Shown piece by piece: positions 1 to 64,000 of a stretch of 64,000 nucleotides of DNA; positions within the stretch are counted from its first letter, which is position 1; each line of letters starts with the position of its first letter. The notes beneath the pieces were generated by a model. It saw nothing but the letters and a program-made list of their open reading frames with translations, had not been told where the DNA came from and did not search any database. Position numbers and translations under genes: made by a program. Source of the DNA: Enterococcus malodoratus ATCC 43197 (GTDB taxonomy: Bacteria; Bacillota; Bacilli; Lactobacillales; Enterococcaceae). The stretch spans positions 310,001 to 374,000 of the forward strand of contig NZ_KE136482.1 in the NCBI RefSeq assembly GCF_000407185.1, in the 5' to 3' direction.

Positions 1-33
1 CTCTTTTTACAAGAAAATTATAATAAATAGTTA

Positions 34-74
34 ATCGGCTCTCTTATCTTATAAACAAAGATAGGAGAACCGAT
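34..74 (-). terminator. hairpin after the uracil-DNA glycosylase-like gene
   Basis: The arms ATCGGCTCTCTTATCTT and AAGATAGGAGAACCGAT pair with few mismatches around a 7-nt loop, just beyond the stop codon of the minus-strand gene. The following T-tract is weak, so it may be an imperfect terminator. Confidence 0.5.
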
Positions 75-80
75 ATTTTG

Positions 81-686
81 TTATTCTGGTTTTTTCGTAA
101 TAATACGAAACATAGTGGCAAGATCCTCAGACGCCATTTGCACCTTTGACTTTTCAATCAAAATGTTTTTGCCAGTCATGATATATGAGGGCATGATTCG
201 AATGTCCTGATAGAAAATTTCACTTTTCCGTATTTTGTAAGTAGAGATGGCAGGAACGGCATTTTTCTTGGTCGCTTTTTTTGTTATTCGATTAAAGCAT
301 TTCTTTGCGACATCACCCATCAGCATAATAACCTGAACATTTGGAAAAAGGGACAGTTCTTTTTCCAAATAAGGCAAACTTTTCTCGATACTGGCATTAT
401 CGACTGTGGATTCTGTCTTAGGCATCTTTATCGCATTTGTCAGATAAATGCCTTGATCTAAAATTTCCTGAACCGTTGTGACCTCGATACCGGCCTTTTG
501 AAATAATGGAATTGTCGTTTCTAGATAGGTTGCATCTTCTGATCCATAGAAATCATTTTCTGGATAGGCTGGAACGACTTCATTGATCATGATTGCCTTT
601 ATCGATGCTGGATCGATAGTGATGTCGTTCAAATAAACCAGCGGATCGCTGCCAACCTCTTTTTCAATTTCCTGTTTAATATTCAT
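81..686 (-). CDS. uracil-DNA glycosylase superfamily protein
   Basis: 201 aa, soluble. The overall layout fits the uracil-DNA glycosylase superfamily: an N-terminal segment with an AYPENDFYG stretch, a central LTNAIKMPK stretch, a hydrophobic VQVIMLMGDVAKKCF strand before a helix, and a late MPSYIMTG stretch where the family has its HPS-like motif. Proteins of this type excise uracil or act as nucleic-acid binding relatives. The ATG has a good AGGAGG site 7 nt upstream. The gene stands alone, divergent from the ABC exporter. Whether it is catalytically active is not clear, because the usual His of the last motif is not obvious. Confidence 0.7.
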   Translation of the reverse strand: MNIKQEIEKEVGSDPLVYLNDITIDPASIKAIMINEVVPAYPENDFYGSEDATYLETTIPLFQKAGIEVTTVQEILDQGIYLTNAIKMPKTESTVDNASIEKSLPYLEKELSLFPNVQVIMLMGDVAKKCFNRITKKATKKNAVPAISTYKIRKSEIFYQDIRIMPSYIMTGKNILIEKSKVQMASEDLATMFRIITKKPE

Positions 687-712
687 CTTCTAACCTCCTA
701 TAAAATCAGTGT

Positions 713-741
713 ACTATACAAATCTTGACAAAGTATGTCCA
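713..741 (-). promoter_or_regulatory. promoter of the glycosylase-like gene
   Basis: Read on the minus strand, TGGACA is followed after 17 nt by TATAGT, about 25 nt upstream of the ribosome site. Confidence 0.55.
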
Positions 742-919
742 GTTTTCGTAAATTGGGATGTTTAAAAGCGAAATAATGAATCGTTTTTAAGGTCACAGTC
801 TGTCCCCAAAAAAGTGAATGAAAAGAAAATATTAATTTTGCCCTCCGAGCAGATTAGTTTCCTTCGAAAATTAATCGTGTTACGGTAATTTTATCAACTG
901 ATAAGTGGAGGTCTTTTTT

Positions 920-1981
920 ATGTTTTTAGCGATTAATGAAATCAAACATTCCAAGCTGCGTTATACGTTAGTGATGGGTGTCATGTTTTTGATTGCCTAT
1001 CTGGTGTTCTTTTTAACAGGGTTGGCTTATGGGCTGGCACAGGACAATCGGACGGCAGTAGACAAGTGGGATGCCGACAGTATTCTTTTGACAGAGGAAG
1101 CGAATAATAATTTGAATATGTCTATGATCCCTTTGAAAACCTTTGATGAGGTGAAGGCGGATGAAAAAGCGTATCTTGCGCAAACGGCCGGAGTCATAAA
1201 AGGCGAGGGCGGAGAAAAAATTGATGTCAGCTTTTTCGGGATCGACAAGGATCAATTTTTAGCACCGAAATTGACCAGCGGAAAAATGTTCTCCTCCGAT
1301 GATGAAGCTGTCGCTGATATTTCTCTGAAGGATGAGTACGATTTGAAAATCGGTGAGACTGTTAAAATGGCCGGAAATGATAAAACATTGAAAATCGTCG
1401 GTTTTACAAACAACGCGAAATTTAATGTAGCACCGGTTCTTTACACAACAATCGGCGCATATCAGGAAATTCGCTTTGAAACGCAAGGAACGAGTGAAAA
1501 CACTCGAATTAACGCGATCATCACTCGTGGGAAAGTTCAATCCACTCCTGACGATTTAGATAAGACGGATATAAAAAGTTTTATCAATGATCTGCCAGGC
1601 TATAGTGCTCAAGTATTGACCTTTGGCTTTATGATCGGCTTCTTGATCGTAATTGCCGCGATCGTAATCGGTATATTTATCTATGTATTAACGATGCAAA
1701 AGGCAGAGATCTTCGGTGTTATGAAGGCCCAAGGTATTTCTAGCAGATACATTTCTAATTCCGTAATTGCGCAAACCTTTTTACTTGCGACTGTTGGAGT
1801 AGTGATCGGACTGGCCGCAACATTGGGAACGGCACTGGTGCTGCCCGATGCGGTTCCTTTCCAAGTCAATATGCTGTTCTTTGGCGGTATTAGTTTGATG
1901 ATGATTGCGGTAGCGTTGATCGGTGCGTTCTTCTCAGTTAGAACAATCGTCAAGATCGATCCATTGAAAGCAATCGGGTAA
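920..1981 (+). CDS. ABC transporter permease, FtsX/MacB type
   Basis: 353 aa membrane protein. One N-terminal membrane segment (about residues 13-35) is followed by an extracellular domain of roughly 180 residues and three C-terminal segments, the usual FtsX/MacB_PCD arrangement. It is followed 12 nt later by its ATPase and then a TetR regulator, so it probably belongs to a small drug, peptide or lipid export or stress module. An in-frame GTG 15 nt upstream lies inside the ribosome site GTGGAGG, so ATG 920 was taken as the start. Substrate unknown. Confidence 0.85.
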   Translation: MFLAINEIKHSKLRYTLVMGVMFLIAYLVFFLTGLAYGLAQDNRTAVDKWDADSILLTEEANNNLNMSMIPLKTFDEVKADEKAYLAQTAGVIKGEGGEKIDVSFFGIDKDQFLAPKLTSGKMFSSDDEAVADISLKDEYDLKIGETVKMAGNDKTLKIVGFTNNAKFNVAPVLYTTIGAYQEIRFETQGTSENTRINAIITRGKVQSTPDDLDKTDIKSFINDLPGYSAQVLTFGFMIGFLIVIAAIVIGIFIYVLTMQKAEIFGVMKAQGISSRYISNSVIAQTFLLATVGVVIGLAATLGTALVLPDAVPFQVNMLFFGGISLMMIAVALIGAFFSVRTIVKIDPLKAIG

Positions 1982-1993
1982 GGGGGAGAAAAC

Positions 1994-2695
1994 ATGAGTG
2001 CAATTGAATTTAAACAAGTAGAAAAAACATTTAAAGATGGCGATTCAACGATCGAAGCGTTAAAGGAAACCAATTTTTCAGTCGAAAAAGGAGAGTTTGT
2101 CGCGATCATCGGTCCTTCTGGTTCAGGGAAAAGTACCTTTTTGACGATTGCGGGCGGTCTGCAATCACCCTCAAGCGGCGAGGTGTTGATCAATGATGAA
2201 GACTTTAGCGAAAAGAAAGAGAAAGATCGGGCGAAGCTGCGGTTCAAAGAGATTGGTTTTATTTTACAAGCATCGAATCTTGTTCCGTTTTTGACGGTCA
2301 AAAAGCAATTAAAATTGGTCGATAAAGTCAGCAAAAAAGAGAATTCCGAGGTTGCTGAAAAGCTGTTCGAACAGCTGGGCATCGACAGTTTAGAAAATAA
2401 ATATCCAGAAGAATTATCCGGTGGGGAACGACAGCGTGTCGCAATCGCTCGCGCATTGTATCATGATCCAACGATTATTTTGGCCGATGAACCGACAGCA
2501 AGTCTGGATTCCGAGAAAGCCTATGAAGTCGTTAAAATTTTGGCGAAGGAAACCAAAGAAAAAAATAAGGCGACGATCATGGTGACCCATGATACTCGTT
2601 TAGTGAAATATTGTGATCGTGTGTTGGAAATGAAGGACGGTCAATTAAAAGAAAAGTCAATGAATGAGGATGAAAAGGAGTCTTATAGCGTATAA
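1994..2695 (+). CDS. ABC transporter ATP-binding protein, MacB/LolD type
   Basis: 233 aa nucleotide-binding subunit. Walker A is GPSGSGKST (about residues 40-48), the signature LSGGERQR precedes Walker B with ILADEPTASLD, and the switch His lies in VTHD. All catalytic motifs are intact. It pairs with the FtsX-type permease just upstream and has a GGGGGAG ribosome site. LolD/MacB-like ATPases drive extrusion from the membrane or signal to sensor kinases; the role here is not defined. Confidence 0.92.
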   Translation: MSAIEFKQVEKTFKDGDSTIEALKETNFSVEKGEFVAIIGPSGSGKSTFLTIAGGLQSPSSGEVLINDEDFSEKKEKDRAKLRFKEIGFILQASNLVPFLTVKKQLKLVDKVSKKENSEVAEKLFEQLGIDSLENKYPEELSGGERQRVAIARALYHDPTIILADEPTASLDSEKAYEVVKILAKETKEKNKATIMVTHDTRLVKYCDRVLEMKDGQLKEKSMNEDEKESYSV

Positions 2696-2725
2696 TAAAG
2701 TATCAAAGAAAAATGAGGCGATTCG

Positions 2726-3262
2726 ATGTACGAAGAGATTTTGGATGTTGCCGAAGAACTGTTTATGAAGCAAGGCTATAATGACACTTCCACTCGGCAA
2801 ATCGCAAAGATTCTTGAGATTACGCAACCGAACATTTACTATCATTTCAAAAATAAAGAAGAGATTTATTATCAGGTGATGCTGCGTCTGGCAAATGAGG
2901 TTGGAAAAAATTTGAGCGAACTATCCGCTAAGGACACAACCTTTGAAGAGAAAATCAAGGCAATGGCTTTTTATTTACAAGAAAGACATCCGTTCAGCTT
3001 GTTTATGATGATGCATGATATTCAGCACACTGTTTCACCAGAAGTATCAAAAAAACTCTTTTCGCTGTGGGAACAAGGCTACAAACAGCCCTTTGTCACT
3101 GTGTTTGAGCAAGAAGATAAGATTCGGTCCACGGTCGATTCGGAGTTTGCGGTGCGCCAATTGTTCATTTTAATCTCCGCATATCTTGATCTGCCAGCAG
3201 AGATTAAACAAGAAAATCTAAACAAAGCCGTGGAAATTTTTTTCTACGGGGTGTTGGAGTAA
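2726..3262 (+). CDS. TetR family transcriptional regulator
   Basis: 178 aa. The N-terminal 50 residues carry a TetR helix-turn-helix ending in QPNIYYHFKNKEEIY, which is the canonical recognition helix and following tract. The C-terminal part is helical and variable, as expected for a ligand pocket. It follows the ABC pair in the same direction with a 30-nt gap, so it probably controls that exporter from within the operon. Confidence 0.9.
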   Translation: MYEEILDVAEELFMKQGYNDTSTRQIAKILEITQPNIYYHFKNKEEIYYQVMLRLANEVGKNLSELSAKDTTFEEKIKAMAFYLQERHPFSLFMMMHDIQHTVSPEVSKKLFSLWEQGYKQPFVTVFEQEDKIRSTVDSEFAVRQLFILISAYLDLPAEIKQENLNKAVEIFFYGVLE

Positions 3263-3265
3263 TAG

Positions 3266-3301
3266 AAAAGTCCCATCGTCAATTATGGCGATGGGACTTT
3301 T
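3266..3301. terminator. bidirectional terminator
   Basis: AAAAGTCCCATCG and CGATGGGACTTTT form a perfect 13-bp stem. T-tracts occur on both strands, serving the TetR gene (plus) and the unknown gene ending at 3304 (minus). Confidence 0.9.
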
Positions 3302-3303
3302 GC

Positions 3304-3942
3304 TTACGCTAAGACAGCTGCGATCATATCTGGCAATTCTTTTTTCATAACGCGTTTTGTTGATAGAGCGTCAGTATAAGTAATTGTTTGATCAGCTACG
3401 ACCGTTGCTAATAATTGACGGTCTTTTTTAGGCGGGTTATAGAAAACCTCGATTGATTTGTCAGTGTCTGACCATTCTGCAGAGTAGTTTGTCTTTGATT
3501 TTAATGATTGATTCAAAGCTTCTGCTTGTTCGGCAGTTACTCCAGTACTCGCTGGTTCTTTGACTACATCAGTTAAGATATCTTGAGCAAGTTCCGTTGC
3601 TTTATCAGTATCAACATCGACAGGAGTCTTTTTTTTGAAGCTTTCTGACCATAGGTTATAGATACTATTAGTCAATTGGTTCAACGTATCTGTTTGCGGT
3701 TTTTTAATATGCGCATCAACTAGGTCCTTGAATGAGTGATCCTGCTCAGCACTTTGAATATGACGTGTTTTTCCGTCAGGTGTTTTCTCATCGAGATGGA
3801 TTCGGTGAGTTTCTGCTTTGTCGAAATAAATCTTTACATCACTATGGATATGACTAGCTAATGTTTCTTCGACTTGAGCAAAAGTTTTGTTAATTTGTTT
3901 GTTGCGATTTTTGATTGTTTTTTTGATACTTTTTAAATTCAC
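3304..3942 (-). CDS. hypothetical protein, 212 aa
   Basis: Not recognised. It has a very basic N-terminus (KSIKKTIKNRNKQINK), no signal peptide or membrane segment, a charged helical middle and a C-terminal part with alternating strands. An in-frame TGA lies 12 nt upstream of the GTG at 3942, so this GTG is the furthest possible start; its ribosome site is weak. It is monocistronic and ends against the bidirectional terminator. The long open frame and sensible amino-acid composition support a real gene. Confidence 0.65.
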   Translation of the reverse strand: MNLKSIKKTIKNRNKQINKTFAQVEETLASHIHSDVKIYFDKAETHRIHLDEKTPDGKTRHIQSAEQDHSFKDLVDAHIKKPQTDTLNQLTNSIYNLWSESFKKKTPVDVDTDKATELAQDILTDVVKEPASTGVTAEQAEALNQSLKSKTNYSAEWSDTDKSIEVFYNPPKKDRQLLATVVADQTITYTDALSTKRVMKKELPDMIAAVLA

Positions 3943-4105
3943 GAGTATAATTCAGTCGCTTTCTTTTAAGAATTGTTCTAATCCGATTGTATTATAGCAT
4001 ACTTCACTAAAAGTGCAGTAAGAATAAGGTAAAAGATGTTATTTGATTCGAAAAAATGAACGAAATTTTGGTTAAATAGAGTTTAAATTAGTTTTCATTA
4101 ACTTG

Positions 4106-4134
4106 TCGACTATTTGAACATCGTTCAGTATAAT
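4106..4134 (+). promoter_or_regulatory. promoter of the self-regulated TetR gene
   Basis: TCGACT, a 17-nt spacer and a perfect TATAAT at 4129-4134. The spacer contains the first operator. Confidence 0.65.
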
Positions 4135-4152
4135 GGAGCTGAACGATGTTCA
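4115..4152. promoter_or_regulatory. paired TetR operators
   Basis: TGAACATCGTTCA (4115-4127) and its exact reverse complement TGAACGATGTTCA (4140-4152). Each is also a TGAAC-N3-GTTCA near-palindrome. One covers the promoter spacer and the other lies between the -10 box and the ribosome site, so the downstream TetR protein most likely represses itself here. Confidence 0.75.
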
Positions 4153-4165
4153 GGGAGGTGGAATC

Positions 4166-4735
4166 ATGAGTGAAAGAAACAATGTTAAAGAGGAAATTAT
4201 TAAAGTAACTACTGAACTTATTGAAGAAAATAATGGAAACGTAGATCGTATTACCGCCCGAGTGATCGCAGCAAAAGCCAATATTGGATTAGGACTGATC
4301 AATTATCATTTTGGCAGTAAGGAAAAGTTGATTTCGATTTGTGTGGAACGAATTATTAGCGAAGTGATTTCAAATTTTGATCCGACAAAGGAATATTCGA
4401 CAGATAGGAAACGACTTATCGCCAGTGCGACACATGTTTTTCACTTTCTGTTTGAGCATCCAGCCATTGCCAAAATTTCAATTCTATCTGATTTGCAAAA
4501 TTATACGCTGAAGAGCAACTCGGTATCTACTCAATTAGGGTTCAAAAATGCATTGAAAAAAGAAACGGATAGTTCGAAAAAAGCAAATGTCTCATTTATC
4601 CTAACAGCTGCGATGCAGGTCGCTTTTTTAGGCGGCGGTACGATGAAGGATTTATTGGGTTACGACTTCAAAAAGTCAACGGATCGAGCGCGATACATTG
4701 AGATGTTAGTAACTACAATTTTGGTCGACGATTAA
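4166..4735 (+). CDS. TetR family regulator, probably autoregulated
   Basis: 189 aa from the ATG at 4166, which has an AGGGAGGTGG site; a longer reading from 4133 would start inside the promoter and operator. The N-terminal helix-turn-helix includes GLGLINYHFGSKEKLI. It lies 13 nt before a membrane protein gene, so the two form an operon. Two operator-like palindromes in its promoter indicate self-repression. Confidence 0.9.
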   Translation: MSERNNVKEEIIKVTTELIEENNGNVDRITARVIAAKANIGLGLINYHFGSKEKLISICVERIISEVISNFDPTKEYSTDRKRLIASATHVFHFLFEHPAIAKISILSDLQNYTLKSNSVSTQLGFKNALKKETDSSKKANVSFILTAAMQVAFLGGGTMKDLLGYDFKKSTDRARYIEMLVTTILVDD

Positions 4736-4748
4736 AAGGGGTGAGCCG

Positions 4749-5351
4749 ATGAATAAGCAAATTGTAAAAATTTCCTCATTGATCAATGTTCTGGCAGTTT
4801 TCAGCTTTGCATTATCTATGATTGCGGGTTCAGATTTTTTAAGTTACTTCAGTGCCATTTTTATCGCGTTTAGTTTTGTCCCAATGATGTGTGCCTTTTG
4901 TTTTTACGCAAAGCCGGAAGTGAAATTGGCGGGGAATCTGGCTATAGTATTTTCGGTAATGTATGCTTCGCTGATCTTGCTGGTTTACTATGCTCAGGTG
5001 ACTGCTGTTCAGGCTGGCGGTTTATCTAATGAAATGACCGCCATTCTTGATTTTCAGCAATTCGGACTGTTTTTCAACTACGATATGTTAGGTTATGCGT
5101 TAATGTCATTAGCCACTTTTTTTGCTGGATTAACGTTAACCGCGAGTAGCAGGTCTGACAAATGGTTAAAAATTTTATTATTGATTCACGGTATTTTCTT
5201 TTTCAGCTGCTTCTTTATGCCAATGCTTGGTTTATTTAAGCCAGGAATGGTAGGCGGGGAGTGGATCGGTGTGGCGGTTTTGTTGTTTTGGAGTATTTAT
5301 TTTATACCGATCGGTCTCTTGTCCTTTTATCATTTCTCGAGGTATAAATAA
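4749..5351 (+). CDS. polytopic membrane protein, unknown function
   Basis: 200 aa with about six hydrophobic segments, short loops and no catalytic motif that I recognise. It resembles small DUF4386-type membrane proteins in general layout, but that is a guess. Co-transcription with the upstream TetR gene suggests it is the regulated output, perhaps a transporter or stress membrane protein. Confidence 0.75.
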   Translation: MNKQIVKISSLINVLAVFSFALSMIAGSDFLSYFSAIFIAFSFVPMMCAFCFYAKPEVKLAGNLAIVFSVMYASLILLVYYAQVTAVQAGGLSNEMTAILDFQQFGLFFNYDMLGYALMSLATFFAGLTLTASSRSDKWLKILLLIHGIFFFSCFFMPMLGLFKPGMVGGEWIGVAVLLFWSIYFIPIGLLSFYHFSRYK

Positions 5352-5392
5352 AAAGCAGTTACGAAATTAAAGTACCATTTCGTAACTGCTTT
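5352..5392. terminator. bidirectional terminator
   Basis: AAAGCAGTTACGAAAT and ATTTCGTAACTGCTTT form a perfect 16-bp stem between convergent genes. Confidence 0.9.
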
Positions 5393-5394
5393 GC

Positions 5395-6096
5395 TTATCT
5401 TAAATCATCCAAAAATTCAGTTTTTCCTGGGTCGATCTCGTCTTTCATTTTAATGATCTTAGCAGGGGTACCCGCAACGACTGCGCCAGCAGGGACATCT
5501 TTTGTAACAACTGCACCAGCTGCTACAACGGCATCTTTGCCAATGTGAACACCTTCTAAAATAACGGCGTTGGCACCAACTAAAACATTATCTTCCACAA
5601 CGACCGGTGAAGCACTAGGTGGCTCAAGGACTCCTGCCAACACTGCACCTGCGCCAATATGCGCATGCTTTCCAACGGTTGCTCGAGCACCTAAAATAGC
5701 TCCCATGTCAATCATCGTACTTTCACCAATTGACGCGCCGATATTAATGATCGCGCCCATCATGATGACTGCTTTATCACCAATTTCCACACGGTCACGA
5801 ATCAAAGCACCTGGCTCGATTCGTGCATTGACGGATGAGATATCCAGCATCGGTATCGCTGAGTTTCTACGGTCATTTTCTACATGAACATCTGTGATTT
5901 TGCCTTGTTGTTCATTTAATACTTCTTGTACGGCCTGACTTTCACCAATCAAGATCCAAGTCTTTTCTTGACCGAAAAATTGAACCTTTTCTTTTGTAAT
6001 CCCCGCTAAGTCTCCTTGGATATAGGCTTTCACCGGGGTCATTTTTTCGGCGTTTTTGATATATTTGGCAATTTCATAAGGATCGGTTAAAGTCAT
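5395..6096 (-). CDS. dapH: tetrahydrodipicolinate N-acetyltransferase
   Basis: 233 aa. It acetylates tetrahydrodipicolinate with acetyl-CoA in the acetylase branch of the diaminopimelate and lysine pathway. The N-terminal domain (about 1-85) is the DapH-specific cap; the rest is a left-handed beta helix built from hexapeptide repeats such as IGDKAV, IGASIG and [15 protein letters not shown]. Length and repeat content fit the family. An AGGAGC ribosome site precedes the ATG. It lies downstream of dapB on the same strand, across a 244-nt gap with repeats and foldable RNA. Confidence 0.95.
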
Positions 6097-6105
6097 TGAA
6101 TCTGC

Positions 6106-6314
6106 TCCTATCTCGTATAAAGGTAATTATTTTTTCTAAAAAACGAAAAAATAAGTTTGATTCTCATCACGTATATCATCCAACTAAACATTGAATACGA
6201 AGTTTAGCATTCGGCGGTTATCCTGATATAAAATCAGGTCTTACTGCGAAAAGTTGGACTGACATCCTATCTCGTATAAAAGTAATTATTTTTCAAAAAG
6301 TAAAAAATAAATCT
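6106..6314. repeat. pair of direct repeats of about 47 nt between dapB and dapH
   Basis: TCCTATCTCGTATAAAGGTA at 6106 recurs at 6265 as TCCTATCTCGTATAAAAGTA. Similarity continues through the following AT-rich tract to about 6154 and 6314, roughly 90% by eye. Each copy includes an AT-only hairpin (TTATTTTT paired with AAAAATAA). The copies are 159 nt apart and flank a foldable segment. Confidence 0.75.
6180..6257 (-). ncRNA. candidate structured intercistronic RNA
   Basis: Three helices can form as a three-way junction: CCAACT (6180-6185) with AGTTGG (6252-6257), CTAAAC (6184-6189) with GTTTAG (6202-6207), and CCTGAT (6222-6227) with ATCAGG (6233-6238). It lies in the dapB-dapH transcript between two direct repeats. 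It does not match a lysine riboswitch or another class that I know. Only pairing was checked. Confidence 0.3.
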
Positions 6315-6357
6315 GCTTCTTGACATATATATAAGTAGTTTTTTTCAACAGCGAAAA

Positions 6358-7113
6358 CTAGCTTTCGTCGATTAATTTTTCCATGTCGTATAGGCCGGTC
6401 GTTTTATCACTTACGTATTTTGCGGCTTTGACTGCTCCGCTAGCAAAGATATTACGTGATAAAGCTAAATGATTCAACTCAATCACCTCATCAGGACCAG
6501 CATAGATTACTGTATGTTCACCTGGAATCGTTCCTCCGCGAACAGCGTGGATACCTAACTCTGACAAAGGATTTTCTAAATCGTTGCCATGACGGCCATA
6601 GATATAGGTTTTCTTTTCTTCGACTGCGTCATTGACCGCATCGGCCAGCAGAAGGGCGGTGCCGCTTGGAGAATCCTTTTTCTGATTGTGGTGCTTCTCA
6701 ACGATCTCGATATTGAATTCGTCCTCTAAAACAGGAGTGATTTCACGAATCGCTTTTGCTAACAGATTGATTCCCAAAGACATATTAGCTGAGAAGAAAA
6801 CTGCCGTTTGTTCAGCCGTTTTTGTAATTTGTTCTTTTATCTCATCAGTCAGTCCGGTTGTCGCCACGACTACCGGGATTTTTTTTGCTGCTGAATAGTC
6901 CAATACCGCAGGAACGGCTGAATAATGAGAAAAATCAATGATTACGTCCGCATCTACCTGACAATCTGCGATAGATTGGTAAGTAGGGAAGTCAGCGGAA
7001 AACGTTTCGCGGTCGATTCCGGCCACGACTTGCATTTCAGGTTGTTGTGCGATCATTGTCTGCAAAACATGGCCCATTCGACCATTGGCGCCGCTTAAAA
7101 TAATTTCGATCAT
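6358..7113 (-). CDS. dapB: 4-hydroxy-tetrahydrodipicolinate reductase
   Basis: 251 aa. NAD(P)H-dependent reduction in lysine and DAP synthesis. The N-terminal Rossmann motif is GANGRMG; VVATTGLT and FSANMSLGINLL are family hallmarks, and EKHHNQKKDSPSGTA carries the substrate-binding and catalytic HHxxKxDxPSGTA tract. Full length. Its start overlaps the end of dapA by 4 nt (ATGA), so the two are translationally coupled. Confidence 0.97.
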   Translation of the reverse strand: MIEIILSGANGRMGHVLQTMIAQQPEMQVVAGIDRETFSADFPTYQSIADCQVDADVIIDFSHYSAVPAVLDYSAAKKIPVVVATTGLTDEIKEQITKTAEQTAVFFSANMSLGINLLAKAIREITPVLEDEFNIEIVEKHHNQKKDSPSGTALLLADAVNDAVEEKKTYIYGRHGNDLENPLSELGIHAVRGGTIPGEHTVIYAGPDEVIELNHLALSRNIFASGAVKAAKYVSDKTTGLYDMEKLIDES

Positions 7114-8000
7114 TTAGCGACCTCCAAACCGTAAGCAGTCATTTCCTTTTTCAAACCTTCAACTGTTTCTGCTTTCGCAGCTGAAAGGGGAAGGCGGAAG
7201 TTCGGTTCGATTTTTCCTAATAGTCCAACGCCAGTTTTGACTGGAATTGGATTTACTTCAAAGAAAATTGAATGGATCAATGGTAATTGAGCTAATTGCA
7301 GGTCCTTCGCTAATGGGAAATCACCGTCCAGTAATGCTTGGGTCAATTCATGGGTCTGACGGGGAGCAATGTTTGCGATTGTTGAAATAGAACCGCGTCC
7401 GCCAAGCGCCATAATTGGCAATACTTGATCATCATTTCCAGAATAGATGGTGAAATCTTCCGGCATGATCCGAGCGATTTCAGCGATCTGGGAAATATTT
7501 CCGCTGGCTTCTTTGATTGCTACCACATTTGGGATCTCCGCTAAGCGTTTAACCATTTCTGGCGCGATATTCATATTGGTACGTGAAGCTACAGAATATA
7601 AAATGATCGGTAATTTCACGCTTTGTGCGATTTTTTGATAATGTAAAAACAGGCCTTCGTCTGAGGCTTTATTGTAGTAAGGAGTCACGATTAATAGGGC
7701 ATCGGCGCCAACTTTTTCCGCACCAGTCGATAACTCGATAGCGTGCTGTGTGTCGTTTACACCTGTTCCAGCAATGACTGGAACTCGTCCGTCGGCCTTT
7801 TTGACGACTGCCTCAATTACAGCAATATGTTCGTCATTGGCTAAGGTAGATGCCTCGCCGGTAGTTCCGCAAGCGATAATTGCATCGGTTCCTTCGCTGA
7901 TTTGCCACTCAACAAGTTCCTCTAATTTCTTGTAATCAACAGCACCATCGGCTTTCATAGGTGTGACTAATGCGACACCAGATCCTTCAAATATTCTCAA
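7110..8000 (-). CDS. dapA: 4-hydroxy-tetrahydrodipicolinate synthase
   Basis: 296 aa TIM-barrel aldolase-type enzyme that condenses pyruvate with aspartate semialdehyde. The Schiff-base lysine is in VVAIKEASG (about K163), the catalytic Tyr in ILYSVASRTN (about Y135), and CGTTGEA is conserved. A TTG start at 8000 was chosen because AAGGAG lies 9 nt before it; an ATG seven codons upstream has no ribosome site. It is first in the dapA-dapB(-dapH) operon. Confidence 0.95.
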   Translation of the reverse strand: MRIFEGSGVALVTPMKADGAVDYKKLEELVEWQISEGTDAIIACGTTGEASTLANDEHIAVIEAVVKKADGRVPVIAGTGVNDTQHAIELSTGAEKVGADALLIVTPYYNKASDEGLFLHYQKIAQSVKLPIILYSVASRTNMNIAPEMVKRLAEIPNVVAIKEASGNISQIAEIARIMPEDFTIYSGNDDQVLPIMALGGRGSISTIANIAPRQTHELTQALLDGDFPLAKDLQLAQLPLIHSIFFEVNPIPVKTGVGLLGKIEPNFRLPLSAAKAETVEGLKKEMTAYGLEVAK

Positions 8001-8039
8001 GGGAAACAACTCCTTCTTCATTTTTTATTTTTAGAAAAG

Positions 8040-8058
8040 GCCTTTCTATAAGAAAGGC
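8040..8058 (-). other. small hairpin in the dapA leader
   Basis: GCCTTTC and GAAAGGC pair around TATAA, about 40 nt before the dapA start. It could be a weak terminator or leader element; there is too little to choose. Confidence 0.3.
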
Positions 8059-8136
8059 TCTTTAATAGTAGAATTATATCTTAATTATGAGTGAATGCCA
8101 ACGTAAATCTCATGGATTTTTTAATCAAGGGTAATC

Positions 8137-8165
8137 AAAAAAAACAAGGACAATTAGTGTCCTTG
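8137..8165 (-). terminator. terminator of the YrdB-like gene
   Basis: On the minus strand CAAGGACA and TGTCCTTG pair around a 5-nt loop and are followed by eight Ts. The stop codon of the gene lies in the loop. Confidence 0.85.
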
Positions 8166-8486
8166 TAAGTTTAAGAGATACATCAACAATAAATCCAGAC
8201 TGGCAATCAAAAAGTAAGCGATCCCGATTTTATTGCCGAAAAGCGAAAAGAAGGCGAATGTACCGATTGAATAAACGGCAAGCTCCAAAATTAATTTTGC
8301 GCCGCCCGTCAGTACAGTAGGTGATTTTGGCGCACCGTATTTTGCCCAAACGAACGTAATGATCACCGCTAAAGCAACGAAAATTAATTTTTGATAGATT
8401 TCCTTTTTAATAAATACACCGCTGAAAAGTCCAATAACCGTACAGACTTCGAGTAAAAAGCGGATTCCTAAGACTAAACCAGCCAA
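8154..8486 (-). CDS. YrdB-like membrane protein (DUF2568)
   Basis: 110 aa with four predicted membrane segments and the FVWAKYGAPKSP tract between segments 2 and 3 that I associate with the DUF2568/YrdB family. Function unknown. TTG 8486 was chosen because TTGGAGG ends 8 nt before it; the upstream in-frame TTG at 8501 lies within the ribosome site itself. Monocistronic, with its own terminator and a palindrome at the promoter. Confidence 0.75.
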   Translation of the reverse strand: MAGLVLGIRFLLEVCTVIGLFSGVFIKKEIYQKLIFVALAVIITFVWAKYGAPKSPTVLTGGAKLILELAVYSIGTFAFFSLFGNKIGIAYFLIASLDLLLMYLLNLQGH

Positions 8487-8514
8487 CAGCACGACCTCCA
8501 AGAATTTTTCTTTC

Positions 8515-8551
8515 TATTCTATAGAAGGAAGTTCTTGATGTCTATAGAATA
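8515..8551 (-). promoter_or_regulatory. inverted repeat at the promoter of the YrdB-like gene
   Basis: TATTCTATAGA and TCTATAGAATA are exact reverse complements separated by 15 nt. On the minus strand TTGCTT, 16 nt, then TATTCT could be the promoter, with TATTCT inside the distal arm. This suggests an operator or a leader hairpin. Confidence 0.45.
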
Positions 8552-8605
8552 AATACCCTAATTGTTTAAGCAAATAAAACAGAATGACTATTTTATTTAT
8601 AAAAA

Positions 8606-8634
8606 ATCTCACTTCACATTGGCTGAAGTGAGAT
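8606..8634 (-). terminator. terminator of the PTS/SIS operon
   Basis: ATCTCACTTCA and TGAAGTGAGAT form a perfect 11-bp stem followed on the minus strand by a T-tract. Confidence 0.9.
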
Positions 8635-8649
8635 AGATCAATCAAAAGG

Positions 8650-10479
8650 TTAGGCAAAAATTCTTTCTTGCGCAGATAGAATGGATTCTCTTACATCGAC
8701 TTGAAGCTCATTATTCTCTGGGAACACCACAATAATCGTATCATCAATTTCTTTTTGTTTAAAGAAATCAAGATCAATGTTTGCAATTTGTGTTTTTTCC
8801 GAAACCTGCTGGCCCTCTTTAACAAGGATATCGAAGCCTTCTCCATTTAGAGAAACGGTATCCAAGCCCATGTGAATTAAAGCTTCTGTGCCAGTTTCAG
8901 ACTGGATGATGATCGCGTGTTTTGTTGGAAAAATTGATTTAATAGTTCCAGCAATGGGGGAGTAGATTTCTCCATTTTCTGGAATAACTGCAAAACCATT
9001 GCCCATCATTTTAGTTGAAAAGACATCATCATTCACTTTTTCTAAGTTGATGACATTTCCTTTTACCGGATTAAAAAGGTTTGTACTGATTTTTTCAGAT
9101 ACATTAGACAATTCATCTTCCTTGCTGTTTTGTCTTTTTCCGATAAGAATCGTTAAACCCGCCGCGATGATGAACGTAGCTGAGATTGCGATGACTTCAT
9201 AAATCATTTTTGATTCCGGACCATTGAACATTCCTAGCATGAAGACATTCAAAACAGGGGCAAAGCCATAAAGTTTTACTCGGAAGAATCCAGTTAACGC
9301 GCCACCAACAGCCGCACCAATACAGCCTGCAATGAATGGATACTTTTTCTTCACATTCACACCGTAAAGTGCAGGTTCGGTAATTCCGAAGAAAGCAGAA
9401 ACGGCGGCGGAAATAGAAATTTGTCTTTCATCACGATTTTTTGCGGTGGCAATAGAACCCACGACTGCACCAAACTGACCGAAGACGGCTGACATAAACA
9501 TAGCCATGATGGTATCAAATCCCAGCACTTGCGTATTGATTTGCCCAATTGGAATGATTCCCCAATGTACACCGAAAATAACGAAGAATTGTCCGATTCC
9601 CGCTAACAAGCCACCGGAGATTGTTGGACTCAACTCATAGAGCCAAGCATATCCGTTCGCAATTCCAATCCCAATATAGTTGGCAAGGGGACCGATGAGT
9701 GCAAAAACGATAAAACCAGTAATTAATAGAGAAAAAGTAGGTACGAAGACTAAGGCCGCAACTTGAGGAATGATTTTCTTCATCCATTTCTCCACGTGAG
9801 CCAAAAAGTAAACAGCGAAAACAGTCGGTAAAACGGCACCGCCATATATTTTCAACGGAATCGTGAATGCTCCCATGACTACCTCGCTTGGAAAATCTGC
9901 GGAAGTCAATGGAAAAATTAACGCTGCAGCAAGAGCGACTGCAGTATAGCGACTAACTTTAAACTTGTCAGCAGCAGTGATCGCGATAAAAATAGGTAAT
10001 AAAGTAAAAACTCCGGATGATAAGGCATTCAAAACGGCGAATACAAAAGAAGCCTCATCGATTACTTGAGTCATTTGTAAAAGAACAACTAATCCCTTTA
10101 GCACGCCGACAGCTGCTAGAATATTAATATAAGGTGTAAAAATTGCAGAAATTGTTGATAGTAAACGATCTGAGATTTTTTTCTTTTCTTGCGGTTCTGC
10201 CGAAGATTCTCCTTCGGCAGTTCCTAGATCACCTACGAATTGAGTGAGTGTCTCGTAGACATCTGTTACTTTTGGTCCGATAACTACTTGATATTGTCCG
10301 CCGGTTTTTAGAGCTTTCATGACAATCGGCAGATTATCAAATTGACTTTGTTGAACTTTCCCATAATCTTTTAACGTAAAACGAAGTCGTGTTGCGCAAT
10401 GGGTCAAACTCAAAACATTTTCTTTTCCGCCGACATTACTTAAAATCACTTTAGCAGTTTCATCATAATTTGCAGTCAT
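8650..10479 (-). CDS. PTS EIIBCA, glucose/beta-glucoside family
   Basis: 609 aa sugar permease of the phosphotransferase system in BglP/ScrA/TreB order. EIIB comes first with its phosphocysteine in LTHCATRLRF (C28), then EIIC with about ten membrane segments, then a fused EIIA whose phospho-His is in ALIHMGLDTV near the C-terminus. Start ATG with AGGAGG. It is 20 nt downstream of a SIS-domain gene and shares its LacI-controlled promoter. The substrate is unknown; the SIS partner suggests an amino-sugar or glycated compound rather than a plain beta-glucoside. Confidence 0.93.
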   Translation of the reverse strand: MTANYDETAKVILSNVGGKENVLSLTHCATRLRFTLKDYGKVQQSQFDNLPIVMKALKTGGQYQVVIGPKVTDVYETLTQFVGDLGTAEGESSAEPQEKKKISDRLLSTISAIFTPYINILAAVGVLKGLVVLLQMTQVIDEASFVFAVLNALSSGVFTLLPIFIAITAADKFKVSRYTAVALAAALIFPLTSADFPSEVVMGAFTIPLKIYGGAVLPTVFAVYFLAHVEKWMKKIIPQVAALVFVPTFSLLITGFIVFALIGPLANYIGIGIANGYAWLYELSPTISGGLLAGIGQFFVIFGVHWGIIPIGQINTQVLGFDTIMAMFMSAVFGQFGAVVGSIATAKNRDERQISISAAVSAFFGITEPALYGVNVKKKYPFIAGCIGAAVGGALTGFFRVKLYGFAPVLNVFMLGMFNGPESKMIYEVIAISATFIIAAGLTILIGKRQNSKEDELSNVSEKISTNLFNPVKGNVINLEKVNDDVFSTKMMGNGFAVIPENGEIYSPIAGTIKSIFPTKHAIIIQSETGTEALIHMGLDTVSLNGEGFDILVKEGQQVSEKTQIANIDLDFFKQKEIDDTIIVVFPENNELQVDVRESILSAQERIFA

Positions 10480-10499
10480 TTCATTTTCCTCCTAATTTT

Positions 10500-11579
10500 T
10501 TATGCATAATCCCCAGGTTTCGTTTTACTGTTCATGGCTACGCCAAAGTCCGTATAAATTCGTTTGGGTAAATTATTACCTAATGCTTCAGCGATATGAT
10601 GAGCCAGCAGTTGGAAGGGAACGATCATGAATAGAGGTGCTTTGTACTCATCAATCTCTAAGTCCAGTCCAAGTGTTCGGTCATCATTGCTTTTGTTCAA
10701 AGTCAGAGTATAGAGATTTTTCACATGCTGCTGTTCATAGTCACGCAATCGCAATAAGCGATCATTGACCGGAGAATTCGTTTCGATAAAAAATAGTTGA
10801 TGATTTGGATTGACTTCCAAATAGGGTCCATGCATGAATACTTCGATATCCATTCCTTGGCTAGGAACTCGAACGGTTTCACAAAATTTCGTTTGCATTT
10901 CTAATGCAGTGCCGATCGCTGATCCACAGCAGAGAGAAGTGAAACGGGATGCTTGAACTAACTGAACTGCCCAACGATCGAAGAAGCGTTCTGTTTTTTC
11001 AATCACGGCAGGCAACTCTGCAATGGCTTTTCTAAACTCTTGTAATTCACTTTCTTCTTGAGAAGCATCCAATAAGTTTACGTTTCTTGCTGCTTTCAAT
11101 CCCATAAGCATCAATTTTAAAATAGTGGCAGAAAAACCCTTTGTGACGTAGCCGACACGTTCTTCACCATTTTCAATGTCAATTACCGTATCAACAACAG
11201 TAGCAATTTCGCTAGTTGTTTTTCCAGTAAGTCCAATGCGTTGAATCTGGGGGTGTTCTTGACTGATTTTCTGCAAGGCATTGATTGTTGATGTGCTTTC
11301 ACCACTTTGAGAGATACCGATAATTACATCGATTTCTGGACGAAGTTTCTCGTAATAATCGAACTTGAAAGGTTCCTCGATCGAAATATGGATATTAGTC
11401 ATTTTCTCGATGTAATATTTTGCGCTGAAAGCGGCATTGATACTTGAACCAGTAGCCAGAATTAGCCAATTTGTTCCCGTAATGCTAGGGACATTTTCTG
11501 GATACCCTTTCAATATGGTGTTAAAGATTTCAGGTTCTTCGTTGATATAGGTCATCATGGTTGGATTTTTTTGAATCAT
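10500..11579 (-). CDS. SIS-domain sugar isomerase/deglycase-like protein
   Basis: 359 aa with two sugar isomerase (SIS) domains like the isomerase half of GlmS, AgaS and FrlB. LILATGSSINAA and IGISQSGESTST are the phosphosugar-binding serine loops. Such enzymes isomerise, deaminate or deglycate sugar 6-phosphates in the cytoplasm. The start at 11579 has AAGGAGG; the longer reading from 11705 would begin upstream of the promoter. First gene of an operon with the EIIBCA permease, so it probably acts on the phosphorylated import product. It could be a fructosamine-6-phosphate deglycase, but this is inference. Confidence 0.85.
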   Translation of the reverse strand: MIQKNPTMMTYINEEPEIFNTILKGYPENVPSITGTNWLILATGSSINAAFSAKYYIEKMTNIHISIEEPFKFDYYEKLRPEIDVIIGISQSGESTSTINALQKISQEHPQIQRIGLTGKTTSEIATVVDTVIDIENGEERVGYVTKGFSATILKLMLMGLKAARNVNLLDASQEESELQEFRKAIAELPAVIEKTERFFDRWAVQLVQASRFTSLCCGSAIGTALEMQTKFCETVRVPSQGMDIEVFMHGPYLEVNPNHQLFFIETNSPVNDRLLRLRDYEQQHVKNLYTLTLNKSNDDRTLGLDLEIDEYKAPLFMIVPFQLLAHHIAEALGNNLPKRIYTDFGVAMNSKTKPGDYA

Positions 11580-11599
11580 AAAAATTGCCTCCTTATTTT

Positions 11600-11613
11600 C
11601 GGTAACGTTTCCG
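11600..11613. promoter_or_regulatory. LacI-type operator O1
   Basis: CGGTAACGTTTCCG is a near-perfect palindrome. It lies just downstream of the minus-strand -10 box TATACA (11621-11626), covering the expected start of the SIS-PTS transcript. Confidence 0.75.
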
Positions 11614-11687
11614 GAATCAGTGTATAATATTTCACTCAGTAATGCAAGAGTGTTTTTCATATTGTTTTTATAATAATACGTAATAAT

Positions 11688-11701
11688 CGGCAACGTTACC
11701 G
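11688..11701. promoter_or_regulatory. LacI-type operator O2
   Basis: CGGCAACGTTACCG matches O1 at 12 of 14 positions when O1 is read on the opposite strand. The centres are 88 bp apart, so looping between the SIS-PTS promoter and the regulator promoter is plausible. Confidence 0.72.
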
Positions 11702-11779
11702 ACATTTGATTTTAATTTGACCTGGTTATCGTTTTAAAACATAATGAGTAGAGAACGTTTCATGAATGTGAGGGTGTAT

Positions 11780-12835
11780 ATGAATACTAAAGTGACCATC
11801 AAAGATATTGCTCGAATTGCTGGAGTTTCAGTGAGTACTGTTTCACGCGCAATTAATGATGATAATGAGGTATCAAAAAAAACAAAAGAAAAAATTGACG
11901 CGATTATTCGTGAGCAGAACTATCGTCCAAGTATGTTGGCTAGAGGAATGGTCTCAAAACGAACAAATATGATAGCGCTGATCGTTTCAGATATTACGAA
12001 TCCTTATTTTTATCAATTTATTGCCAATATTGAGGAGACATTGATCGATCAGGGATACACACTTTCGCTTTTTGATACGCAAACTGCCAACGCCCATAGT
12101 GATTCAAAGAAAAAAGAAATCGAAATAAATATTTTCAAACAGATTCAGGAAAACAATTTTGATGCAGTGATTCTTTTAGGCGGCCTCATTGATCGAGTCA
12201 CTTTAGATGATGAGTATTTAACAGGTTTGCAAAATTTAGCGAATGATATACCTACTATCATAGTAGGCAGGAGAATTTCTCAGCTGAACAATAAAAAAGC
12301 AAAGATTATTTTTATTGAGCGAGATCAAGAATTAGTAACACAATTTTTGGTTACTCATGTAATAAAAAAGGGATATAAAAAAATAGCTTTTATAGGAGGA
12401 AATGCATCAGGGTGGGTTACAGTTGCTAGAGTAAATGCTTTTAAAAATACGCTAAGGCAACATGGACTAGCATTTGATGAACAGCGGGTTGTTAACAATA
12501 ACTTTTATGCTCAGGACGGATATGACGGTGTTCTGCATTTGCTAGAACGTAATGTTGAATTCGATGCGATCATTGCTATTAATGATCGCGTTGCCCAAGG
12601 CGTGATACGCGGCTTGATTGACGTAGTCGAGGAATCAACTAAAATCGGTGTTGCCAGCTGTGAACATTTTACAGAGAGTATTTTCAATAATCCAAGAATC
12701 ACCTCTGTTGACCATAACTTGAAGGATCTAAGTAAATTGGCGGTTGATACGCTGATTTCTTTAGTCGAAGGCAGTGAAATAGTTGAGGAAGCCCAAAAAA
12801 TTCTTCCTAGACTAGTTTTGGGAGAATCAATCTAA
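11780..12835 (+). CDS. LacI family transcriptional regulator
   Basis: 351 aa. The DNA-binding head is at the N-terminus (VTIKDIARIAGVSVSTVSRA, about residues 4-23) with the hinge RPSMLARGM, followed by a periplasmic-binding-like sensor domain. ATG 11780 has a GTGAGGGTG site; in-frame ATGs upstream lack one. Divergent from the SIS-PTS operon with two palindromic operators between them, so it most likely represses that operon and possibly itself. Confidence 0.93.
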   Translation: MNTKVTIKDIARIAGVSVSTVSRAINDDNEVSKKTKEKIDAIIREQNYRPSMLARGMVSKRTNMIALIVSDITNPYFYQFIANIEETLIDQGYTLSLFDTQTANAHSDSKKKEIEINIFKQIQENNFDAVILLGGLIDRVTLDDEYLTGLQNLANDIPTIIVGRRISQLNNKKAKIIFIERDQELVTQFLVTHVIKKGYKKIAFIGGNASGWVTVARVNAFKNTLRQHGLAFDEQRVVNNNFYAQDGYDGVLHLLERNVEFDAIIAINDRVAQGVIRGLIDVVEESTKIGVASCEHFTESIFNNPRITSVDHNLKDLSKLAVDTLISLVEGSEIVEEAQKILPRLVLGESI

Positions 12836-12852
12836 TTCTATTTTTGTATATT

Positions 12853-12907
12853 AAAGCAAGTTCATCTAATTTTGAGTTTTTGGAAGATTAGAAGAGTTTG
12901 CTTTTTT
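12853..12907 (+). terminator. terminator of the LacI gene
   Basis: AAAGCAAGTTCATCTAAT and ATTAGAAGAGTTTGCTTT pair over 18 positions with a few mismatches, followed by a T-tract. Confidence 0.8.
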
Positions 12908-12910
12908 AAC

Positions 12911-12940
12911 TTTACTTTCTTCCAAAGAATCCGCTACACT
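12911..12940 (+). promoter_or_regulatory. likely promoter of the selenium-type cassette
   Basis: TTTACT, then TACACT at 12935-12940 with an 18-nt spacer. It is the best match between the terminator and the tiny ORF. Confidence 0.45.
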
Positions 12941-12996
12941 AATATTGTGATTGATTGAACGATGCTGTTGTTATGAAATGTCAGGAGGTGGGGAAA

Positions 12997-13122
12997 ATGA
13001 AGAAGTATACGGCTGCTTTTACATGAGTGTGAGGAAGTCCTTACTTAGAAGTTTCTAAGAAGCACTCTATTTTCCCTGCTCAACAGAGTCTTTCCCAGCT
13101 GAATCGGGAAGGATGTTCATAA
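12997..13122 (+). CDS. candidate small recoded ORF with two in-frame UGA codons
   Basis: The ATG at 12997 follows a very strong ribosome site (AGGAGGTG). Nine codons (MKKYTAAFT) lead to TGA-GTG-TGA (13024-13032), after which the same frame stays open for 29 codons (GSPYLEVSKKH..., ending REGCS) to TAA at 13120-13122, just before the ribosome site of the cysteine desulfurase. If both UGAs are read as selenocysteine it encodes a 41-aa U-V-U protein; if not, a 9-aa leader peptide. A hairpin lies right after the second UGA. The selenium-type neighbours make recoding plausible, but selA, selB and selC are not in the window, and 29 open codons can arise by chance. Confidence 0.4.
13029..13062 (+). 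other. candidate SECIS-like or attenuator hairpins
   Basis: Two adjacent stems can form. GTGAGGA (13029-13035) pairs with TCCTTAC (13038-13044), including one G-U pair; CTTAGAA (13044-13050) pairs with TTCTAAG (13053-13059). The second has G-U in its apical loop and starts 11 nt after the second UGA, a spacing similar to bacterial SECIS elements. The stem is short and AT-rich, so this is tentative. Confidence 0.3.
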
Positions 13123-13140
13123 CAAGAGGAGAAATGAACT

Positions 13141-14283
13141 ATGATTTATTTAGACAACTCTGCGACAACACTAAAAAAACCGGCTGTCGTAATTGAGGCC
13201 GTGACAAATGCATTGAGTCAATTAGGAAATTCTGGGCGCGGTGTGCACGAGGATTCTTTGAAGTCATCGGAAGTGATTTTCCAAACGCGCCAAGCGTTAT
13301 GCCGGTTATTCAATGGTGAACAGGCGCGGCAAATAGTCTTTACTTCGGGTGCTACAGAAAGTCTGAACTTAGCGATCGAAGGAATGCTATTTGGCAACGA
13401 TCATGTGATCACGACTGCGCTTGAGCATAATTCAGTCTTGCGGCCGCTTTATCGAATGCAAAAAGAAAAAGGATTAATGCTGACGATAATTCCAGCGGAT
13501 AAACAAGGTAACTTAGACTATTCTGATTTTGAGGCGGCAATCAAGGAACAGACGAAGGCGATAATCGTCACTCATGCCTCAAATGTAACCGGAAATATTG
13601 TGGATTTGGAAAAAATCAGTGGAATTTGTGAAAAGCACGGACTCTATTTGATCGTAGATGCTTCGCAGTCAGCGGGTATTTTATCAATTGATGTTCAAGC
13701 ATTGAAGATTGATTTATTGTGCTTTACTGGACATAAAAGTCTTTATGGGCCACAAGGGACCGGCGGGCTGTACGTTCGGCCGGGTATTTCTCTGCGCCCA
13801 TTAAAGGTTGGCGGAAGCGGGATCGATACGTTTAATCCGCAGCATCCCACAAGTTTTCCAACAGCGTTAGAAGCGGGAACTTTGAATGGTCATGGAATCG
13901 CGGGATTAGGTGCCGGTGTGCACTATTTGTTAGATCAGACTCTTGAAAAATTGAGTCAAGAATCTGGTCGGATATCAAAGCTTTTTTATGAGGAGGTTTC
14001 AAAGATCGATGATCTGATCGTGTATGGTGATTTTTCAACGAATCAACGTTGTCCGATCGTGTCATTAAACCTTGGTCAAAGAGATTCTGCAGAGATTAGT
14101 GATTTGTTGTCTTATGAATATGGGATTGCCACTCGTTCTGGTGGTCATTGCGCACCTTTGATGCATGAAGCGCTAGGAACAAAAGAACAAGGGGTGGTTC
14201 GTTTTAGTTTTTCCTCCTTTACGACTGAACATGAGATTTGGGAAGCGATTGCGGCTTTACAAAAAATTAGTCAAAAGGGGTAA
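13141..14283 (+). CDS. cysteine desulfurase-like PLP enzyme of selenium cassettes
   Basis: 380 aa, aminotransferase class V. It opens with YLDNSATT; the PLP lysine is in FTGHKSLYGP (K199) and the active-site cysteine in TRSGGHCAPL (C337). It removes S or Se from cysteine or selenocysteine as an enzyme-bound persulfide or selenide. The family is the one I associate with E. faecalis EF2568 and selenium-dependent molybdenum hydroxylase loci. The AGAGGAG site is good, and the yedE-like gene follows 6 nt later. A role in delivering Se is inferred from the neighbours. Confidence 0.9.
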   Translation: MIYLDNSATTLKKPAVVIEAVTNALSQLGNSGRGVHEDSLKSSEVIFQTRQALCRLFNGEQARQIVFTSGATESLNLAIEGMLFGNDHVITTALEHNSVLRPLYRMQKEKGLMLTIIPADKQGNLDYSDFEAAIKEQTKAIIVTHASNVTGNIVDLEKISGICEKHGLYLIVDASQSAGILSIDVQALKIDLLCFTGHKSLYGPQGTGGLYVRPGISLRPLKVGGSGIDTFNPQHPTSFPTALEAGTLNGHGIAGLGAGVHYLLDQTLEKLSQESGRISKLFYEEVSKIDDLIVYGDFSTNQRCPIVSLNLGQRDSAEISDLLSYEYGIATRSGGHCAPLMHEALGTKEQGVVRFSFSSFTTEHEIWEAIAALQKISQKG

Positions 14284-14289
14284 TGATCA

Positions 14290-15354
14290 ATGGCAAATAA
14301 GAAAATGTATTTGACGGTTGGGGTAGGATTTGGTTTAGTAGCAATTATGTTGGCCTATTTTGGTAATCCAGCAAATATGGCAATTTGTGTCGCGTGTTTT
14401 ATTCGTGATATTGCTGGTTCGGCGAAGCTTCATGGAGCGCCGCCAGTGCAGTATTTACGACATGAAATTATTGGTATTATTTTTGGCGCGATGCTGATGG
14501 CGATTCCTAGAAAAGAATTTCAAGCCAGAAGCGGCTCTTCTACGGCAACGCGTTTCTTACTAGGATTTACGATGATGATTGGGGCATTGGTTTTTCTTGG
14601 CTGTCCATTACGGATGGTCTTGCGGATGAGCGGCGGCGACTTGAACGCTTATGTGGGATTAATCGGATTTGTTGGCGGTGTATTTACGGGAAGCATCTTT
14701 TTAAAACAAGGCTACTCATTGGGGAAACCGCAAGAGACTAAAAAATCTAGCGGATTTATGGTGCCGGGCTTCTTCTTAGCGCTGTTTCTATTATTCTTAG
14801 TTGTTCCATCACTATTTGTAGTGAGTAAAGAAGGACCGGGGAGCTTCCATGCGCCTGTAGTGATTTCATTGGTCGGCGGGTTAGTTTTTGGCGGGCTGGC
14901 GCAATTGTCTGCGATTTGTTTTTCGGGCAGTATCCGAGATATCTTCTTAATGAAGAATTTCAATCGAATCACAGGGGTTCTGACATTGTTTGTGGTGGTC
15001 TTAATCTATAATATCGCGACTGGAAACTTTCATTTGAGTTTTGCTGATCAGCCGATCGCTCATATGGAGCATCTATGGAATATTCTTGGACTATATGTGG
15101 TTGGTTTTGCCGGAGTATTGCTCAGCGGCTGTCCGTTGCGCCAATTGATTTTGACGGGACAAGGTTCTTCAGACGCTGGAGTGACAGTGATCGGAATGCT
15201 GGTCGGTGCGGCTTTTGCGCATAATTTTGGTTTGGCCTCGTCTGGCGAAGGAACGACCAGTTTCGGGCGGATCGCGATCATTCTATCGATTGCGTTACTG
15301 TTTATTATCGCGTTTACGAATTTAGGGAAAAAAGCGGAAGCTTCCGCGAATTAA
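14290..15354 (+). CDS. yedE: YedE/YeeE-type selenium or sulfur transport protein
   Basis: 354 aa with about ten membrane segments in two related halves. The conserved cysteine motifs are ICVACFIRD, FLGCPLRMVLR, ICFSGSIRD and LSGCPLRQL, so each half has an IRD and a GCPLR element. YeeE/YedE proteins move thiosulfate or, in the selenium-linked subgroup, probably a selenium compound. Position between the desulfurase and a DUF3343 gene favours the selenium subgroup. Confidence 0.88.
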   Translation: MANKKMYLTVGVGFGLVAIMLAYFGNPANMAICVACFIRDIAGSAKLHGAPPVQYLRHEIIGIIFGAMLMAIPRKEFQARSGSSTATRFLLGFTMMIGALVFLGCPLRMVLRMSGGDLNAYVGLIGFVGGVFTGSIFLKQGYSLGKPQETKKSSGFMVPGFFLALFLLFLVVPSLFVVSKEGPGSFHAPVVISLVGGLVFGGLAQLSAICFSGSIRDIFLMKNFNRITGVLTLFVVVLIYNIATGNFHLSFADQPIAHMEHLWNILGLYVVGFAGVLLSGCPLRQLILTGQGSSDAGVTVIGMLVGAAFAHNFGLASSGEGTTSFGRIAIILSIALLFIIAFTNLGKKAEASAN

Positions 15355-15375
15355 TGAAGCAGGGAGAGATTTCTG

Positions 15376-15609
15376 GTGGTAAAAGAATGGCTTATCGTGA
15401 CTTTTGAGACTGAATATGATGCGTTGCATTTTTCAAATTTATGCAAACAAGCAAAGTTAGAGGGGCGCTTGATGCCGATCCCGCGTAAATTATCCGCAGG
15501 TTGTGGGATTTCGTGGCGTGCGGAGCCCGAGCTTGAATCGGCCATTCAAGTGTTGATTCAACAGCATTCAACAGATCTTTCCTGTGAAGTCGTAAAAATT
15601 AATCTTTAA
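15376..15609 (+). CDS. DUF3343 putative Se/S carrier protein
   Basis: 77 aa. GTG start with AGGGAGAG 7 nt upstream. One alpha/beta domain with EWLIVTFETEYDALH at the start and the LMPIPRKLSAGCGISWR tract, whose cysteine is the likely S/Se-carrying residue. The family repeatedly occurs with YedE, YedF and SelD. Last gene of the cassette, 21 nt after yedE. Confidence 0.88.
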   Translation: MVKEWLIVTFETEYDALHFSNLCKQAKLEGRLMPIPRKLSAGCGISWRAEPELESAIQVLIQQHSTDLSCEVVKINL

Positions 15610-15614
15610 GCTAT

Positions 15615-15654
15615 AAAGTGATTCGCTCTTGATTGAGTTGAATCACTTTTTTTG
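15615..15654 (+). terminator. terminator of the selenium-type cassette
   Basis: AAAGTGATTC and GAATCACTTT pair around a 15-nt loop and are followed by seven Ts. Confidence 0.85.
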
Positions 15655-15663
15655 TCATCCTTA

Positions 15664-15693
15664 TTGTTTCCTTATATTTGTTTTTCATACTAA
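15664..15693 (+). promoter_or_regulatory. likely promoter of the LanFEG operon
   Basis: TTGTTT, an 18-nt spacer and TACTAA, about 25 nt before the ribosome site of the ATPase gene. Confidence 0.45.
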
Positions 15694-15714
15694 GGGTACA
15701 ACAAGGGGGAATCA

Positions 15715-16440
15715 ATGATGAAAGAAATGATTATAACAACCGAAAATTTGACTAAAACCTATCAGCAGCAAAAAGCCGTTAATAAATTATCCTTAGAAAT
15801 TCCTAAAAATGAAGTCTATGGACTTTTGGGTGCGAACGGTGCCGGGAAATCGACAACCTTGAAAATGATCGCGGGACTCATTCAACCATCGGAAGGAGCA
15901 ATTTTTTATAACAATCAACTGTGGCAGCGAAAGAACTTAGCAGAGATCGGTGCCTTGATTGAAAGTCCTCCGCTTTACGGAAACTTAACGGCACACGAAA
16001 ATTTGTTGGTACGCACGACGACTTTAGGCTTGCCGGAGACACGCATAGCAGAAGTTTTGGAGCTGGTGGATCTGCGAAATACCGGTAAGAAAAGAGCTCG
16101 GCAATTTTCAATGGGAATGAAGCAGCGATTAGGCTTGGCGTTGGCTTTATTGAACCGTCCTAAATTATTAATTTTGGATGAGCCGACGAATGGGTTAGAT
16201 CCGCTAGGGATTCAAGCACTGCGAGAATTAATCCGATCTTTTCCGGCACAAGGAATTTCGGTGATTCTTTCCAGCCATATATTATCAGAAGTCGAAAATA
16301 CAGTGGATACGATCGGCATCATTGCCAATGGTCAGCTGAGCTATCAGGGCGAACTGCCAGAAAATAGTGCGGCATTGGAAAAATTGTTTATGGATGTAGT
16401 GAGAGAAAAGCAAACAGAGGAGGCGCTATATCATGGGTAG
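15715..16440 (+). CDS. lantibiotic-immunity type ABC ATPase (LanF-like)
   Basis: 241 aa. Walker A GANGAGKST (about residues 41-49), signature FSMGMKQRLGLALALL, Walker B LLILDEPTNGLDP. The IGALIESPPLYGNLTAHENL tract is typical of gallidermin/mutacin-class LanF subunits. With the two following permeases it should pump lantibiotics or related cationic peptides off the membrane. ATG 15715 and ATG 15718 are both possible behind the AAGGGGG site. It overlaps the next gene by 8 nt. Confidence 0.9.
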   Translation: MMKEMIITTENLTKTYQQQKAVNKLSLEIPKNEVYGLLGANGAGKSTTLKMIAGLIQPSEGAIFYNNQLWQRKNLAEIGALIESPPLYGNLTAHENLLVRTTTLGLPETRIAEVLELVDLRNTGKKRARQFSMGMKQRLGLALALLNRPKLLILDEPTNGLDPLGIQALRELIRSFPAQGISVILSSHILSEVENTVDTIGIIANGQLSYQGELPENSAALEKLFMDVVREKQTEEALYHG

Positions 16441-17173
16441 ACTAATTCAGGCTGAATTATTGAAGGGAAGGCGCAGTTTTGGCAGAAAAGGTCTGGTTAT
16501 CTTTCCACTGTTAGTCAGCGGAATGGCAATTTTTTTAATGGGCGGGCAGTTCACTCAAATTGGTGCCTATAATTGGTGGTACATGCTGCTGTTACCAATG
16601 GTAGCAGCGCTGATTTGTATCAATCTGATTGATTCAGATAAGCAACTGTCCTTTTTCAATGTCAACGTAGTGCCGATTTCCGCTGCAAAAATCTGGCGAG
16701 GGAAGATTTGGACGGGCATTCTGTATTTACTATTTGGCAATGGATTAGTTTTTGGGCTTACAACGATTTCGGGCATTTTTTTTACGGCGCAATATCCTAT
16801 CTGGCGAGGGCTTTTAGCAGGATTGGTTTTAACGCTTTCTTGGGCATGGCAGATCCCTTTTGGTCTGTTTGTGGCTGCTCGGTTTAACTCGATCGTGACC
16901 TTTATCAGTTTCTTGTTTCTAAATATTGTTTGTTCGATTCAAACCGTTGCGGGCGGAAATCTTTGGTATTTGCCGTTTGCAATTGCACCGCGTGTAATGA
17001 CTCCGATTCTTGGGATCAATCCGAATGGTGTCCCTTTGGAAGTAGGAAGTCCCTTGCATGACACCAGCGTGATTGTTCCGGGATTAATTATCACGAGTAT
17101 CTTATTCATTGTTGGTTATTTGTTGACAACGAGGTGGTTTGCTAAGGGGAGGTATTCCCATGAGAGGGCTTAA
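16433..17173 (+). CDS. lantibiotic-immunity ABC permease (LanE/MutE-like)
   Basis: 246 aa with six membrane segments. QAELLKGRRSFGRK at the N-terminus and the WWYMLLLPMVAALICINL segment fit the MutE/EpiE subgroup of ABC-2 permeases. It overlaps the ATPase before it and the second permease after it, so the three are translationally linked into one complex. Confidence 0.88.
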   Translation: MGRLIQAELLKGRRSFGRKGLVIFPLLVSGMAIFLMGGQFTQIGAYNWWYMLLLPMVAALICINLIDSDKQLSFFNVNVVPISAAKIWRGKIWTGILYLLFGNGLVFGLTTISGIFFTAQYPIWRGLLAGLVLTLSWAWQIPFGLFVAARFNSIVTFISFLFLNIVCSIQTVAGGNLWYLPFAIAPRVMTPILGINPNGVPLEVGSPLHDTSVIVPGLIITSILFIVGYLLTTRWFAKGRYSHERA

Positions 17174-17912
17174 ACAGGACATACAGGCAGATTTATTTAA
17201 ACTAAGAAAAACAGCATTTTTCTGGCTACACCTAGTCGTTCCATTCTTGGGTATTATTATTTTCTTTGGTTATCAAAAATTGACGAATTATCCAGCGGAC
17301 GCGTTAACGATAAATTACTTTCAGCTTCTTGCGCTGATCTACCCGATACTTGCAGCATGGATGACGACTATTCTAGTTGATCAGGAAATCGAAGCAGGCG
17401 GCGGCTTTTTTCTCCTCAATGCGTCTTCTAAAGCGCGTGTGCTGTTCTCAAAAATAATCTTACTGTTAACGCCGGGCGTATTTTCTTGTTTGTTTATCGG
17501 GCTGGGCTATCATTTGGTTCTTTCGCAAATCAGCTCGGACTATTCACTGCCGCTTTCTTTGATTTTTATCTTAACAATAGTGATCTGGGGCAGCGCGCTC
17601 TTTCTCTATTTTTTTCATTTGTGGTTAGGATTTTGCTTTGGCCGAAATGTAAATTTTGCGCTTGCAGCAGTCGAGTTTTTACTTGCCGCTTTGCTGCTGA
17701 CGGGATTAGGTGAAACGATCTGGTTCTTTTTCCCATGTGCATGGGGGATTCGATTGGTTCCTTTAGTTACGACTTATTTTAGCGGAAACACTCTTGAAGC
17801 TTTGCCAAAAATCGAAATGGGGTTAGGCAGTATAATCAGCTTAACAGGAATTATGCTGATTTTTCTCTTTGTTTGGTTCAGCAAATGGGAAGGACGAGGT
17901 AATGAAGCGTAA
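17160..17912 (+). CDS. lantibiotic-immunity ABC permease (LanG/MutG-like)
   Basis: 250 aa with six membrane segments and an N-terminal KQDIQADLFKLRKTAFFWLH tract typical of MutG/SpaG-type permeases. ATG 17160 sits behind AGGGGAGG; an upstream in-frame ATG at 17139 has no site. It overlaps the LanE-like gene by 14 nt. No lantibiotic precursor or modification gene is nearby, so this looks like stand-alone resistance. Confidence 0.88.
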   Translation: MRGLKQDIQADLFKLRKTAFFWLHLVVPFLGIIIFFGYQKLTNYPADALTINYFQLLALIYPILAAWMTTILVDQEIEAGGGFFLLNASSKARVLFSKIILLLTPGVFSCLFIGLGYHLVLSQISSDYSLPLSLIFILTIVIWGSALFLYFFHLWLGFCFGRNVNFALAAVEFLLAALLLTGLGETIWFFFPCAWGIRLVPLVTTYFSGNTLEALPKIEMGLGSIISLTGIMLIFLFVWFSKWEGRGNEA

Positions 17913-17966
17913 TGCGCTTGTGGCAGAGCTTTTTTAAACGTATGATGGAAGGAGTGGGGTGAGAAG

Positions 17967-18629
17967 ATGGCAACAATTTTCGCAATTGATGATGATGAAA
18001 AAATTTTGACTTTTATCAAAACCGCTTTGACGCGTGAAGGGCATCAAGTGGAAACATTTACGAGCACGGCAGCAGTCACTTCGGAGAAAACCAAGTTTGC
18101 TGATTTATTATTATTGGATGTCATGATGCCGGGTGAGGATGGCTTTGAGTATTGTCAAAGAATCCGCAATGAAGTTGATTGTCCGATTCTTTTCGTAACA
18201 GCTAAAACGAATGAGAGCGAAATGATTCACGGCCTGGGCATTGGCGGCGATGATTATATTCGGAAACCCTTTTCTGTTTCAGAGTTACGTGCTCGTGTTT
18301 CGGCTCATTTACGAAGGGAAACGCGCGGGCATACAAATAGTTTGCGAGTGGGAAATTTTTCTTTAGATTTTGCGGGTAAGAAAATCTTTTATGGTTCAGA
18401 GGAAATTTCTTTTACAAAATCAGAATACTTGATTTGTGTTCATTTGCTGAAATCTGCGGGACAGGTTTTTTCCAAGACGCAGTTATACGAGGCGGTCTTC
18501 GGGTATGAGGGAGAGTCAGATGAAAGTGTGATCGTTGAGCATATTAAAAATATTCGGGCAAAATTGAAAGTCTACGATGAAGATCCAATTGAGACAGTCT
18601 GGGGGATTGGGTACCGATGGCGAAAATAA
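17967..18629 (+). CDS. response regulator, OmpR family
   Basis: 220 aa. The receiver has acidic DDD at 8-10, the phosphoacceptor D51 in LLLLDVMMPGEDG and the conserved Lys in RKPFS. The C-terminal winged helix ends in VWGIGYRW. It overlaps the kinase gene by 13 nt. Like CprR, SpaR and NsrR-type regulators it probably controls the adjacent LanFEG operon. Confidence 0.93.
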   Translation: MATIFAIDDDEKILTFIKTALTREGHQVETFTSTAAVTSEKTKFADLLLLDVMMPGEDGFEYCQRIRNEVDCPILFVTAKTNESEMIHGLGIGGDDYIRKPFSVSELRARVSAHLRRETRGHTNSLRVGNFSLDFAGKKIFYGSEEISFTKSEYLICVHLLKSAGQVFSKTQLYEAVFGYEGESDESVIVEHIKNIRAKLKVYDEDPIETVWGIGYRWRK

Positions 18630-19972
18630 AAACGATCGGGTTAACGAGGTATGTGACCAACGTTTTATTATTGGCTTTTTCAGGAATCGTTGCGATCTTA
18701 TTAGTCGCATTAGTCTCTTTTCAATTGTTGATTTCATCAGGAAAAATCGCGCCAGCCAATGCTGGTGAAACGGAAGCGCGAGCAGAAGTGGTCAAACTAA
18801 AAGAGAGTCAGTCATTTCCGAGTAAATTGACACCTAAGTTTTATGACTATATCCATTTTGCAGAAAATGGAACGGTCAAGTCTGCTTCAGTATCCGGAGA
18901 TGCGTTAAAAAAGACGATTAAGGATTATAAGGATAGAAACGAGTCTTATTCGACGGCAGCATATGTCACGTTTTCTGACGGAACCTATGCGCTGGTTTTC
19001 TGGCAATACAAAGCTCAATTTACAAATGACGCATTAAGGAAGCTTTTCCCCAATTTCGAGATTCTTTTCTTTATTGGAATAACGATTGTGCTGCTGCTTT
19101 TTTTCAGTTTATTTGTTCGAAGGACGAGTAAACAATTGAAAGCAAAACTGATCTTAGTCGAAAAGGCTAGTCAACAAATTGCGCAAAGAGAGCTTGATTC
19201 CGATATTAAGACTGAAACGGGAATTGTAGAATTTGATCATGTGCTGCAATCGATTGATGACATGCGAGGGGCATTAAAAGAATCACTGATGCAGCAGTGG
19301 GAAACACAGCAGCAACGTAAACAGGAGATCGCGGCTTTAACGCATGATATTAATACACCATTGACGGTCATCAACGGGAATGCGGAGCTTTTATTGGAAG
19401 ATCAGCTGGGAAATGAACAACGACAATTAATTGAAAACATTCATGATTCCGGAATAAAAACAAAACAATACATTGAACTGCTGCAGCAAATTTCAAATTT
19501 TGACGTGATTCAAGAAGAAAAAATCGTGGTTTCACTTGAAAGTATTATGGAAGAGTTGACCAAGACATTGTCACCGTTAGCGAAACAGAAAAAGATCACT
19601 CTGACTGTTCGCAATGAAAGTGCAGTAAAAACAATTTTGGCGGCGCCAGTCATGTTGATGCGCGCTTTGGTGAACATCGGTGAAAATGCGATTCGCTTTA
19701 CAGACTCAGGCGATGTGACGATCAAAGTCCAACAAGCCGAGCAAAAAATAGTGTTTATAGTTGAAGACAATGGTCCCGGTTTTTCTGGAGAGGCCATCCT
19801 GCATGCAAAAGAAATGTTTTGGCAGCAGGATCAAAGTCGCACCTCTGACCATAATTATGGGATCGGTTTGTCGATCGTTGATCGAGTAGCAAAATTCCAT
19901 AATGGACAATTGAAGTTGGAAAATACGCATGTTGGCGGAAAGGTAACGCTCATTCTGCCAGTTGATAAGTAA
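18617..19972 (+). CDS. sensor histidine kinase next to LanFEG
   Basis: 451 aa. Two membrane segments (about 14-40 and 148-167) frame an extracellular sensor of about 105 residues, followed by a HAMP-like linker. The H-box is ALTHDINTPLTVINGN with H243; the N-box is NIGENAIRFTDSG, the G-boxes VEDNGPGFSG and GIGLSIVDR. The domain order resembles CprK/SpaK-type peptide sensors. It likely senses lantibiotics or another antimicrobial peptide; the ligand is inferred only from context. Confidence 0.92.
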   Translation: MAKIKTIGLTRYVTNVLLLAFSGIVAILLVALVSFQLLISSGKIAPANAGETEARAEVVKLKESQSFPSKLTPKFYDYIHFAENGTVKSASVSGDALKKTIKDYKDRNESYSTAAYVTFSDGTYALVFWQYKAQFTNDALRKLFPNFEILFFIGITIVLLLFFSLFVRRTSKQLKAKLILVEKASQQIAQRELDSDIKTETGIVEFDHVLQSIDDMRGALKESLMQQWETQQQRKQEIAALTHDINTPLTVINGNAELLLEDQLGNEQRQLIENIHDSGIKTKQYIELLQQISNFDVIQEEKIVVSLESIMEELTKTLSPLAKQKKITLTVRNESAVKTILAAPVMLMRALVNIGENAIRFTDSGDVTIKVQQAEQKIVFIVEDNGPGFSGEAILHAKEMFWQQDQSRTSDHNYGIGLSIVDRVAKFHNGQLKLENTHVGGKVTLILPVDK

Positions 19973-19976
19973 AAGA

Positions 19977-20007
19977 AAAGAAGCCTATTTTTTGAATAGG
20001 CTTCTTT
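19977..20007. terminator. bidirectional terminator
   Basis: AAAGAAGCCTATT and AATAGGCTTCTTT form a perfect 13-bp stem between the kinase gene and the convergent GntR gene. Confidence 0.9.
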
Positions 20008-20018
20008 GTCGTTCAAAT

Positions 20019-20738
20019 TTAATTTCCCTTCATATCTAAATAAGAATAATCACGAACGTCAAAACGATTGCGGCTGCGAGAATACTCGATCGGATCACCG
20101 TTTTGCTGATAGGCGATTTGGCGGATCTCCAGAACAGGATCATCTACCGCACAATCAAGGTAGGTTTGATCATATTCAGAGCTCTTGTCTGCTCGAATCG
20201 TTCGATAGGCACCAGTGATTTTTATGCCAAGTTCTTTTTTGATGTACTGGTAGATCGAAGATTCAATAATTTCTTTTTTTAGGTTTGGCACCGCTTGGAT
20301 CGGCATATACGTATGCTCCAAGATAAAGGGCTTATCGTCTAAAATTCGCAAACGAATGATTTTATAAACAGGTTCTTCCTCCGAAATGTGCAATTTTTCT
20401 TGGATCGCTGCATCAGGAAACTCGACATTGAACTCAATGACTTTGCTTTCTAATTTCCGATTTGCTTTTTCCATCTCAGTGCTTAATCCTTCATAATAAG
20501 AAAGGACAGAGGTATCCTTTGTCAAAAACGGATGGTTCAAAATAGTGGTTCCAACGCCTTTTTTTGACGCTAATAACCCTTCTAACGTTAAAATTTCTAA
20601 CGCTTTTTGAACGGTCATGCGACTAACTGAGAATTCTTTGACCAACTCGATTTGTTTTGGCAGCAAAGACCCCGCGGGATAAGTATCATTTTTTATTCGA
20701 TTCCGTAATGTATTTGCGATTTCTTCGTATTTTGGCAA
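20019..20738 (-). CDS. GntR/HutC family regulator of the beta-glucoside genes
   Basis: 239 aa. The winged helix is at 1-70 (KYEEIANTLRNRI, VSRMTVQKALEIL) and the C-terminal UTRA effector domain follows, so it belongs to the HutC/YvoA group that binds phosphosugars. TTG 20738 was chosen because GAGGTGAT ends 5 nt before it; the GTG at 20747 lies inside this site. It precedes a cellobiose-type EIIC on the same strand, and similar TGTCTA sites lie upstream of both genes. Confidence 0.9.
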   Translation of the reverse strand: MPKYEEIANTLRNRIKNDTYPAGSLLPKQIELVKEFSVSRMTVQKALEILTLEGLLASKKGVGTTILNHPFLTKDTSVLSYYEGLSTEMEKANRKLESKVIEFNVEFPDAAIQEKLHISEEEPVYKIIRLRILDDKPFILEHTYMPIQAVPNLKKEIIESSIYQYIKKELGIKITGAYRTIRADKSSEYDQTYLDCAVDDPVLEIRQIAYQQNGDPIEYSRSRNRFDVRDYSYLDMKGN

Positions 20739-20774
20739 CGTCATCACCTCAATATGATTATACCTAAGTTCATA

Positions 20775-20784
20775 TGTCTATACA
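20775..20784. promoter_or_regulatory. candidate GntR/HutC operator
   Basis: TGTCTATACA fits the GT-N4-AC pattern of HutC-type operators. It shares TATGTCTA with the site at 22174. Confidence 0.5.
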
Positions 20785-20839
20785 ATGACTAAAAAAGTTA
20801 AGACAAACTTTTTAGGCTTGTCTTAACTACTTATGGAAA

Positions 20840-22111
20840 CTATTCGATATCGTAGGATTGTTGGCGATCAAGGATACGCAAGAATGGGTACCAGATAAAG
20901 CCAACGATGATGAAGTCAAGAACTTGTAAGGCTCCGCCTAACCAAGAATTGGTTGCCAAGATTCCGCTGGCAACAATCGGCACGGTCCATGGAACAGAGA
21001 CGCCGGTTGGCGGGGGAACAATCCCTGCAGCCATGACTAAATAATTAAGTGTTGTAACAACCAAAGGTGCTAATACCCAAGGAATCAAGATCGTCGCATT
21101 TAAAACAATCGGCAGACCGAAAATTGCAGGTTCATTCACATTAAAAATACCAGGGGCCAGAGCTAAACGACCGACATCTCGGTATTGCTTTTTCTTCAAT
21201 ACGAAGGCCATTAATAGTACAACGGCTAGAGTCATACCGGAACCGCCTAAACCAACCGTGAAGGTTTCCATGAAGGGTTTTGTAATAATATGCGGTAGAG
21301 GATTGCCTGCCTTATAGGCTTCCAAGTTGTCTAACATTAACGTGTTCCAAATCGGGTCCATCACAGAATTGACAATGATTTGCCCGTGAAGACCAAAGAA
21401 CCATAAAAACTGAACTAGGAAAAGTGCTAACAAAGTCGCTGGCAGGCTGCTGCCTAAACCAGTCAATGGTTTTTGAATGACTTCATAGATAACATCGTGC
21501 AGATTCGCATGGAATACGCCGGTCATAATTGCATTAACGATCAGGAATACAGTCAAAGTCACGACTGCGGGGATTAAAGCGGCGAAAGATTTTGTGACAG
21601 CAGGGGGAACACCGTCAGGCATCTTGATCTGCCAGCCTCTTTTGGTAACACGGCAATAGATTTCAGCAGCTAAAAATGCGGCCAGCATACCGATAAACAT
21701 TCCCTTTGCCCCTAAACGATCCAACGTCAAGATACCGCTGATCTGTTCACCATTTTCTAATGTCATGACGAAGGGAGTCAAAATTAGAAAACTGGCAAAC
21801 GAAACCGCACCGCCAAAAATTCCTTCTACTTCATATGATTCAGATAAATAATAGCCGATCCCGAATGTGACAAAGACGGACATGATGCTCATTGTGGCAT
21901 TTTGTCCATTACCAAAAAGCTCAGACAACGTTCCTTTAGTCGCATCATTAAAGAAAGGTAGATTATTAACAACGACAACAATTGACCCAAACATGGTCAG
22001 CGGGAATGACAGCATAAATGCATCTCTTAGGACAGTCAAGTATCGATTTTGCCCTAACTTGTTCGCTAGGGGCATGATTTTTTCCGCCAGTTTATCCATA
22101 AACCCATTCAT
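20840..22111 (-). CDS. celB: PTS EIIC, cellobiose/lactose family
   Basis: 423 aa with about ten membrane segments. The QNRYLTVLRDAFMLSFPLTMFGSI start and the GIFNVNEPAIFGLPIVLN tract are hallmarks of CelB-type EIIC permeases for beta-diglucosides. ATG 22111 has an AGAGGTG site; upstream in-frame starts overlap the cre box. EIIA and EIIB partners are not in the window and must be encoded elsewhere. Divergent from a GH1 6-phospho-beta-glucosidase that would split the imported phosphodisaccharide. Confidence 0.93.
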   Translation of the reverse strand: MNGFMDKLAEKIMPLANKLGQNRYLTVLRDAFMLSFPLTMFGSIVVVVNNLPFFNDATKGTLSELFGNGQNATMSIMSVFVTFGIGYYLSESYEVEGIFGGAVSFASFLILTPFVMTLENGEQISGILTLDRLGAKGMFIGMLAAFLAAEIYCRVTKRGWQIKMPDGVPPAVTKSFAALIPAVVTLTVFLIVNAIMTGVFHANLHDVIYEVIQKPLTGLGSSLPATLLALFLVQFLWFFGLHGQIIVNSVMDPIWNTLMLDNLEAYKAGNPLPHIITKPFMETFTVGLGGSGMTLAVVLLMAFVLKKKQYRDVGRLALAPGIFNVNEPAIFGLPIVLNATILIPWVLAPLVVTTLNYLVMAAGIVPPPTGVSVPWTVPIVASGILATNSWLGGALQVLDFIIVGFIWYPFLRILDRQQSYDIE

Positions 22112-22133
22112 TTTCTTCACCTCTATATTTTTT

Positions 22134-22147
22134 TGTAATCGATTACA
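22134..22147. promoter_or_regulatory. cre box (CcpA site)
   Basis: TGTAATCGATTACA is a perfect palindrome that fits the consensus TGWAANCGNTNWCA at every position. It lies just below the EIIC promoter and before its ribosome site, so CcpA should repress EIIC when glucose is present. Confidence 0.85.
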
Positions 22148-22173
22148 GCTATAATTTATCATGATTATTTAAG

Positions 22174-22187
22174 TATGTCTAGTCATA
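22174..22187. promoter_or_regulatory. candidate GntR operator between EIIC and glucosidase
   Basis: TATGTCTAGTCATA is a near-palindrome sharing TATGTCTA with the site before the GntR gene. It overlaps the EIIC -35 region (TAGACA on the minus strand). Confidence 0.5.
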
Positions 22188-22318
22188 TATTTAATTATGA
22201 TTGATTTTTATTTAGAAATTGTTTATCATGATGATGAAAGATAGGATGCTCATTCGAAAAGATTCATTGAGTGAGATCCATGATAAGTATTAAAAAGAAG
22301 AATTTGGAGGAGAAGAAG

Positions 22319-23713
22319 ATGAAGTATACATTTCCAAAAGAGTTTTGGTGGGGTTCTTCCGCCAGCGGCCCGCAAACAGAAGGCAGAGTTGAAGGAGATG
22401 GCAAAGGAGAGAATATTTGGGACTACTGGTTTGAGTTGGAGCCAGAAAAGTTTTTCAATCAGGTAGGTCCTAATAAAACATCTCGTGTCTATGAAAAATT
22501 TCGCGAAGACATTCAGTTGATGAAGCAGATTGGTCATAACTCTTTTCGTACATCAATTCAATGGAGTCGTTTGATACCAGAAGGAACGGGAGCGGTGAAT
22601 CAAGCAGCAGTCGATTTTTATAATCAGTATATTGATGAATTAATCGCGAATGATATCGAACCATTTCTAAACTTATATCATTTTGATATGCCGTTGCCGC
22701 TGCAAGAAAAAGGCGGTTGGACCAATCGCGAAACAGTTGATGCATATGTTGCTTACGCAAAAACTTGTTTTGAGTTGTTTGGTGATCGAGTGAAAAAATG
22801 GTTCACTCATAATGAGCCGATCGTTCCAGTGGAGGGTGGTTACCTTTATCAATTTCATTATCCAAAGCATGTCATTATGGAAGAAGCGGTGATGGTGGGG
22901 TATCATGAAAATCTTGCTAGTGCAAAAGCGATTAAAGCCTATCGTGAACTGGGTCTTGATGGAGAGATTGGGATCATTTTGAATCTAACGCCTAGCTACC
23001 CTAGAGACGAGAACAATCCTGACGATGTCAAAGCTGCAGAAATAGCTGACGTCTTTTTCAATCGTTCGTTTCTTGACCCAGCAGTGAAGGGCGAGTTTCC
23101 CGTAGAATTAGTAGCTGTAGTGAAAGAGTTAGACATTGCACCGGAAGTTCAAGCGGGAGATTTGGAGATCATAAAAAACAATACGGTTGATTTGCTGGGA
23201 ATTAATTATTATCAACCGCGACGGATCAAAGCAAAGGAAACGCCGATCGATCCAAGCCATGGTCCGATGCCGGATGATTATTTTGATTATTATGATCTGC
23301 CTGGAAAGAAAATCAATCCTTATCGGGGATGGGAGATCTACGAAAAAGGGATTTATGATATCTTAACGAATACACGGGAAAATTATGGAAATATCCGCTG
23401 CTTCATTTCGGAAAATGGGATGGGGGTTGAAGGCGAAGAACGCTACATCAATCAAGATGGACAGATCGAAGACGATTACCGGATTGAATTTGTTTCAGAT
23501 CACCTGAAATACGTTCATCAAGCGATTCAAGAAGGAACCAATTGTCTCGGTTACCATATGTGGACTTGCATGGATAATTGGTCATGGACCAATGCCTACA
23601 AGAATCGCTATGGCTTTATTTCGGTCGATATCACTAATGAAGGCAAACGAACGATCAAGAAATCTGGTCACTGGTTCAAAACAGTGGCGGACAATCATGG
23701 TTTTACAGAATAA
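22319..23713 (+). CDS. 6-phospho-beta-glucosidase, GH1
   Basis: 464 aa, glycoside hydrolase family 1. It begins with FPKEFWWGSSASGPQTEG; the acid/base Glu is in THNEP and the nucleophile Glu in FISENGMGV. It hydrolyses phosphorylated beta-glucosides such as cellobiose-6'-phosphate in the cytoplasm. ATG 22319 follows TTTGGAGGAG; earlier in-frame ATGs have no site. Divergent from the EIIC gene and probably under the same GntR control. Confidence 0.95.
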   Translation: MKYTFPKEFWWGSSASGPQTEGRVEGDGKGENIWDYWFELEPEKFFNQVGPNKTSRVYEKFREDIQLMKQIGHNSFRTSIQWSRLIPEGTGAVNQAAVDFYNQYIDELIANDIEPFLNLYHFDMPLPLQEKGGWTNRETVDAYVAYAKTCFELFGDRVKKWFTHNEPIVPVEGGYLYQFHYPKHVIMEEAVMVGYHENLASAKAIKAYRELGLDGEIGIILNLTPSYPRDENNPDDVKAAEIADVFFNRSFLDPAVKGEFPVELVAVVKELDIAPEVQAGDLEIIKNNTVDLLGINYYQPRRIKAKETPIDPSHGPMPDDYFDYYDLPGKKINPYRGWEIYEKGIYDILTNTRENYGNIRCFISENGMGVEGEERYINQDGQIEDDYRIEFVSDHLKYVHQAIQEGTNCLGYHMWTCMDNWSWTNAYKNRYGFISVDITNEGKRTIKKSGHWFKTVADNHGFTE

Positions 23714-23717
23714 ATGA

Positions 23718-23760
23718 AAACTGACGAAAACACTGTTTAGGTGTTTTCGTCAGTTTTTTT
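23718..23760. terminator. bidirectional terminator
   Basis: AAACTGACGAAAACAC and GTGTTTTCGTCAGTTT form a perfect 16-bp stem with a T-tract, between convergent genes. Confidence 0.9.
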
Positions 23761-23762
23761 GT

Positions 23763-24434
23763 CTAAATAAAAATAATCAGAGAATTTGCTAAGTTATAGC
23801 AGGTATGCAGCAGCACAGATCCCCATAAACTGCCAGATTTTCGGTAGGTATAGGAACAGGTGAAATGCAAGGTAAGCAGCAATAGAATATGCGGAAATGT
23901 CAGTGCATTGAACTGCTGACTACTGATCCACTTAACAGGGTAATGGGCAAGAATGAATAGGATAGCGGTAACGCTGGAAGCGATATGCTCATTTCTGAAT
24001 AGACCTGTTAGACGCGTTTCGATATATCCGCGATAAATGGTTTCTTCCACAAAAGCGCTGTTCAAAAAGAGAAGTACCATGGTCAAATTTGTCGATCCTA
24101 AAATAATTTTAGTCACATTATTAAAAGAAAATGTAACGATGAAATAAAATACGAGCTGTACTCCGAGCAAAAGAATTCCCCAAAAGATACTTCTTTTAAG
24201 TCGATTTGAATGCAAGCCAATCGACGACAGTCTGTCTTTAAACGCTCTTAAAAAAATAACCAGAACAAGCAGATCCAACAAAGGAAAAACAAAATTTAAG
24301 CTATTTATCAGCGCTATGGGAAGCGAGCTCATTATTAAGAAGCCATGAAGAAAAGCGAAAAGAAAGACAATCAGAAAAAGCAGGAACGCACTGAGTCCTT
24401 GTTTTTTAGTGTAATGATCGGGTTGAGAAAGCAT
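23763..24434 (-). CDS. CPBP family intramembrane metalloprotease
   Basis: 223 aa with about seven membrane segments. The family motifs are EETIYRG, FILAHYP and LLHTCYN, giving the EExxxR, FxxxH and HxxxN residues of CAAX/Abi proteases. Enterococcal and lactobacillar relatives often act in bacteriocin self-protection or membrane-protein processing. ATG 24434 has GGAGG and lies after the promoter (-10 at 24460-24465). Monocistronic. Confidence 0.88.
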   Translation of the reverse strand: MLSQPDHYTKKQGLSAFLLFLIVFLFAFLHGFLIMSSLPIALINSLNFVFPLLDLLVLVIFLRAFKDRLSSIGLHSNRLKRSIFWGILLLGVQLVFYFIVTFSFNNVTKIILGSTNLTMVLLFLNSAFVEETIYRGYIETRLTGLFRNEHIASSVTAILFILAHYPVKWISSQQFNALTFPHILLLLTLHFTCSYTYRKSGSLWGSVLLHTCYNLANSLIIFI

Positions 24435-24611
24435 TGAAAACCTCCGCAGTTTTAATTTTAGTATAGCAGAACATAAAAGGGTTGTGAGGATGCTCACGGA
24501 TAAATGGTCAATTTAATTCAAATAGTAGGATGCTTAGTCTGTCCGAATAGGCCTATTTTACAGATAGAAATACTTTTCTTTCTATATACTGAAAATTTGC
24601 GAAACAAATTA

Positions 24612-24640
24612 ATGACCAAAGAAGCAATCTGTACTATAAT
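24612..24640 (+). promoter_or_regulatory. promoter of the deacetylase-lysA-dapF operon
   Basis: ATGACC, 17 nt, then a perfect TATAAT (24635-24640). Transcription would start near 24647, which rules out the ATG at 24641 as the gene start. Confidence 0.65.
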
Positions 24641-24712
24641 ATGAGAAACTATCAATGGATTTCTAATCTAAAAAGCATTATTCTAAGAATATTTATGGAA
24701 ATGAGTGAGACG

Positions 24713-25867
24713 ATGATCGATACGGAAGTCAAAGAATTAGAAGAATTAGTTACTACCATGCGCCGCGAATTGCACCAAATTCCTGAATTGGGATTGAAGG
24801 AAAAGCAAACGGCTGCGTATATTCGAAAAAAGTTGGCAGCCTTTGGTGTCACGGAAACGTACGAAGTCATCGAAACAGGTACGATCGCGGTCTTACGGGG
24901 AGAAAAGCCGGGAAAAACCCTCGCTTTTCGTTCAGATATTGATGCATTGCCGGTAGAGGAACAAACAGGGTATGACTTTGCCTCAAAAACTCCGGGAAAA
25001 ATGCATGCTTGCGGGCATGATGGACACATGTCAACACTTTTAGGTTTCATTGCTTATTTACACAAACATCCTGAAAAAATTCAGGGAACATTAGTATTTG
25101 TTTTTCAACCAGCGGAAGAGGGGCCAGGCGGAGCAGAATTAATCATGCAGTCGGGGATTTTACAGAAGCTGGGTGTGGAGGAAATCGTCGGATTGCATGT
25201 TTTTCCTGATTTGCCGGCGGGAAATATTTCCTGCCGCCCAGGGCCAATGATGGCCCGCAATGCGGAGGTAACGATTACGATTAAAGGTGTCAGTACTCAT
25301 GGCGCTCAACCTCAGTTAGGCGAAGATGCGATTGTAGCTGCTGGCGGTGTAATTTCTGGTTTAAATAGCATTTTAGCAAGAAATATCGGACCGTTAGACA
25401 ATGTTGTTTTGACATTTGGTACCATTCATGGCGGCGAAGCGATGAATATTGTGGCGAAAGAAGTCGTTTTGCATGGCACTATGCGAGCTTTTGATGATCA
25501 GGTCTACGATGAAGTCGTTCGTCGAGTGAACTTATTAGCGGGTGAAATCGCAAAGGGATACGGTTGTGAAGCAGTGGTTGATTTCAATCACATGTATCGA
25601 GTGGTAGACAATGATCCGAAAATGGTGGAGACACTGGAAAAAGTTGCGGCAGATTATTATGTAGAGACACCGCCGTATTTGATCGCGGAAGATTTCTCGA
25701 TGTATCAGCAAGAGATTCCGGGGATGTTTTTCTTTTTAGGCATTCGGGATGAAGCTAAGGGCTACACGTATCCGCTGCATAGCGGAAAAATGAAATTTGA
25801 TGAAGTGAATCTGCTTTTAGGGATTCAGACGTATGTAAATTTGATTGCTGGATTGAACGAAGATTAA
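24713..25867 (+). CDS. N-acetyldiaminopimelate deacetylase (M20 amidohydrolase)
   Basis: 384 aa M20-type metallopeptidase. It shows RRELHQIPELG, the metal-binding HACGHDGH, the catalytic FQPAEEG and late LHSGKMKFDE. Many M20 proteins are aminoacylases, but position directly before lysA and dapF and the presence of dapH make N-acetyl-LL-DAP the likely substrate. ATG 24713 was chosen by length and promoter position; ATG 24701 is an alternative. The ribosome site is weak for both. Confidence 0.88.
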   Translation: MIDTEVKELEELVTTMRRELHQIPELGLKEKQTAAYIRKKLAAFGVTETYEVIETGTIAVLRGEKPGKTLAFRSDIDALPVEEQTGYDFASKTPGKMHACGHDGHMSTLLGFIAYLHKHPEKIQGTLVFVFQPAEEGPGGAELIMQSGILQKLGVEEIVGLHVFPDLPAGNISCRPGPMMARNAEVTITIKGVSTHGAQPQLGEDAIVAAGGVISGLNSILARNIGPLDNVVLTFGTIHGGEAMNIVAKEVVLHGTMRAFDDQVYDEVVRRVNLLAGEIAKGYGCEAVVDFNHMYRVVDNDPKMVETLEKVAADYYVETPPYLIAEDFSMYQQEIPGMFFFLGIRDEAKGYTYPLHSGKMKFDEVNLLLGIQTYVNLIAGLNED

Positions 25868-25882
25868 TTGAGGGGGCTTATA

Positions 25883-27181
25883 ATGGAATTTGAAACACAA
25901 AATGGACATTTGATGTGGGATGGCTGCGACACCGTCGCTTTAGCAGAGAAATTTGGCACACCGCTATATGTATTTTCGCAAACAATGATCGAAGAAAAAT
26001 GCCAAGAACTGCAACGAGATTTTGTCGAAAAATACGAAAATGTACGAGTGGCCTTTGCCAGTAAAGCATTTTCGACCTTAGCGATGTTAAAAATCGTGCA
26101 GCAGCAGGGGTTTTCTTTGGATGTTGTTTCGGATGGAGAGTTGTATACCGCAATTAAAGCCGATTTTCCGGCGGCGCATATTGAGATGAACGGCAACAAT
26201 AAATCAATCGAAGAATTAGCGATGGCGATCGACTATGGTGTCGGTCGGATCATCGTCGACAGCTTACAAGAAGTGGACTTAATTGCCGCGATTGCCAAAG
26301 AAAAAAACAAAACGGTGGATATTCTGTTCCGAATTACGCCGGAAGTCAATGTTCAGACACATTCATTTATTTCGACCGGGCAAAAGGATTCGAAATTCGG
26401 TATTCCAATTGATGAAGCTATTTTGTTCCCACAGATTCAAAACGCCATTGAAACACCGGAAGTGAATTTCCTAGGCTTCCATTTTCATGTGGGCAGTCAA
26501 TTGTTTGATAATCACGCGCATTTGTCAGCAGTCACAATTGCTTTGGATCTAGTTAAATTGGTAAAAGCTAGTTTTGATTATACGATCAAAGAGCTGAATT
26601 TTGGCGGAGGCTTTGGGGTGCAGTATACCGATGCTGATCAACCGAAACCGTTTAGCTATTTCACAGATCCAATGATGGAAAAGGTTCTGGAATTTTGCGA
26701 AGCAGAGCAATTCCCGCAACCAGCAGTAGTTATTGAACCGGGCCGCAGTATTGTTGCGGAAGCAGGGATCAGTTTACACACGATCGGCGCAATCAAAGAA
26801 CTTCCGGGCTTGCGAAAATATGTAAGCATTGATGGCGGAATGACTGATAATATTCGTCCGGGACTTTATGAAGCAGAGTATACGGGGATTTTGGCCAATA
26901 AGGCTGACGATGCGGCAGTTGAAAAAGTGACTGTTTCTGGGAAAGCTTGCGAAAGTACCGATATTTTAGTGAAAGATATCGAGTTGCCGACGGTTGAGAC
27001 AGGCGATATTTTCGCTACTTTTTCAACGGGCGCTTATGGTTTCTCAATGGCCAGCAACTATAATAAACTGGCAATTCCGGCAGTTGTTTTGACAAAAGCG
27101 GGACAAGCGGAGATTATTGTAAAAAGACAGACGTTGGATCAAATCATTCAAAATGAGGAGATTCCTGAATTCTTGAAATGA
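25883..27181 (+). CDS. lysA: diaminopimelate decarboxylase
   Basis: 432 aa fold-type III PLP enzyme that makes lysine from meso-DAP. The PLP lysine is K61 in VAFASKAFS; GFHFHVGSQ, ELNFGGGFG, EPGRSIV and SGKACESTD are conserved in the family. ATG 25883 follows AGGGGG. It starts 15 nt after the deacetylase and 10 nt before dapF. Confidence 0.96.
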   Translation: MEFETQNGHLMWDGCDTVALAEKFGTPLYVFSQTMIEEKCQELQRDFVEKYENVRVAFASKAFSTLAMLKIVQQQGFSLDVVSDGELYTAIKADFPAAHIEMNGNNKSIEELAMAIDYGVGRIIVDSLQEVDLIAAIAKEKNKTVDILFRITPEVNVQTHSFISTGQKDSKFGIPIDEAILFPQIQNAIETPEVNFLGFHFHVGSQLFDNHAHLSAVTIALDLVKLVKASFDYTIKELNFGGGFGVQYTDADQPKPFSYFTDPMMEKVLEFCEAEQFPQPAVVIEPGRSIVAEAGISLHTIGAIKELPGLRKYVSIDGGMTDNIRPGLYEAEYTGILANKADDAAVEKVTVSGKACESTDILVKDIELPTVETGDIFATFSTGAYGFSMASNYNKLAIPAVVLTKAGQAEIIVKRQTLDQIIQNEEIPEFLK

Positions 27182-27191
27182 GGCTTGGAGC

Positions 27192-28019
27192 ATGAAGGTA
27201 CCTTTTTATAAAATGCAGGGCGCTGGAAATGATTTTATTCTGATCGATAATCGAGAATTGAATTTTTCCAGTGACCAATTAACAAAGTTTTCAGCTCGTG
27301 TTTGTACCCGGCGCGTTTCAGTCGGTGCGGATACATTGATCGCGGTTGAAGAGGCCCGCGGCGCAGGTGATTTTTATGCTCGTTTTTTCAATGCGGATGG
27401 ATCAGAAGCAGAAATGTGCGGGAACGGCGCTCGTTGTGTTGCTCGTTGGGCTTACGAGACGGGGATCGCGAAAGAAAAAATGATTATCGAGACGATCGCG
27501 GGAGATGTGCCGGCGGAACGTTTAGATGCCCGAACGTATCGAGTACAGCTGAATTCGCCAACTGTTTTTGAAGCAGATAAAACGATCCAAGTGGATGGAA
27601 AAGAAGTAATCGTGGATTATGTCGAGTTGGGCAATCCGGGGATTCCACACTTAGTCGTTCACGTGCCCGATCTTGCTATGACGGAGTTAGAAACGATTTT
27701 TGATTTTGCCAGAAAGTTGCGAAATCACGCGGCTTTTGAGAAAGGCGCGAATGTAAACTTCTATGATATTTTACCTGATCAAACGGTTGTGGAGCGCACC
27801 TATGAACGTGGTGTTGAAGACTTCACTTTGGCTTGCGGAACGGGAACCGGTTCGACCGCTTTTGCTTTAACTAAAAAAGGCCTGGTTAAGAATGATCCGG
27901 TAGTGATCGAAGTTTTAGGCGGGCAGCTTCAGGTGAACGTCATAGCTGATGAGCTTTATTTGATCGGCGATACGAATATCGTGGTTAATGGAACAATTTT
28001 AGATGAAGATTTAGCTTAA
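27192..28019 (+). CDS. dapF: diaminopimelate epimerase
   Basis: 275 aa. The two catalytic cysteines are C76 in EMCGNGARC and C215 in LACGTGTGS; it begins with the expected FYKMQGAGNDFILID. It converts LL-DAP to meso-DAP for lysine and possibly cell-wall use. Last gene of the operon. Confidence 0.97.
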   Translation: MKVPFYKMQGAGNDFILIDNRELNFSSDQLTKFSARVCTRRVSVGADTLIAVEEARGAGDFYARFFNADGSEAEMCGNGARCVARWAYETGIAKEKMIIETIAGDVPAERLDARTYRVQLNSPTVFEADKTIQVDGKEVIVDYVELGNPGIPHLVVHVPDLAMTELETIFDFARKLRNHAAFEKGANVNFYDILPDQTVVERTYERGVEDFTLACGTGTGSTAFALTKKGLVKNDPVVIEVLGGQLQVNVIADELYLIGDTNIVVNGTILDEDLA

Positions 28020-28020
28020 A

Positions 28021-28057
28021 AAAGACGATGACCAAAATCTGGTCATCGTCTTTTTTG
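28021..28057. terminator. bidirectional terminator
   Basis: AAAAGACGATGACCA and TGGTCATCGTCTTTT form a perfect 15-bp stem between dapF and the convergent DeoR gene. Confidence 0.92.
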
Positions 28058-28067
28058 TGTAATAGGA

Positions 28068-28817
28068 TTAGTCGATCAAAACAATTTTTTGTTTGTTGTA
28101 TTCCTTGCGCACCTTATCTGGAATTTCTTCTGAGATCAAATAAGTCAAGTCATCGACTGGACCGACGATGTGGTTGCTGATGGTACCGAATTTGTCGTTA
28201 GTGATCATGCCTAGGACTTCGGTCGAAATGCGGACCATCTCGCGTTTGATTTCTGATTCTTGTGTAGTGGGAACGCTGGTTCCGGCCTCTAAATCCAAAT
28301 TATAAATCCCCATGACATAAAGATCGGCCCGAATATTCTGGAGCTGTTTATAGGCTTGTACACCGATATTGATCATCGATTGTTTATAAAAAACGCCGCC
28401 GATATTAATAATTTCGAGGTTAGAATGTTGGGCCAGTTCCAAAGCGATCGGCGGGCTGTTCGTAATGATGGTTGCTCGAAAATCCTGCGGAATCTCTTTA
28501 GCCAAAGCAAGATTCGTCGTGCTGCCATCAATAATAATGACGGAATCTTCTTTTAAGAAAGGGAGGGCTTTATGAGCCAGCTCTTTTTTTCGGTCACTAG
28601 CTACAGTCTCGCGATAATTAAAATCTGTGATTGGCGGTCCAACGCGCAAGGCGCCGCTATGAACTCTTTTTAAAAGCCCCTGATTATCCAACTCCTTCAA
28701 ATCTCGTCGAATGGTATCTTCAGAAACGTTAAAGCGCTGACTGAGATCGCTGGCAATAACTTTTTGTTCAATATTTAATAGATCGACAATTTTTTGATGA
28801 CGTTCTTCTTTTAACAT
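28068..28817 (-). CDS. DeoR family regulator of the hexitol-type PTS operon
   Basis: 249 aa. The N-terminal DeoR helix-turn-helix (VIASDLSQRFNVSEDTIRRDL, here spanning about residues 18-38) is followed by a phosphosugar-sensing DeoRC domain with IIDGSTTNLAL. ATG 28817 has AAGGAGTG. Divergent from the PTS operon, with inverted repeats in the gap, so it most likely represses that operon until a phosphorylated intermediate builds up. Confidence 0.92.
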   Translation of the reverse strand: MLKEERHQKIVDLLNIEQKVIASDLSQRFNVSEDTIRRDLKELDNQGLLKRVHSGALRVGPPITDFNYRETVASDRKKELAHKALPFLKEDSVIIIDGSTTNLALAKEIPQDFRATIITNSPPIALELAQHSNLEIINIGGVFYKQSMINIGVQAYKQLQNIRADLYVMGIYNLDLEAGTSVPTTQESEIKREMVRISTEVLGMITNDKFGTISNHIVGPVDDLTYLISEEIPDKVRKEYNKQKIVLID

Positions 28818-28907
28818 TGTGCGCACTCCTTCTGGTTTCTTCCTGTTCATCATGCCATGCATGCGGTTTTGTGTCAACATAGATAGCGATTTAACAAGTT
28901 TTCGTGC

Positions 28908-28946
28908 ATAAACGTGCAAACAAAAATAAAAAATATGCATGTTTAT
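28908..28946. promoter_or_regulatory. candidate DeoR operator (inverted repeat)
   Basis: ATAAACGTGCA (28908-28918) and TGCATGTTTAT (28936-28946) are inverted copies with one mismatch, immediately upstream of the -35 box of the PTS operon. Confidence 0.55.
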
Positions 28947-28947
28947 A

Positions 28948-28976
28948 TTGACTTGTGATTGTTAAGCGGTTACACT
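28948..28976 (+). promoter_or_regulatory. promoter with cre-like box
   Basis: TTGACT, 17 nt, TACACT (28971-28976). GTTAAGCGGTTACA (28961-28974) matches the cre consensus at 12 of 14 positions and overlaps the -10 box, suggesting glucose repression through CcpA. Confidence 0.65.
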
Positions 28977-29062
28977 GGATTTGTAAATGAAGGATGTACG
29001 GCATTCGAACCACGCTGATTTTTTCCGGAGAGAATCGGTGTATTGAAAGTAGGAGGAAGTTT

Positions 29063-29758
29063 ATGGAAAAGAAAATCATTCTATCGCCATCCATCATGTG
29101 CGGAGATTTAGTGAATTTAGAGAAAAGTATCAATGAATTGGAAGCTGTCGGCATGGATACTTTGCATATCGATGTCATCGATGGCTCATTTAGTCCAAGC
29201 ATGCCATTAGGAATTGAAACAATTAAAAGAATGCGGGAGATTACTTCAATGAACTTCGACGTCCATATTATGTCGAACGACAATGAATTCTTCATTGGTG
29301 AGATGCTGAAGATCGGCGTTGAAGGAATCACTTTTCACCATGAAACAAGCCTGCACGTGGATCGCTATATTCAATTAATCAAAAATGCGGGAACCAAAGT
29401 TGGCGTAGCATTGAATCCGGCAACACCTTTAAATGTTTTGGATTATGCTCTACCAGAAATCGATCGGGTATGTCTGATGCTGATCAATCCAGGGTTTGCG
29501 ACCAATAAGGCTGAAAAACAAATTCCTTATGCCTTGAAAAAAATTACTGATCTACGTCGATTGGTCGAGGAACAAGATTTAGAAATAGATATTCAAGTTG
29601 ACGGTCGGGTATCGTTAGCGACGATTCCCGATTTATTGGATGCTGGAGCAACGAACCTAGTGTTAGGCAGTACGAGTCTCTTCATTGCCGGCAACACATT
29701 AGCAGAGAATCGTCAGTTATTGTCTGAAGCAGTGAACAAATCAGTCTTAGTGAGATAA
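29063..29758 (+). CDS. ribulose-phosphate 3-epimerase family protein
   Basis: 231 aa TIM barrel. LSPSIMCGD, HIDVIDGSFSPSMPLG, DVHIMS and INPGFATNK are family motifs with the metal-binding His/Asp residues. The family includes Rpe and allulose-6-phosphate 3-epimerase; FSPSMPLG in place of Rpe's usual FVPN(I/L)TFG suggests a specialised sugar phosphate. ATG 29063 has AGGAGGAAG. First gene of the PTS operon. Confidence 0.9.
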   Translation: MEKKIILSPSIMCGDLVNLEKSINELEAVGMDTLHIDVIDGSFSPSMPLGIETIKRMREITSMNFDVHIMSNDNEFFIGEMLKIGVEGITFHHETSLHVDRYIQLIKNAGTKVGVALNPATPLNVLDYALPEIDRVCLMLINPGFATNKAEKQIPYALKKITDLRRLVEEQDLEIDIQVDGRVSLATIPDLLDAGATNLVLGSTSLFIAGNTLAENRQLLSEAVNKSVLVR

Positions 29759-29770
29759 GGAGGGAAAACG

Positions 29771-30328
29771 TTGGGGTATACAGCAGTCGAACAAAAAATC
29801 GTAAAAGAAATTGCGGCAACATTAGATAATATCGTAGTAAAGGATGTAAATCGGCTAGTATCAGAGATTGAAAAAGCGGAACGAGTCTTCTTTGTTGGTG
29901 TCGGTCGTGTACTGCTTTCATTAGAAGGGATCGCCAAGCGCTTAGCGCATTTAGGTGTTCAAACAGTCGTGGTTGGTCAAATTACAGAGCCCGCGATCAC
30001 AAAAAAGGACCTGTTGATTGTCGGATCAGGCAGCGGAGAAAGCTCTTTCCCATTGGCTATTGCCAAAAAAGCCAAAAGTTTTGAAGCGGCGGTCGCACAT
30101 ATTGGATCAAATGCTAATAGTTCAATGAAGGAATATACGGACCTTTTTGTTCGGATTCCAGTACAAACAAAACTGGCTTTACCGGGTGAGATTCCTTCGG
30201 TTCAGCCGATGACGAGCTTATTCGAACAATGTTTACTCTTACTAGGAGACAGCATTGCTTTGATGATGGTAGAAGAAAAAGCGATAGATATGCCTAGTTT
30301 GTGGCAATATCATGCTAATCTGGAGTAG
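29771..30328 (+). CDS. 6-phospho-3-hexuloisomerase-like SIS protein
   Basis: 185 aa with one SIS domain. VFFVGVGRVLLSLEGIAKRLAHLG and VGSGSGESSF (a TSGSGET-type loop) match HxlB proteins, which interconvert 3-hexulose-6-phosphate and fructose-6-phosphate. TTG start with AAGGAGGG 7 nt upstream. It lies 12 nt after the epimerase and 9 nt before the dehydrogenase, so it is part of the catabolic route. No HxlA partner is present. Confidence 0.85.
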   Translation: MGYTAVEQKIVKEIAATLDNIVVKDVNRLVSEIEKAERVFFVGVGRVLLSLEGIAKRLAHLGVQTVVVGQITEPAITKKDLLIVGSGSGESSFPLAIAKKAKSFEAAVAHIGSNANSSMKEYTDLFVRIPVQTKLALPGEIPSVQPMTSLFEQCLLLLGDSIALMMVEEKAIDMPSLWQYHANLE

Positions 30329-30337
30329 GTGAAGAAA

Positions 30338-31477
30338 ATGAAGGCGGTACATTTTGGCGCAGGCAATATTGGTCGAGGTTTTATCGGACAAATTTTACAT
30401 CAAAATGGATTTGAGCTTTGTTTCGTTGATACGGATGAGACTTTGATTCAACAACTGAATAAGGCTGGCGGTTATTCGATCGAGATCATTGATGAAGATG
30501 CGACAACTGATTTTATTGATCAAGTGACAGCTTTAAATAGTATCACCGAGACAGAAAAGGTGCTAACAGCGATTGAAGAAGCAGATATTTTAACTACTTC
30601 TGTGGGTGCGAATAATTTAGTAAGAATTGCTCCAGTTATTGCACAGGGGTTAAGTAAACGGTTTGAACAAAAGCGCAGTCTCAATATTTTGGCGAATGAA
30701 AATATAATCAACGCCAGTGATATTTTGAAAAAAGAAGTTTATGCCCTATTGACTGAAGCAGAGCAAACTACTTTTGATCAGTATGCTTATTTTGTGAATA
30801 CGGCAATCGATCGCCAATCTCTTGGGAAAATCGTTGACGGAAAAGCGATCGCGATCGTCGAACCGTATTATGAATGGGTGATTAATCGGCAGCAATTCGA
30901 TCCGGCGACACCGTTTGAACTGGAAAAAGCGGTCATGATCGATGAGATGCAGCCGTATATCGAACGAAAACTTTATATCGTCAATGCGGCTCATGCGGCA
31001 GTAGCGTATTTAGGCGCATTGCAAGGCTATAAGACCATTCAAGCAGCGCTTCAGGATTCAAAAATTCTTCGTTTGGTCAATCAGTTTTTAGCGGAGAATT
31101 TAGAGTATTTTGTAAAAAAATATTCGTTTTCACGAGAAGATTTAAAGCAGTTTATCGAAAAAACACTGAAACGCCAAGGAAATCAAAAGCTTTCAGATGA
31201 GATTGCTCGTGTGGGCGGCTCGCCAATCAGGAAGCTGGGCCCAGAGGATCGTTTAGTTGCTCCGGTAGCAAAACTAACTATTGAGGATTTGCCCCACGAT
31301 GCGGGCGTAAAAATTATCGCGGCCGGTTATCACTATCGTAATTCCGCTGATCCAGAGGCCGAAAAGATAAAGTCATTGATTGCTGAAGAAGGTTTGGAAG
31401 CCACGATTAAAAAAATTTCCAATTTGGATGGAACGTTGCTTGAAGAAGTGGCTGCTGCTTATGAATCGCAGAAATAG
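30338..31477 (+). CDS. mannitol-1-phosphate 5-dehydrogenase family enzyme
   Basis: 379 aa. N-terminal FGAGNIGRGFIG binds NAD; NENIINAS, FVNTAIDR and KLYIVNAAHAAVAYLG are the MtlD-type active-site tracts. It should oxidise a hexitol phosphate to a ketose phosphate. ATG 30338 has a TAGGTG site; a GTG at 30329 is less likely. In a plain mannitol operon the epimerase and HxlB-like genes would not be needed, so the substrate may be another hexitol. Confidence 0.9.
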   Translation: MKAVHFGAGNIGRGFIGQILHQNGFELCFVDTDETLIQQLNKAGGYSIEIIDEDATTDFIDQVTALNSITETEKVLTAIEEADILTTSVGANNLVRIAPVIAQGLSKRFEQKRSLNILANENIINASDILKKEVYALLTEAEQTTFDQYAYFVNTAIDRQSLGKIVDGKAIAIVEPYYEWVINRQQFDPATPFELEKAVMIDEMQPYIERKLYIVNAAHAAVAYLGALQGYKTIQAALQDSKILRLVNQFLAENLEYFVKKYSFSREDLKQFIEKTLKRQGNQKLSDEIARVGGSPIRKLGPEDRLVAPVAKLTIEDLPHDAGVKIIAAGYHYRNSADPEAEKIKSLIAEEGLEATIKKISNLDGTLLEEVAAAYESQK

Positions 31478-31486
31478 GAGGCAGAA

Positions 31487-31918
31487 ATGTTAAAAGAACA
31501 GTTAATAGGACAGACGATGTTTGTTGAGGCGATAGATTCTTGGCAGGAGGCCATCCAAATGGGCGCCAGACCGCTCCTGGAAAAAGGTATTATTGAAGAA
31601 TCGTATGTTGAGGCGATGATCCAAAATGTTTTAGATAACGGTAATTACATCATTCTATTGCCGAAAGTTGCGATGCCTCATGCACGTCCGGAACATGGAA
31701 GCAACGGCATTGGGATGACTTTCTTACATTTGAAGGAGCCCGTGATGTTTCCGGGTGAAGAACCGGTCGAGGTATTATTTACCTTATCATCCGATTCTCC
31801 CGACGGGCATTTGGAGTTGATCGCCAATTTAGGCGAACTATTGAGTAATGAGGAATTATATCAGAAATTATTTGAGGTTGAAACTGAGCAGGCGTTGTTT
31901 GATTTGATCAAGGAATAA
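31487..31918 (+). CDS. PTS EIIA, fructose/mannitol superfamily, ascorbate-like
   Basis: 143 aa. The phospho-His is H65 in VAMPHARPEHG. The MPHARPE form is closer to ascorbate-type (UlaC/SgaA) EIIA than to the IPHGT form I associate with mannitol EIIA. GGAGG site. It sits 13 nt before the EIICB gene and would donate phosphate to it. Confidence 0.9.
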   Translation: MLKEQLIGQTMFVEAIDSWQEAIQMGARPLLEKGIIEESYVEAMIQNVLDNGNYIILLPKVAMPHARPEHGSNGIGMTFLHLKEPVMFPGEEPVEVLFTLSSDSPDGHLELIANLGELLSNEELYQKLFEVETEQALFDLIKE

Positions 31919-31931
31919 AGGAGAGAAGGAA

Positions 31932-33377
31932 ATGGATGTAACGAATGAAGGTAAACAGGTATCAATGCGTGCGAGAGTCCAAGCATTTGGCGGCTTCTTA
32001 ACGAATATGGTGTTACCAAATATTGGCGCATTTATCGCATGGGGGATCGCGACCGCATTATTTATTCCAACAGGTTGGTTTCCAAACGAATCATTAAATG
32101 AATTAGTCGGTCCGACAGTCAGTTATTTATTGCCATTATTGCTCGCTTATACTGGCGGCCGTATGATCGGCGGACATCGCGGAGCGGTGTTAGGGTCAAT
32201 CGGAACAATCGGCTTGATTATCGGTTCGGATATTCCGATGTTCATGGGCGCGATGGTGATCGGTCCATTGGGCGGCTGGATCATGAAGAAAACGGATGAC
32301 TTTTTAGATGGAAAGATCCCGGCTGGTTTTGAAATGGTCGTTAACAATTTTTCAATCGGAATCATTGGATTTGTCTTAATGTGTTTGTCCTATTTAGTGA
32401 TTGGCCCGACGATTCAATCAGCCAACCAATTTGTTACGAATGCGATCGAGGCATTAGTTTCAACTGGATTTTTACCATTGCTGTCTCTGATCAATGAGCC
32501 GGCGAAAGTCCTGTTCTTAAATAATGTGATTGACCAAGGTGTTTATTATCCATTAGGGATGCAGCAGACACTAGAAGCAGGGAAATCGATCTACTTCATG
32601 GTGGCTTCAAACCCTGGACCAGGTCTAGGATTACTATTGGCTTATTCGTTCTTTGGCAAGAAAGTAGCGAAGCGGACAGCGCCTGGAGCGATCATTATTC
32701 ACTTCTTTGGCGGAATTCATGAAATGTATTTCCCCTATGTGTTGATGAAACCGATTACGATCTTGGCGATGATCGCAGGTGGTATGGCGGGGACGATGAC
32801 ATTCCAACTACTTGGAGTTGGTTTGGTAGCTGGACCTAGTCCTGGTTCGATCTTCTCTTACTTGGCGCTGACTCCTCGAGGAAATTTCTTTGGTGTAATT
32901 GCCGGAGTGGTGATAGCGACAGCCGTTTCATTCTTAGTGACCGCTGTAATTTTGAAGGCGGACAAGACGGCCGACGACGATGAAAGTTTTGAAGAATCTG
33001 TTCAAAAATCAAAATCAATGAAATCAGAAGGAAAAGAATTATTGAATGGCGAAAACTCTAAAGCAGCCAACCTAATGACTGCTGAAATAAAGAAAGTTTC
33101 CTTCGCTTGCGATGCGGGAATGGGCAGCAGTGCGATGGGGGCCACAACATTTAAAAAGAAACTTCAAAAAGCGGGTATCACGGATATCGAAGTGAAAAAT
33201 TATCGCATCGAGGATGTGCCGACAGATAGTGATATGGTGGTCGTTCACCAAGACTTGGAAGAACGAACCCGTAAAGCCCATCCGAAAATGACGATTGTGA
33301 CGTTGAAAAATTACTTGCAAGATCCAGCGATTGATGAATTAGTCGATGAGATCGTTGAAATCAAGTCCAAAAAATAA
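31932..33377 (+). CDS. PTS EIICB, mannitol family
   Basis: 481 aa. EIIC (about 1-345) has the MtlA hallmarks LPNIGAFIAWG, GSDIPMFMGAM and FFGGIHEMYFPYVLMKP. EIIB follows a charged linker, with the phosphocysteine C393 in FACDAGMGSSAMGA. It lacks a fused EIIA, which is supplied by the preceding gene. Imports and phosphorylates a hexitol, possibly mannitol or a stereoisomer. Confidence 0.93.
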   Translation: MDVTNEGKQVSMRARVQAFGGFLTNMVLPNIGAFIAWGIATALFIPTGWFPNESLNELVGPTVSYLLPLLLAYTGGRMIGGHRGAVLGSIGTIGLIIGSDIPMFMGAMVIGPLGGWIMKKTDDFLDGKIPAGFEMVVNNFSIGIIGFVLMCLSYLVIGPTIQSANQFVTNAIEALVSTGFLPLLSLINEPAKVLFLNNVIDQGVYYPLGMQQTLEAGKSIYFMVASNPGPGLGLLLAYSFFGKKVAKRTAPGAIIIHFFGGIHEMYFPYVLMKPITILAMIAGGMAGTMTFQLLGVGLVAGPSPGSIFSYLALTPRGNFFGVIAGVVIATAVSFLVTAVILKADKTADDDESFEESVQKSKSMKSEGKELLNGENSKAANLMTAEIKKVSFACDAGMGSSAMGATTFKKKLQKAGITDIEVKNYRIEDVPTDSDMVVVHQDLEERTRKAHPKMTIVTLKNYLQDPAIDELVDEIVEIKSKK

Positions 33378-33381
33378 AGTG

Positions 33382-33416
33382 AAAACATCAGCAGATTATT
33401 CTGTTGATGTTTTTTT
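33382..33416 (+). terminator. terminator of the hexitol-type PTS operon
   Basis: AAACATCAGCAGA and TCTGTTGATGTTT pair with one G-T, followed by a T-tract. Confidence 0.88.
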
Positions 33417-33529
33417 ATCTTTTTTTTGAAAAAAAGTGTAATTATAAAGGTACGCAAATAGAACCTCTAAAAGTTGAAATACCCAAACTTTTTATCATTT
33501 ATTTTAATTAAGAGTATTTCTAAAAACTA

Positions 33530-33585
33530 TTTACATTGTTGCATTTTTAGTTATATTATTAAAGCATAAAATGCAAGCGGTTTCT
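33530..33585 (+). promoter_or_regulatory. promoter and cre-like box of the frameshifted unknown gene
   Basis: TTTACA, 16 nt, TATATT (33552-33557), then TGCAAGCGGTTTCT (33572-33585), which matches the cre consensus at 12 of 14 positions just below the promoter. Confidence 0.5.
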
Positions 33586-33605
33586 TTAAAGGTGGAAGAT
33601 GGAGG

Positions 33606-34606
33606 ATGGAAGCAGTAAAGTTAGGGCAAAGACAGTTGTTCGCTATGGGAGAAAAAAGCTTAAGTAAACGCCTAGGCCAATTTTATCAACAAACGGGAAA
33701 TACTGCGGAAGTAGTGGAGTTTGCTGTAGCGACCCTCATAAGGCACACTTTATGTTTAGCAGATTTTTCAAATTGCTGCAAAACGTTGCTCCGCGAGATT
33801 TTTCTTACTTCGAAACCCAATAACACGCTGCGTCAGTACTGCGTCCTTTTTCAAGATTATTTTGAAGCTGAGGAATGGCAGCAGGTTCTTGACCGCCTTT
33901 TTCAAAACCGTAAGGAATACAAGAAGTTTACCAAGGAGACTTGTTTATATAAAAAGCTTTTAGATAAGAAAAATCAGGAGGTACCTGAACCTTCGGAGTA
34001 TCAATTCAACATTGTGTCCGTTTTTAAAGACGCCGCTGGCAAAAAAACACCTGGACTCTGCGCGATGCCAAACAGGTTCGTTCAGAAGTTGAAACGAGTG
34101 AGGTCTTAAAAATGTTATCGAGCCTGACAATTTTCCAAGACGCCGGTGTTCGTCGCTTCACGGAATATGTGAAATTCAAAAGCCATAAAACGTATCTTGA
34201 TGCGGAACATGAGATGACTCAAGAGGAGCAGGAAAGTTCTGCTCAAAATGGCTCAGCTGACAAGACCGATGTATTGAACGCTGATTATGAGCCGTCGTCT
34301 CAGCAACCGAAGAGCGCTTCGACTGTTGGGTCTGGTAAAAAAACCGCAGAGAAAAAGGACGCAAAGCCTCTACTTTCAGAAGAACCACTGTCAAATGGAC
34401 TGAAATCGCCAGTCGCAAAAACGGCATTTTCGGCTGAGAAGAATAAAGTATCAAGTCAAGTGGGTACAAAAACGCAAGCGGCAAAGTTGGATAATCCATA
34501 CGGACATGATCGCAAAAGCATGGAGCGCATTAAGAAAGGACGCGAAGCTAAGCGTCTTAAGCGAGTGGTAGACAGGCAGCTTGGTAAAAAGAAAAATAGA
34601 AAGTAA
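33606..34606 (+). pseudogene. unknown gene, split by a frameshift in an A7 tract
   Basis: Two adjacent frames (33606-34109 and 34112-34606) make one protein of about 333 aa if one A is added to the A7 at 34041-34047. The frame then runs ...GKKNTWTLRDAKQVRSEVE... and joins the second part, with codons upstream of its first ATG clearly coding. The N-terminal half is helical with several Cys; the C-terminal half has a low-complexity Ser/Lys linker and a basic tail (KKGREAKRLKRVV). No family recognised. The break may be a true mutation, slippage, or a homopolymer error. Confidence 0.65.
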
Positions 34607-34707
34607 ATAGATTTCGTTGCCTTTAGGACTCAGAATCGTTCTTCTTCATTGACGCAGAAATTTGTAGGACTTATCATGAAGGGAGTATGATTATCTAGGA
34701 GGCTGAC

Positions 34708-35607
34708 ATGAAGAAATTTAAAAAAATGGTGGCGATTGAGCCAACCAAATTATTGCCTGAGTGGGATGAAAAGTTGAAAACGTTGGCGGAGGAGACCGTC
34801 TTTTATGAAGATATTCCAACTGAATCATCAACAATCATTGAACGTATCGGCGATGCAGATTGTGTGATGTTGAGTTTTACCAGCTTTATTGACAAAGAAG
34901 TATTGGATGCTTGTCCGAACATTCGCTACATCGGCATTTGCGCCAGCTTATATGCACCTGAAAATGCAAATGTAGATATTCTTCATGCGGAAAAAAAGGG
35001 AATCTTGGTAACTGGTGTGCGGGATTATGGCGATGAAGGTGTGAAGGAATATGCCATCAGTGAATTGGTTCGCCTATTGCAAGGCCGTGGTCCTGCAATG
35101 TGGAAAGATGAACCGATGGAATTGACGAATGTCAAAGTTGGGATTGTCGGTATGGGCACAGTGGGCAGTCTATTAGCGCGGACAATGAACTTTTTTGGGA
35201 TGGACGTCAGTTATTACAGTCGCACGCGCAAACCCGAAATAGAAAAAGAATTAGGTATGGACTATCTATCATTGGACGATTTATTAGGGAAGGTCGATAT
35301 TTTAATCACTTGCCTGAACAAGAATGTTGTCTTGCTAGATGAAGTAGCCTTTAACAAATATGGCAATGGAAAAATTTTGATGAACGTGTCGATTGCACCC
35401 TCCCATGAAGTTTCGGCGCTAAAAACTTGGCTGGCGCAACCGGGAAATTATGCGTTCAGCGATACGGAAGCAGGGTTAGGAGAAGACGTAATCGGTTTGC
35501 CGAATGTTTTTGCTGGGAAAACCAACGCTGGACTGACCTCTATGGCAAAAGTACGCTTGGCGCAGAAAGTAATCGATAATATCGAAAATTTTCAAAAGAC
35601 CAACTAA
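34708..35607 (+). CDS. D-2-hydroxyacid dehydrogenase family protein
   Basis: 299 aa. The C-terminal NAD-binding domain has VGIVGMGTVGSLLAR (GxGxxG) and FSDTEAGLGED near the catalytic end; the N-terminal half is the usual flavodoxin-like substrate domain. It is shorter than typical family members, and the catalytic Arg, Glu and His are not all in canonical contexts, so the substrate cannot be named. AGGAGG site; monocistronic. Confidence 0.82.
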   Translation: MKKFKKMVAIEPTKLLPEWDEKLKTLAEETVFYEDIPTESSTIIERIGDADCVMLSFTSFIDKEVLDACPNIRYIGICASLYAPENANVDILHAEKKGILVTGVRDYGDEGVKEYAISELVRLLQGRGPAMWKDEPMELTNVKVGIVGMGTVGSLLARTMNFFGMDVSYYSRTRKPEIEKELGMDYLSLDDLLGKVDILITCLNKNVVLLDEVAFNKYGNGKILMNVSIAPSHEVSALKTWLAQPGNYAFSDTEAGLGEDVIGLPNVFAGKTNAGLTSMAKVRLAQKVIDNIENFQKTN

Positions 35608-35623
35608 TACGTATGAGTGTAGG

Positions 35624-35660
35624 AAACGGTTCAAGCAGATTTGCTTGAACCGTTTTTTTT
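35624..35660 (+). terminator. terminator of the hydroxyacid dehydrogenase gene
   Basis: AAACGGTTCAAGCA and TGCTTGAACCGTTT form a perfect 14-bp stem with a 4-nt loop and T-tract. Confidence 0.93.
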
Positions 35661-35746
35661 GCCAACTTCATGTAATGAAAAGTTACACAAAATGTTGCAA
35701 AATGAAAATTATTTTTATTCTATGTAAGTAAATATAACATAAGTTA

Positions 35747-35775
35747 TTGAAATCCCGATAAAAACTCGCTATGAT
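35747..35775 (+). promoter_or_regulatory. promoter of the 54-aa protein gene
   Basis: TTGAAA, exactly 17 nt, TATGAT. A leader of about 115 nt follows. Confidence 0.7.
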
Positions 35776-35781
35776 TATAAA

Positions 35782-35898
35782 AACAGAGTTAGGGACTGAC
35801 TGCTTAAGCCACAGAAATAAGTAGTTAGGTGATCCTGGCCTAAAGTCTCGCTATGAATTTTGCTCGCTGCCGGTTTTGAAAAGAAATGGGGAAAAGAT
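35782..35898 (+). ncRNA. structured 5' leader, candidate cis-regulatory RNA
   Basis: CTGACTGCTTA (35796-35806) pairs with TAAGTAGTTAG (35818-35828), 11 bp including two G-U pairs. GGGACT (35792-35797) can pair with AGTCTC (35844-35849), closing a domain that also holds AGG-TGAT-CCT. I cannot match it to a known riboswitch class. Pairings were read by eye. Confidence 0.35.
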
Positions 35899-36063
35899 AT
35901 GGAGTATCAGTACTTAGTTCAAGTCGAAACAATTGTTGGGGAAATGACGGAAGAAACATTCACGACTCATCGAGAAGCACTTTGCTATGCGACAAATTAC
36001 GGAAGGGTCAAGATGAGTAAAGTGTTTAAAGCGGGTGAACAGGTAAATGAATTCAATTATTAA
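35899..36063 (+). CDS. small hypothetical protein, 54 aa
   Basis: MEYQYLVQVETIVGEM... is acidic, with no signal or membrane segment, and appears to be a compact strand-helix fold. ATG 35899 has a GGGGA site. It has its own promoter, a structured leader and a terminator, which argue for a real gene. No family recognised. Confidence 0.65.
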   Translation: MEYQYLVQVETIVGEMTEETFTTHREALCYATNYGRVKMSKVFKAGEQVNEFNY

Positions 36064-36089
36064 TCGTAAGTTATGAGAAGTATTCGGCT

Positions 36090-36126
36090 AAAAGAGGGCT
36101 CGTCTTTACAGACGAAGCCCTCTTTT
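36090..36126. terminator. bidirectional terminator
   Basis: AAAAGAGGGCT-CGTCT and AGACG-AAGCCCTCTTTT pair, with one bulge. It serves the small gene and overlaps the 3' end of rarD on the other strand. Confidence 0.88.
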
Positions 36127-36995
36127 ACGTGATTCGATAACATTTCCGGCAACAAAAATTAAAATTCCCAGCCAAATAAAGGCGAAGGCGATAAATTGCG
36201 GCAGTTCATAAGGCTCATGGAATAGAAAGATTGCCATGGCCAGCATAATAGTAGGATTGACATATTGCAAAAAGCCGAGAGTGATATAAGACAATTTTTT
36301 ACAGCTGTCGCAAATAGCAGTAAAGGAATTGCTGTAACGATCCCAGCTCCAATAAGTAGTAAATTAGTGTTCATCGGATACTGCATAAATCCCGTTGGTG
36401 AAAGGAAAAACAGATAAATCAATCCAAAAGGAGTGATGATCAATGTTTCCAAAGTAATACTTGTAGCAGCGCTCAACTGCAATTGCTTTTTAGTCAGACC
36501 ATACAAACAGAAACTAGCGGCTAAAAAGAGCGAGTTGAAGGGGAAGACCCCGGTTTGAATCGTCAATAACACGACACCCGCGAGAGCCGAAAAGCTTGCG
36601 AGTTTTGCCTGTTTAGATAGTGGTTCTTTCAAATAAATGGCGCCTGCCAAGACATTTAGCAAGGGATTGATGTAATAACCCAAGCTGGCTTGTTGAACCT
36701 GCCCAATCGAGACAGTATAAATATAGATTCCCCAATTGAGAGAAATAAAAATCGCGGCGATGATAATGGCGAGGGTATTTCGTTTACTTTTCAATAGTTC
36801 CTTAACTTCTCGAATAAAAAGCGGAATTTTTCGAAATATAACTAAATAAATCGTCATAAAAATCAACGACCATACGATTCGATAAAATAGAATATCCACT
36901 GACCCGACATTTCCTAATAATTTCCAGTATAGCGGCAGGATGCCCCAAACTATATACGCACTAAACCCATAAACCAACCCAGAATCTTTTTTCAT
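36106..36995 (-). pseudogene. rarD: RarD-type EamA transporter, frameshifted
   Basis: The first 230 codons from ATG 36995 (AAGGAGG site) read as a RarD drug/metabolite transporter with ten-segment architecture (IVWGILPLYWKLLG, SLGYYINPLLNVL). At the T6 tract 36295-36300 the frame is lost. The next frame continues LSYITLGFLQYVNPTIMLAM through FHEPYE to a stop at 36106. One more A on the coding strand would give AVKKLSYITLGF and a full protein of about 296 aa. Substrate unknown. Confidence 0.85.
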
Positions 36996-37187
36996 TGGAA
37001 CCTCCTTCATTGAACAGTATTCATCATTTTAACATAAAAAAAACGAGGATTTTAATAAAAGATAAATTAAGGTTATTGATAAGTTGAGTAAGTTTGAAAA
37101 AATAGGGCAAATAGCACAATCATCCGTGTCTGAAATCTGACTGTTTAAGATTAACGGTTTCAAATTATTAGGGGAAAAATGGAACAT

Positions 37188-37215
37188 AAAAGACCATCAG
37201 CTAATGATGGCCTTT
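37188..37215 (-). terminator. terminator of the GNAT gene
   Basis: AAAGACCATCA and TGATGGCCTTT pair around GCTAA with one mismatch, with a short T-tract on the minus strand. Confidence 0.6.
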
Positions 37216-37254
37216 GAGACAGTTATTGTTTGATTTATTGTGGTATCGAAGAAG

Positions 37255-37689
37255 TCATGACCGCTGCCACTTCATGGATAATTCTATCTCATTTGTTTCA
37301 GCATCTAGTTTTTCTTCTTGAATCGTAAACTCTTTTTTCAGGTAGAATTGTACGGCATTCTCGTTCTTTTTATAGACATTCAGAGTTAACTGAGTATGAT
37401 CAGATTGTGCTTCCTCTAATAATTGGGTACCAATTCCCAGTGAGCGGTATTCATACAAAACGAAGATGCCCGCAATGTACTCGTCAATGAGACCAAGAAA
37501 ACCAACAATCTTTTTATCCTGATAGTAGGCATAAATGGTTGCACTTGGAAAAGAATTCAGCACAAACTGGTAATTATTATGCCAATACTCCTTACTGATG
37601 AAATCATGGGCCTCAATATTGCTCTTTAACCAAATTTGAGCGATAGCTTGTAAATCAGTACTGCTTAACTGGTCAATTAGTTTGATCAT
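37255..37689 (-). CDS. GNAT family N-acetyltransferase
   Basis: 144 aa. The acetyl-CoA-binding motif A is VLYEYRSLGIGTQLLEEAQ (R/QxxGxG/A type), followed by LTLNVYKKNENAVQFY, as in YjaB-like acetyltransferases. ATG 37689 has AAGGAG; the longer frame start has none. Acceptor unknown. Confidence 0.88.
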   Translation of the reverse strand: MIKLIDQLSSTDLQAIAQIWLKSNIEAHDFISKEYWHNNYQFVLNSFPSATIYAYYQDKKIVGFLGLIDEYIAGIFVLYEYRSLGIGTQLLEEAQSDHTQLTLNVYKKNENAVQFYLKKEFTIQEEKLDAETNEIELSMKWQRS

Positions 37690-37763
37690 ATTTTGCTCCT
37701 TAATTAATAATAAAACCAAAATTCTAAGCTCTAGTCTTTGAGTATTTTATCTATCTAAAAGAA

Positions 37764-38684
37764 TTAATAGCCCAATTGTCGGACACTATTTTCAATGTAA
37801 TCACTATATTGCGGGTATTCTGTTTTTAATACATCACTTTCAGCAATTACCGCCGATACAGCGCTTTGAACATCATTCGGCGAACCGCCGGCTGCGACTG
37901 CTTTGTTTTGATTATCGATTGCTGCATCCCTGGCTGCTGTTAACCGATTTTGGATATCCGCATATGCTTGATTTTCTTTTGACGCTTGATCATTTACTTC
38001 TGAAGAGGATTCTGCAACATCACTTGTAGAATTATTTGTACTAGTATCCGTTGGTGTGAATTCTATTGCTTGGTATACGGCGGCTTTGTGGGAATCGCTA
38101 TTTTTGCTAGTAAATGCTAATGCAATATGACCATTGTTCATAGTATAGGCAAAAATTTTAGTATCGTTTCCGTTAAAGGGAGTTAAAAAGTCGGCACTAA
38201 CCGCATTTGTTGTATCAGAAAGTTTGAGTTCGGTATTAGCTTTAACTGTTTTTTCTGTTCCGTTTTCTACCACGTTTATTTTTTTAGTCGAGATATTTTT
38301 TGGAACAAGAGAAGCATTTTCTCCCATATGTGCTGTAGGATCGGTATTGGCTTTTGCTCGAGAAGCAACCATTATATCGCTGCGATCGCTATATGTTGTT
38401 ATCGCAAAACCTAATTGATCATAGTTTCCTTGATAAATCTGATTGCCTGGAAAAGCAACACTATATGGATAATCATTTTTTTGCGAGCTGCTCCTATCGT
38501 TAGAACTTTCGCTAGCTTGGGAGGACGAAATAGAAGACTCACTTGATGTGTTGTGGTTTGAGTCCTTGTTGCTTTGCCCGTAGAAAAACATACCTAGCAG
38601 AGCTATGATTATTATGACTGCTATTATAATGAACCATTTTAGTTTGGATTTCTTCTTCATCATTTGATTTTGGTTTCTTTGCAT
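37764..38684 (-). CDS. membrane-anchored Ser-rich protein, unknown function
   Basis: 306 aa. A basic N-terminus (MMKKKSKLKW) and one membrane segment (about residues 18-37) lead to a Ser/Asn-rich linker and an extracellular domain of about 140 residues. A second Ser-rich spacer and a C-terminal helical domain (ENQAYADIQNRLTAARDAA) follow. No lipobox cysteine, so it is anchored by the uncleaved segment. Ligand and role unknown. Confidence 0.75.
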   Translation of the reverse strand: MQRNQNQMMKKKSKLKWFIIIAVIIIIALLGMFFYGQSNKDSNHNTSSESSISSSQASESSNDRSSSQKNDYPYSVAFPGNQIYQGNYDQLGFAITTYSDRSDIMVASRAKANTDPTAHMGENASLVPKNISTKKINVVENGTEKTVKANTELKLSDTTNAVSADFLTPFNGNDTKIFAYTMNNGHIALAFTSKNSDSHKAAVYQAIEFTPTDTSTNNSTSDVAESSSEVNDQASKENQAYADIQNRLTAARDAAIDNQNKAVAAGGSPNDVQSAVSAVIAESDVLKTEYPQYSDYIENSVRQLGY

Positions 38685-38844
38685 GATAGACACCCGCCCA
38701 AAAAGTATTTATTCAATTATATCGCAACATGGCATAAATATATCGTCGGACCACTCGATTCTACTTGCCTATCAAGTAATCGGTTAAAAAAATTCTTTAG
38801 AGGGTAATCGCTAAAGCGAGCCACCAGAGCCCACGGCTTTAAAA

Positions 38845-39255
38845 CTAATCCTGATAAGAGTTATATTTAGTCAAACGCTCCTCCAAACTCCCTGTGTGCA
38901 GCTCAAACAGATGATTGTCATAATCATAAAAGTAAATAGATTCACCTTCGCCAGTGATTCTTGACCGGCCTTTTTCAATTTTTAGACCGGCTTTTTTAAT
39001 GCGAGAGCGATACCCCTCCAGCTCTGAAATGGGAATATTGAATGCAATATGGTTATAACTCTTAGGCAAGTCCACTGTTGGATCTTCCATTAGTGCGATC
39101 CAGAGAGAATCAAGGAGAAAGAATTTTTCTGGATGAACAGAAAATTGAATAGCCTCACTAGAATAAATTTCTTTCGCGCCAAAGACATTTTTTAACATAT
39201 TAGATGAACGTTCAAGATTTTTTACGATAAACGTGATGTGACTGATTGAAGGCAA
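38845..39255 (-). CDS. fosX: FosX-type fosfomycin resistance hydrolase (VOC family)
   Basis: 136 aa. SHITFIVKNLERS, FGAKEIYSS, SYNHIAFNI, and IYFYDYDNHLFELHTGSLEERL match FosX, with metal ligands His6, the His in YNHIAF, and Glu in FELHTG. FosX opens the epoxide of fosfomycin with water using Mn2+. TTG start with AAAGGAG 9 nt upstream gives the usual family length of about 134 residues. Likely intrinsic rather than acquired, as no mobile signs surround it. Confidence 0.88.
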   Translation of the reverse strand: MPSISHITFIVKNLERSSNMLKNVFGAKEIYSSEAIQFSVHPEKFFLLDSLWIALMEDPTVDLPKSYNHIAFNIPISELEGYRSRIKKAGLKIEKGRSRITGEGESIYFYDYDNHLFELHTGSLEERLTKYNSYQD

Positions 39256-39290
39256 TAAGAGCCGCTCCTTTCGTTTGAAAATACTTAATA

Positions 39291-39318
39291 AAAAAACCAT
39301 TCAACTGGATGAATGGTT
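39291..39318 (-). terminator. terminator of the 85-aa membrane protein gene
   Basis: AACCATTCA and TGAATGGTT pair around 6 nt, followed on the minus strand by a run of Ts. Confidence 0.85.
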
Positions 39319-39574
39319 AAGAATTCAATTTATTTCTAAATTTAGCAAATACGACAGCGGTACCGATAACCACACTGTAATACAAAAGCGGTATGAGTGG
39401 CGAGCCGAATCCTTCGAAATAATAATAATAGAATACCAATGATCCGCCAGAGAAAAAACAAGCAGCAAACATTTGGAATAGGGAGGGTCTTCTTTTGAAC
39501 AAAGCGATCGTATATGCGCCTAAAACAGCACCAAGTGCACAAATTAGAAAAGCAGCAACATCTCTAGGTAACAT
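39317..39574 (-). CDS. small membrane protein, 85 aa
   Basis: Three hydrophobic segments, the middle one rich in Tyr (FYYYYFEGF). TGGAGGTGG site before ATG 39574. Upstream of fosX in the same direction but separated by a terminator. No known family. Confidence 0.65.
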   Translation of the reverse strand: MLPRDVAAFLICALGAVLGAYTIALFKRRPSLFQMFAACFFSGGSLVFYYYYFEGFGSPLIPLLYYSVVIGTAVVFAKFRNKLNS

Positions 39575-39687
39575 GATAACCACCTCCAATTTTATTATAC
39601 ACCGTGATATTAATTCAGTAAAACGGATTCTGAGTTAAGCGGATGGGCGATCTAACAGTCAAAAACAGCGCAATTTTTCGTTTTACA

Positions 39688-39725
39688 AAAATACTCCTCT
39701 AGCTAAAAACTAGGGGAGTACTTTT
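39688..39725 (-). terminator. terminator of the galM-galK operon
   Basis: AAAATACTCCTCTAG and CTAGGGGAGTACTTTT pair with one G-T, with T-tract on the minus strand. Confidence 0.88.
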
Positions 39726-39735
39726 ATTAAGCAAA

Positions 39736-40905
39736 TTAACCGATCTTAGTTGTTCCGCTGCCGATATGAGCAACGTAAAAGTCTGGAGCATAACCGACAG
39801 TCTTCATGTAGTCGTCATAGACGTTGTTTTTGAAGACGGGAATATTTTCTTCCTTAACTAGGGCAATGGCGCAACCGCCAAAGCCTGCACCTGTCATGCG
39901 GGCACCAAGGACGCCGTCCTGAGCTTGGGCAGCATCGACCAATGTGTCTAATTCGATTCCCGTTACTTCATAATCGTGGCGCAGGGAATAGTGAGACGCA
40001 TTCAATAATTTTCCGAAAGCTTCTAAGTTGCCTTGGACTAATTCTGCTTTTGCTTCTAATGTTCGTTGATTCTCTGTTACGGCATGGCGTGCACGACGGA
40101 TCAAGGTTTCATCACCGATCAATGCAGTATTGGCTTCAAAGGTTGCTTCATCAAGATTACCTAATGATTGGATGTCTAATTGTTTTTGCAGCCGAGCCAA
40201 GGCTTCTTCACATTCGCTGCGGCGTTCGTTGTATTTGGAATCCGCAAGCTCACGCCGTTTATTGGTATTCATGATGACTACAGCATAGCCGTCAAGTTTT
40301 ACCGGCACCATTTCATATTTCAACGTATTCGTATCTAAGAGGATCGCTTGGTCAACATCGCCAAAGCCGATTGCGAATTGGTCCATGATTCCTGAATTTA
40401 CACCGATAAATTCATTTTCGACTTTTTTACCGGTTTTAACGAGTTCAAGGCGGTCGGTATCTAGGTTAAATAGATCTTCCAACATCACTCCGACTAATAG
40501 TTCTAATGAAGCACTGCTGGAAAGTCCCGCTCCATTAGGAATCGTTCCTTCGACCAATAAGTCAAAACCGTGGTCAATCGTATGACCTGCTTCCTTCAGC
40601 TTTAAGACCATGCCTTTAACATAATTGGCCCAATTGTCTTTTTTAGCGTAAGTTAAATCGTTTAGATCAAAGGTAATAACACCGATATCCTCAAAGTTGG
40701 TAGAATAAACCAACACCTTCGTGTCTTCGCGAGGAGCTGCCACGCCATAAGTACCGTAAGTGATTGATGCAGGGAAGACATGTCCGCCGTTATAATCCGT
40801 ATGTTCACCGATCAAGTTGATTCGACCAGGAGAAAAATATTGCGTCGTTTCCTTTGGACCAAAAATTTCAGCAAATTTTGTGTTGAGTTCGCGTTTAATT
40901 TCCAT
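39736..40905 (-). CDS. galK: galactokinase
   Basis: 389 aa GHMP kinase that phosphorylates alpha-D-galactose at C1. The galactose signature is [15 protein letters not shown], the ATP loop is [13 protein letters not shown], and a late [16 protein letters not shown] is conserved. It overlaps galM by 11 nt. galT and galE are not in the window. Confidence 0.97.
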
Positions 40906-41938
40906 GCTTATTCGCTTCTTTCAAGTTTATTTTAAATTCTGTGGTGGTTTCGAAAGGTTCATTCGCCGCCAGCTTTATCGAGCCGAATGCTGGGTATTGC
41001 TCAGCGCCAGGGGCGATTTGCGTTTCAAAAGTAATTCCACCGTGATCCGCTAATTTTTTTCCGCGCATCTCTGGGGCGTTATCCCCGAAGTTTGCGGTAA
41101 AGATCACGACACTTGAAGCATCTGTTGAAACGACAACTTCGACTGTGCCATCCGGACTGACCAGCTTAGCAGCGGGTGTGTTCAAGTCGTTTTCCTTTAG
41201 AAAGAAGGGATGATCAATCCCGTTGAACTGATTTTTTTGTTCAAAGTCGCTAGTAAATACGCTAGCCAAATTCTTTGGCGTTTGAAAATCAAAGGGAGTA
41301 CCGGCAAGAGTTGCTTTTTCGCCTGTTGGAATACTGTCTTGACGCAGCGGAGCGAAGTCGGCACTATTCACCCAAAGCTGATGATTATCGATTGACTGGG
41401 TAACGTCTCCGGTCAAATTGAAATAAACATGGTTCGTCGGATTAAATAAAGTCGTTTGATCGCTGACGCCTTTTGTCGTTAAGCGCCAAACATTTTCTTG
41501 AGTCAGGGTATAGCGCACCTCAACATTTAAATTCCCAGGGAAGCCATGTTCGCCGTCGGGACTAACAGTTGTAAAAATAATAGAGGCCTCTTTTTCCCCA
41601 TCTTCAATCGTATAATCCCATTTCTTTGTTTCGAAGCCTGGTTGGCCGCCATGCAAAGAATGACCGTTCAATGGATCTGTCATGACTTGATAGCTTTGGC
41701 CCTCAAGTGTGAAACGACCAGCTTCGATTCGACCGGCTGTTCGGCCGATTGAGGCTCCGATAAATGCATCTTTTGCTAAATATTCCTCGGCAGAATCAAA
41801 GCCTAAGATCAATTCCATTTCGCGCCCAAGACTGACAATCCGTGCTCCCAAATCCGTGACGGACAGATGGAAACCGGCTTCATTTTCAATAGTGATCAGG
41901 TGGTAGTTTTTGCCAAAATCTTTTTCTGTAATATGCAT
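40895..41938 (-). CDS. galM: aldose 1-epimerase (mutarotase)
   Basis: 347 aa. [12 protein letters not shown], the catalytic His in NGHSLHGG and in [13 protein letters not shown], and the C-terminal Glu in GGITFETQ are the GalM residues. It supplies alpha-galactose to galactokinase. AGAGAGG site. First gene of the operon. Confidence 0.95.
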
Positions 41939-42057
41939 CTAAAAACCTCTCTTTTTGTGTATTGGAGAATTCCTCGTGTCCCAATAATTTTATCGATTTC
42001 TGGCTAAAGTGACAAGGACTAGCTGATCCATCACTAGTGGATGCCTTCAATTTATCA

Positions 42058-42071
42058 AGAAATCGCTTTCT
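42058..42071. promoter_or_regulatory. cre-like box upstream of galM
   Basis: AGAAATCGCTTTCT matches the cre consensus at 12 of 14 positions and is nearly palindromic. It lies about 120 nt before galM. Confidence 0.45.
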
Positions 42072-42128
42072 TTGTAACGTATTTCTGTGACGACTATTTA
42101 ACTTTTTGTTGCATTTTGTCCATAAATA

Positions 42129-42158
42129 AAACGGGCCAACGCAATTGTTGGTCCGTTT
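42129..42158. terminator. terminator of the TMEM175-like gene
   Basis: AAACGGGCCAAC and GTTGGTCCGTTT pair with one G-T around a 6-nt loop. Confidence 0.8.
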
Positions 42159-42163
42159 AGTAA

Positions 42164-42736
42164 TTATATCCGAGCGTTTCCGTTCCGATTGAAAACCAGT
42201 GTAAAAATTGAGGCCAGCGCTAAGACGACCCACGTGAAAATTGGAATGAACCAGCTAATGAAGAAGGACAGAAGTCCGCCGCCAATAAAAATAATCAGAT
42301 CTTGTTTATTCAAGAAACCGATTTGTTTGATTTTCCCAGCATTTTCAGGATTTGATTGCGCAAGGCAGTAGGTAAGGTAGACGTAGCTGATTACCCATAA
42401 AAAGATATTCGCTAAGTACAATAACGAAGCCCCGCGATAGGCTGGAAATTTTCCAGCGAAGGAGGTAGTAAATGGGATAATGGACAAAAAGAACAGCCAG
42501 AAGGCATTTGCCCAAAAAATGTTCTTCGTCATCTTATTTGAAAGTTTAAAAAGCTGGTAGTGGTCATACCAAGTGGTAAATATCAGAAAAAAACTAACGA
42601 TATAAACTAAAAAACTTCTCCAATTTTCCATTACTAAATGAATATCAGGGGTATCAGGAGATTTGAATTCTAACACTAAAATAGTTACAACAATGGCAAT
42701 TACGGCATCGCTTGACGCTTCAATACGGGTTTTCAT
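42164..42736 (-). CDS. TMEM175 family potassium channel-like protein (DUF1211)
   Basis: 190 aa with six membrane segments. RIEASSDAVIAIVVTILVLEF at the start is the RxxxFSDxxxAI selectivity-filter motif of the family (Ser in place of the usual Phe). Bacterial members form tetrameric K+ leak channels. Monocistronic with a weak ribosome site. Confidence 0.9.
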   Translation of the reverse strand: MKTRIEASSDAVIAIVVTILVLEFKSPDTPDIHLVMENWRSFLVYIVSFFLIFTTWYDHYQLFKLSNKMTKNIFWANAFWLFFLSIIPFTTSFAGKFPAYRGASLLYLANIFLWVISYVYLTYCLAQSNPENAGKIKQIGFLNKQDLIIFIGGGLLSFFISWFIPIFTWVVLALASIFTLVFNRNGNARI

Positions 42737-42827
42737 ATGGACACTCTTTTCTATTAAATAAGATTAGTTTAAACAAAAAAATAAAAAAAGAGTATTATTT
42801 ACACTTGAAGTCAAGGGATTTGTTGAG

Positions 42828-43196
42828 TTAGCGCCAGAACTTCGTGTAATCTGCCTTATCTTGAAGGTTAAACGTGATCATATCCTTTAAAAGAGTGTAA
42901 TTGATCTGTTCCGTCCATTTAATGCGAAAGATATTGTTTGTATGGCTATAGCCGATTTTTTGAATAGCAGGTAAAAACTTATTTAGACAGGCGACTTCTG
43001 GGGAAACAGCCAGGTGCTTTTTGGCCGTACTGATCCCAAGAATAAACGTTCCGTGGTGAGTAAACATCGGTTCGTTCCAAGCGATCCGCGTATTTAATTC
43101 AGGAAATTCAGACAAAATCCATTGAAAAAGCTCCCTGAGTTTGTTTCTGTGATCGTCATTCTCAATGTGGGTTAGGTAATCTTCGAAAGTATCCAT
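42828..43196 (-). CDS. DUF1801/YdhG-like protein
   Basis: 122 aa. FEDYLTHIENDDHRNKLRELFQWI, RIAWNEPMFTHHGTFILGIS and HLAVSPE are typical of the DUF1801 fold related to frataxin and YjbR. Iron-chaperone roles have been proposed for relatives but are not established. ATG 43196 has AAGGAG; the longer reading is unlikely. Confidence 0.85.
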   Translation of the reverse strand: MDTFEDYLTHIENDDHRNKLRELFQWILSEFPELNTRIAWNEPMFTHHGTFILGISTAKKHLAVSPEVACLNKFLPAIQKIGYSHTNNIFRIKWTEQINYTLLKDMITFNLQDKADYTKFWR

Positions 43197-43249
43197 CGCT
43201 GTGCTCCTTTTTCTTTTTAGTATACCAGCAGAAGGAGAAAAATCAGAGC

Positions 43250-43275
43250 AAAAAAGACCAGCAAGTGTGCTGATC
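43250..43275 (-). terminator. terminator of the CPBP gene
   Basis: On the minus strand GATCAGCA and TGCTGGTC pair around a 4-nt loop and are followed by six Ts. Confidence 0.8.
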
Positions 43276-43306
43276 CTTAGAGTGAATGGAAGAAGATAAC
43301 AAACCA

Positions 43307-43945
43307 TCAATGCTGCAATAGCACCAATAAAATCGTACTAGAATCAAATAGGACATGAATGATCCAGCTAGTCCAAATCGAATTGGTTTTGATTGCGGCA
43401 CGGTTAAAAATTAATCGTGCGACTCCTTGAATGAGCAGGATATGGGCCAAGGTGTGAAGAACATTCCCATCATTGTAGGTCGAATAGTGAATCAATCCGA
43501 AAATGAGTGCAGACAGAAGGCTGGCGATGGGCAATGAGAATTTACTAGAAAAAACACTTAAGAAATAGATCGAAAGCAGCTCTTCACCCATAAGCATGAT
43601 TGGAATGGTAAAAAGCAACAACCAGCTTGGATTATCATTGATCGGATTGCCTTGCAGATGCCAGCCCAAACCATAATTCAATAGAAGCGAAACGACGATG
43701 CTGACGAGCCAATTAAGCAGAAAGTAACCAATGATGATTTTTACTGGATGAAGCGGTTTTCCGAAAATCGCTTGAACGGACTTCTTAGGATAAACGATAA
43801 GCAGCGCAATCAAACTAGTCGCTGCAACCGAGAAAAATCCAAGGTAGCCTGGGCCAAAAAGTAAAATAGCCAAACCAGCTATTAGGATGGCAGTGGCGAT
43901 GCCGATATTTTTGAAAGCAACTTGTTTATTCAATATTTTATCCAT
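43307..43945 (-). CDS. CPBP family intramembrane metalloprotease
   Basis: 212 aa, about six membrane segments. LMGEELLSIYFL carries the EE pair, FGLIHYST the FxxxH motif, and a late SWIIHVLFDS the final His. The usual Arg after EExxx is replaced in EELLSIYFL, so activity is less certain than for the other CPBP gene at 23763. GAGGAG site; monocistronic. Confidence 0.82.
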   Translation of the reverse strand: MDKILNKQVAFKNIGIATAILIAGLAILLFGPGYLGFFSVAATSLIALLIVYPKKSVQAIFGKPLHPVKIIIGYFLLNWLVSIVVSLLLNYGLGWHLQGNPINDNPSWLLLFTIPIMLMGEELLSIYFLSVFSSKFSLPIASLLSALIFGLIHYSTYNDGNVLHTLAHILLIQGVARLIFNRAAIKTNSIWTSWIIHVLFDSSTILLVLLQH

Positions 43946-44232
43946 GATCTTGCTCCTCGTGTGAGTTTTTTTGCTATCGTGAACTATACGCTTCTTTTTT
44001 AAATAAACCAGCTTATTTTATTTGTTTCAGAAAACTGACGGAAGAGAACGATTGCAACGAATCAGTCAATATGTCTGGTTCGTTACTTAAACTATCATCA
44101 TTGAAACAAAAATTAGCTGATCGCGCAATTTTTTTGATTATTGAAAATAATTGGATTCGCAGCGATTACGCGGTATTCTGAGTTGATTTCATGTATAATT
44201 TAAAATGAAAAATCAGGCTGGAGGAAGAGCTG

Positions 44233-45138
44233 ATGGAACAGACGATCTTTTTAAAAAAAGAACAACATCAATTGAAAACTGATCTTCATTTTGATTTTTG
44301 CGGGATTTCAAAAACGCTGCCGTTTCATTCCTTTGGACCGGCGATTCGCCAAAATTATATTTTGCATATTGTGATGGAAGGCAAGGGAACCTACCAAGTA
44401 AAAAATCAGCAGTATCATTTAAAAAAAGGCGACCTGTTCTTGATCCGACCGGGGGATTCCACCTTTTACTTGGCTGATGGGGAAGAGCCGTGGATGTATT
44501 GCTGGCTGTCGTTTGGCGGTTCGGCTGCTGATGAGATTATTCGTCATTCTCAGTTTAAAGACGATCAATATACGATGATTTCTTCAGATATTCAAAAATA
44601 CATCGATGTGATTTTGGCATGTCTTCCTTTCGCGGAGGAGACACTAGAGAATGAATTGCATTTGAATGAGCTGACCTATCGTTTTTTAGCGGCTCTTTTG
44701 GCTGATGGTGGGAAAATTCATTTAGGCGAGCAAAAAATTTATTCGCCTTTAGCAGTAGAAACGGTGGAATACATTGAGTCGCATTATGCGGATCAATTAA
44801 CTGTGGAAGGGATCGCGCAGCACTTAGCGGTCAATCGCAGCCACTTATCGCGGGTCTTTCGCAATCATATGGCTATTAGTATTAGAGATTACATTTTAGG
44901 TGTGCGGATCAATCGTGCCGCCTTTCTGCTTTCCATGACTGATGAATCTGTTGAGCATGTCGCGGAACAAGTGGGATTTAATAGTTTAGTTGTTTTTAGT
45001 CGAATGTTTAAAAAACTGACCGGAGAAACGGCGACGACTTATCGCAAGCGAATGAAAAATGAGGATTTTAAAAATGTCTCGTTAAATGAATTGAAACAGA
45101 AGCTGGAAAAGCAGGCAATCGTTAATCGCGCAACCTGA
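44233..45138 (+). CDS. AraC family regulator with cupin sensor domain
   Basis: 301 aa. The N-terminal cupin domain (YILHIVMEGKGTYQVKNQQY, DLFLIRPGD) binds a sugar-like effector, and two helix-turn-helix motifs follow, with NRSHLSRVF and VAEQVGFNSLVVFSRMFKKLTGETATTYR. GGAGG site and a TATAAT at 44194-44199. The target operon is not obvious; the next gene deoC lies beyond a terminator. Confidence 0.9.
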   Translation: MEQTIFLKKEQHQLKTDLHFDFCGISKTLPFHSFGPAIRQNYILHIVMEGKGTYQVKNQQYHLKKGDLFLIRPGDSTFYLADGEEPWMYCWLSFGGSAADEIIRHSQFKDDQYTMISSDIQKYIDVILACLPFAEETLENELHLNELTYRFLAALLADGGKIHLGEQKIYSPLAVETVEYIESHYADQLTVEGIAQHLAVNRSHLSRVFRNHMAISIRDYILGVRINRAAFLLSMTDESVEHVAEQVGFNSLVVFSRMFKKLTGETATTYRKRMKNEDFKNVSLNELKQKLEKQAIVNRAT

Positions 45139-45166
45139 TTAAGTGAGCGTTTACAAAGAGAAACGG

Positions 45167-45206
45167 ATACCCTATACTTAATTTAAGAAGTGTAGGGTAT
45201 TTTTTT
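45167..45206 (+). terminator. terminator of the AraC gene
   Basis: ATACCCTATACTT and AAGTGTAGGGTAT pair over 13 bp with one mismatch, then seven Ts. Confidence 0.88.
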
Positions 45207-45308
45207 GTAAAATACCTGAGATGCCGGATTTTATTTGTGAATGGAATCACTTTTGCTGCAACTAGGAAAAGGCAGGCGCGTTGAAGACCAAATAGGAGGG
45301 ATCCAACT

Positions 45309-46010
45309 ATGAAAAAAGCGAGTGAGATGACTGTTGAAGAATTAGGTGCTTATATTGATCAGTCGGTGTTGAAGCCTGATTTCACTGAAGCCGAGATTCG
45401 CCAATACATCCAAGAGGGGATCGATTATCATTGTGCGACCGTTTGTGTCAACCCGTCTTCGCTAGACATTGCAGCGGAGCTGACTAAGGGCACAGATACA
45501 AAGATTTGTGTCGTTTGTGATTTTCCTTTCGGGACCAGTACAACTCCGTCCAAAGTTTTGCAAGCTGAGACCTATTGCCAGCGGGAAGATATTGATGAAT
45601 TGGATATTGTCGCAAATTTTGGTTGGATTCGCAGCGGAAAATATGATGACGTCATGAAAGAACTTTTAGTGATCGTTGAAACCTGTCATGCTCACGGAAC
45701 AGCAGTGAAGGTCATTTTTGAGACCGATACATTAAATGAGGAACAAATTCGCCAAGCCTGTGAATGTGCGATCGCGGCGAATGCCGATTTCGTTAAGACA
45801 AGTACGGGATTTCTTACCGGCTACGAAGGCAAAGGGGCGACGCCGGAAGTGATTCAGATTATGATGGATCAATGCAAAGGCCGGATCAAGATCAAAGGCA
45901 GCGGCGGTATTCGTACGCGGGAGGATTTCTTAAGATTGATCGATATGGGAATTGACCGCATGGGGATCGGCTTTAGGTCAACACCAGTTGTGTTAGGATT
46001 AGATAAATAA
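45309..46010 (+). CDS. deoC: deoxyribose-phosphate aldolase
   Basis: 233 aa TIM-barrel class I aldolase that splits deoxyribose-5-phosphate into acetaldehyde and glyceraldehyde-3-phosphate. The Schiff-base lysine is K163 in ADFVKTSTGF; KVIFETD and IKGSGGIRT are conserved. AGGAGGG site. No other nucleoside genes are adjacent; the YdeI-like gene follows after 1 nt. Confidence 0.95.
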   Translation: MKKASEMTVEELGAYIDQSVLKPDFTEAEIRQYIQEGIDYHCATVCVNPSSLDIAAELTKGTDTKICVVCDFPFGTSTTPSKVLQAETYCQREDIDELDIVANFGWIRSGKYDDVMKELLVIVETCHAHGTAVKVIFETDTLNEEQIRQACECAIAANADFVKTSTGFLTGYEGKGATPEVIQIMMDQCKGRIKIKGSGGIRTREDFLRLIDMGIDRMGIGFRSTPVVLGLDK

Positions 46011-46011
46011 T

Positions 46012-46575
46012 ATGGATGATAACTTACTTTTTGAAACGCGCGATGATTTTCGAACTTGGCTCACAGAAAATGCTCAAACTAGCGGAGGTGTGTGGCTGAA
46101 GTTCGGAAAAACGAAGGAACTCAAAACAGTCAAAGCTGGAGAAGCATTGGAAGAAGCATTGTGCTTTGGTTGGATCGACGGTGTGATGAAAAAACTCGAT
46201 GAGCAGGCATATATCAAATATTTTGCTCCTCGCCGTAAGAACAGCAAATGGTCTGAGAAAAACAAAAAAATCGTTGCGAAGCTGGAGCAACAAGAGTTGA
46301 TGACTGAACTCGGACGGGAAAAGATCGCTGAGGCGAAGAAAAATGGACAGTGGGACAATGCTGCAAAGCCATCAGCGATTACTGAGGAGCAGATCTTGGA
46401 AGTAGCGATACTGCTAAAGGAAAATACTGAGGCCGCGAGAAATTTTGAAAATATGCCGCCATCAGTTAAAAAGACCTATACGCGAGCCTATCTTGATGCC
46501 AAAACGGAGGCTGGACGTGCAAAACGTTTGGCTTGGATGATGGATCGTTTGGAAAAAAATTTAAGACCGATGTAA
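46012..46575 (+). CDS. YdeI/OmpD-associated family protein
   Basis: 187 aa. The GGVWLKFGKTKE, CFGWIDGVMKKLDE and YIKYFAPRRKNSKWSEKN tracts match the YdeI-like family, some of which are linked to peptide or oxidative stress protection. The function is not established. It begins 1 nt after the deoC stop codon, so its translation is probably coupled to deoC. Confidence 0.85.
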   Translation: MDDNLLFETRDDFRTWLTENAQTSGGVWLKFGKTKELKTVKAGEALEEALCFGWIDGVMKKLDEQAYIKYFAPRRKNSKWSEKNKKIVAKLEQQELMTELGREKIAEAKKNGQWDNAAKPSAITEEQILEVAILLKENTEAARNFENMPPSVKKTYTRAYLDAKTEAGRAKRLAWMMDRLEKNLRPM

Positions 46576-46577
46576 GC

Positions 46578-46617
46578 AAAGACGCTGGAATCTCAAGAGG
46601 ATTCCAGCGTCTTTTTT
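46578..46617 (+). terminator. terminator of deoC and the YdeI-like gene
   Basis: AAAGACGCTGGAATC and GATTCCAGCGTCTTT form a perfect 15-bp stem followed by Ts. Confidence 0.93.
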
Positions 46618-46632
46618 TGCGGCTTGCTAGTA

Positions 46633-47718
46633 TCAGCGAATATAATTCGACAATTCTTTTTGATAGTCTTGCCAATTTTCTGCGCCGGTATTTAAATAGT
46701 GAGCCAGCAAATAACCGATATATGGTCCAGTCGTCAAACCAGAGGAACCTAATCCGCTAGCGACGAGCAGTTGATCATTCAATTGACCGAAAAACGGAGC
46801 GAAGTCAGAGGTATATGCGCGAGTTCCGACACGGTAATGAGCAGGAGCCGCTAATAGTTTTTCTGGATCAGCAAGGAAACGACGAGCCCCCTGCGTAAGC
46901 TGATCAAAAGCTTCTTGAGTTTCTGCCAAATCCCAAGCGGCGTCATTTTCGTGTGTCGCTCCCAACAAAATTTTTCCATCCAAGAAGGGGATCAAATCCG
47001 CTTCCCCGTCCAGCATGGCGACGGGGAAGTTCCCGCTATTTTTAAAGGTCGTTTGGAAAACTAAAAGCTGTCCTTTTTGCGGACGTAAATCTACTTGGTA
47101 ACCTAAGGGAGTCAGCAGTTCTTTTAAATGCGGACCGACAGTCAAAATAAGTTGATCGAAAGTTTTCTGTGTTTCTCCAGCGATGACAGTTTGAGCATTC
47201 GCTAACTGAACACGTTGGGAAATAAAGCCGACACCTTTTTCTTCGGCCTTTTTACGCATCCAGAGTAAATAGGCTTTGCCATCTAAACGACCGCCGCCGC
47301 TGATTTTTAGAGCGGAGAAAGGCTTTAACAACGGCAGTTCCTGCTGTGTTTGTTTGCCAGACAGTAGGGTGATTTGACCAATTTCTGGAGCTTCCTTTTT
47401 TCGTTCTTCCGCTAATGCTAAAAGTTCATCCAATTGTTTTTCTGGACGTAAGAGGAGCGTGCCAGATCGCTGATAGATGGTATGATCCAGATGGAAATCT
47501 TGGATCAATTTTGGGAAAAAGGCTGCGCCGTCTTTGGCCAGCCGATACCATTGTTGGTTTCGGCGTTTTGAAAGCCAGGGAGAAATGATTCCGGCACTGG
47601 CTTTAGTTGCTTGTCCGGTCGGTTCGTCAAACACTGTTACCTGATATTTTGTTGGGTCTAAATAATTTGCCAGCGTCATACCAATAATGCCGCCGCCAAT
47701 AATTGCGATTTTTTTCAT
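46633..47718 (-). CDS. FAD-dependent oxidoreductase, DAO/DadA type
   Basis: 361 aa. N-terminal IAIIGGGIIGMTLANYL binds FAD; ASAGIISPW follows, and the C-terminal VASGLGSSGLTTGPYIGYLLAHYL closes the DAO fold. It belongs with glycine oxidases and D-amino acid dehydrogenases; the exact amine substrate is unknown. Monocistronic. Confidence 0.88.
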   Translation of the reverse strand: MKKIAIIGGGIIGMTLANYLDPTKYQVTVFDEPTGQATKASAGIISPWLSKRRNQQWYRLAKDGAAFFPKLIQDFHLDHTIYQRSGTLLLRPEKQLDELLALAEERKKEAPEIGQITLLSGKQTQQELPLLKPFSALKISGGGRLDGKAYLLWMRKKAEEKGVGFISQRVQLANAQTVIAGETQKTFDQLILTVGPHLKELLTPLGYQVDLRPQKGQLLVFQTTFKNSGNFPVAMLDGEADLIPFLDGKILLGATHENDAAWDLAETQEAFDQLTQGARRFLADPEKLLAAPAHYRVGTRAYTSDFAPFFGQLNDQLLVASGLGSSGLTTGPYIGYLLAHYLNTGAENWQDYQKELSNYIR

Positions 47719-47930
47719 GGATTGTACTTCCTCTTTCTATTTAAAGAACTTATTTTCCAAAAATCATGAAAATGAGTCCGTTGATCGTTGAAGCTGTTTT
47801 TTACCTTTAGATCAGGCCTGCTTATTATTTAAGACTTTGGAGCAGACAAAGTAAAAAGCAACCGAATAGCTTTCCGTTGTTGATTTTGACACACTAGAAA
47901 CATTTTTTCAATAATTCTGAAATATTTTAC

Positions 47931-47972
47931 TTTACCTGTCGTAGTAATTGTCGTACAATGATTACAACGACA
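47931..47972 (+). promoter_or_regulatory. promoter and operator of the PadR gene
   Basis: TTTACC, 17 nt, TACAAT (47954-47959). TGTCGTAGTAAT (47937-47948) and ATTACAACGACA (47961-47972) are an 11-of-12 inverted repeat that encloses the -10 box, so the PadR protein probably represses itself. Confidence 0.7.
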
Positions 47973-47999
47973 GATGAAGTAATTTCAGGAGGTGGCAAA

Positions 48000-48326
48000 A
48001 TGATTTCGAGCGATGGAATTCGCGGCTACAATGATGTCATCATCTTGTCCGTACTGAAGGATGGGGATTCGTATGGTTATGCTGTTTCCCAAAAAATTCG
48101 TGATGTGAGTGAAGAAGTCTATATTATCAAGGAGACGACACTCTATTCCGCGTTTAATCGTTTGGAGAAAAATGGCTATATCCGATCTTATCCGGGAGAA
48201 GTTACTCATGGAAAAAAGCGAACTTATTATCAGATTACAGATAAAGGTCTAACTTTTTTAGAAGAGAAACGGGATGAGTGGCAGCAAACTAAAAAAGTAG
48301 TGAACCGATTTATGAAAGAAGGGTAA
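48000..48326 (+). CDS. PadR family transcriptional regulator
   Basis: 108 aa. A winged helix with ILSVLKDGDSYGYAVSQKI, TTLYSAFNRLEKNGYI and KKRTYYQITDKG, all canonical for PadR. ATG 48000 has AGGAGGTGG. The following membrane protein with an HAAS domain starts 4 nt later, the usual PadR/HAAS pairing seen with envelope-stress modules. Confidence 0.93.
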   Translation: MISSDGIRGYNDVIILSVLKDGDSYGYAVSQKIRDVSEEVYIIKETTLYSAFNRLEKNGYIRSYPGEVTHGKKRTYYQITDKGLTFLEEKRDEWQQTKKVVNRFMKEG

Positions 48327-48329
48327 AAA

Positions 48330-49274
48330 ATGGATACGATTAAAAATTATGTTGAGACATTGTTTCTCGAATTTCCCAATACGAAAGAAGTGCAACGAGC
48401 AAAGCAAGAGATTTTGACGATTATGGAAGATCATTATTTGGCATTATTAGACGAGGGAAAAAGTGAACACGAAGCGATTGGACAGGTTATCAGTGAATTT
48501 GGTTCTGTCGACGAATTACGAGAAGAATTAGAATTTGCGACGCGTGAAAAGGAACCAGATAACGCGATTGAAGAAGAAGAAATGATTCAATATTTAATGG
48601 GTCGCAAGAGAGACGCAAAGGGCTTGAGCCTAGGAATCAGCGGCTGTTTGTTAGCGGTTGGAACATTGATTGGACTAAGCACACGTGGGGCTGAAATGAT
48701 GGGCTTTTTACTATTCTTCATTATCATAGCGATCAGTGTCGGGATCATTATTTATAATGGGATGCAATTTTCGAAAAATGGCTTAGCCTTGAATGACCGC
48801 TATGTTTCGGTTGATTTAAATAAAGAAGCGCAAAAATTAAAACAAGGGTATCAAAAAAGTTTTCAAGTGAGTTTAGTATTTGGTATTTGTTTGTGTGTAT
48901 TGAGTGTTTCGCCGATCTTCTTTTTCCAAATGTTTACGTATGCGGAATACGGTATTCCGGTTATGTTCTTCTTTTTGGCAATCGGGGTATTCTTGATTAT
49001 TTACGGCAGTATCATTTTCAGCAGCTTTGATAAATTTATCAAGGAAAAATATTTTATTGCAGATGAAGATACGCTGGGACCAAATGCAATGCAGGAAAAG
49101 TACGGCGATTCAGCACGTACGAAGCATTTGCTGGAACGTGTTTACTGGCCAATTATTGTGATGATTTACTTTAGCTGGTCGTTCTTGACGCATTCATGGG
49201 GCTACAGCTGGATGATTTTTGTCATGGCAGGAATCTTTTATAGTGTTTTGGAGGCAATTTTTGTAAAAAAGTAG
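48330..49274 (+). CDS. HAAS-domain (DUF1700-like) membrane protein
   Basis: 314 aa. The N-terminal 75 residues are helical (VETLFLEFPNTKEVQRAKQEI, here described as residues about 8-28) and match the HAAS/permease-prefix domain. The rest has about seven membrane segments. Such proteins are partners of PadR regulators; function is not established. Confidence 0.85.
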   Translation: MDTIKNYVETLFLEFPNTKEVQRAKQEILTIMEDHYLALLDEGKSEHEAIGQVISEFGSVDELREELEFATREKEPDNAIEEEEMIQYLMGRKRDAKGLSLGISGCLLAVGTLIGLSTRGAEMMGFLLFFIIIAISVGIIIYNGMQFSKNGLALNDRYVSVDLNKEAQKLKQGYQKSFQVSLVFGICLCVLSVSPIFFFQMFTYAEYGIPVMFFFLAIGVFLIIYGSIIFSSFDKFIKEKYFIADEDTLGPNAMQEKYGDSARTKHLLERVYWPIIVMIYFSWSFLTHSWGYSWMIFVMAGIFYSVLEAIFVKK

Positions 49275-49291
49275 CATAGCTTTACTTAATG

Positions 49292-49331
49292 AAACTGTCC
49301 TAAGTGTTGAAGGCTTAGGACAGTTTTTTTT
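49292..49331 (+). terminator. terminator of the PadR operon
   Basis: AAACTGTCCTAAG and CTTAGGACAGTTT form a perfect 13-bp stem followed by Ts. Confidence 0.93.
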
Positions 49332-49401
49332 TGCTGCTTTTCTCGTCAGATCTTTATGCGTAAATGATTGACAAAAAATCAGAATAAACTTAAACTAAAA
49401 G

Positions 49402-49415
49402 CGAACATATGTTTG
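49402..49415 (+). promoter_or_regulatory. LexA/DinR SOS box
   Basis: CGAACATATGTTTG fits the Gram-positive consensus CGAACRNRYGTTYG at every position, 21 nt before the polymerase start. It implies DNA-damage induction. Confidence 0.88.
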
Positions 49416-49435
49416 TATTTTAGGAGGTGGTTTTG

Positions 49436-50734
49436 ATGAATGTTTACGAAGGAGAGCCCGTTAGAGATATTTTTTGTATGGATTCCAAAAGTTTTTATGC
49501 CAGCGTTGAATGTATTGAGCATGGTTGGCATCCGCTAGAAACATTATTAGTCGTAATGAGCGGCGATCGAGAGAACGCAGGATTGGTTCTGGCTGCAAGT
49601 CCGAAAGCGAAAGAGGTTTTAGGCATCAGTAATGTCAGTCGCGGCTTTGAAATTCCCAATCATCCTGACCTTAAAATCGTGCCGCCGCGGATGACGCTCT
49701 ATATTCAATACCACATGCGCATCCAAGAAATTTTTCGTTCGTATATGGCAGAAGAAGATATTCATACATATAGCATCGATGAACAATTTGGTGATTTGAC
49801 TCACAGCTGGAATTTATTTGGTGCCAGCTCGGCAGAAGTGGGTAAAAAAATTCAGGCTGAAATTATTGATAAGCTTGGTATTTATACGTCGTTGGGGATG
49901 GGGGACAATCCTCTATTAGCGAAAATCGCGATGGATAATGAAGCGAAGCATGAGAAAGAGCGCTTTGCTCAATGGCACTATCAGGATGTCCCAGCAAAAA
50001 TTTGGCCGCTTCGTTTGAGTGATTTTTGCGGAATCGGCAGTCGAATGGAACGCCGGTATCAAATGATGGGGATGAAAACGATGGGAGATTTGGCTCACAC
50101 AGATCCTTTTGTTTTGAAGAACCATTTTGGTGTAATGGGCATGCAGCATTATATGCATGCTTGGGGAATCGATCGTTCTGTTTTGTCGCAAAAAGATTTG
50201 TACCCTACTAAGGAAAAATCGATTGGAAACTCCCAAGTTTTACCGAGAAATTATGCGCATAAGGCGGATATTTTGACCGTTGTGGCTGAAATTTGCGAAC
50301 AGGTCGCTCAACGTTTGCGCAAGGCGGATGTTTTGGGCGGAACGCTGCATTTGGGAATGGCTTATGCTTATTTCGGCAGCGGAAAGCGCGGCGGTTTTCA
50401 TCATCAGGTGAAGATTCCGCCAACCCACCAAGCAAGAGAGCTGACGCGTGTTGCATTTTCATTGTTTGAAAAATATTGGGATCATTCGGAAGTGCGAAAT
50501 ATTTCCATTACTGTTTCTTCCTTGCGGCCAGCAGGAAACCTGCAGCTAAATCTGTTTGAAGATCCGCAGCAGACGATCAAAGAAGAGAAAATTGATGAGG
50601 TCATTGCGCAAATTCGCAGCCGCTACAAGTTCACGTCGATCGTCCGTGCTCATTCGTTAAATGAAGGAGCAACCGCAATCAAGCGAGCTGGGTTGGTCGG
50701 CGGTCATGCGGGCGGAATGGAAGGGATGGATTAA
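49436..50734 (+). CDS. Y-family DNA polymerase, UvrX/UmuC type
   Basis: 432 aa error-prone polymerase for lesion bypass. The metal-binding residues lie in IFCMDSKSFYASVEC and TYSIDEQF; a helix-hairpin-helix (LRLSDFCGIGSRMERR) and little-finger domain follow. ATG 49436 sits 8 nt after AGGAGG. It is controlled by an SOS box and followed 2 nt later by a YolD-like gene, the usual pair in Firmicutes chromosomes and plasmids. Confidence 0.94.
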   Translation: MNVYEGEPVRDIFCMDSKSFYASVECIEHGWHPLETLLVVMSGDRENAGLVLAASPKAKEVLGISNVSRGFEIPNHPDLKIVPPRMTLYIQYHMRIQEIFRSYMAEEDIHTYSIDEQFGDLTHSWNLFGASSAEVGKKIQAEIIDKLGIYTSLGMGDNPLLAKIAMDNEAKHEKERFAQWHYQDVPAKIWPLRLSDFCGIGSRMERRYQMMGMKTMGDLAHTDPFVLKNHFGVMGMQHYMHAWGIDRSVLSQKDLYPTKEKSIGNSQVLPRNYAHKADILTVVAEICEQVAQRLRKADVLGGTLHLGMAYAYFGSGKRGGFHHQVKIPPTHQARELTRVAFSLFEKYWDHSEVRNISITVSSLRPAGNLQLNLFEDPQQTIKEEKIDEVIAQIRSRYKFTSIVRAHSLNEGATAIKRAGLVGGHAGGMEGMD

Positions 50735-50736
50735 TC

Positions 50737-51156
50737 ATGATTTATGATGATGAAAGTGCGGAACAACTATTTATGGACGCCAAGCGGGTGTATCAGGATC
50801 GCGGGATGATGAAATGGATCGGGTTTTATTTATCAGATCATACTGCGGTGCTGGATAAAGAGTCCAAAGAACGCAATCGGATTAATGATGAAAAGGAACA
50901 AATGACCGTTGAAGAAATCGGCGAGACCCTGCAAAGGGCGTATCTGCAAAATAAGCGGATTGCTATTCAATTGGAGGCTTTGGACAGCGAAGGGAATTTC
51001 TTAGATGACCTTGTGGGAAAAATCGTTGGACAACGAGAAGAACGAATATATTTGAACGAGGAGGAACGCGGGATGCTGCATCTGGAGATCGAACAGATCC
51101 ATCATGTAGAAGTATTGAATCCTAAGAAAATTCTTTCTCAAAAAATCATTAAGTAA
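50737..51156 (+). CDS. YolD-like protein
   Basis: 139 aa. DRGMMKWIGFYLSDHTA and the C-terminal beta-rich region with VGKIVGQREERIYL match the YolD family, which accompanies UvrX-type polymerases. Its biochemical role is unknown. Same SOS operon. Confidence 0.88.
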   Translation: MIYDDESAEQLFMDAKRVYQDRGMMKWIGFYLSDHTAVLDKESKERNRINDEKEQMTVEEIGETLQRAYLQNKRIAIQLEALDSEGNFLDDLVGKIVGQREERIYLNEEERGMLHLEIEQIHHVEVLNPKKILSQKIIK

Positions 51157-51167
51157 CGAGAAAAACA

Positions 51168-51200
51168 AAAAAGCCGCGGCGGGAAGCGTCGCGGCTTTTT
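51168..51200. terminator. bidirectional terminator
   Basis: AAAAAGCCGCGGC and GTCGCGGCTTTTT pair with one G-T; T-tracts on both strands. Confidence 0.9.
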
Positions 51201-51202
51201 GC

Positions 51203-51772
51203 TTAGAATATTTTGAATTCGTTTAATGGCCAGAAACGCAAGAGCACTTTTCCTTGGATCAATGATTTGTTGACGAAGCCGAAGATGCGGCTGTCTTTGG
51301 AAATCAACCGGTTGTCACCTAAAACAAAATACTGATTTTTAGGAACGGTCACATCAAAATCAGTCGTAAAGCTGGTGGCATTTGCTGCCTGTTCTTGGAA
51401 CGCGGTACTGTAGGAATATTCATCAGCAAGCTTATCTTTTTTGAATTTCTCTTTAAACTCATCCAGATACGGCTCCGCATATTTCTTTCCATTGATCGTT
51501 AGAACGTTATCTTTCATCACCACATGATCACCGGGCAGGCCGATAATCCGTTTCACCACATAAAGATTTGTGTCATCAGGTTCTTTCGTCGTAATAATAT
51601 CTTGCCTCTCTAAATTGGATATTTTAGACGTAATCAATCGTTGTTTGTCATGCAGCGTCGGGTCCATGGAATGGCCTTCGACTCTTACTGGAGAAAAAAC
51701 AAACATCCTGGCAAGAAAAATTAGTACTATGAGAATGACTACGGGCAGCCATTCTTTGATTTTATTGTTCAT
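51203..51772 (-). CDS. lepB: signal peptidase I
   Basis: 189 aa with one N-terminal membrane segment (about 9-26). The catalytic Ser is S35 in EGHSMDPTL and the general-base Lys K74 in VVKRIIGLPGD; LGDNR and SKDSRIFGFV complete the family. It cleaves signal peptides of exported proteins outside the membrane. Monocistronic, RBS GAGGTG. Confidence 0.96.
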   Translation of the reverse strand: MNNKIKEWLPVVILIVLIFLARMFVFSPVRVEGHSMDPTLHDKQRLITSKISNLERQDIITTKEPDDTNLYVVKRIIGLPGDHVVMKDNVLTINGKKYAEPYLDEFKEKFKKDKLADEYSYSTAFQEQAANATSFTTDFDVTVPKNQYFVLGDNRLISKDSRIFGFVNKSLIQGKVLLRFWPLNEFKIF

Positions 51773-51908
51773 AGATTCACCTCATTGCTAGATTTTATCA
51801 TTCTTCAAAACAAAAAGCTCTTTTCAGCCTCTATCGGATAGAAAAGTCATTTAGGGCTAGAGAATTTGTAGCGTTTATGGGAAACTGAGAACATGAATAA
51901 TTTATTAG

Positions 51909-51977
51909 GCTGTCGGTTTTTTTGAGTAAGATCAGAAAATTTAGACATTCCTTAGGTTCAGAGGAATGATCGACAGC
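51909..51977 (+). promoter_or_regulatory. nested inverted repeats upstream of the Qnr-like gene
   Basis: GCTGTCG (51909-51915) pairs with CGACAGC (51971-51977), and CATTCCT (51946-51952) with AGGAATG (51962-51968). A promoter TAGACA-N17-AATGAT (51942-51970) overlaps the inner repeat. So these may be operators; if transcription begins further upstream they would form RNA stems. Confidence 0.45.
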
Positions 51978-52019
51978 GGGATGAAAAATAAAATATATGA
52001 CTATACAAGGAGTAAGGCA

Positions 52020-52655
52020 ATGATCAAAAATTATCCGGCACCACCGATTTTACCTAAAAATTTTTCTGAAGATTTTTATCTGGAAGACGAAGCCATTATT
52101 GAAGAGGTTCACGGCATTGATTTTGACTACAGCTATTTGACTTGTGAAAATCTGGTATTGCGTCGTTCGATCTTAGAAAAAGTCACGATGCAGCGTTCAA
52201 AACTGGTTCGCTTTGAGGCTAGTAATGTAATTTTTAAGAATTGCGATTTTTCCAATCTTGAATGGATCGGCGGGAGTTTCCATCAAGTTGTTTTTGAAAA
52301 CTGCAAATTGACGGGCTGTAATTTTGCGGAGAGCTATTTGCGAGATTGCCAGTTTCAAGACTGTCTGATCAGTTTTGGTTCCTTTAGTGCGACAAACTTG
52401 AAAAATGTAGCTTTTGAAAACTGTCAATTAGGCGATAGCGAATTTTTTGAAGTGACTTGGAAGCATCTCTTTTTGAAAAATAATGAGTTGGATAATAGTA
52501 ATTGGATGCGGACCAACTTGTCTGGCCTGGATTTTACGACCAATCAATTTAGTAAGATCGCTTTTTCGATGGAGCAGCTGAAAGGTTTGAAAGTCGATTC
52601 CTATCAAGCGATGATTATCGCGGCAGGTTTGGGCCTGCAAATTGTGGAGGGCTAA
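52020..52655 (+). CDS. Qnr-like pentapeptide repeat protein
   Basis: 211 aa, the same length as the E. faecalis Qnr homologue as I recall it. Pentapeptide repeats of the A(D/N)LXX type fill residues about 30-190, e.g. FKNCDFSNLEW, GSFHQVVFENC, CNFAESYLRDC, SEFFEVTW and SGLDF. These proteins mimic DNA and bind gyrase, lowering fluoroquinolone susceptibility. ATG 52020 follows AAGGAGTAAGG; an earlier ATG at 51966 lies within the inverted repeats. Translation runs 3 nt short of the hydrolase gene. Confidence 0.88.
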   Translation: MIKNYPAPPILPKNFSEDFYLEDEAIIEEVHGIDFDYSYLTCENLVLRRSILEKVTMQRSKLVRFEASNVIFKNCDFSNLEWIGGSFHQVVFENCKLTGCNFAESYLRDCQFQDCLISFGSFSATNLKNVAFENCQLGDSEFFEVTWKHLFLKNNELDNSNWMRTNLSGLDFTTNQFSKIAFSMEQLKGLKVDSYQAMIIAAGLGLQIVEG

Positions 52656-52658
52656 AAA

Positions 52659-53354
52659 ATGAAAAAAGAGTCAAAGAAAATTCAAGGAATTCCAGTTATC
52701 TGTTGGGGTGAGTCGAGTAAAAAGGTAATCTTGGCCTTTCACGGCGATCAATCCTATAAAGAGGATACTGTGATCCAAATTTTGGCGGAAACAGCAACAA
52801 AAAAGGGCTATCAAGTTTGGAGCTTCGACCTGCCAGAACATGGGGATCGAAAAGCGGAGGACTATCCACTGAATCCGCAAAATGTCACAGCAGACGCGGA
52901 TAAAATACTAGTTGAGATAGGGCGGCAGGCAGAAAGTATTTCATTATTTGGCTGCAGCATCGGGGCCTATTTCGCAATGATGGCTTGTCAAAATAAGAAA
53001 ATTGATCAAAGCTTTTTCTTGTCGCCAATCGTTGATATGCGAGAATTGATCGAAAATATGTTGAAATGGTCAGGTCTGACACCAGAGGATCTGCAACGAG
53101 AAAAACAAATCGAGACACCCTTTAAAACATTGGATTGGGAGTATTACACTTATGTTGCAGCTCATCCGATCAACTGGACGATTCCGACAAAGATTCTTTA
53201 CGGCGGGAAAGACAATTTGACCACAAGGGCAACTATTGAAAGGTTTTCTGAAGCGCCCCAATGTTCTCTGACGGTTTTCGAAGCAGGGGAGCATTTTTTT
53301 CACACACAGGAACAATTAGATTTTTATCAAGCATGGTTGGAAAACAATATATAA
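52659..53354 (+). CDS. alpha/beta hydrolase
   Basis: 231 aa. The nucleophile elbow is SLFGCSIGAYF (GxSxG-like), the early strand VILAFHGDQS forms the oxyanion loop, and the acid and His lie in ILYGGKDNL and EAGEHFF. Likely an esterase or lipase-like enzyme of unknown substrate. GGAGGG site; same operon as the Qnr-like gene. Confidence 0.88.
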   Translation: MKKESKKIQGIPVICWGESSKKVILAFHGDQSYKEDTVIQILAETATKKGYQVWSFDLPEHGDRKAEDYPLNPQNVTADADKILVEIGRQAESISLFGCSIGAYFAMMACQNKKIDQSFFLSPIVDMRELIENMLKWSGLTPEDLQREKQIETPFKTLDWEYYTYVAAHPINWTIPTKILYGGKDNLTTRATIERFSEAPQCSLTVFEAGEHFFHTQEQLDFYQAWLENNI

Positions 53355-53393
53355 AAAATCCATCTAGCTGAATCGGCTAGATGGATTTTTTTT
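53355..53393. terminator. bidirectional terminator
   Basis: AAAATCCATCTAGC and GCTAGATGGATTTT form a perfect 14-bp stem with T-tracts on both strands. Confidence 0.92.
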
Positions 53394-55608
53394 ATTTCGC
53401 TTTTCGACGGTTAAAAATCAATAAGATACTTGATAGAATCAGCATGCCGATTCCTGCGATAAGATAACTTGGCGTGATTGTTTCACCAGTTTTTGGCAGC
53501 TTGCGAGTTGTTGTGTGTGTACCAGCTGCAGCAGGGTTGCCGGGTTTCTTAGTTGAATTGCCGTCTACGATATTTCCAGCAGCATTTGTTGAATCTGTCG
53601 TTGTGGATTCAGCGGTTGCGCTAGTATCAGTAGTTGACGTTGAATCACTGCTAGTAGTTGTATCGGTCGTTGGTGCCGTTTCAGCTTTGTAGACGTAAGT
53701 TATTGTTTGCGCTTGATCACTAAATTTGCCTTTAGCATTTTTAGGAAGCTGATCTTTGTCTAAGATATACCCCTTGATAGTTGGCTGGTACTTTTCATCA
53801 GAAAAATCAAAGGATTCACCAAGTTTACCCGTTTCAACTTGTTTCTTATGGATTTCTTTGCCAGTTGAATCGACGTATTTGATTGTGACAGGTTTTACTT
53901 CGGCCTTATCAATGACTGTTACTGTTGCCGTCGCGGTAGCTTGATCGCCCGACCAGCTTCTGTTAGGAACGCGGCTGTAGGAATAGGTAACTTCATATTT
54001 TCCGACCTTTTTATTATTGACATCATCAACGGCTTTAACGTCGTCAATCGTAATGGGATTCCCATTGGGATCAGTGCCGCCATCGAAATTATCTTTCGCC
54101 GACCATTCATCACCGACAGTGATCGTTGAATCGTGCGCCTTCAGAATAACAGCGTTTCGTTTGTAAACATAGGTAACCGTTTGCGGATCGGCGGTCAACG
54201 TACCGATCATATTTGACGGCAATTGATCTTTATCTAAGGAGTATCCAGGAATTTCTAACTGATATTCTTCAGTTGTTGCATCGTAATCCTTATCCACATT
54301 GCCAGTGATTTTTTGTTCTGGATGGATTGGATCGCCTGCTTCATCGACATATTTGACGGTCACACCTGGCGACTCGATCGTGTGCTGAACGTCAAACTGA
54401 TGCAAATAGGTGCCGGACGAAATGGCGTAAAAAGTGAACCTTTCCGGCGTTTGGTAAGTTCCAGCGGGGTTATTCAACCGTGCATTGTACTTAAAGGTTT
54501 TCAGCTGATTAAATTCTTCCTGTGTTACACCTGAAACTGTAATTCCTTCATCCGTGATAGCTAAGCGACTGCTCGGCAGCTGTTCGCCGTTGAAATCAAA
54601 ATACGTTTGACTGTCACTATTGGAAGTACTGAAGGGTGGAATGTAGCCATCAAAATTAACCATTCGATTCGGCATGATTGAAAAGGGAACAAAGATTGTT
54701 TGCTGCTCTTCATTATAGTTCAAATTTTTGGCATTGATTGCGGTAGCTGGATCATTCCTGCCAGTGTTTTGTCCAAAGGCTGCTAATTGAGTAAGAGCGG
54801 GCATGTGATTGATTGGTTTGAAATCAGTGATTCCGCAAAATTGTACGCGCAGTTCATTGAGCTTGGTCAGTGCAGTGACCGGTTCAATTGTGGTAATCTT
54901 CATATTCGATTCGAAAGTTAAGGATTCCAAATCAGTCATTTTAATGATTTTATCGTAAACACTATCCGTGACACTAGTGCCAGATAGATTTAGACGAGTG
55001 AGTCCAGCACCGAAATTTGGAACGTTTTGATCCGTGACATTCGATCCCATCAGATAGACTTGCTTCAATTTCGGCAGAGCAGTCAATAACGAGAAATCAG
55101 TGATTTGATTATTGGAATTCATATAAAAAAATTCAAGATTTGTAGCTAATTCTAACCCTTTTAAACTAGCGATTGCATTATCAGCATTTTGAATATATAA
55201 ACTAGTGACTTTTGGCATATCCTCTTGAGTCAAGGTTTCTTTTGTCTTGCCGATGGCCTTTGCGACGATCTGCTGCAAGACTGGATCTGGCATCCAATCT
55301 GCTATAGTTGAAGCTCGTGTTTCTGGCATGTTCGTCGTTGAACTTGTTGTTGCTTGCGAACTAGTAACCGAGCTTTCAGTCGTCGAAGGCGTACTAGTTG
55401 AAAGTGTGGTATCCGAATTTATGACAGAACTTGCTGTTGAAGGCACAGTGCTGTCTGTTGAATAAGCGGGAGACGACGTATCAGAAGCGGTCGACTGGGT
55501 GGGTTCAGCAGTATCAGTCGTTGCTTCCGCCGCACTTTTTAATGGCAGGCCTGAAAAAGTACCTAATACCATAGAGTGGGCAAGTAATATATATAAACTT
55601 TTCTTCAC
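53392..55608 (-). CDS. LPXTG surface protein with leucine-rich repeats and MucBP domains
   Basis: 738 aa sortase substrate. Signal peptide 1-27, then a Ser/Thr-rich stretch to about 98, leucine-rich repeats (about 125-285, e.g. LKGLELATNLEFFYMNSN, LTRLNLSGTSVTD), a beta-rich domain, MucBP 1 (PGVTVKYVDEAGD, ending VTYVYKR), an Ig-like domain with ITVGDEWSAKDNF, MucBP 2 (VTIKYVDSTGKEIH), a Thr/Ser linker and LPKTGE near 705 with a hydrophobic anchor and RRKAK tail. The layout is internalin-like and suggests adhesion to mucin or host surfaces. GTG start with AAGGAG. Confidence 0.93.
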   Translation of the reverse strand: MKKSLYILLAHSMVLGTFSGLPLKSAAEATTDTAEPTQSTASDTSSPAYSTDSTVPSTASSVINSDTTLSTSTPSTTESSVTSSQATTSSTTNMPETRASTIADWMPDPVLQQIVAKAIGKTKETLTQEDMPKVTSLYIQNADNAIASLKGLELATNLEFFYMNSNNQITDFSLLTALPKLKQVYLMGSNVTDQNVPNFGAGLTRLNLSGTSVTDSVYDKIIKMTDLESLTFESNMKITTIEPVTALTKLNELRVQFCGITDFKPINHMPALTQLAAFGQNTGRNDPATAINAKNLNYNEEQQTIFVPFSIMPNRMVNFDGYIPPFSTSNSDSQTYFDFNGEQLPSSRLAITDEGITVSGVTQEEFNQLKTFKYNARLNNPAGTYQTPERFTFYAISSGTYLHQFDVQHTIESPGVTVKYVDEAGDPIHPEQKITGNVDKDYDATTEEYQLEIPGYSLDKDQLPSNMIGTLTADPQTVTYVYKRNAVILKAHDSTITVGDEWSAKDNFDGGTDPNGNPITIDDVKAVDDVNNKKVGKYEVTYSYSRVPNRSWSGDQATATATVTVIDKAEVKPVTIKYVDSTGKEIHKKQVETGKLGESFDFSDEKYQPTIKGYILDKDQLPKNAKGKFSDQAQTITYVYKAETAPTTDTTTSSDSTSTTDTSATAESTTTDSTNAAGNIVDGNSTKKPGNPAAAGTHTTTRKLPKTGETITPSYLIAGIGMLILSSILLIFNRRKAK

Positions 55609-55735
55609 AAATATAACTCCTTTATAAATATAATATAGCTAGTAAATAATAAAACTGTTTTTAGTTTTAAACTGTTCAAGTTTTATTTTTTTAATTTATT
55701 ATTTTGAACATTTTTGTTCATCTTTTAATAAAAAA

Positions 55736-55761
55736 CCTCTAAACTTTTAAAAGTTTAGAGG
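55736..55761. terminator. terminator of the methyltransferase gene
   Basis: CCTCTAAACTTTTAAAAGTTTAGAGG is one perfect 26-nt palindrome (described from 55736 to 55761), followed on the minus strand by Ts. Confidence 0.85.
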
Positions 55762-55769
55762 GAAGAATT

Positions 55770-56354
55770 TTATTTATAACAGGTTGCCAGGAAAAGATCA
55801 GCCGCTTGGTTCATGAAGATTTTTTCACCATGATAAAAGTCATGGATGTTTACTTTAGAAAAACCGATAGTTTTTAATAGGCTGGTCAATTCCGCCGGAT
55901 CAAAACCGCTGTGAACTTTCGGGTGGCTCACACTGGAATTTTTCATGAAGTCCACGATCAGTAATTTACCGCCGTTGGGTAGAAGCTCAAATAATTCAGT
56001 TAAAATTTTTTTCGTATCGGGAATATGCAGCAGTACTAAAGACATCATGATTGTATCAACAGATATTTTGGGTGCTCCGTCTGTAAAGTCGGCATGCAGC
56101 ACGCGCGCATTGGTCAATCGCTGTTGTTGAATTTTATGTTCGGCAACAGCCAGCATATTTTCAGCGGCGTCGACGAGGATCAATTCTTCTGCTCGGTGAG
56201 CTAAGGGTAAACTGACCAGTCCCGTTCCGCTGCCATAATCCATGATTTTTCCGTGAAATTCAGGTTCAATTTCTTTCGTAATAATTTGTGCTAAACTCTT
56301 TCGTTCGGCAGTATCGTATCTTTCTGCCATTTTTTCAAAGACATTTTTGGTCAT
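55770..56354 (-). CDS. class I SAM-dependent methyltransferase
   Basis: 194 aa. Motif I is IMDYGSGTGLVSLPLA, followed by ILVDAAENML, VLHADFTDG and LLIVDFMK. The fold is a standard small-molecule methyltransferase (Methyltransf_11/25). Substrate unknown. Monocistronic, with AAGGAGCG before the ATG. Confidence 0.9.
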   Translation of the reverse strand: MTKNVFEKMAERYDTAERKSLAQIITKEIEPEFHGKIMDYGSGTGLVSLPLAHRAEELILVDAAENMLAVAEHKIQQQRLTNARVLHADFTDGAPKISVDTIMMSLVLLHIPDTKKILTELFELLPNGGKLLIVDFMKNSSVSHPKVHSGFDPAELTSLLKTIGFSKVNIHDFYHGEKIFMNQAADLFLATCYK

Positions 56355-56571
56355 TTCGAGTCGCTCCTTACATGATATCTATCTGGTTGTTATTGTATGA
56401 TAACCACTCTGGAAAGTGAATTAGAAGCTTCTATTAAGGAAACGTTTAGTCTAGTAAATTTTTCATAAACTGTTTTATAAGCAAAATTAAAGAAATTAGG
56501 ATTATTTACGAAAGGTTTTGATATTTAATGGCAAAATAAGTAGTATTCGTTGTGAAAGTAAATATAAGAAA
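56355..56571. other. intergenic stretch before the M-box
   Basis: AT-rich. It must hold the methyltransferase promoter (minus strand) and the M-box promoter; TATAAG near 56563 may be the -10 of the latter. I see no gene or repeat here. Confidence 0.5.
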
Positions 56572-56735
56572 ACTTGTTAGGTGAGGCTCCTAAACAAACA
56601 TAGGCTATTGCGCAGAAACGTCGAAAGACGCCAATGTGTAAAATAGGAATTGTCGGATTAAGGCTTTTCATAAAATAGCTAAGAGTAATTTCTTTACGTT
56701 GTTTAGTGCTAAAACTCAGACGATGAGATTGTGTG
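56572..56735 (+). ncRNA. M-box magnesium riboswitch (ykoK leader)
   Basis: The conserved blocks are present in order: GTTAGGTGAGGCTCCTAAA (56576-56594), AAACGTCGAAAGACGCCAATG (ending about 56636), GGATTAAGG, and GTGCTAAAACTC (56706-56717) followed by ACGATGAG. These match the B. subtilis mgtE leader as I remember it. High Mg2+ should fold the aptamer and favour the terminator just downstream. The next genes are ftsW/rodA-like and not a magnesium transporter. Confidence 0.92.
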
Positions 56736-56786
56736 AGACGCCAAACTTGTTAGTTCTTTTTGCTAACGTTTGGTGTCTTTTTTTTG
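56736..56786 (+). terminator. riboswitch-controlled terminator
   Basis: AGACGCCAAAC(TT)GTTAG pairs with CTAACGTTTGGTGTCT, then eight Ts, directly after the M-box and about 55 nt before the first gene. ACTTGTTAG in the left arm repeats the sequence at the start of the M-box. Confidence 0.9.
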
Positions 56787-56847
56787 AGGTTATTTACAGT
56801 GGACTCTCTCGTCTCGAACAGTTGCTTGATGAAGGGGAGAGATGAAC

Positions 56848-57990
56848 ATGATGAAAAGAAAACAGATCGATTGGCTATTGTTGTTGCCCTATTTAGGGAC
56901 TAGCTTAATCGGTCTTTTAATTGTCTTCAGTGCGAGTTCATACCGCTTAATGGCAGCTGGAGAAAATCCATTGTCGTTATTCAGCAAGCAGGCCATTTTT
57001 ATGGTGCTCAGCTGGCTGGTCATCGCAGTGATCTATCGCGTCAAAAGCGATGTTTTGCTGAAGGGAAGACCCGTCAAGATTTTATTGGGCATTGGGTTAT
57101 TCAGTCTGTTGCTGGTAAAAATAAGTGGTGTGAGTATCAATGGCGCTCAAAGATGGGTATCGTTATTCGGCATCCAGTTTCAACCTTCGGAAGTAACGAA
57201 TGTCGCGTTGATTTTCTACTTGGCTTATTTTTTTCGGAAGAAGCGATCTCGGCACGAGCTGATCACGCCAAGTGTGCTGGTTTTTCTAAGCGGCCTGCTG
57301 ATCTTATTGCAGCCGAAGGTTACGGGGGCGATCATTCTCTGGATCGTTGCGCTAGTGATTATTACAACGGCTCAGCTTCCGTATCAGCTGACCGTGATCC
57401 TCTTTTTGGCTATTTTTCTAGGAATTGCACTGGTAGGAGGGATCATTCTTTTTTTGGGAAGTCATTCTCTTTTGCCTGAACTGTTTGCTCATACCTATGA
57501 TCGGATTCGCTTGGTTAGAGATCCTTTTTTAGATCCTTATGGCAAAGGATTTCAAATGAGCAATTCCTATTACGCCCTCTATAACGGCGGATTTTTTGGT
57601 CGCGGATTGGGCAACAGCATCACTAAAAAGGGCTATCTGCCTGTTGCAGAAACGGATTTTGTGTATTCGATTTTGATCGAGGAGCTCGGTGTGATTGTCG
57701 GACTTATTGTGCTGGCGCTGCTCTTTGTGATCGCACTTCGTCTATTTGTTCTGGCTGCCAAAGAACCAAGCCAGCAGGTGAGTTTGGTTTATTTCGGGGT
57801 CGGAACCTTATTGCTGATTCAGACGAGTATCAACATTGCGAGTATTCTAGGGCTGATTCCTATGACGGGGGTCCCATTGCCGTTTATCAGTTATGGGGGC
57901 ACGAGCTACCTGCTGCTCTCAGTGGCCTTAGGCGTCTGCCTAAAATTTTCTTCGGAGGTTCGACCACATGTTGAAACGCTTAAACAATGA
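56848..57990 (+). CDS. FtsW/RodA-type SEDS protein, first paralogue
   Basis: 380 aa with about ten membrane segments. SEDS features are QRWVSLFGIQFQPSE, RDPFLDPYGKGFQMSNSYYAL, ETDFVYSILIEELG and PLPFISYGGTSYL. The usual QPDxGT tract reads QPKVTGA, with Asp changed to Lys. SEDS proteins polymerise lipid II glycan strands with a class B PBP; none is nearby. ATG 56848 is better spaced from GGGGAG than ATG 56842. Overlaps the next gene by 23 nt. Confidence 0.9.
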   Translation: MMKRKQIDWLLLLPYLGTSLIGLLIVFSASSYRLMAAGENPLSLFSKQAIFMVLSWLVIAVIYRVKSDVLLKGRPVKILLGIGLFSLLLVKISGVSINGAQRWVSLFGIQFQPSEVTNVALIFYLAYFFRKKRSRHELITPSVLVFLSGLLILLQPKVTGAIILWIVALVIITTAQLPYQLTVILFLAIFLGIALVGGIILFLGSHSLLPELFAHTYDRIRLVRDPFLDPYGKGFQMSNSYYALYNGGFFGRGLGNSITKKGYLPVAETDFVYSILIEELGVIVGLIVLALLFVIALRLFVLAAKEPSQQVSLVYFGVGTLLLIQTSINIASILGLIPMTGVPLPFISYGGTSYLLLSVALGVCLKFSSEVRPHVETLKQ

Positions 57991-59119
57991 TTTTAATTAT
58001 GCTTTGTTTTTACCGATCCTGCTCTTTTATCTGATCAGTATCGGCGTGCAATCAATGGCGGCTGAGCTGGATGGGGTCGATGTAAAAAATGTCGTGACGA
58101 AACAAATCATTTTTTGTGTCCTCTCATTGGTCGCGATGATGATAGTCAGTAAAATAAAAACAGCGACTCTATTGAAGTATGCGCCTTTATTTTATGTGCT
58201 TTCACTAGGCGTAATGGCACTTTTGTATTGGTTTTATGATCCTGCCATGTATTCTGTGACCAGTACGAAACGCTGGTTGCGCATCGGCAGCTTTTCTTTT
58301 CAACCTTCGGAGCTAATGAAGCTGAGTTTTACACTTTTTATGGTGCGGTTGACAGTAGTCAATGAAATGCGCTGTCGGCAGCGAAGTTTGAAAAGCGATC
58401 TCTACTTTCTTGGAAAAATCGCGCTTTATAGTTTGCCGACCTTTTTATTGATGTTCATGCAGCGGGATTTTGGAACTAGTCTGGTTTTTATCGCGATTTT
58501 AGGTGCCTTGTTTGTTATTTCGGGTGTTCATTGGAAGATCCTTGCTGTGATCACCGGAAGCGGGGCGGCAATTGGAAGCCTGCTGCTGGTTTTAGTATTT
58601 AGCAAGTGGGGCAATCAGCTGCTTTATGGGATGCATTTCAAAACCTATCAATTGGATCGTGTTCGAGCTTGGGTCGATCCTTTTCAATACCAAGATTCGA
58701 TTGCTTACCAGCAGGTTCAAAGTTTGTACGCTATTGGATCAGGCGGGCTGACTGGTCGGGGCGCAGATCAGGCCGCGGTTTATGTACCTGTGCGAGAATC
58801 CGACATGATTTTTACGGTGATTGGCGAAAGCTTTGGTTTTATCGGCGGAACGATTGTGATCTTTCTTTATTTCTATCTGTTTTACCAGATTCTTTCGGCC
58901 GCGATAAAAACGAATAATAAGGCAAATCTTTACGTGGCGGTGGCCTTCGTTTTTGGCTTGTTGTTTCAAATTTTCGAAAATATCGGAGCCGCGATTGGCG
59001 TTTTGCCCTTAACTGGGATTCCTTTGCCGATTTTGAGTCAAGGGGGAACCTCTCTGATTGTTTTAGGCATTGGTTTGGGAGTCATGATGGGGTTCAAAGA
59101 AAAAACAAGTTCATTTTGA
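57968..59119 (+). CDS. FtsW/RodA-type SEDS protein, second paralogue
   Basis: 383 aa. KRWLRIGSFSFQPSELMK, MQRDFGTSLVF (retaining the Asp), DRVRAWVDPFQY, RESDMIFTVIGESFG and PLPILSQGGTSL are the SEDS hallmarks. GGAGG lies inside the preceding gene, so translation is coupled. It is closer to RodA in tone, but function cannot be told by eye. With its neighbour it forms a tandem pair behind a magnesium riboswitch. Confidence 0.9.
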   Translation: MLKRLNNDFNYALFLPILLFYLISIGVQSMAAELDGVDVKNVVTKQIIFCVLSLVAMMIVSKIKTATLLKYAPLFYVLSLGVMALLYWFYDPAMYSVTSTKRWLRIGSFSFQPSELMKLSFTLFMVRLTVVNEMRCRQRSLKSDLYFLGKIALYSLPTFLLMFMQRDFGTSLVFIAILGALFVISGVHWKILAVITGSGAAIGSLLLVLVFSKWGNQLLYGMHFKTYQLDRVRAWVDPFQYQDSIAYQQVQSLYAIGSGGLTGRGADQAAVYVPVRESDMIFTVIGESFGFIGGTIVIFLYFYLFYQILSAAIKTNNKANLYVAVAFVFGLLFQIFENIGAAIGVLPLTGIPLPILSQGGTSLIVLGIGLGVMMGFKEKTSSF

Positions 59120-59148
59120 AAAATAGTGTGGAAGAAACGAGGATAATT

Positions 59149-60723
59149 ATGCGAAAAAAACTATTTATTGCCAGCGGCGGGGCGCTTTTTGGACTGCTGA
59201 TACTGACAATTGCTGTAACGATGGATGCCCATTGGCTGAAAGGCCTTGATGGCATTTTCATCCAAAATCGATTGCCGAACATTTTTTATTTAACCGCTTT
59301 TGCAGGGGCCACAGCAAAATTGGCTACGATCGGTCCAATGATCATTATTTTTAGTATTTTGGCAATCTTTTTATTGCGGGTCCATCAGCGGACTTGGGTG
59401 ATTTGGCTATTTGGCAATTTATTGTGTGTGAGCGGAGCGGGATTTGTGCTAAAACAATTGATCCAGCGAGCACGTCCCGACCAGCTTCAATATATTGCGC
59501 GTTCCTCGTATAGTTTTCCTAGTGAACATTCTGTGCTGATCGCGACGTTTATCTGTTCGGTGATCTTGCTTTATTCCTTTAGTGAGAAAAAAATGCCGGC
59601 GCTAGTAAAAATTTTATTAGTCCTGTCATTGATCATCATTACCGGCGGCAGAATTTATTTAGGTGTGCATTACAGCAGTGACGTTTTAGCGGGATTATTC
59701 CTTGGTTTCGGTCTGACCTTTGGCAGTGCTGGCCTATTTTATCCCTACTTGAAACCGAATACCATTGGTTTAAGAAGGAGACGAAGAGCGTCAATTTTTT
59801 CTTGGCAAAAAATGTTATTAAGCGGTTTGGCATTTTTAGTGGTGCTGGTTTCAGGTATAAGTGTTTTTGCACTAAAGTTTTATCACAGTTCGCAAAAAAT
59901 GGCGGATTCCATGTATGCACCGGTTGAACGAAAAAATAAACTAAAATCTCCGGAAGCTTCAGAACCTATGAGTATTTTAATTTTAGGGATCGCCAATGAC
60001 GCAAAACGAAAAACAGATTTTCGGGCAAATACGATTATGGTGGCGACCTTGAATAATCAAACAAAGAAAACCACTTTGGTGAGTATTCCTCGGGATTCCT
60101 TCGTGGAGATTGTTGGCGCGGATTATCAGGATAAAATCAACCACGCTCATTCAATCGGCGGACCTGAGATGATTATGGACACTGTTGAAAAATTCTTGGA
60201 CATACCGATCCATCACTATGTATCCGTAAATATGGATGGATTACAGACATTGGTTGACGCGGTTGGTGGCGTAACGGTCGATAATGATTTTGCATTTTCG
60301 GCGGAGGGAATCGATTATCCTAAGGGCAAACAGCATTTGAATGGCTGGGAGGCGTTGCAGTATTCTCGTATGCGATACGAAGACCCAACCGGAGATTATG
60401 GTCGCCAAGGCAGACAGCGGGAGGTCATGGAACTGCTGATTGCTAAAATGCTGTCGACTAAAAGTTTGTTTAGCTACCAAAAGATTTTGGACGGAATCGG
60501 CGAGAACGGCAAGACTGATTTGACCTTTGATCAAATGCAAAAAATCATGACAGGTTATCATTCTTGTCTCACAAAAATCGATAGTCAGCAGGTTCAAGGC
60601 GAAGGGTTCACTGGTGATGGAATAACCGGACAAGACGGGATATCTTATCAACGAATTCCACAGGAAGAGGTGGATCGTGTAGAGACGATCCTGCATAAAC
60701 AATTGAATGTAGCAAAAAATTAG
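59149..60723 (+). CDS. PAP2 phosphatase fused to a LytR-CpsA-Psr domain
   Basis: 524 aa. Residues about 1-210 are a membrane PAP2 domain with KQLIQRARP (102-110), PSEHS (124-128) and GGRIYLGVHYSSD (166-178), as in undecaprenyl-diphosphate phosphatases. A further membrane segment (about 226-245) leads to an extracellular LCP domain (about 275-420) with VSIPRDSFVEI, KINHAHSIGG and QYSRMRYEDPTGDYGRQGRQ, the ligase that attaches teichoic acids or polysaccharides to peptidoglycan. ATG 59149 has GAGGATAA. Third gene of the M-box operon. Confidence 0.9.
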   Translation: MRKKLFIASGGALFGLLILTIAVTMDAHWLKGLDGIFIQNRLPNIFYLTAFAGATAKLATIGPMIIIFSILAIFLLRVHQRTWVIWLFGNLLCVSGAGFVLKQLIQRARPDQLQYIARSSYSFPSEHSVLIATFICSVILLYSFSEKKMPALVKILLVLSLIIITGGRIYLGVHYSSDVLAGLFLGFGLTFGSAGLFYPYLKPNTIGLRRRRRASIFSWQKMLLSGLAFLVVLVSGISVFALKFYHSSQKMADSMYAPVERKNKLKSPEASEPMSILILGIANDAKRKTDFRANTIMVATLNNQTKKTTLVSIPRDSFVEIVGADYQDKINHAHSIGGPEMIMDTVEKFLDIPIHHYVSVNMDGLQTLVDAVGGVTVDNDFAFSAEGIDYPKGKQHLNGWEALQYSRMRYEDPTGDYGRQGRQREVMELLIAKMLSTKSLFSYQKILDGIGENGKTDLTFDQMQKIMTGYHSCLTKIDSQQVQGEGFTGDGITGQDGISYQRIPQEEVDRVETILHKQLNVAKN

Positions 60724-60809
60724 CAGGTAATTGATGAGAACTGTTTATCAAAGTCGTCAATGTTTGATTAAATCATTCAGTGGAATAATTAATCCAACCG
60801 CTAAATAAT

Positions 60810-60837
60810 CTGACTATTTACAAAGTTGCGCTATAAT
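60810..60837 (+). promoter_or_regulatory. promoter of the TauE/SafE pair
   Basis: CTGACT, 16 nt, TATAAT (60832-60837), 24 nt before the gene. Confidence 0.6.
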
Positions 60838-60860
60838 GGCAACAGAAAGGGCGGGAAGTT

Positions 60861-61709
60861 ATGCTTAGTCAGATAGGGTTATTATTAGTGACCGGTGTAT
60901 TGGCCGGTATTTTAGGATCGATCTTAGGGATCGGCGGAGGAATTATTTTGACGCCTTTTTTGACGTTGATTATGGGCCTGGATATCAAATATGCAATTGC
61001 CGCAAGTATTGTTTGCGTCATTGCGACGAGTTCAGGCGCGACGATCGCTTATTTGAAAGACGACATGCTGAATCTGCGTGTGGCGATGTTTTTGGAAATC
61101 GCGACGACAATCGGAGCGATTGTTGGGGCGCTGCTTTCAGGGGTGGTGCCGACCGGTTTTCTATTTATCTTATTCGGCGGATTTTTACTTTTTTCAGTCA
61201 GCAATATGATCCAAAAATTACGCGGGAAAGCGAATAAGCAAGTTAAAAAGGCAACAGAGGATTCGCTGGCAGATAAGTTGAAACTGAATGGTTCTTACTA
61301 TGATAAAGTTTTAGAGGAGCAGATCGATTATCAAGTCGAAAAAGTGCCGGGTGGTTTTGCGATGATGTTTGGTGCAGGGATCGCTTCGGGGCTGCTGGGA
61401 ATCGGTAGTGGAGTATTCAAAGTGACGGCAATGGATACAATCATGAAAATGCCGTTGAAGCCTTCAAGTGCCACCAGTAATTTAATGATGGGGGTCACCG
61501 CAGCGGCTTCTGCGACGGTCTACTTTTTCAGCGGAGCGATCTTACCGCAAATTGCGGCACCTTTAGCTTTAGGTGTTTTAGTCGGCGCAACGATTGGCTC
61601 TCGGATTATGCAGCGCTTGAAACCAATTGTTATTCGACTGATTTTTATTCCGATTTTATTGTTTATGGGAATTCAAATGGTACTGCGCGGATTCGGGGTG
61701 ATCATCTAA
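60861..61709 (+). CDS. TauE/SafE family sulfite/anion exporter
   Basis: 282 aa with about eight membrane segments. LGIGGGIILTPFL and SGLLGIGSGVFKV are the paired Gly-rich loops of the family, one in each half. Members export sulfite, sulfoacetate and similar organic anions. The exact substrate is unknown. It overlaps the DUF1634 gene by one base (TAATG). Confidence 0.9.
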   Translation: MLSQIGLLLVTGVLAGILGSILGIGGGIILTPFLTLIMGLDIKYAIAASIVCVIATSSGATIAYLKDDMLNLRVAMFLEIATTIGAIVGALLSGVVPTGFLFILFGGFLLFSVSNMIQKLRGKANKQVKKATEDSLADKLKLNGSYYDKVLEEQIDYQVEKVPGGFAMMFGAGIASGLLGIGSGVFKVTAMDTIMKMPLKPSSATSNLMMGVTAAASATVYFFSGAILPQIAAPLALGVLVGATIGSRIMQRLKPIVIRLIFIPILLFMGIQMVLRGFGVII

Positions 61710-62068
61710 TGGAAGACAAAGAAAAAGCAGAGATTCTGAAAATCGAACGGTCGATCGGCTATATTTTGCGGATTGGCGTGATTGTTTCGGCGACGATTAT
61801 TCTGATTGGTATGATTTTATTATTCTTTCAACCAAGCACAGCGCAAGCACCGAATAGTTTGCCGCTGATTTTTCAAGGTTTGATGCAATTGGACGGGCAA
61901 GCCTTCATCATGTTGGGACTTTTTTGCCTGATTCTAACGCCAGTCTTGCGAGTAGTCGTATCCATCTTCGCTTTTGCGAAAGAAAAAGATTATTTATATG
62001 TGGCGATCACGATCATCGTACTGGTTATTCTGATTATCGGTATGAGTCTGGGATTAGTCGAAAAATAA
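61709..62068 (+). CDS. DUF1634 membrane protein
   Basis: 119 aa with three membrane segments and the ERSIGYILRIGVIVSATIILIG start that I associate with DUF1634. It is regularly paired with TauE/SafE genes, probably as an accessory subunit. Translation coupled to the exporter. Confidence 0.88.
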   Translation: MEDKEKAEILKIERSIGYILRIGVIVSATIILIGMILLFFQPSTAQAPNSLPLIFQGLMQLDGQAFIMLGLFCLILTPVLRVVVSIFAFAKEKDYLYVAITIIVLVILIIGMSLGLVEK

Positions 62069-62080
62069 TTTTATAAATAA

Positions 62081-62115
62081 AAAAAACGACCAAACAAATT
62101 GTTGGTCGTTTTTTT
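62081..62115. terminator. bidirectional terminator
   Basis: AAAAAACGACCAA and TTGGTCGTTTTTTT pair, with T-tracts on both strands. Confidence 0.9.
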
Positions 62116-62119
62116 AGTA

Positions 62120-63106
62120 TCAACTTTTGCGTAATAAAATTTGGCTCGTCAAGCGTTCGAGTTTTTCTTTTGTGTCAAAATAGTTATCCGGTAATTTGCG
62201 AATATCTTTGAGGGCCTGTTCGGTATATTCTGCCGCCAATTGCTGAGCGTAGGTCACGCCGCCTAATTGATGAACCAGTCGTTGAACTTGCCGGGTATCT
62301 TCGTCAGTCATATTCTTTTTCTTTTCCAAGTAAGGCCGCAGCAGTTGATTGTCTTGATTAAGAGCATAAATCAAAGGGAGTGAATAGACTCCTTGCCGCA
62401 CATCTTCTAAAACGGGTTTGCCGAGCATCGCGGCATCGGCCTGATAATCCAGCAGATCATCCATTATTTGAAAAGCGATACCGATATTGTGTCCGATGGT
62501 CCCGGCTTTCTTTGCGAAACGTTCGCTATTGCCGCTTTCAAAAGCACCGACAAAACAACTCAAGGCAAACAGCTCCGCGGTCTTGCCTGAGATATTTTCC
62601 AAATACTCATCAATCGTTTGATCAAGTTTGTAGCGATCATCCATCTGACCAAGTTCGCCGTCTAAAATTTTCTCCATGCTGCGAGAATTCAGCTGCAGAC
62701 TTTTTAATGAAGTCGCGTAATCGGATAATAACTTGAAACAGCAAATAAATAAGTAATCTCCCGCATAAACAGCGGTGTCATTGCCAAAAGCGGAACGAAT
62801 CGTCGGCAGGCCGCGGCGCAATTCAGATTCATCAACGATATCGTCATGAATCAAGGTAGCGGTATGCAGCATTTCGATGGAAGCCGCTAGCGAAGTGGCT
62901 CTTTTTTCGTCTTGATCGGTTCCAAATTGCGCGAATAATAGCTGATAGGCTGGGCGTAAAAGTTTTCCGCCAGCATGGATCATGTCCAAAACGGCCGACT
63001 CAACGTTTTTATTTTTTAATTTGACAACATTTTCCATTAATTGCAGTGTGGTAGTTAATTGTTTAGCAAGATCAGGATAGTCTTGCCACATAGGATGAAG
63101 TTTCAT
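62120..63106 (-). CDS. polyprenyl diphosphate synthase (HepT/DmkB-like)
   Basis: 328 aa all-helical trans-prenyltransferase. The Asp-rich motifs are LIHDDIVDES and FQIMDDLLDYQAD, with GGKLLRPAYQLL near the N-terminus. It makes the side chain of (demethyl)menaquinone or a similar quinone. Adjacent Gx transporter and NusG-domain-II genes suggest the flavin-based electron-transfer locus rather than core isoprenoid synthesis. RBS GGAGGC. Confidence 0.92.
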   Translation of the reverse strand: MKLHPMWQDYPDLAKQLTTTLQLMENVVKLKNKNVESAVLDMIHAGGKLLRPAYQLLFAQFGTDQDEKRATSLAASIEMLHTATLIHDDIVDESELRRGLPTIRSAFGNDTAVYAGDYLFICCFKLLSDYATSLKSLQLNSRSMEKILDGELGQMDDRYKLDQTIDEYLENISGKTAELFALSCFVGAFESGNSERFAKKAGTIGHNIGIAFQIMDDLLDYQADAAMLGKPVLEDVRQGVYSLPLIYALNQDNQLLRPYLEKKKNMTDEDTRQVQRLVHQLGGVTYAQQLAAEYTEQALKDIRKLPDNYFDTKEKLERLTSQILLRKS

Positions 63107-63126
63107 TTCGGATAGCCTCCTGATCC

Positions 63127-63669
63127 TTATTTAGATTTCTTTGTCAGTTCATAATCCAGCTGGAACTTTTGCAGCGCCTGTACATGAACCAGCAGGTAAT
63201 TTCCTGCAATACCGATCACGATTCCCGCAAGAATGCCTAAGAAAGACATGACAGGCAAGTAGAGCATGACCGTCCAGGATTGCGCAATCCAGCTAGCGAC
63301 TAAGAGTTGACCGACATTATGAAGAAAACCGCCGGCCGCGCTAATCCCAATGATGCTGACGCGCTTAGGCCCAAGGCTTTTAACTAAAAGCATTCCAAAA
63401 TAGCTCAGCATTGAACCGCTCATACTATATAAAAATGTCGAGATTGTCCCGCCTAAAAGGGTCGTCAAAATCAGACGCATCCAAATTAAGCGAAAGCTGT
63501 CTCTTTTTGGCATCGTAAAGAGGGCCACGATCGTAATTAAATTGGCGAGTCCGAGTTTTGCACCTGGCGCAAAGGCGAAAGGCGATGGAAACATATTCTC
63601 GATTAAACCCAGGATAACCCCTTGGGCCACTAAGAGTGCTATGTAAATCAACTTTTGTGTTTTATTCAT
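63127..63669 (-). CDS. Gx transporter family membrane protein
   Basis: 180 aa with about five membrane segments. PGAKLGLANLITIVALF and GGFLHNVGQLLVASW are typical of the Gx_transp family, historically called heptaprenyl diphosphate synthase component I. It resembles ECF S-components and is part of electron-transfer loci in Listeria and Enterococcus. It lies 20 nt upstream of the polyprenyl synthase gene and 11 nt after the next gene. Confidence 0.88.
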   Translation of the reverse strand: MNKTQKLIYIALLVAQGVILGLIENMFPSPFAFAPGAKLGLANLITIVALFTMPKRDSFRLIWMRLILTTLLGGTISTFLYSMSGSMLSYFGMLLVKSLGPKRVSIIGISAAGGFLHNVGQLLVASWIAQSWTVMLYLPVMSFLGILAGIVIGIAGNYLLVHVQALQKFQLDYELTKKSK

Positions 63670-63680
63670 AATGAAAGCAG

Positions 63681-64000
63681 CTAATAAATGACACTGCCGG
63701 GTTCCCCTCCGTCTGAGGATTTTATTTCGATTAATAATTTATGCGGCAGACAAACAATCGTTTCGCCAGACTGATCGATCCATCCGCGTCGTACACAGAT
63801 TTGATCGCCGCAATCCGCTTCCTTAATACGAATTCGTTTGCCTTTGACTTCGATTAAATTATAGTCGCCATCTGCGTCTTCGTAGCGATAGGTATAGGCC
63901 TGAGAGCTGTCCGTGAGATCGAAGGTTTTGATTTTCTTCCCGTCGACTGAAAGAACCGCCTCTTGTGTAGGACTAGTCGCACGATTGAGACTGAAGACCA
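63681..64000 (-). CDS. NusG domain II-containing protein (partial, runs off the edge)
   Basis: The last 106 codons are present; the N-terminus lies beyond 64000. Read on the minus strand it gives ...VLSVDGKKIKTFDL, KEADCGDQICVRRGWID, QSGETIVCLPHKLLIEI and a TAG at 63681-63683. The paired Cys in DCGDQICVRRGWI and IVCLPHKL are hallmarks of NusG domain II (DUF) proteins, which occur beside Gx transporter, HepT and flavin-transfer genes. Confidence 0.85.
   Translation of the reverse strand, partial: VFSLNRATSPTQEAVLSVDGKKIKTFDLTDSSQAYTYRYEDADGDYNLIEVKGKRIRIKEADCGDQICVRRGWIDQSGETIVCLPHKLLIEIKSSDGGEPGSVIY

What the first reader, a model, noticed from the sequence alone, without database searches (positions are those of the whole stretch)
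56572..60723. M-box magnesium riboswitch directly controls two FtsW/RodA genes and a PAP2-LCP fusion
Seen: clear M-box blocks, a strong terminator, and then a tightly overlapping three-gene operon for cell-wall polymerisation and polymer attachment, with no magnesium transporter. Known: M-boxes usually control mgtE, mgtA or corA; SEDS proteins build glycan strands; LCP enzymes attach anionic polymers, which bind Mg2+. I vaguely recall an ftsW-like pair near a magnesium ATPase in Listeria. Inference: low Mg2+ turns on a dedicated envelope-remodelling set.
Basis: partly seen in the sequence, partly recalled or inferred. Interest (0 to 1): 0.75.

Follow-up and report, generated by a model that had tools for sequence, protein, structure and literature searches.

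The report
Magnesium switch controls spare wall-building genes
A magnesium-sensing RNA switch sits in front of a spare set of cell-wall-building genes in this enterococcus, and the same kind of switch sits in front of the penicillin-resistance operon of Enterococcus faecium, which suggests that these bacteria build wall with a different enzyme set when magnesium runs low.

Summary
In detail: an M-box (RF00380, 156.9 bits, E 5.5e-36) at 56566-56734, then a terminator and three overlapping genes: FtsW-like SEDS, RodA-like SEDS, PAP2-LCP fusion. It is conserved: of 54 FtsW2-type loci I picked in Enterococcaceae, 51 have an M-box within 1.24 kb upstream, 35 of them at 78-131 bp. Of the 150 best-scoring M-boxes listed for the family, 80 precede SEDS, LCP, PAP2 or psr-pbp5 genes and 66 precede Mg transporters. 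In 6 of 6 E. faecium-group genomes examined, and on one named E. faecium plasmid, the M-box precedes ftsW-psr-pbp5, the low-affinity PBP operon. A palindrome and "promoter" published there in 2026 coincide with the M-box terminator. My searches found no paper making these links. Best reading: an Mg2+ OFF switch for an accessory, possibly magnesium-sparing, wall-synthesis set. E. coli RodA is metal-independent; PAP2-linked LCPs have Asn for one Mg-binding Asp (45 of 45 rows; 0 of 29 others). No expression data were found; a Listeria counterpart fusion ignored Mg and EDTA.

The parts
56518..56546 (+). promoter-like site TTGATA-17-TAGTAT upstream of the M-box leader
   Evidence: consensus scan, 9 of 12 matches; such sites are not clearly more frequent than in shuffles, so only a candidate
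56566..56734 (+). M-box (ykoK leader) Mg2+ riboswitch aptamer, RF00380
   Evidence: 156.9 bits, gathering 44, E 5.5e-36, model 1-169 of 169
56736..56785 (+). expression platform: intrinsic terminator (17-bp stem, U8); its 5' arm repeats 11 nt (AAACTTGTTAG) of the aptamer's 5' P1 strand
   Evidence: RNAfold -20.7 kcal/mol; 11-nt identity, 0 of 100 shuffles as long
56842..57990 (+). SEDS1 = FtsW2-type SEDS glycosyltransferase, 382 aa; catalytic-type Asp272; 'QPD' motif is QPK (Lys159)
   Evidence: PF01098 252.5 bits; residues; tree
57968..59119 (+). SEDS2 = RodA-type SEDS glycosyltransferase, 383 aa; catalytic-type Asp279
   Evidence: PF01098 238.4 bits; residue
59149..60723 (+). PAP2 phosphatase-LCP transferase fusion (likely ATG start 59149; ORF opens at TTG 59116); PAP2 motifs present; LCP Mg-site Asp replaced by Asn (RANTIM)
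   Evidence: PF01569, PF03816; motifs and alignment; start region

Best explanation
The element is a transcription-terminating M-box riboswitch. At ample Mg2+ the aptamer folds and the terminator stops transcription in the leader. When intracellular Mg2+ falls, RNA polymerase reads through into an accessory wall-synthesis unit: an FtsW2 and a RodA2-type SEDS polymerase plus a PAP2-LCP fusion that attaches a glycopolymer to peptidoglycan and recycles the undecaprenyl pyrophosphate released. It belongs to an enterococcal Mg2+ regulon whose other members are MgtA-type pumps and, in the E. faecium group, ftsW-psr-pbp5. The most likely purpose is to keep wall synthesis going with enzymes that depend less on Mg2+ than the housekeeping ones. 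Shown here: aptamer, terminator, gene order, conservation, enzyme family signatures. Inferred: the direction of the switch, the response to Mg2+, the enzyme activities, and the magnesium-sparing purpose.
For: RF00380 at 156.9 bits and a -20.7 kcal/mol terminator; 119 of 144 distinct M-box leaders examined have a hairpin of -10 kcal/mol or better with a U-run. 51 of 54 FtsW2-type loci have an M-box <=1.24 kb upstream. The own genome has 5 M-boxes: two before MgtA-type pumps, one here, one before a stand-alone LCP gene, one before an ABC permease/ATPase. The same gene types occur behind separate M-boxes: G002 has two divergent M-boxes, one before SEDS1 and one before PAP2-LCP; three E. mundtii-type genomes have M-box-psr-pbp5 apart from M-box-SEDS1-SEDS2-PAP2-LCP; E. 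villorum and G025 have M-box-SEDS2-PAP2. E. coli RodA-PBP2 glycosyl transfer was unaffected by EDTA, unlike GT51 class A PBPs (PMC10449877, passages). UppP/BacA needs divalent cations (PMC5852022, passages); that PAP2 phosphatases do not is recalled. LCPs are Mg-dependent through two Asp (PMC7831098, PMC11337229, passages); the second is Asn in 45 of 45 rows with a fused (40) or adjacent (5) PAP2 and Asp in 29 of 29 rows without.
Against: No expression data for this or any enterococcal M-box were found in my searches. A lacZ fusion to the promoter of the Listeria lmo2689-ftsW2-rodA3 operon did not change with MgSO4 or EDTA in BHI, and that operon responds to beta-lactams and belongs to the CesR regulon (PMC6686043, passages); whether the fusion holds an M-box is unknown. 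G001, whose catalytic Asp numbers (275/281) match E. faecalis FtsW2/RodA2, has no M-box before its pair. G023 and G095 also lack it. Asp is kept in M-box-controlled LCPs without PAP2 (psr, LCP414), SEDS2 keeps Asp at its QPD-equivalent, and Lys/Asn at that site of SEDS1 also occurs in FtsW2 relatives without an M-box, so these changes track protein families, not the switch. A repeat of the P1 strand in the terminator, which would suggest the antiterminator pairing, stands out in only 9 of 144 leaders. The metal-independence of SEDS was shown for E. coli RodA-PBP2, not for FtsW2.
Confidence: 0.68

Rival explanations
1. The M-box works, but the purpose is Mg2+ retention or redistribution: the unit changes how much anionic glycopolymer is attached to the wall, altering cation binding at the surface, with the SEDS enzymes supplying matching peptidoglycan. 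This is.
For: Apart from the SEDS1 units, LCP and PAP2 genes are the main non-transport M-box targets (28 of 97 further loci have an LCP, PAP2, psr-pbp5 or SEDS2 gene), sometimes with no SEDS gene (e.g. own genome C2:174640).
Against: SEDS polymerases and, in six E. faecium-group genomes, a transpeptidase (PBP5) are in many of the units; these do not make anionic polymer. I saw no polymer-synthesis genes in the units mapped.
Confidence: 0.2
2. Promoter control by envelope-stress systems (CroRS, CesRK) is what matters; the M-box is inherited from an ancestral magnesium-pump operon and has little present effect.
For: CroR or CesR control is documented for E. faecalis ftsW2-rodA2, the E. faecium pbp5 operon and Listeria lmo2689-2686; the Listeria fusion ignored Mg and EDTA; the E. 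faecalis-like G001 lacks the M-box at this pair.
Against: A relic would decay; instead full-length aptamers persist in several genera (138.9-165.8 bits in the wall-linked units whose Rfam scores I saw), most leaders keep a terminator (119 of 144), and M-boxes stand before separate psr-pbp5, SEDS2-PAP2 and PAP2-LCP units.
Confidence: 0.1
3. Two-layer control: stress kinases set initiation and the M-box lets transcripts through only when Mg2+ is low, because wall damage and Mg2+ shortage coincide in nature; the enzymes themselves are ordinary back-ups with no special metal property.
For: E. faecalis FtsW2/RodA2 act as back-ups for FtsW (PMC12724132, passages); Mg2+ rescues B. subtilis wall-elongation mutants including rodA (PMC10336097, passages).
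Against: Does not explain the Asn for Asp change at the LCP metal site or the change at the conserved SEDS QPD site.
Confidence: 0.25

Closest known systems
M-box riboswitch (ykoK leader, RF00380)
   Same: Full-length aptamer with terminator-type expression platform; pump targets (MgtA, MgtE) also stand behind M-boxes in this genome or its family.
   Different: The controlled genes are wall polymerases and an LCP enzyme, not a transporter.
ftsW-psr-pbp5 operon of E. faecium and E. hirae
   Same: M-box directly before ftsW; those ftsW genes are in one group with SEDS1 (99/99); an LCP gene follows.
   Different: In the loci mapped there is no RodA-type gene, the LCP has no PAP2 part, and the unit ends with PBP5; the window has no PBP gene in the unit.
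E. faecalis ftsW2-rodA2 (OG1RF_11070-11071)
   Same: Adjacent FtsW-type and RodA-type SEDS pair; both proteins polymerise lipid II in vitro (PMC12724132, passages).
   Different: No PAP2-LCP beside the pair and no M-box before it in G001, the genome that matches the E. faecalis residue numbering.
Listeria lmo2689-ftsW2-rodA3-lmo2686 operon
   Same: FtsW2 and RodA3 in one operon with an Mg-type ATPase (PMC6686043, passages).
   Different: Contains the pump; its fourth gene is described only as of unknown function; its promoter fusion did not respond to Mg or EDTA; M-box not tested here.

Membership tests
M-box riboswitch RF00380 | sequence-structure score above the curated cut-off, full length | tested here: met
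   156.9 vs 44 bits, 1-169 of 169
M-box riboswitch RF00380 | expression platform that can stop transcription | tested here: met
   -20.7 kcal/mol hairpin plus U8, by prediction only
M-box riboswitch RF00380 | Mg2+-induced folding and repression | not testable with these tools
   needs in-line probing, in vitro transcription or a reporter
SEDS (FtsW/RodA/SpoVE) | PF01098 domain and catalytic Asp in extracellular loop 4 | tested here: met
   252.5 and 238.4 bits; Asp272 and Asp279 by motif
FtsW equivalog TIGR02614 / RodA equivalog TIGR02210 | score above the equivalog cut-off | tested here: not met
   SEDS1 259.7 < 337.5; SEDS2 235.3 < 336.7: accessory paralogues, not the housekeeping proteins
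PAP2 phosphatase | KxxxxxxRP, PSxH and (S/G)RxxxxxHxxxD motifs | tested here: met
   at 113, 135 and 178 of the TTG-start ORF
LCP transferase | PF03816 domain | tested here: met
   173 bits vs 24.6
LCP transferase | two Asp that bind Mg2+ (Cps2A D234, D246) | tested here: not met
   second Asp is Asn in the window; 45 of 45 PAP2-linked rows (roles from PMC7831098 and PMC11337229)
ftsW-psr-pbp5 operon | pbp5 in the unit | tested here: not met
   no PBP gene among the five genes between 56842 and 62068

The most novel reading that the evidence does not exclude
Enterococci keep a magnesium-sparing wall-synthesis programme under M-box control: metal-independent SEDS polymerases in place of metal-needing class A PBPs, PAP2 in place of cation-needing UppP, and LCP enzymes lacking one Mg ligand. 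In the E. faecium group the same switch governs ftsW-psr-pbp5, so beta-lactam-tolerant cross-linking is tied to magnesium starvation.
Probability: 0.35. Interest if true: 0.92.

Novelty: new variant of a known kind. Interest (0 to 1): 0.77.

Why it matters
M-boxes are known as regulators of magnesium transport. Here more than half of the listed family members (80 of 150, the top-scoring list) stand before wall-synthesis genes. The role of the extra SEDS proteins of enterococci is an open question; the 2025 E. faecalis paper guesses at 'metal availability', and this gives a direct test. It also puts a metal-sensing switch in front of the main beta-lactam resistance operon of E. faecium and re-reads a published 'palindromic motif' and 'promoter' as the riboswitch terminator. 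If true, magnesium in the medium or host could affect PBP5 levels, which bears on susceptibility testing.

Tried and rejected
Chance or false M-box: rejected, E 5.5e-36, with orthologous positions in dozens of genomes.

TauE-DUF1634 as part of the unit: set aside. It follows in many close relatives but has a promoter-like site of its own, and it is absent downstream in L070, L092 and L093.

General P1-strand mimicry as the antiterminator mechanism: clear in the window and G010 (L068) but standing out in only 9 of 144 leaders, so not claimed for all. RNAfold of the aptamer alone does not give the native three-dimensional M-box fold; no weight was put on it.

M-box before SEDS outside Enterococcaceae: in the one other family with similar SEDS proteins (29 genomes, all with M-boxes) only G521 has an M-box close before a listed SEDS hit, as M-box-LCP-SEDS. 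Nine further genomes of other families were searched for M-boxes: 3 had one, and by comparison none was near a listed SEDS hit (G598's is about 450 kb away; G620's is on another contig; G347 had no listed SEDS match). Class- and order-wide draws (398 and 395 genomes) were searched for SEDS1 only.

Magnesium-sparing logic for the RodA-type gene: SEDS2 keeps Asp in its QPD-equivalent motif, so that sign is absent there.

Rows dropped: the 54 loci are my pick of the best non-housekeeping hits. G075 was left out of that pick because both of its hits were below 39% identity; it was later found to have M-box-LCP-SEDS1-SEDS2 (L249). One search lists only the best 150 places; further weaker matches were not seen. 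rows include the same species twice where a G locus and a named locus overlap; distinct motif segments are 23 with Asn and 25 with Asp. One further LCP hit (L140, G051, beside a PAP2 gene) lacked the SxxRD anchor of my script and was not classed. The acidic-residue comparison used 24 of the 35 M-box-linked SEDS1 rows of the tree.
Full report
1. Observation. The window carries a full-length M-box at 56566-56734, 156.9 bits against a cut-off of 44, E 5.5e-36, the only gathering-level Rfam match in 64 kb. A hairpin at 56736-56778 (17 pairs, -20.7 kcal/mol) with U8 follows. The first start codon is at 56842, 107 nt beyond the aptamer. The unit is SEDS1 (56842-57990), SEDS2 (57968-59119) and a PAP2-LCP fusion ending at 60723. 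The fusion's ORF opens at TTG 59116, but ATG 59149 behind GAGGA is the likelier start. TauE and DUF1634 genes follow with a promoter-like site of their own.

2. Genes. Both SEDS proteins have PF01098 and the catalytic-type Asp (272, 279) but fall short of the FtsW and RodA equivalog cut-offs. The genome has a separate housekeeping-type FtsW (G000:C1:144303-145430; 37% identical to SEDS1). In a tree of 61 SEDS rows the 35 M-box-linked SEDS1 proteins form one group (99/99) apart from 10 canonical FtsW rows; G001, G513, G095 and G023, which have no M-box at this gene, also lie within that part of the tree. The PAP2 part has its three motifs.

3. Regulon in the own genome. Five M-boxes: C1:833754 before a GNAT gene and an MgtA-type ATPase; C1:122319 before a second MgtA-type ATPase; C2:366566, this one; C2:174640 before a stand-alone LCP gene; C2:171957 before an ABC permease and ATPase.

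4. Conservation. RF00380 matches 101 of 105 family genomes. I picked 54 FtsW2-type loci from the SEDS1 search of the same 105 genomes; 51 have an M-box on the same strand within 1.24 kb, 35 of them at 78-131 bp. The other 16, all in one genus (g13), are 298-1239 bp away. I mapped 7 of those 16: an LCP gene stands between M-box and SEDS1, intact in G090, G071, G073 and G085, and absent or in fragments in G076, G072 and G070. Exceptions are G023, G001 and G095. Of the other 99 listed M-boxes, 97 were fetched and the remaining 2 are the own genome's C1:833754 (MgtA) and C2:174640 (LCP). The 97 class as: MgtA pump 62; LCP, PAP2, SEDS2 or psr-pbp5 28; MgtE 3 (Pfam on L241, clustering for L243 and L244); unassigned 4 (L210, L218, L239, L242) (recount). 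Adding up, 80 of 150 listed M-boxes precede wall genes and 66 precede transporters. The list is the top 150 by score, so these are not family totals.

5. Independent re-partitioning. G002 has two divergent M-boxes, one before SEDS1 alone and one before PAP2-LCP. E. villorum and G025 have M-box-ftsW-psr-pbp5 and, elsewhere, M-box-SEDS2-PAP2, the SEDS2 ORF of E. villorum being in two pieces. The same functional set is thus found under the same switch in different groupings, which a relic would not easily explain.

6. The E. faecium pbp5 operon. A named E. faecium plasmid record, NZ_CP065930.1, has it too (138.9 bits). A polycistronic ftsW-psr-pbp5 mRNA is reported for E. hirae and E. faecium (PMC5059904, passages). 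PMC13148053 (2026; passages) searched 250 bp upstream of E. faecium ftsW, found the palindrome GAAAAGGT-N5-ACCTTTTC, and called a promoter TCGAAA-19-TATATT at 101 and 76 nt before the start. In L075 those elements fall exactly there, and they lie within and just after the M-box terminator hairpin. The terms 'riboswitch', 'Mg2+' and 'magnesium' have no occurrence in that paper's main text; it also reports nusG and rpoB mutants with more PBP5, though without raised operon transcripts. PMC11077988, on ftsW/psr/pbp5 constructs, has no 'magnesium', 'terminator' or 'leader'.

7. Mechanism. M-boxes are known as Mg2+ OFF switches (recalled). The terminator form here, found in 119 of 144 distinct leaders, implies read-through at low Mg2+. 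In the window the terminator's 5' arm repeats 11 nt of the aptamer's P1 5' strand (0 of 100 shuffles), suggesting that the P1 3' strand can pair with either; this stands out in only 9 of 144 leaders, so most must use other pairings.

8. Purpose. E. coli RodA-PBP2 glycosyl transfer was not affected by EDTA, in contrast to GT51 class A PBPs (PMC10449877, passages); FtsW2 itself has not been tested for this as far as I saw. UppP/BacA needs divalent cations (PMC5852022, passages); that PAP2 enzymes do not is recalled. LCP enzymes are Mg-dependent and bind Mg2+ by two Asp (PMC7831098, PMC11337229, passages). The second Asp (Cps2A D246 by alignment) is Asn in the window and in 45 of 45 rows of LCPs with a fused (40) or adjacent (5) PAP2, but Asp in 29 of 29 LCP rows without PAP2. 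SEDS1 has Lys at the conserved QPD Asp (canonical Asp 10 of 10; M-box-linked Lys 20 and Asn 4 of 24), equivalent by motif to E. coli RodA Asp159 (equivalence recalled). Together these suggest an enzyme set that gets by with less Mg2+. Against this: M-box-controlled LCPs without PAP2 keep both Asp, SEDS2 keeps its Asp, and FtsW2 proteins without an M-box also carry Lys or Asn. The changes follow protein families, so the magnesium-sparing reading is a hypothesis.

9. Contrary data. The Listeria lmo2689 promoter fusion responded to beta-lactams and moenomycin, not to MgSO4 or EDTA (PMC6686043, passages). It was grown in rich BHI, and whether the fusion includes an M-box was not found. In E. faecalis, ftsW2-rodA2 is CroR-controlled (PMC12724132, passages); G001, whose Asp275/Asp281 numbering matches, has no M-box before the pair, though one stands before the MgtA-type gene about 2 kb downstream and another before its PAP2-LCP gene. 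That G001 is E. faecalis is my inference.

10. Literature. No held paper has both 'M-box' and 'ftsW', or 'ykoK', 'riboswitch' and 'Enterococcus faecium'. The two listed were generic riboswitch papers by their titles; of these I looked at passages of PMC9495176. Of the four I looked at passages of one (PMC7701990) and saw only listing lines of the others. A Listeria M-box is described before mgtA (lmo0818) in PMC12824596 (passages), with no mention of lmo2689. The library lacks most subscription papers, so a table elsewhere could already list this M-box.

11. Verdict. A new variant of a known kind: known switch, known enzymes, unexpected pairing. The response to Mg2+ remains to be shown. The recount changed no number that the odds rest on, so they stand.

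Noticed in passing
G000:C2:171957-172125 (L067:11973-12121): A fifth M-box in the own genome precedes a 585-aa double permease and an ABC ATPase of the nitrate/taurine-type families; its substrate is unknown and it is an unusual M-box target.
   Followed up: partly
L235, L238, L240 (G080, G087, G079): M-box before an LCP gene followed by genes clustering with an L240 pyridine-nucleotide oxidoreductase and an Mga-type regulator; only the L240 members were scanned with Pfam.
   Followed up: no
L173, L174, L188, L192 and similar: M-box units of the form MgtC - GNAT acetyltransferase - MgtA (Pfam on L188, clustering for the rest); a GNAT gene also stands before MgtA in the window's genome (L065).
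   Followed up: no
L239 (G025) and L242 (G001): M-boxes with no clear gene of size directly downstream.
   Followed up: no
L146, L080, L079 (G070, G072, G076): The LCP gene between M-box and SEDS1 is shortened, in fragments or missing in some species, while the M-box and the SEDS pair stay.
   Followed up: partly
L224, L229, L222 (before PAP2-LCP): M-boxes 9-96 nt from the start codon with no terminator found by my scan; these may act on translation instead.
   Followed up: no
window 53392-55608 (-): A 738-aa probable cell-wall-anchored surface protein (LPKTGE end, leucine-rich-type repeats by eye) on the other side of the M-box region, beyond a small methyltransferase gene.
   Followed up: no
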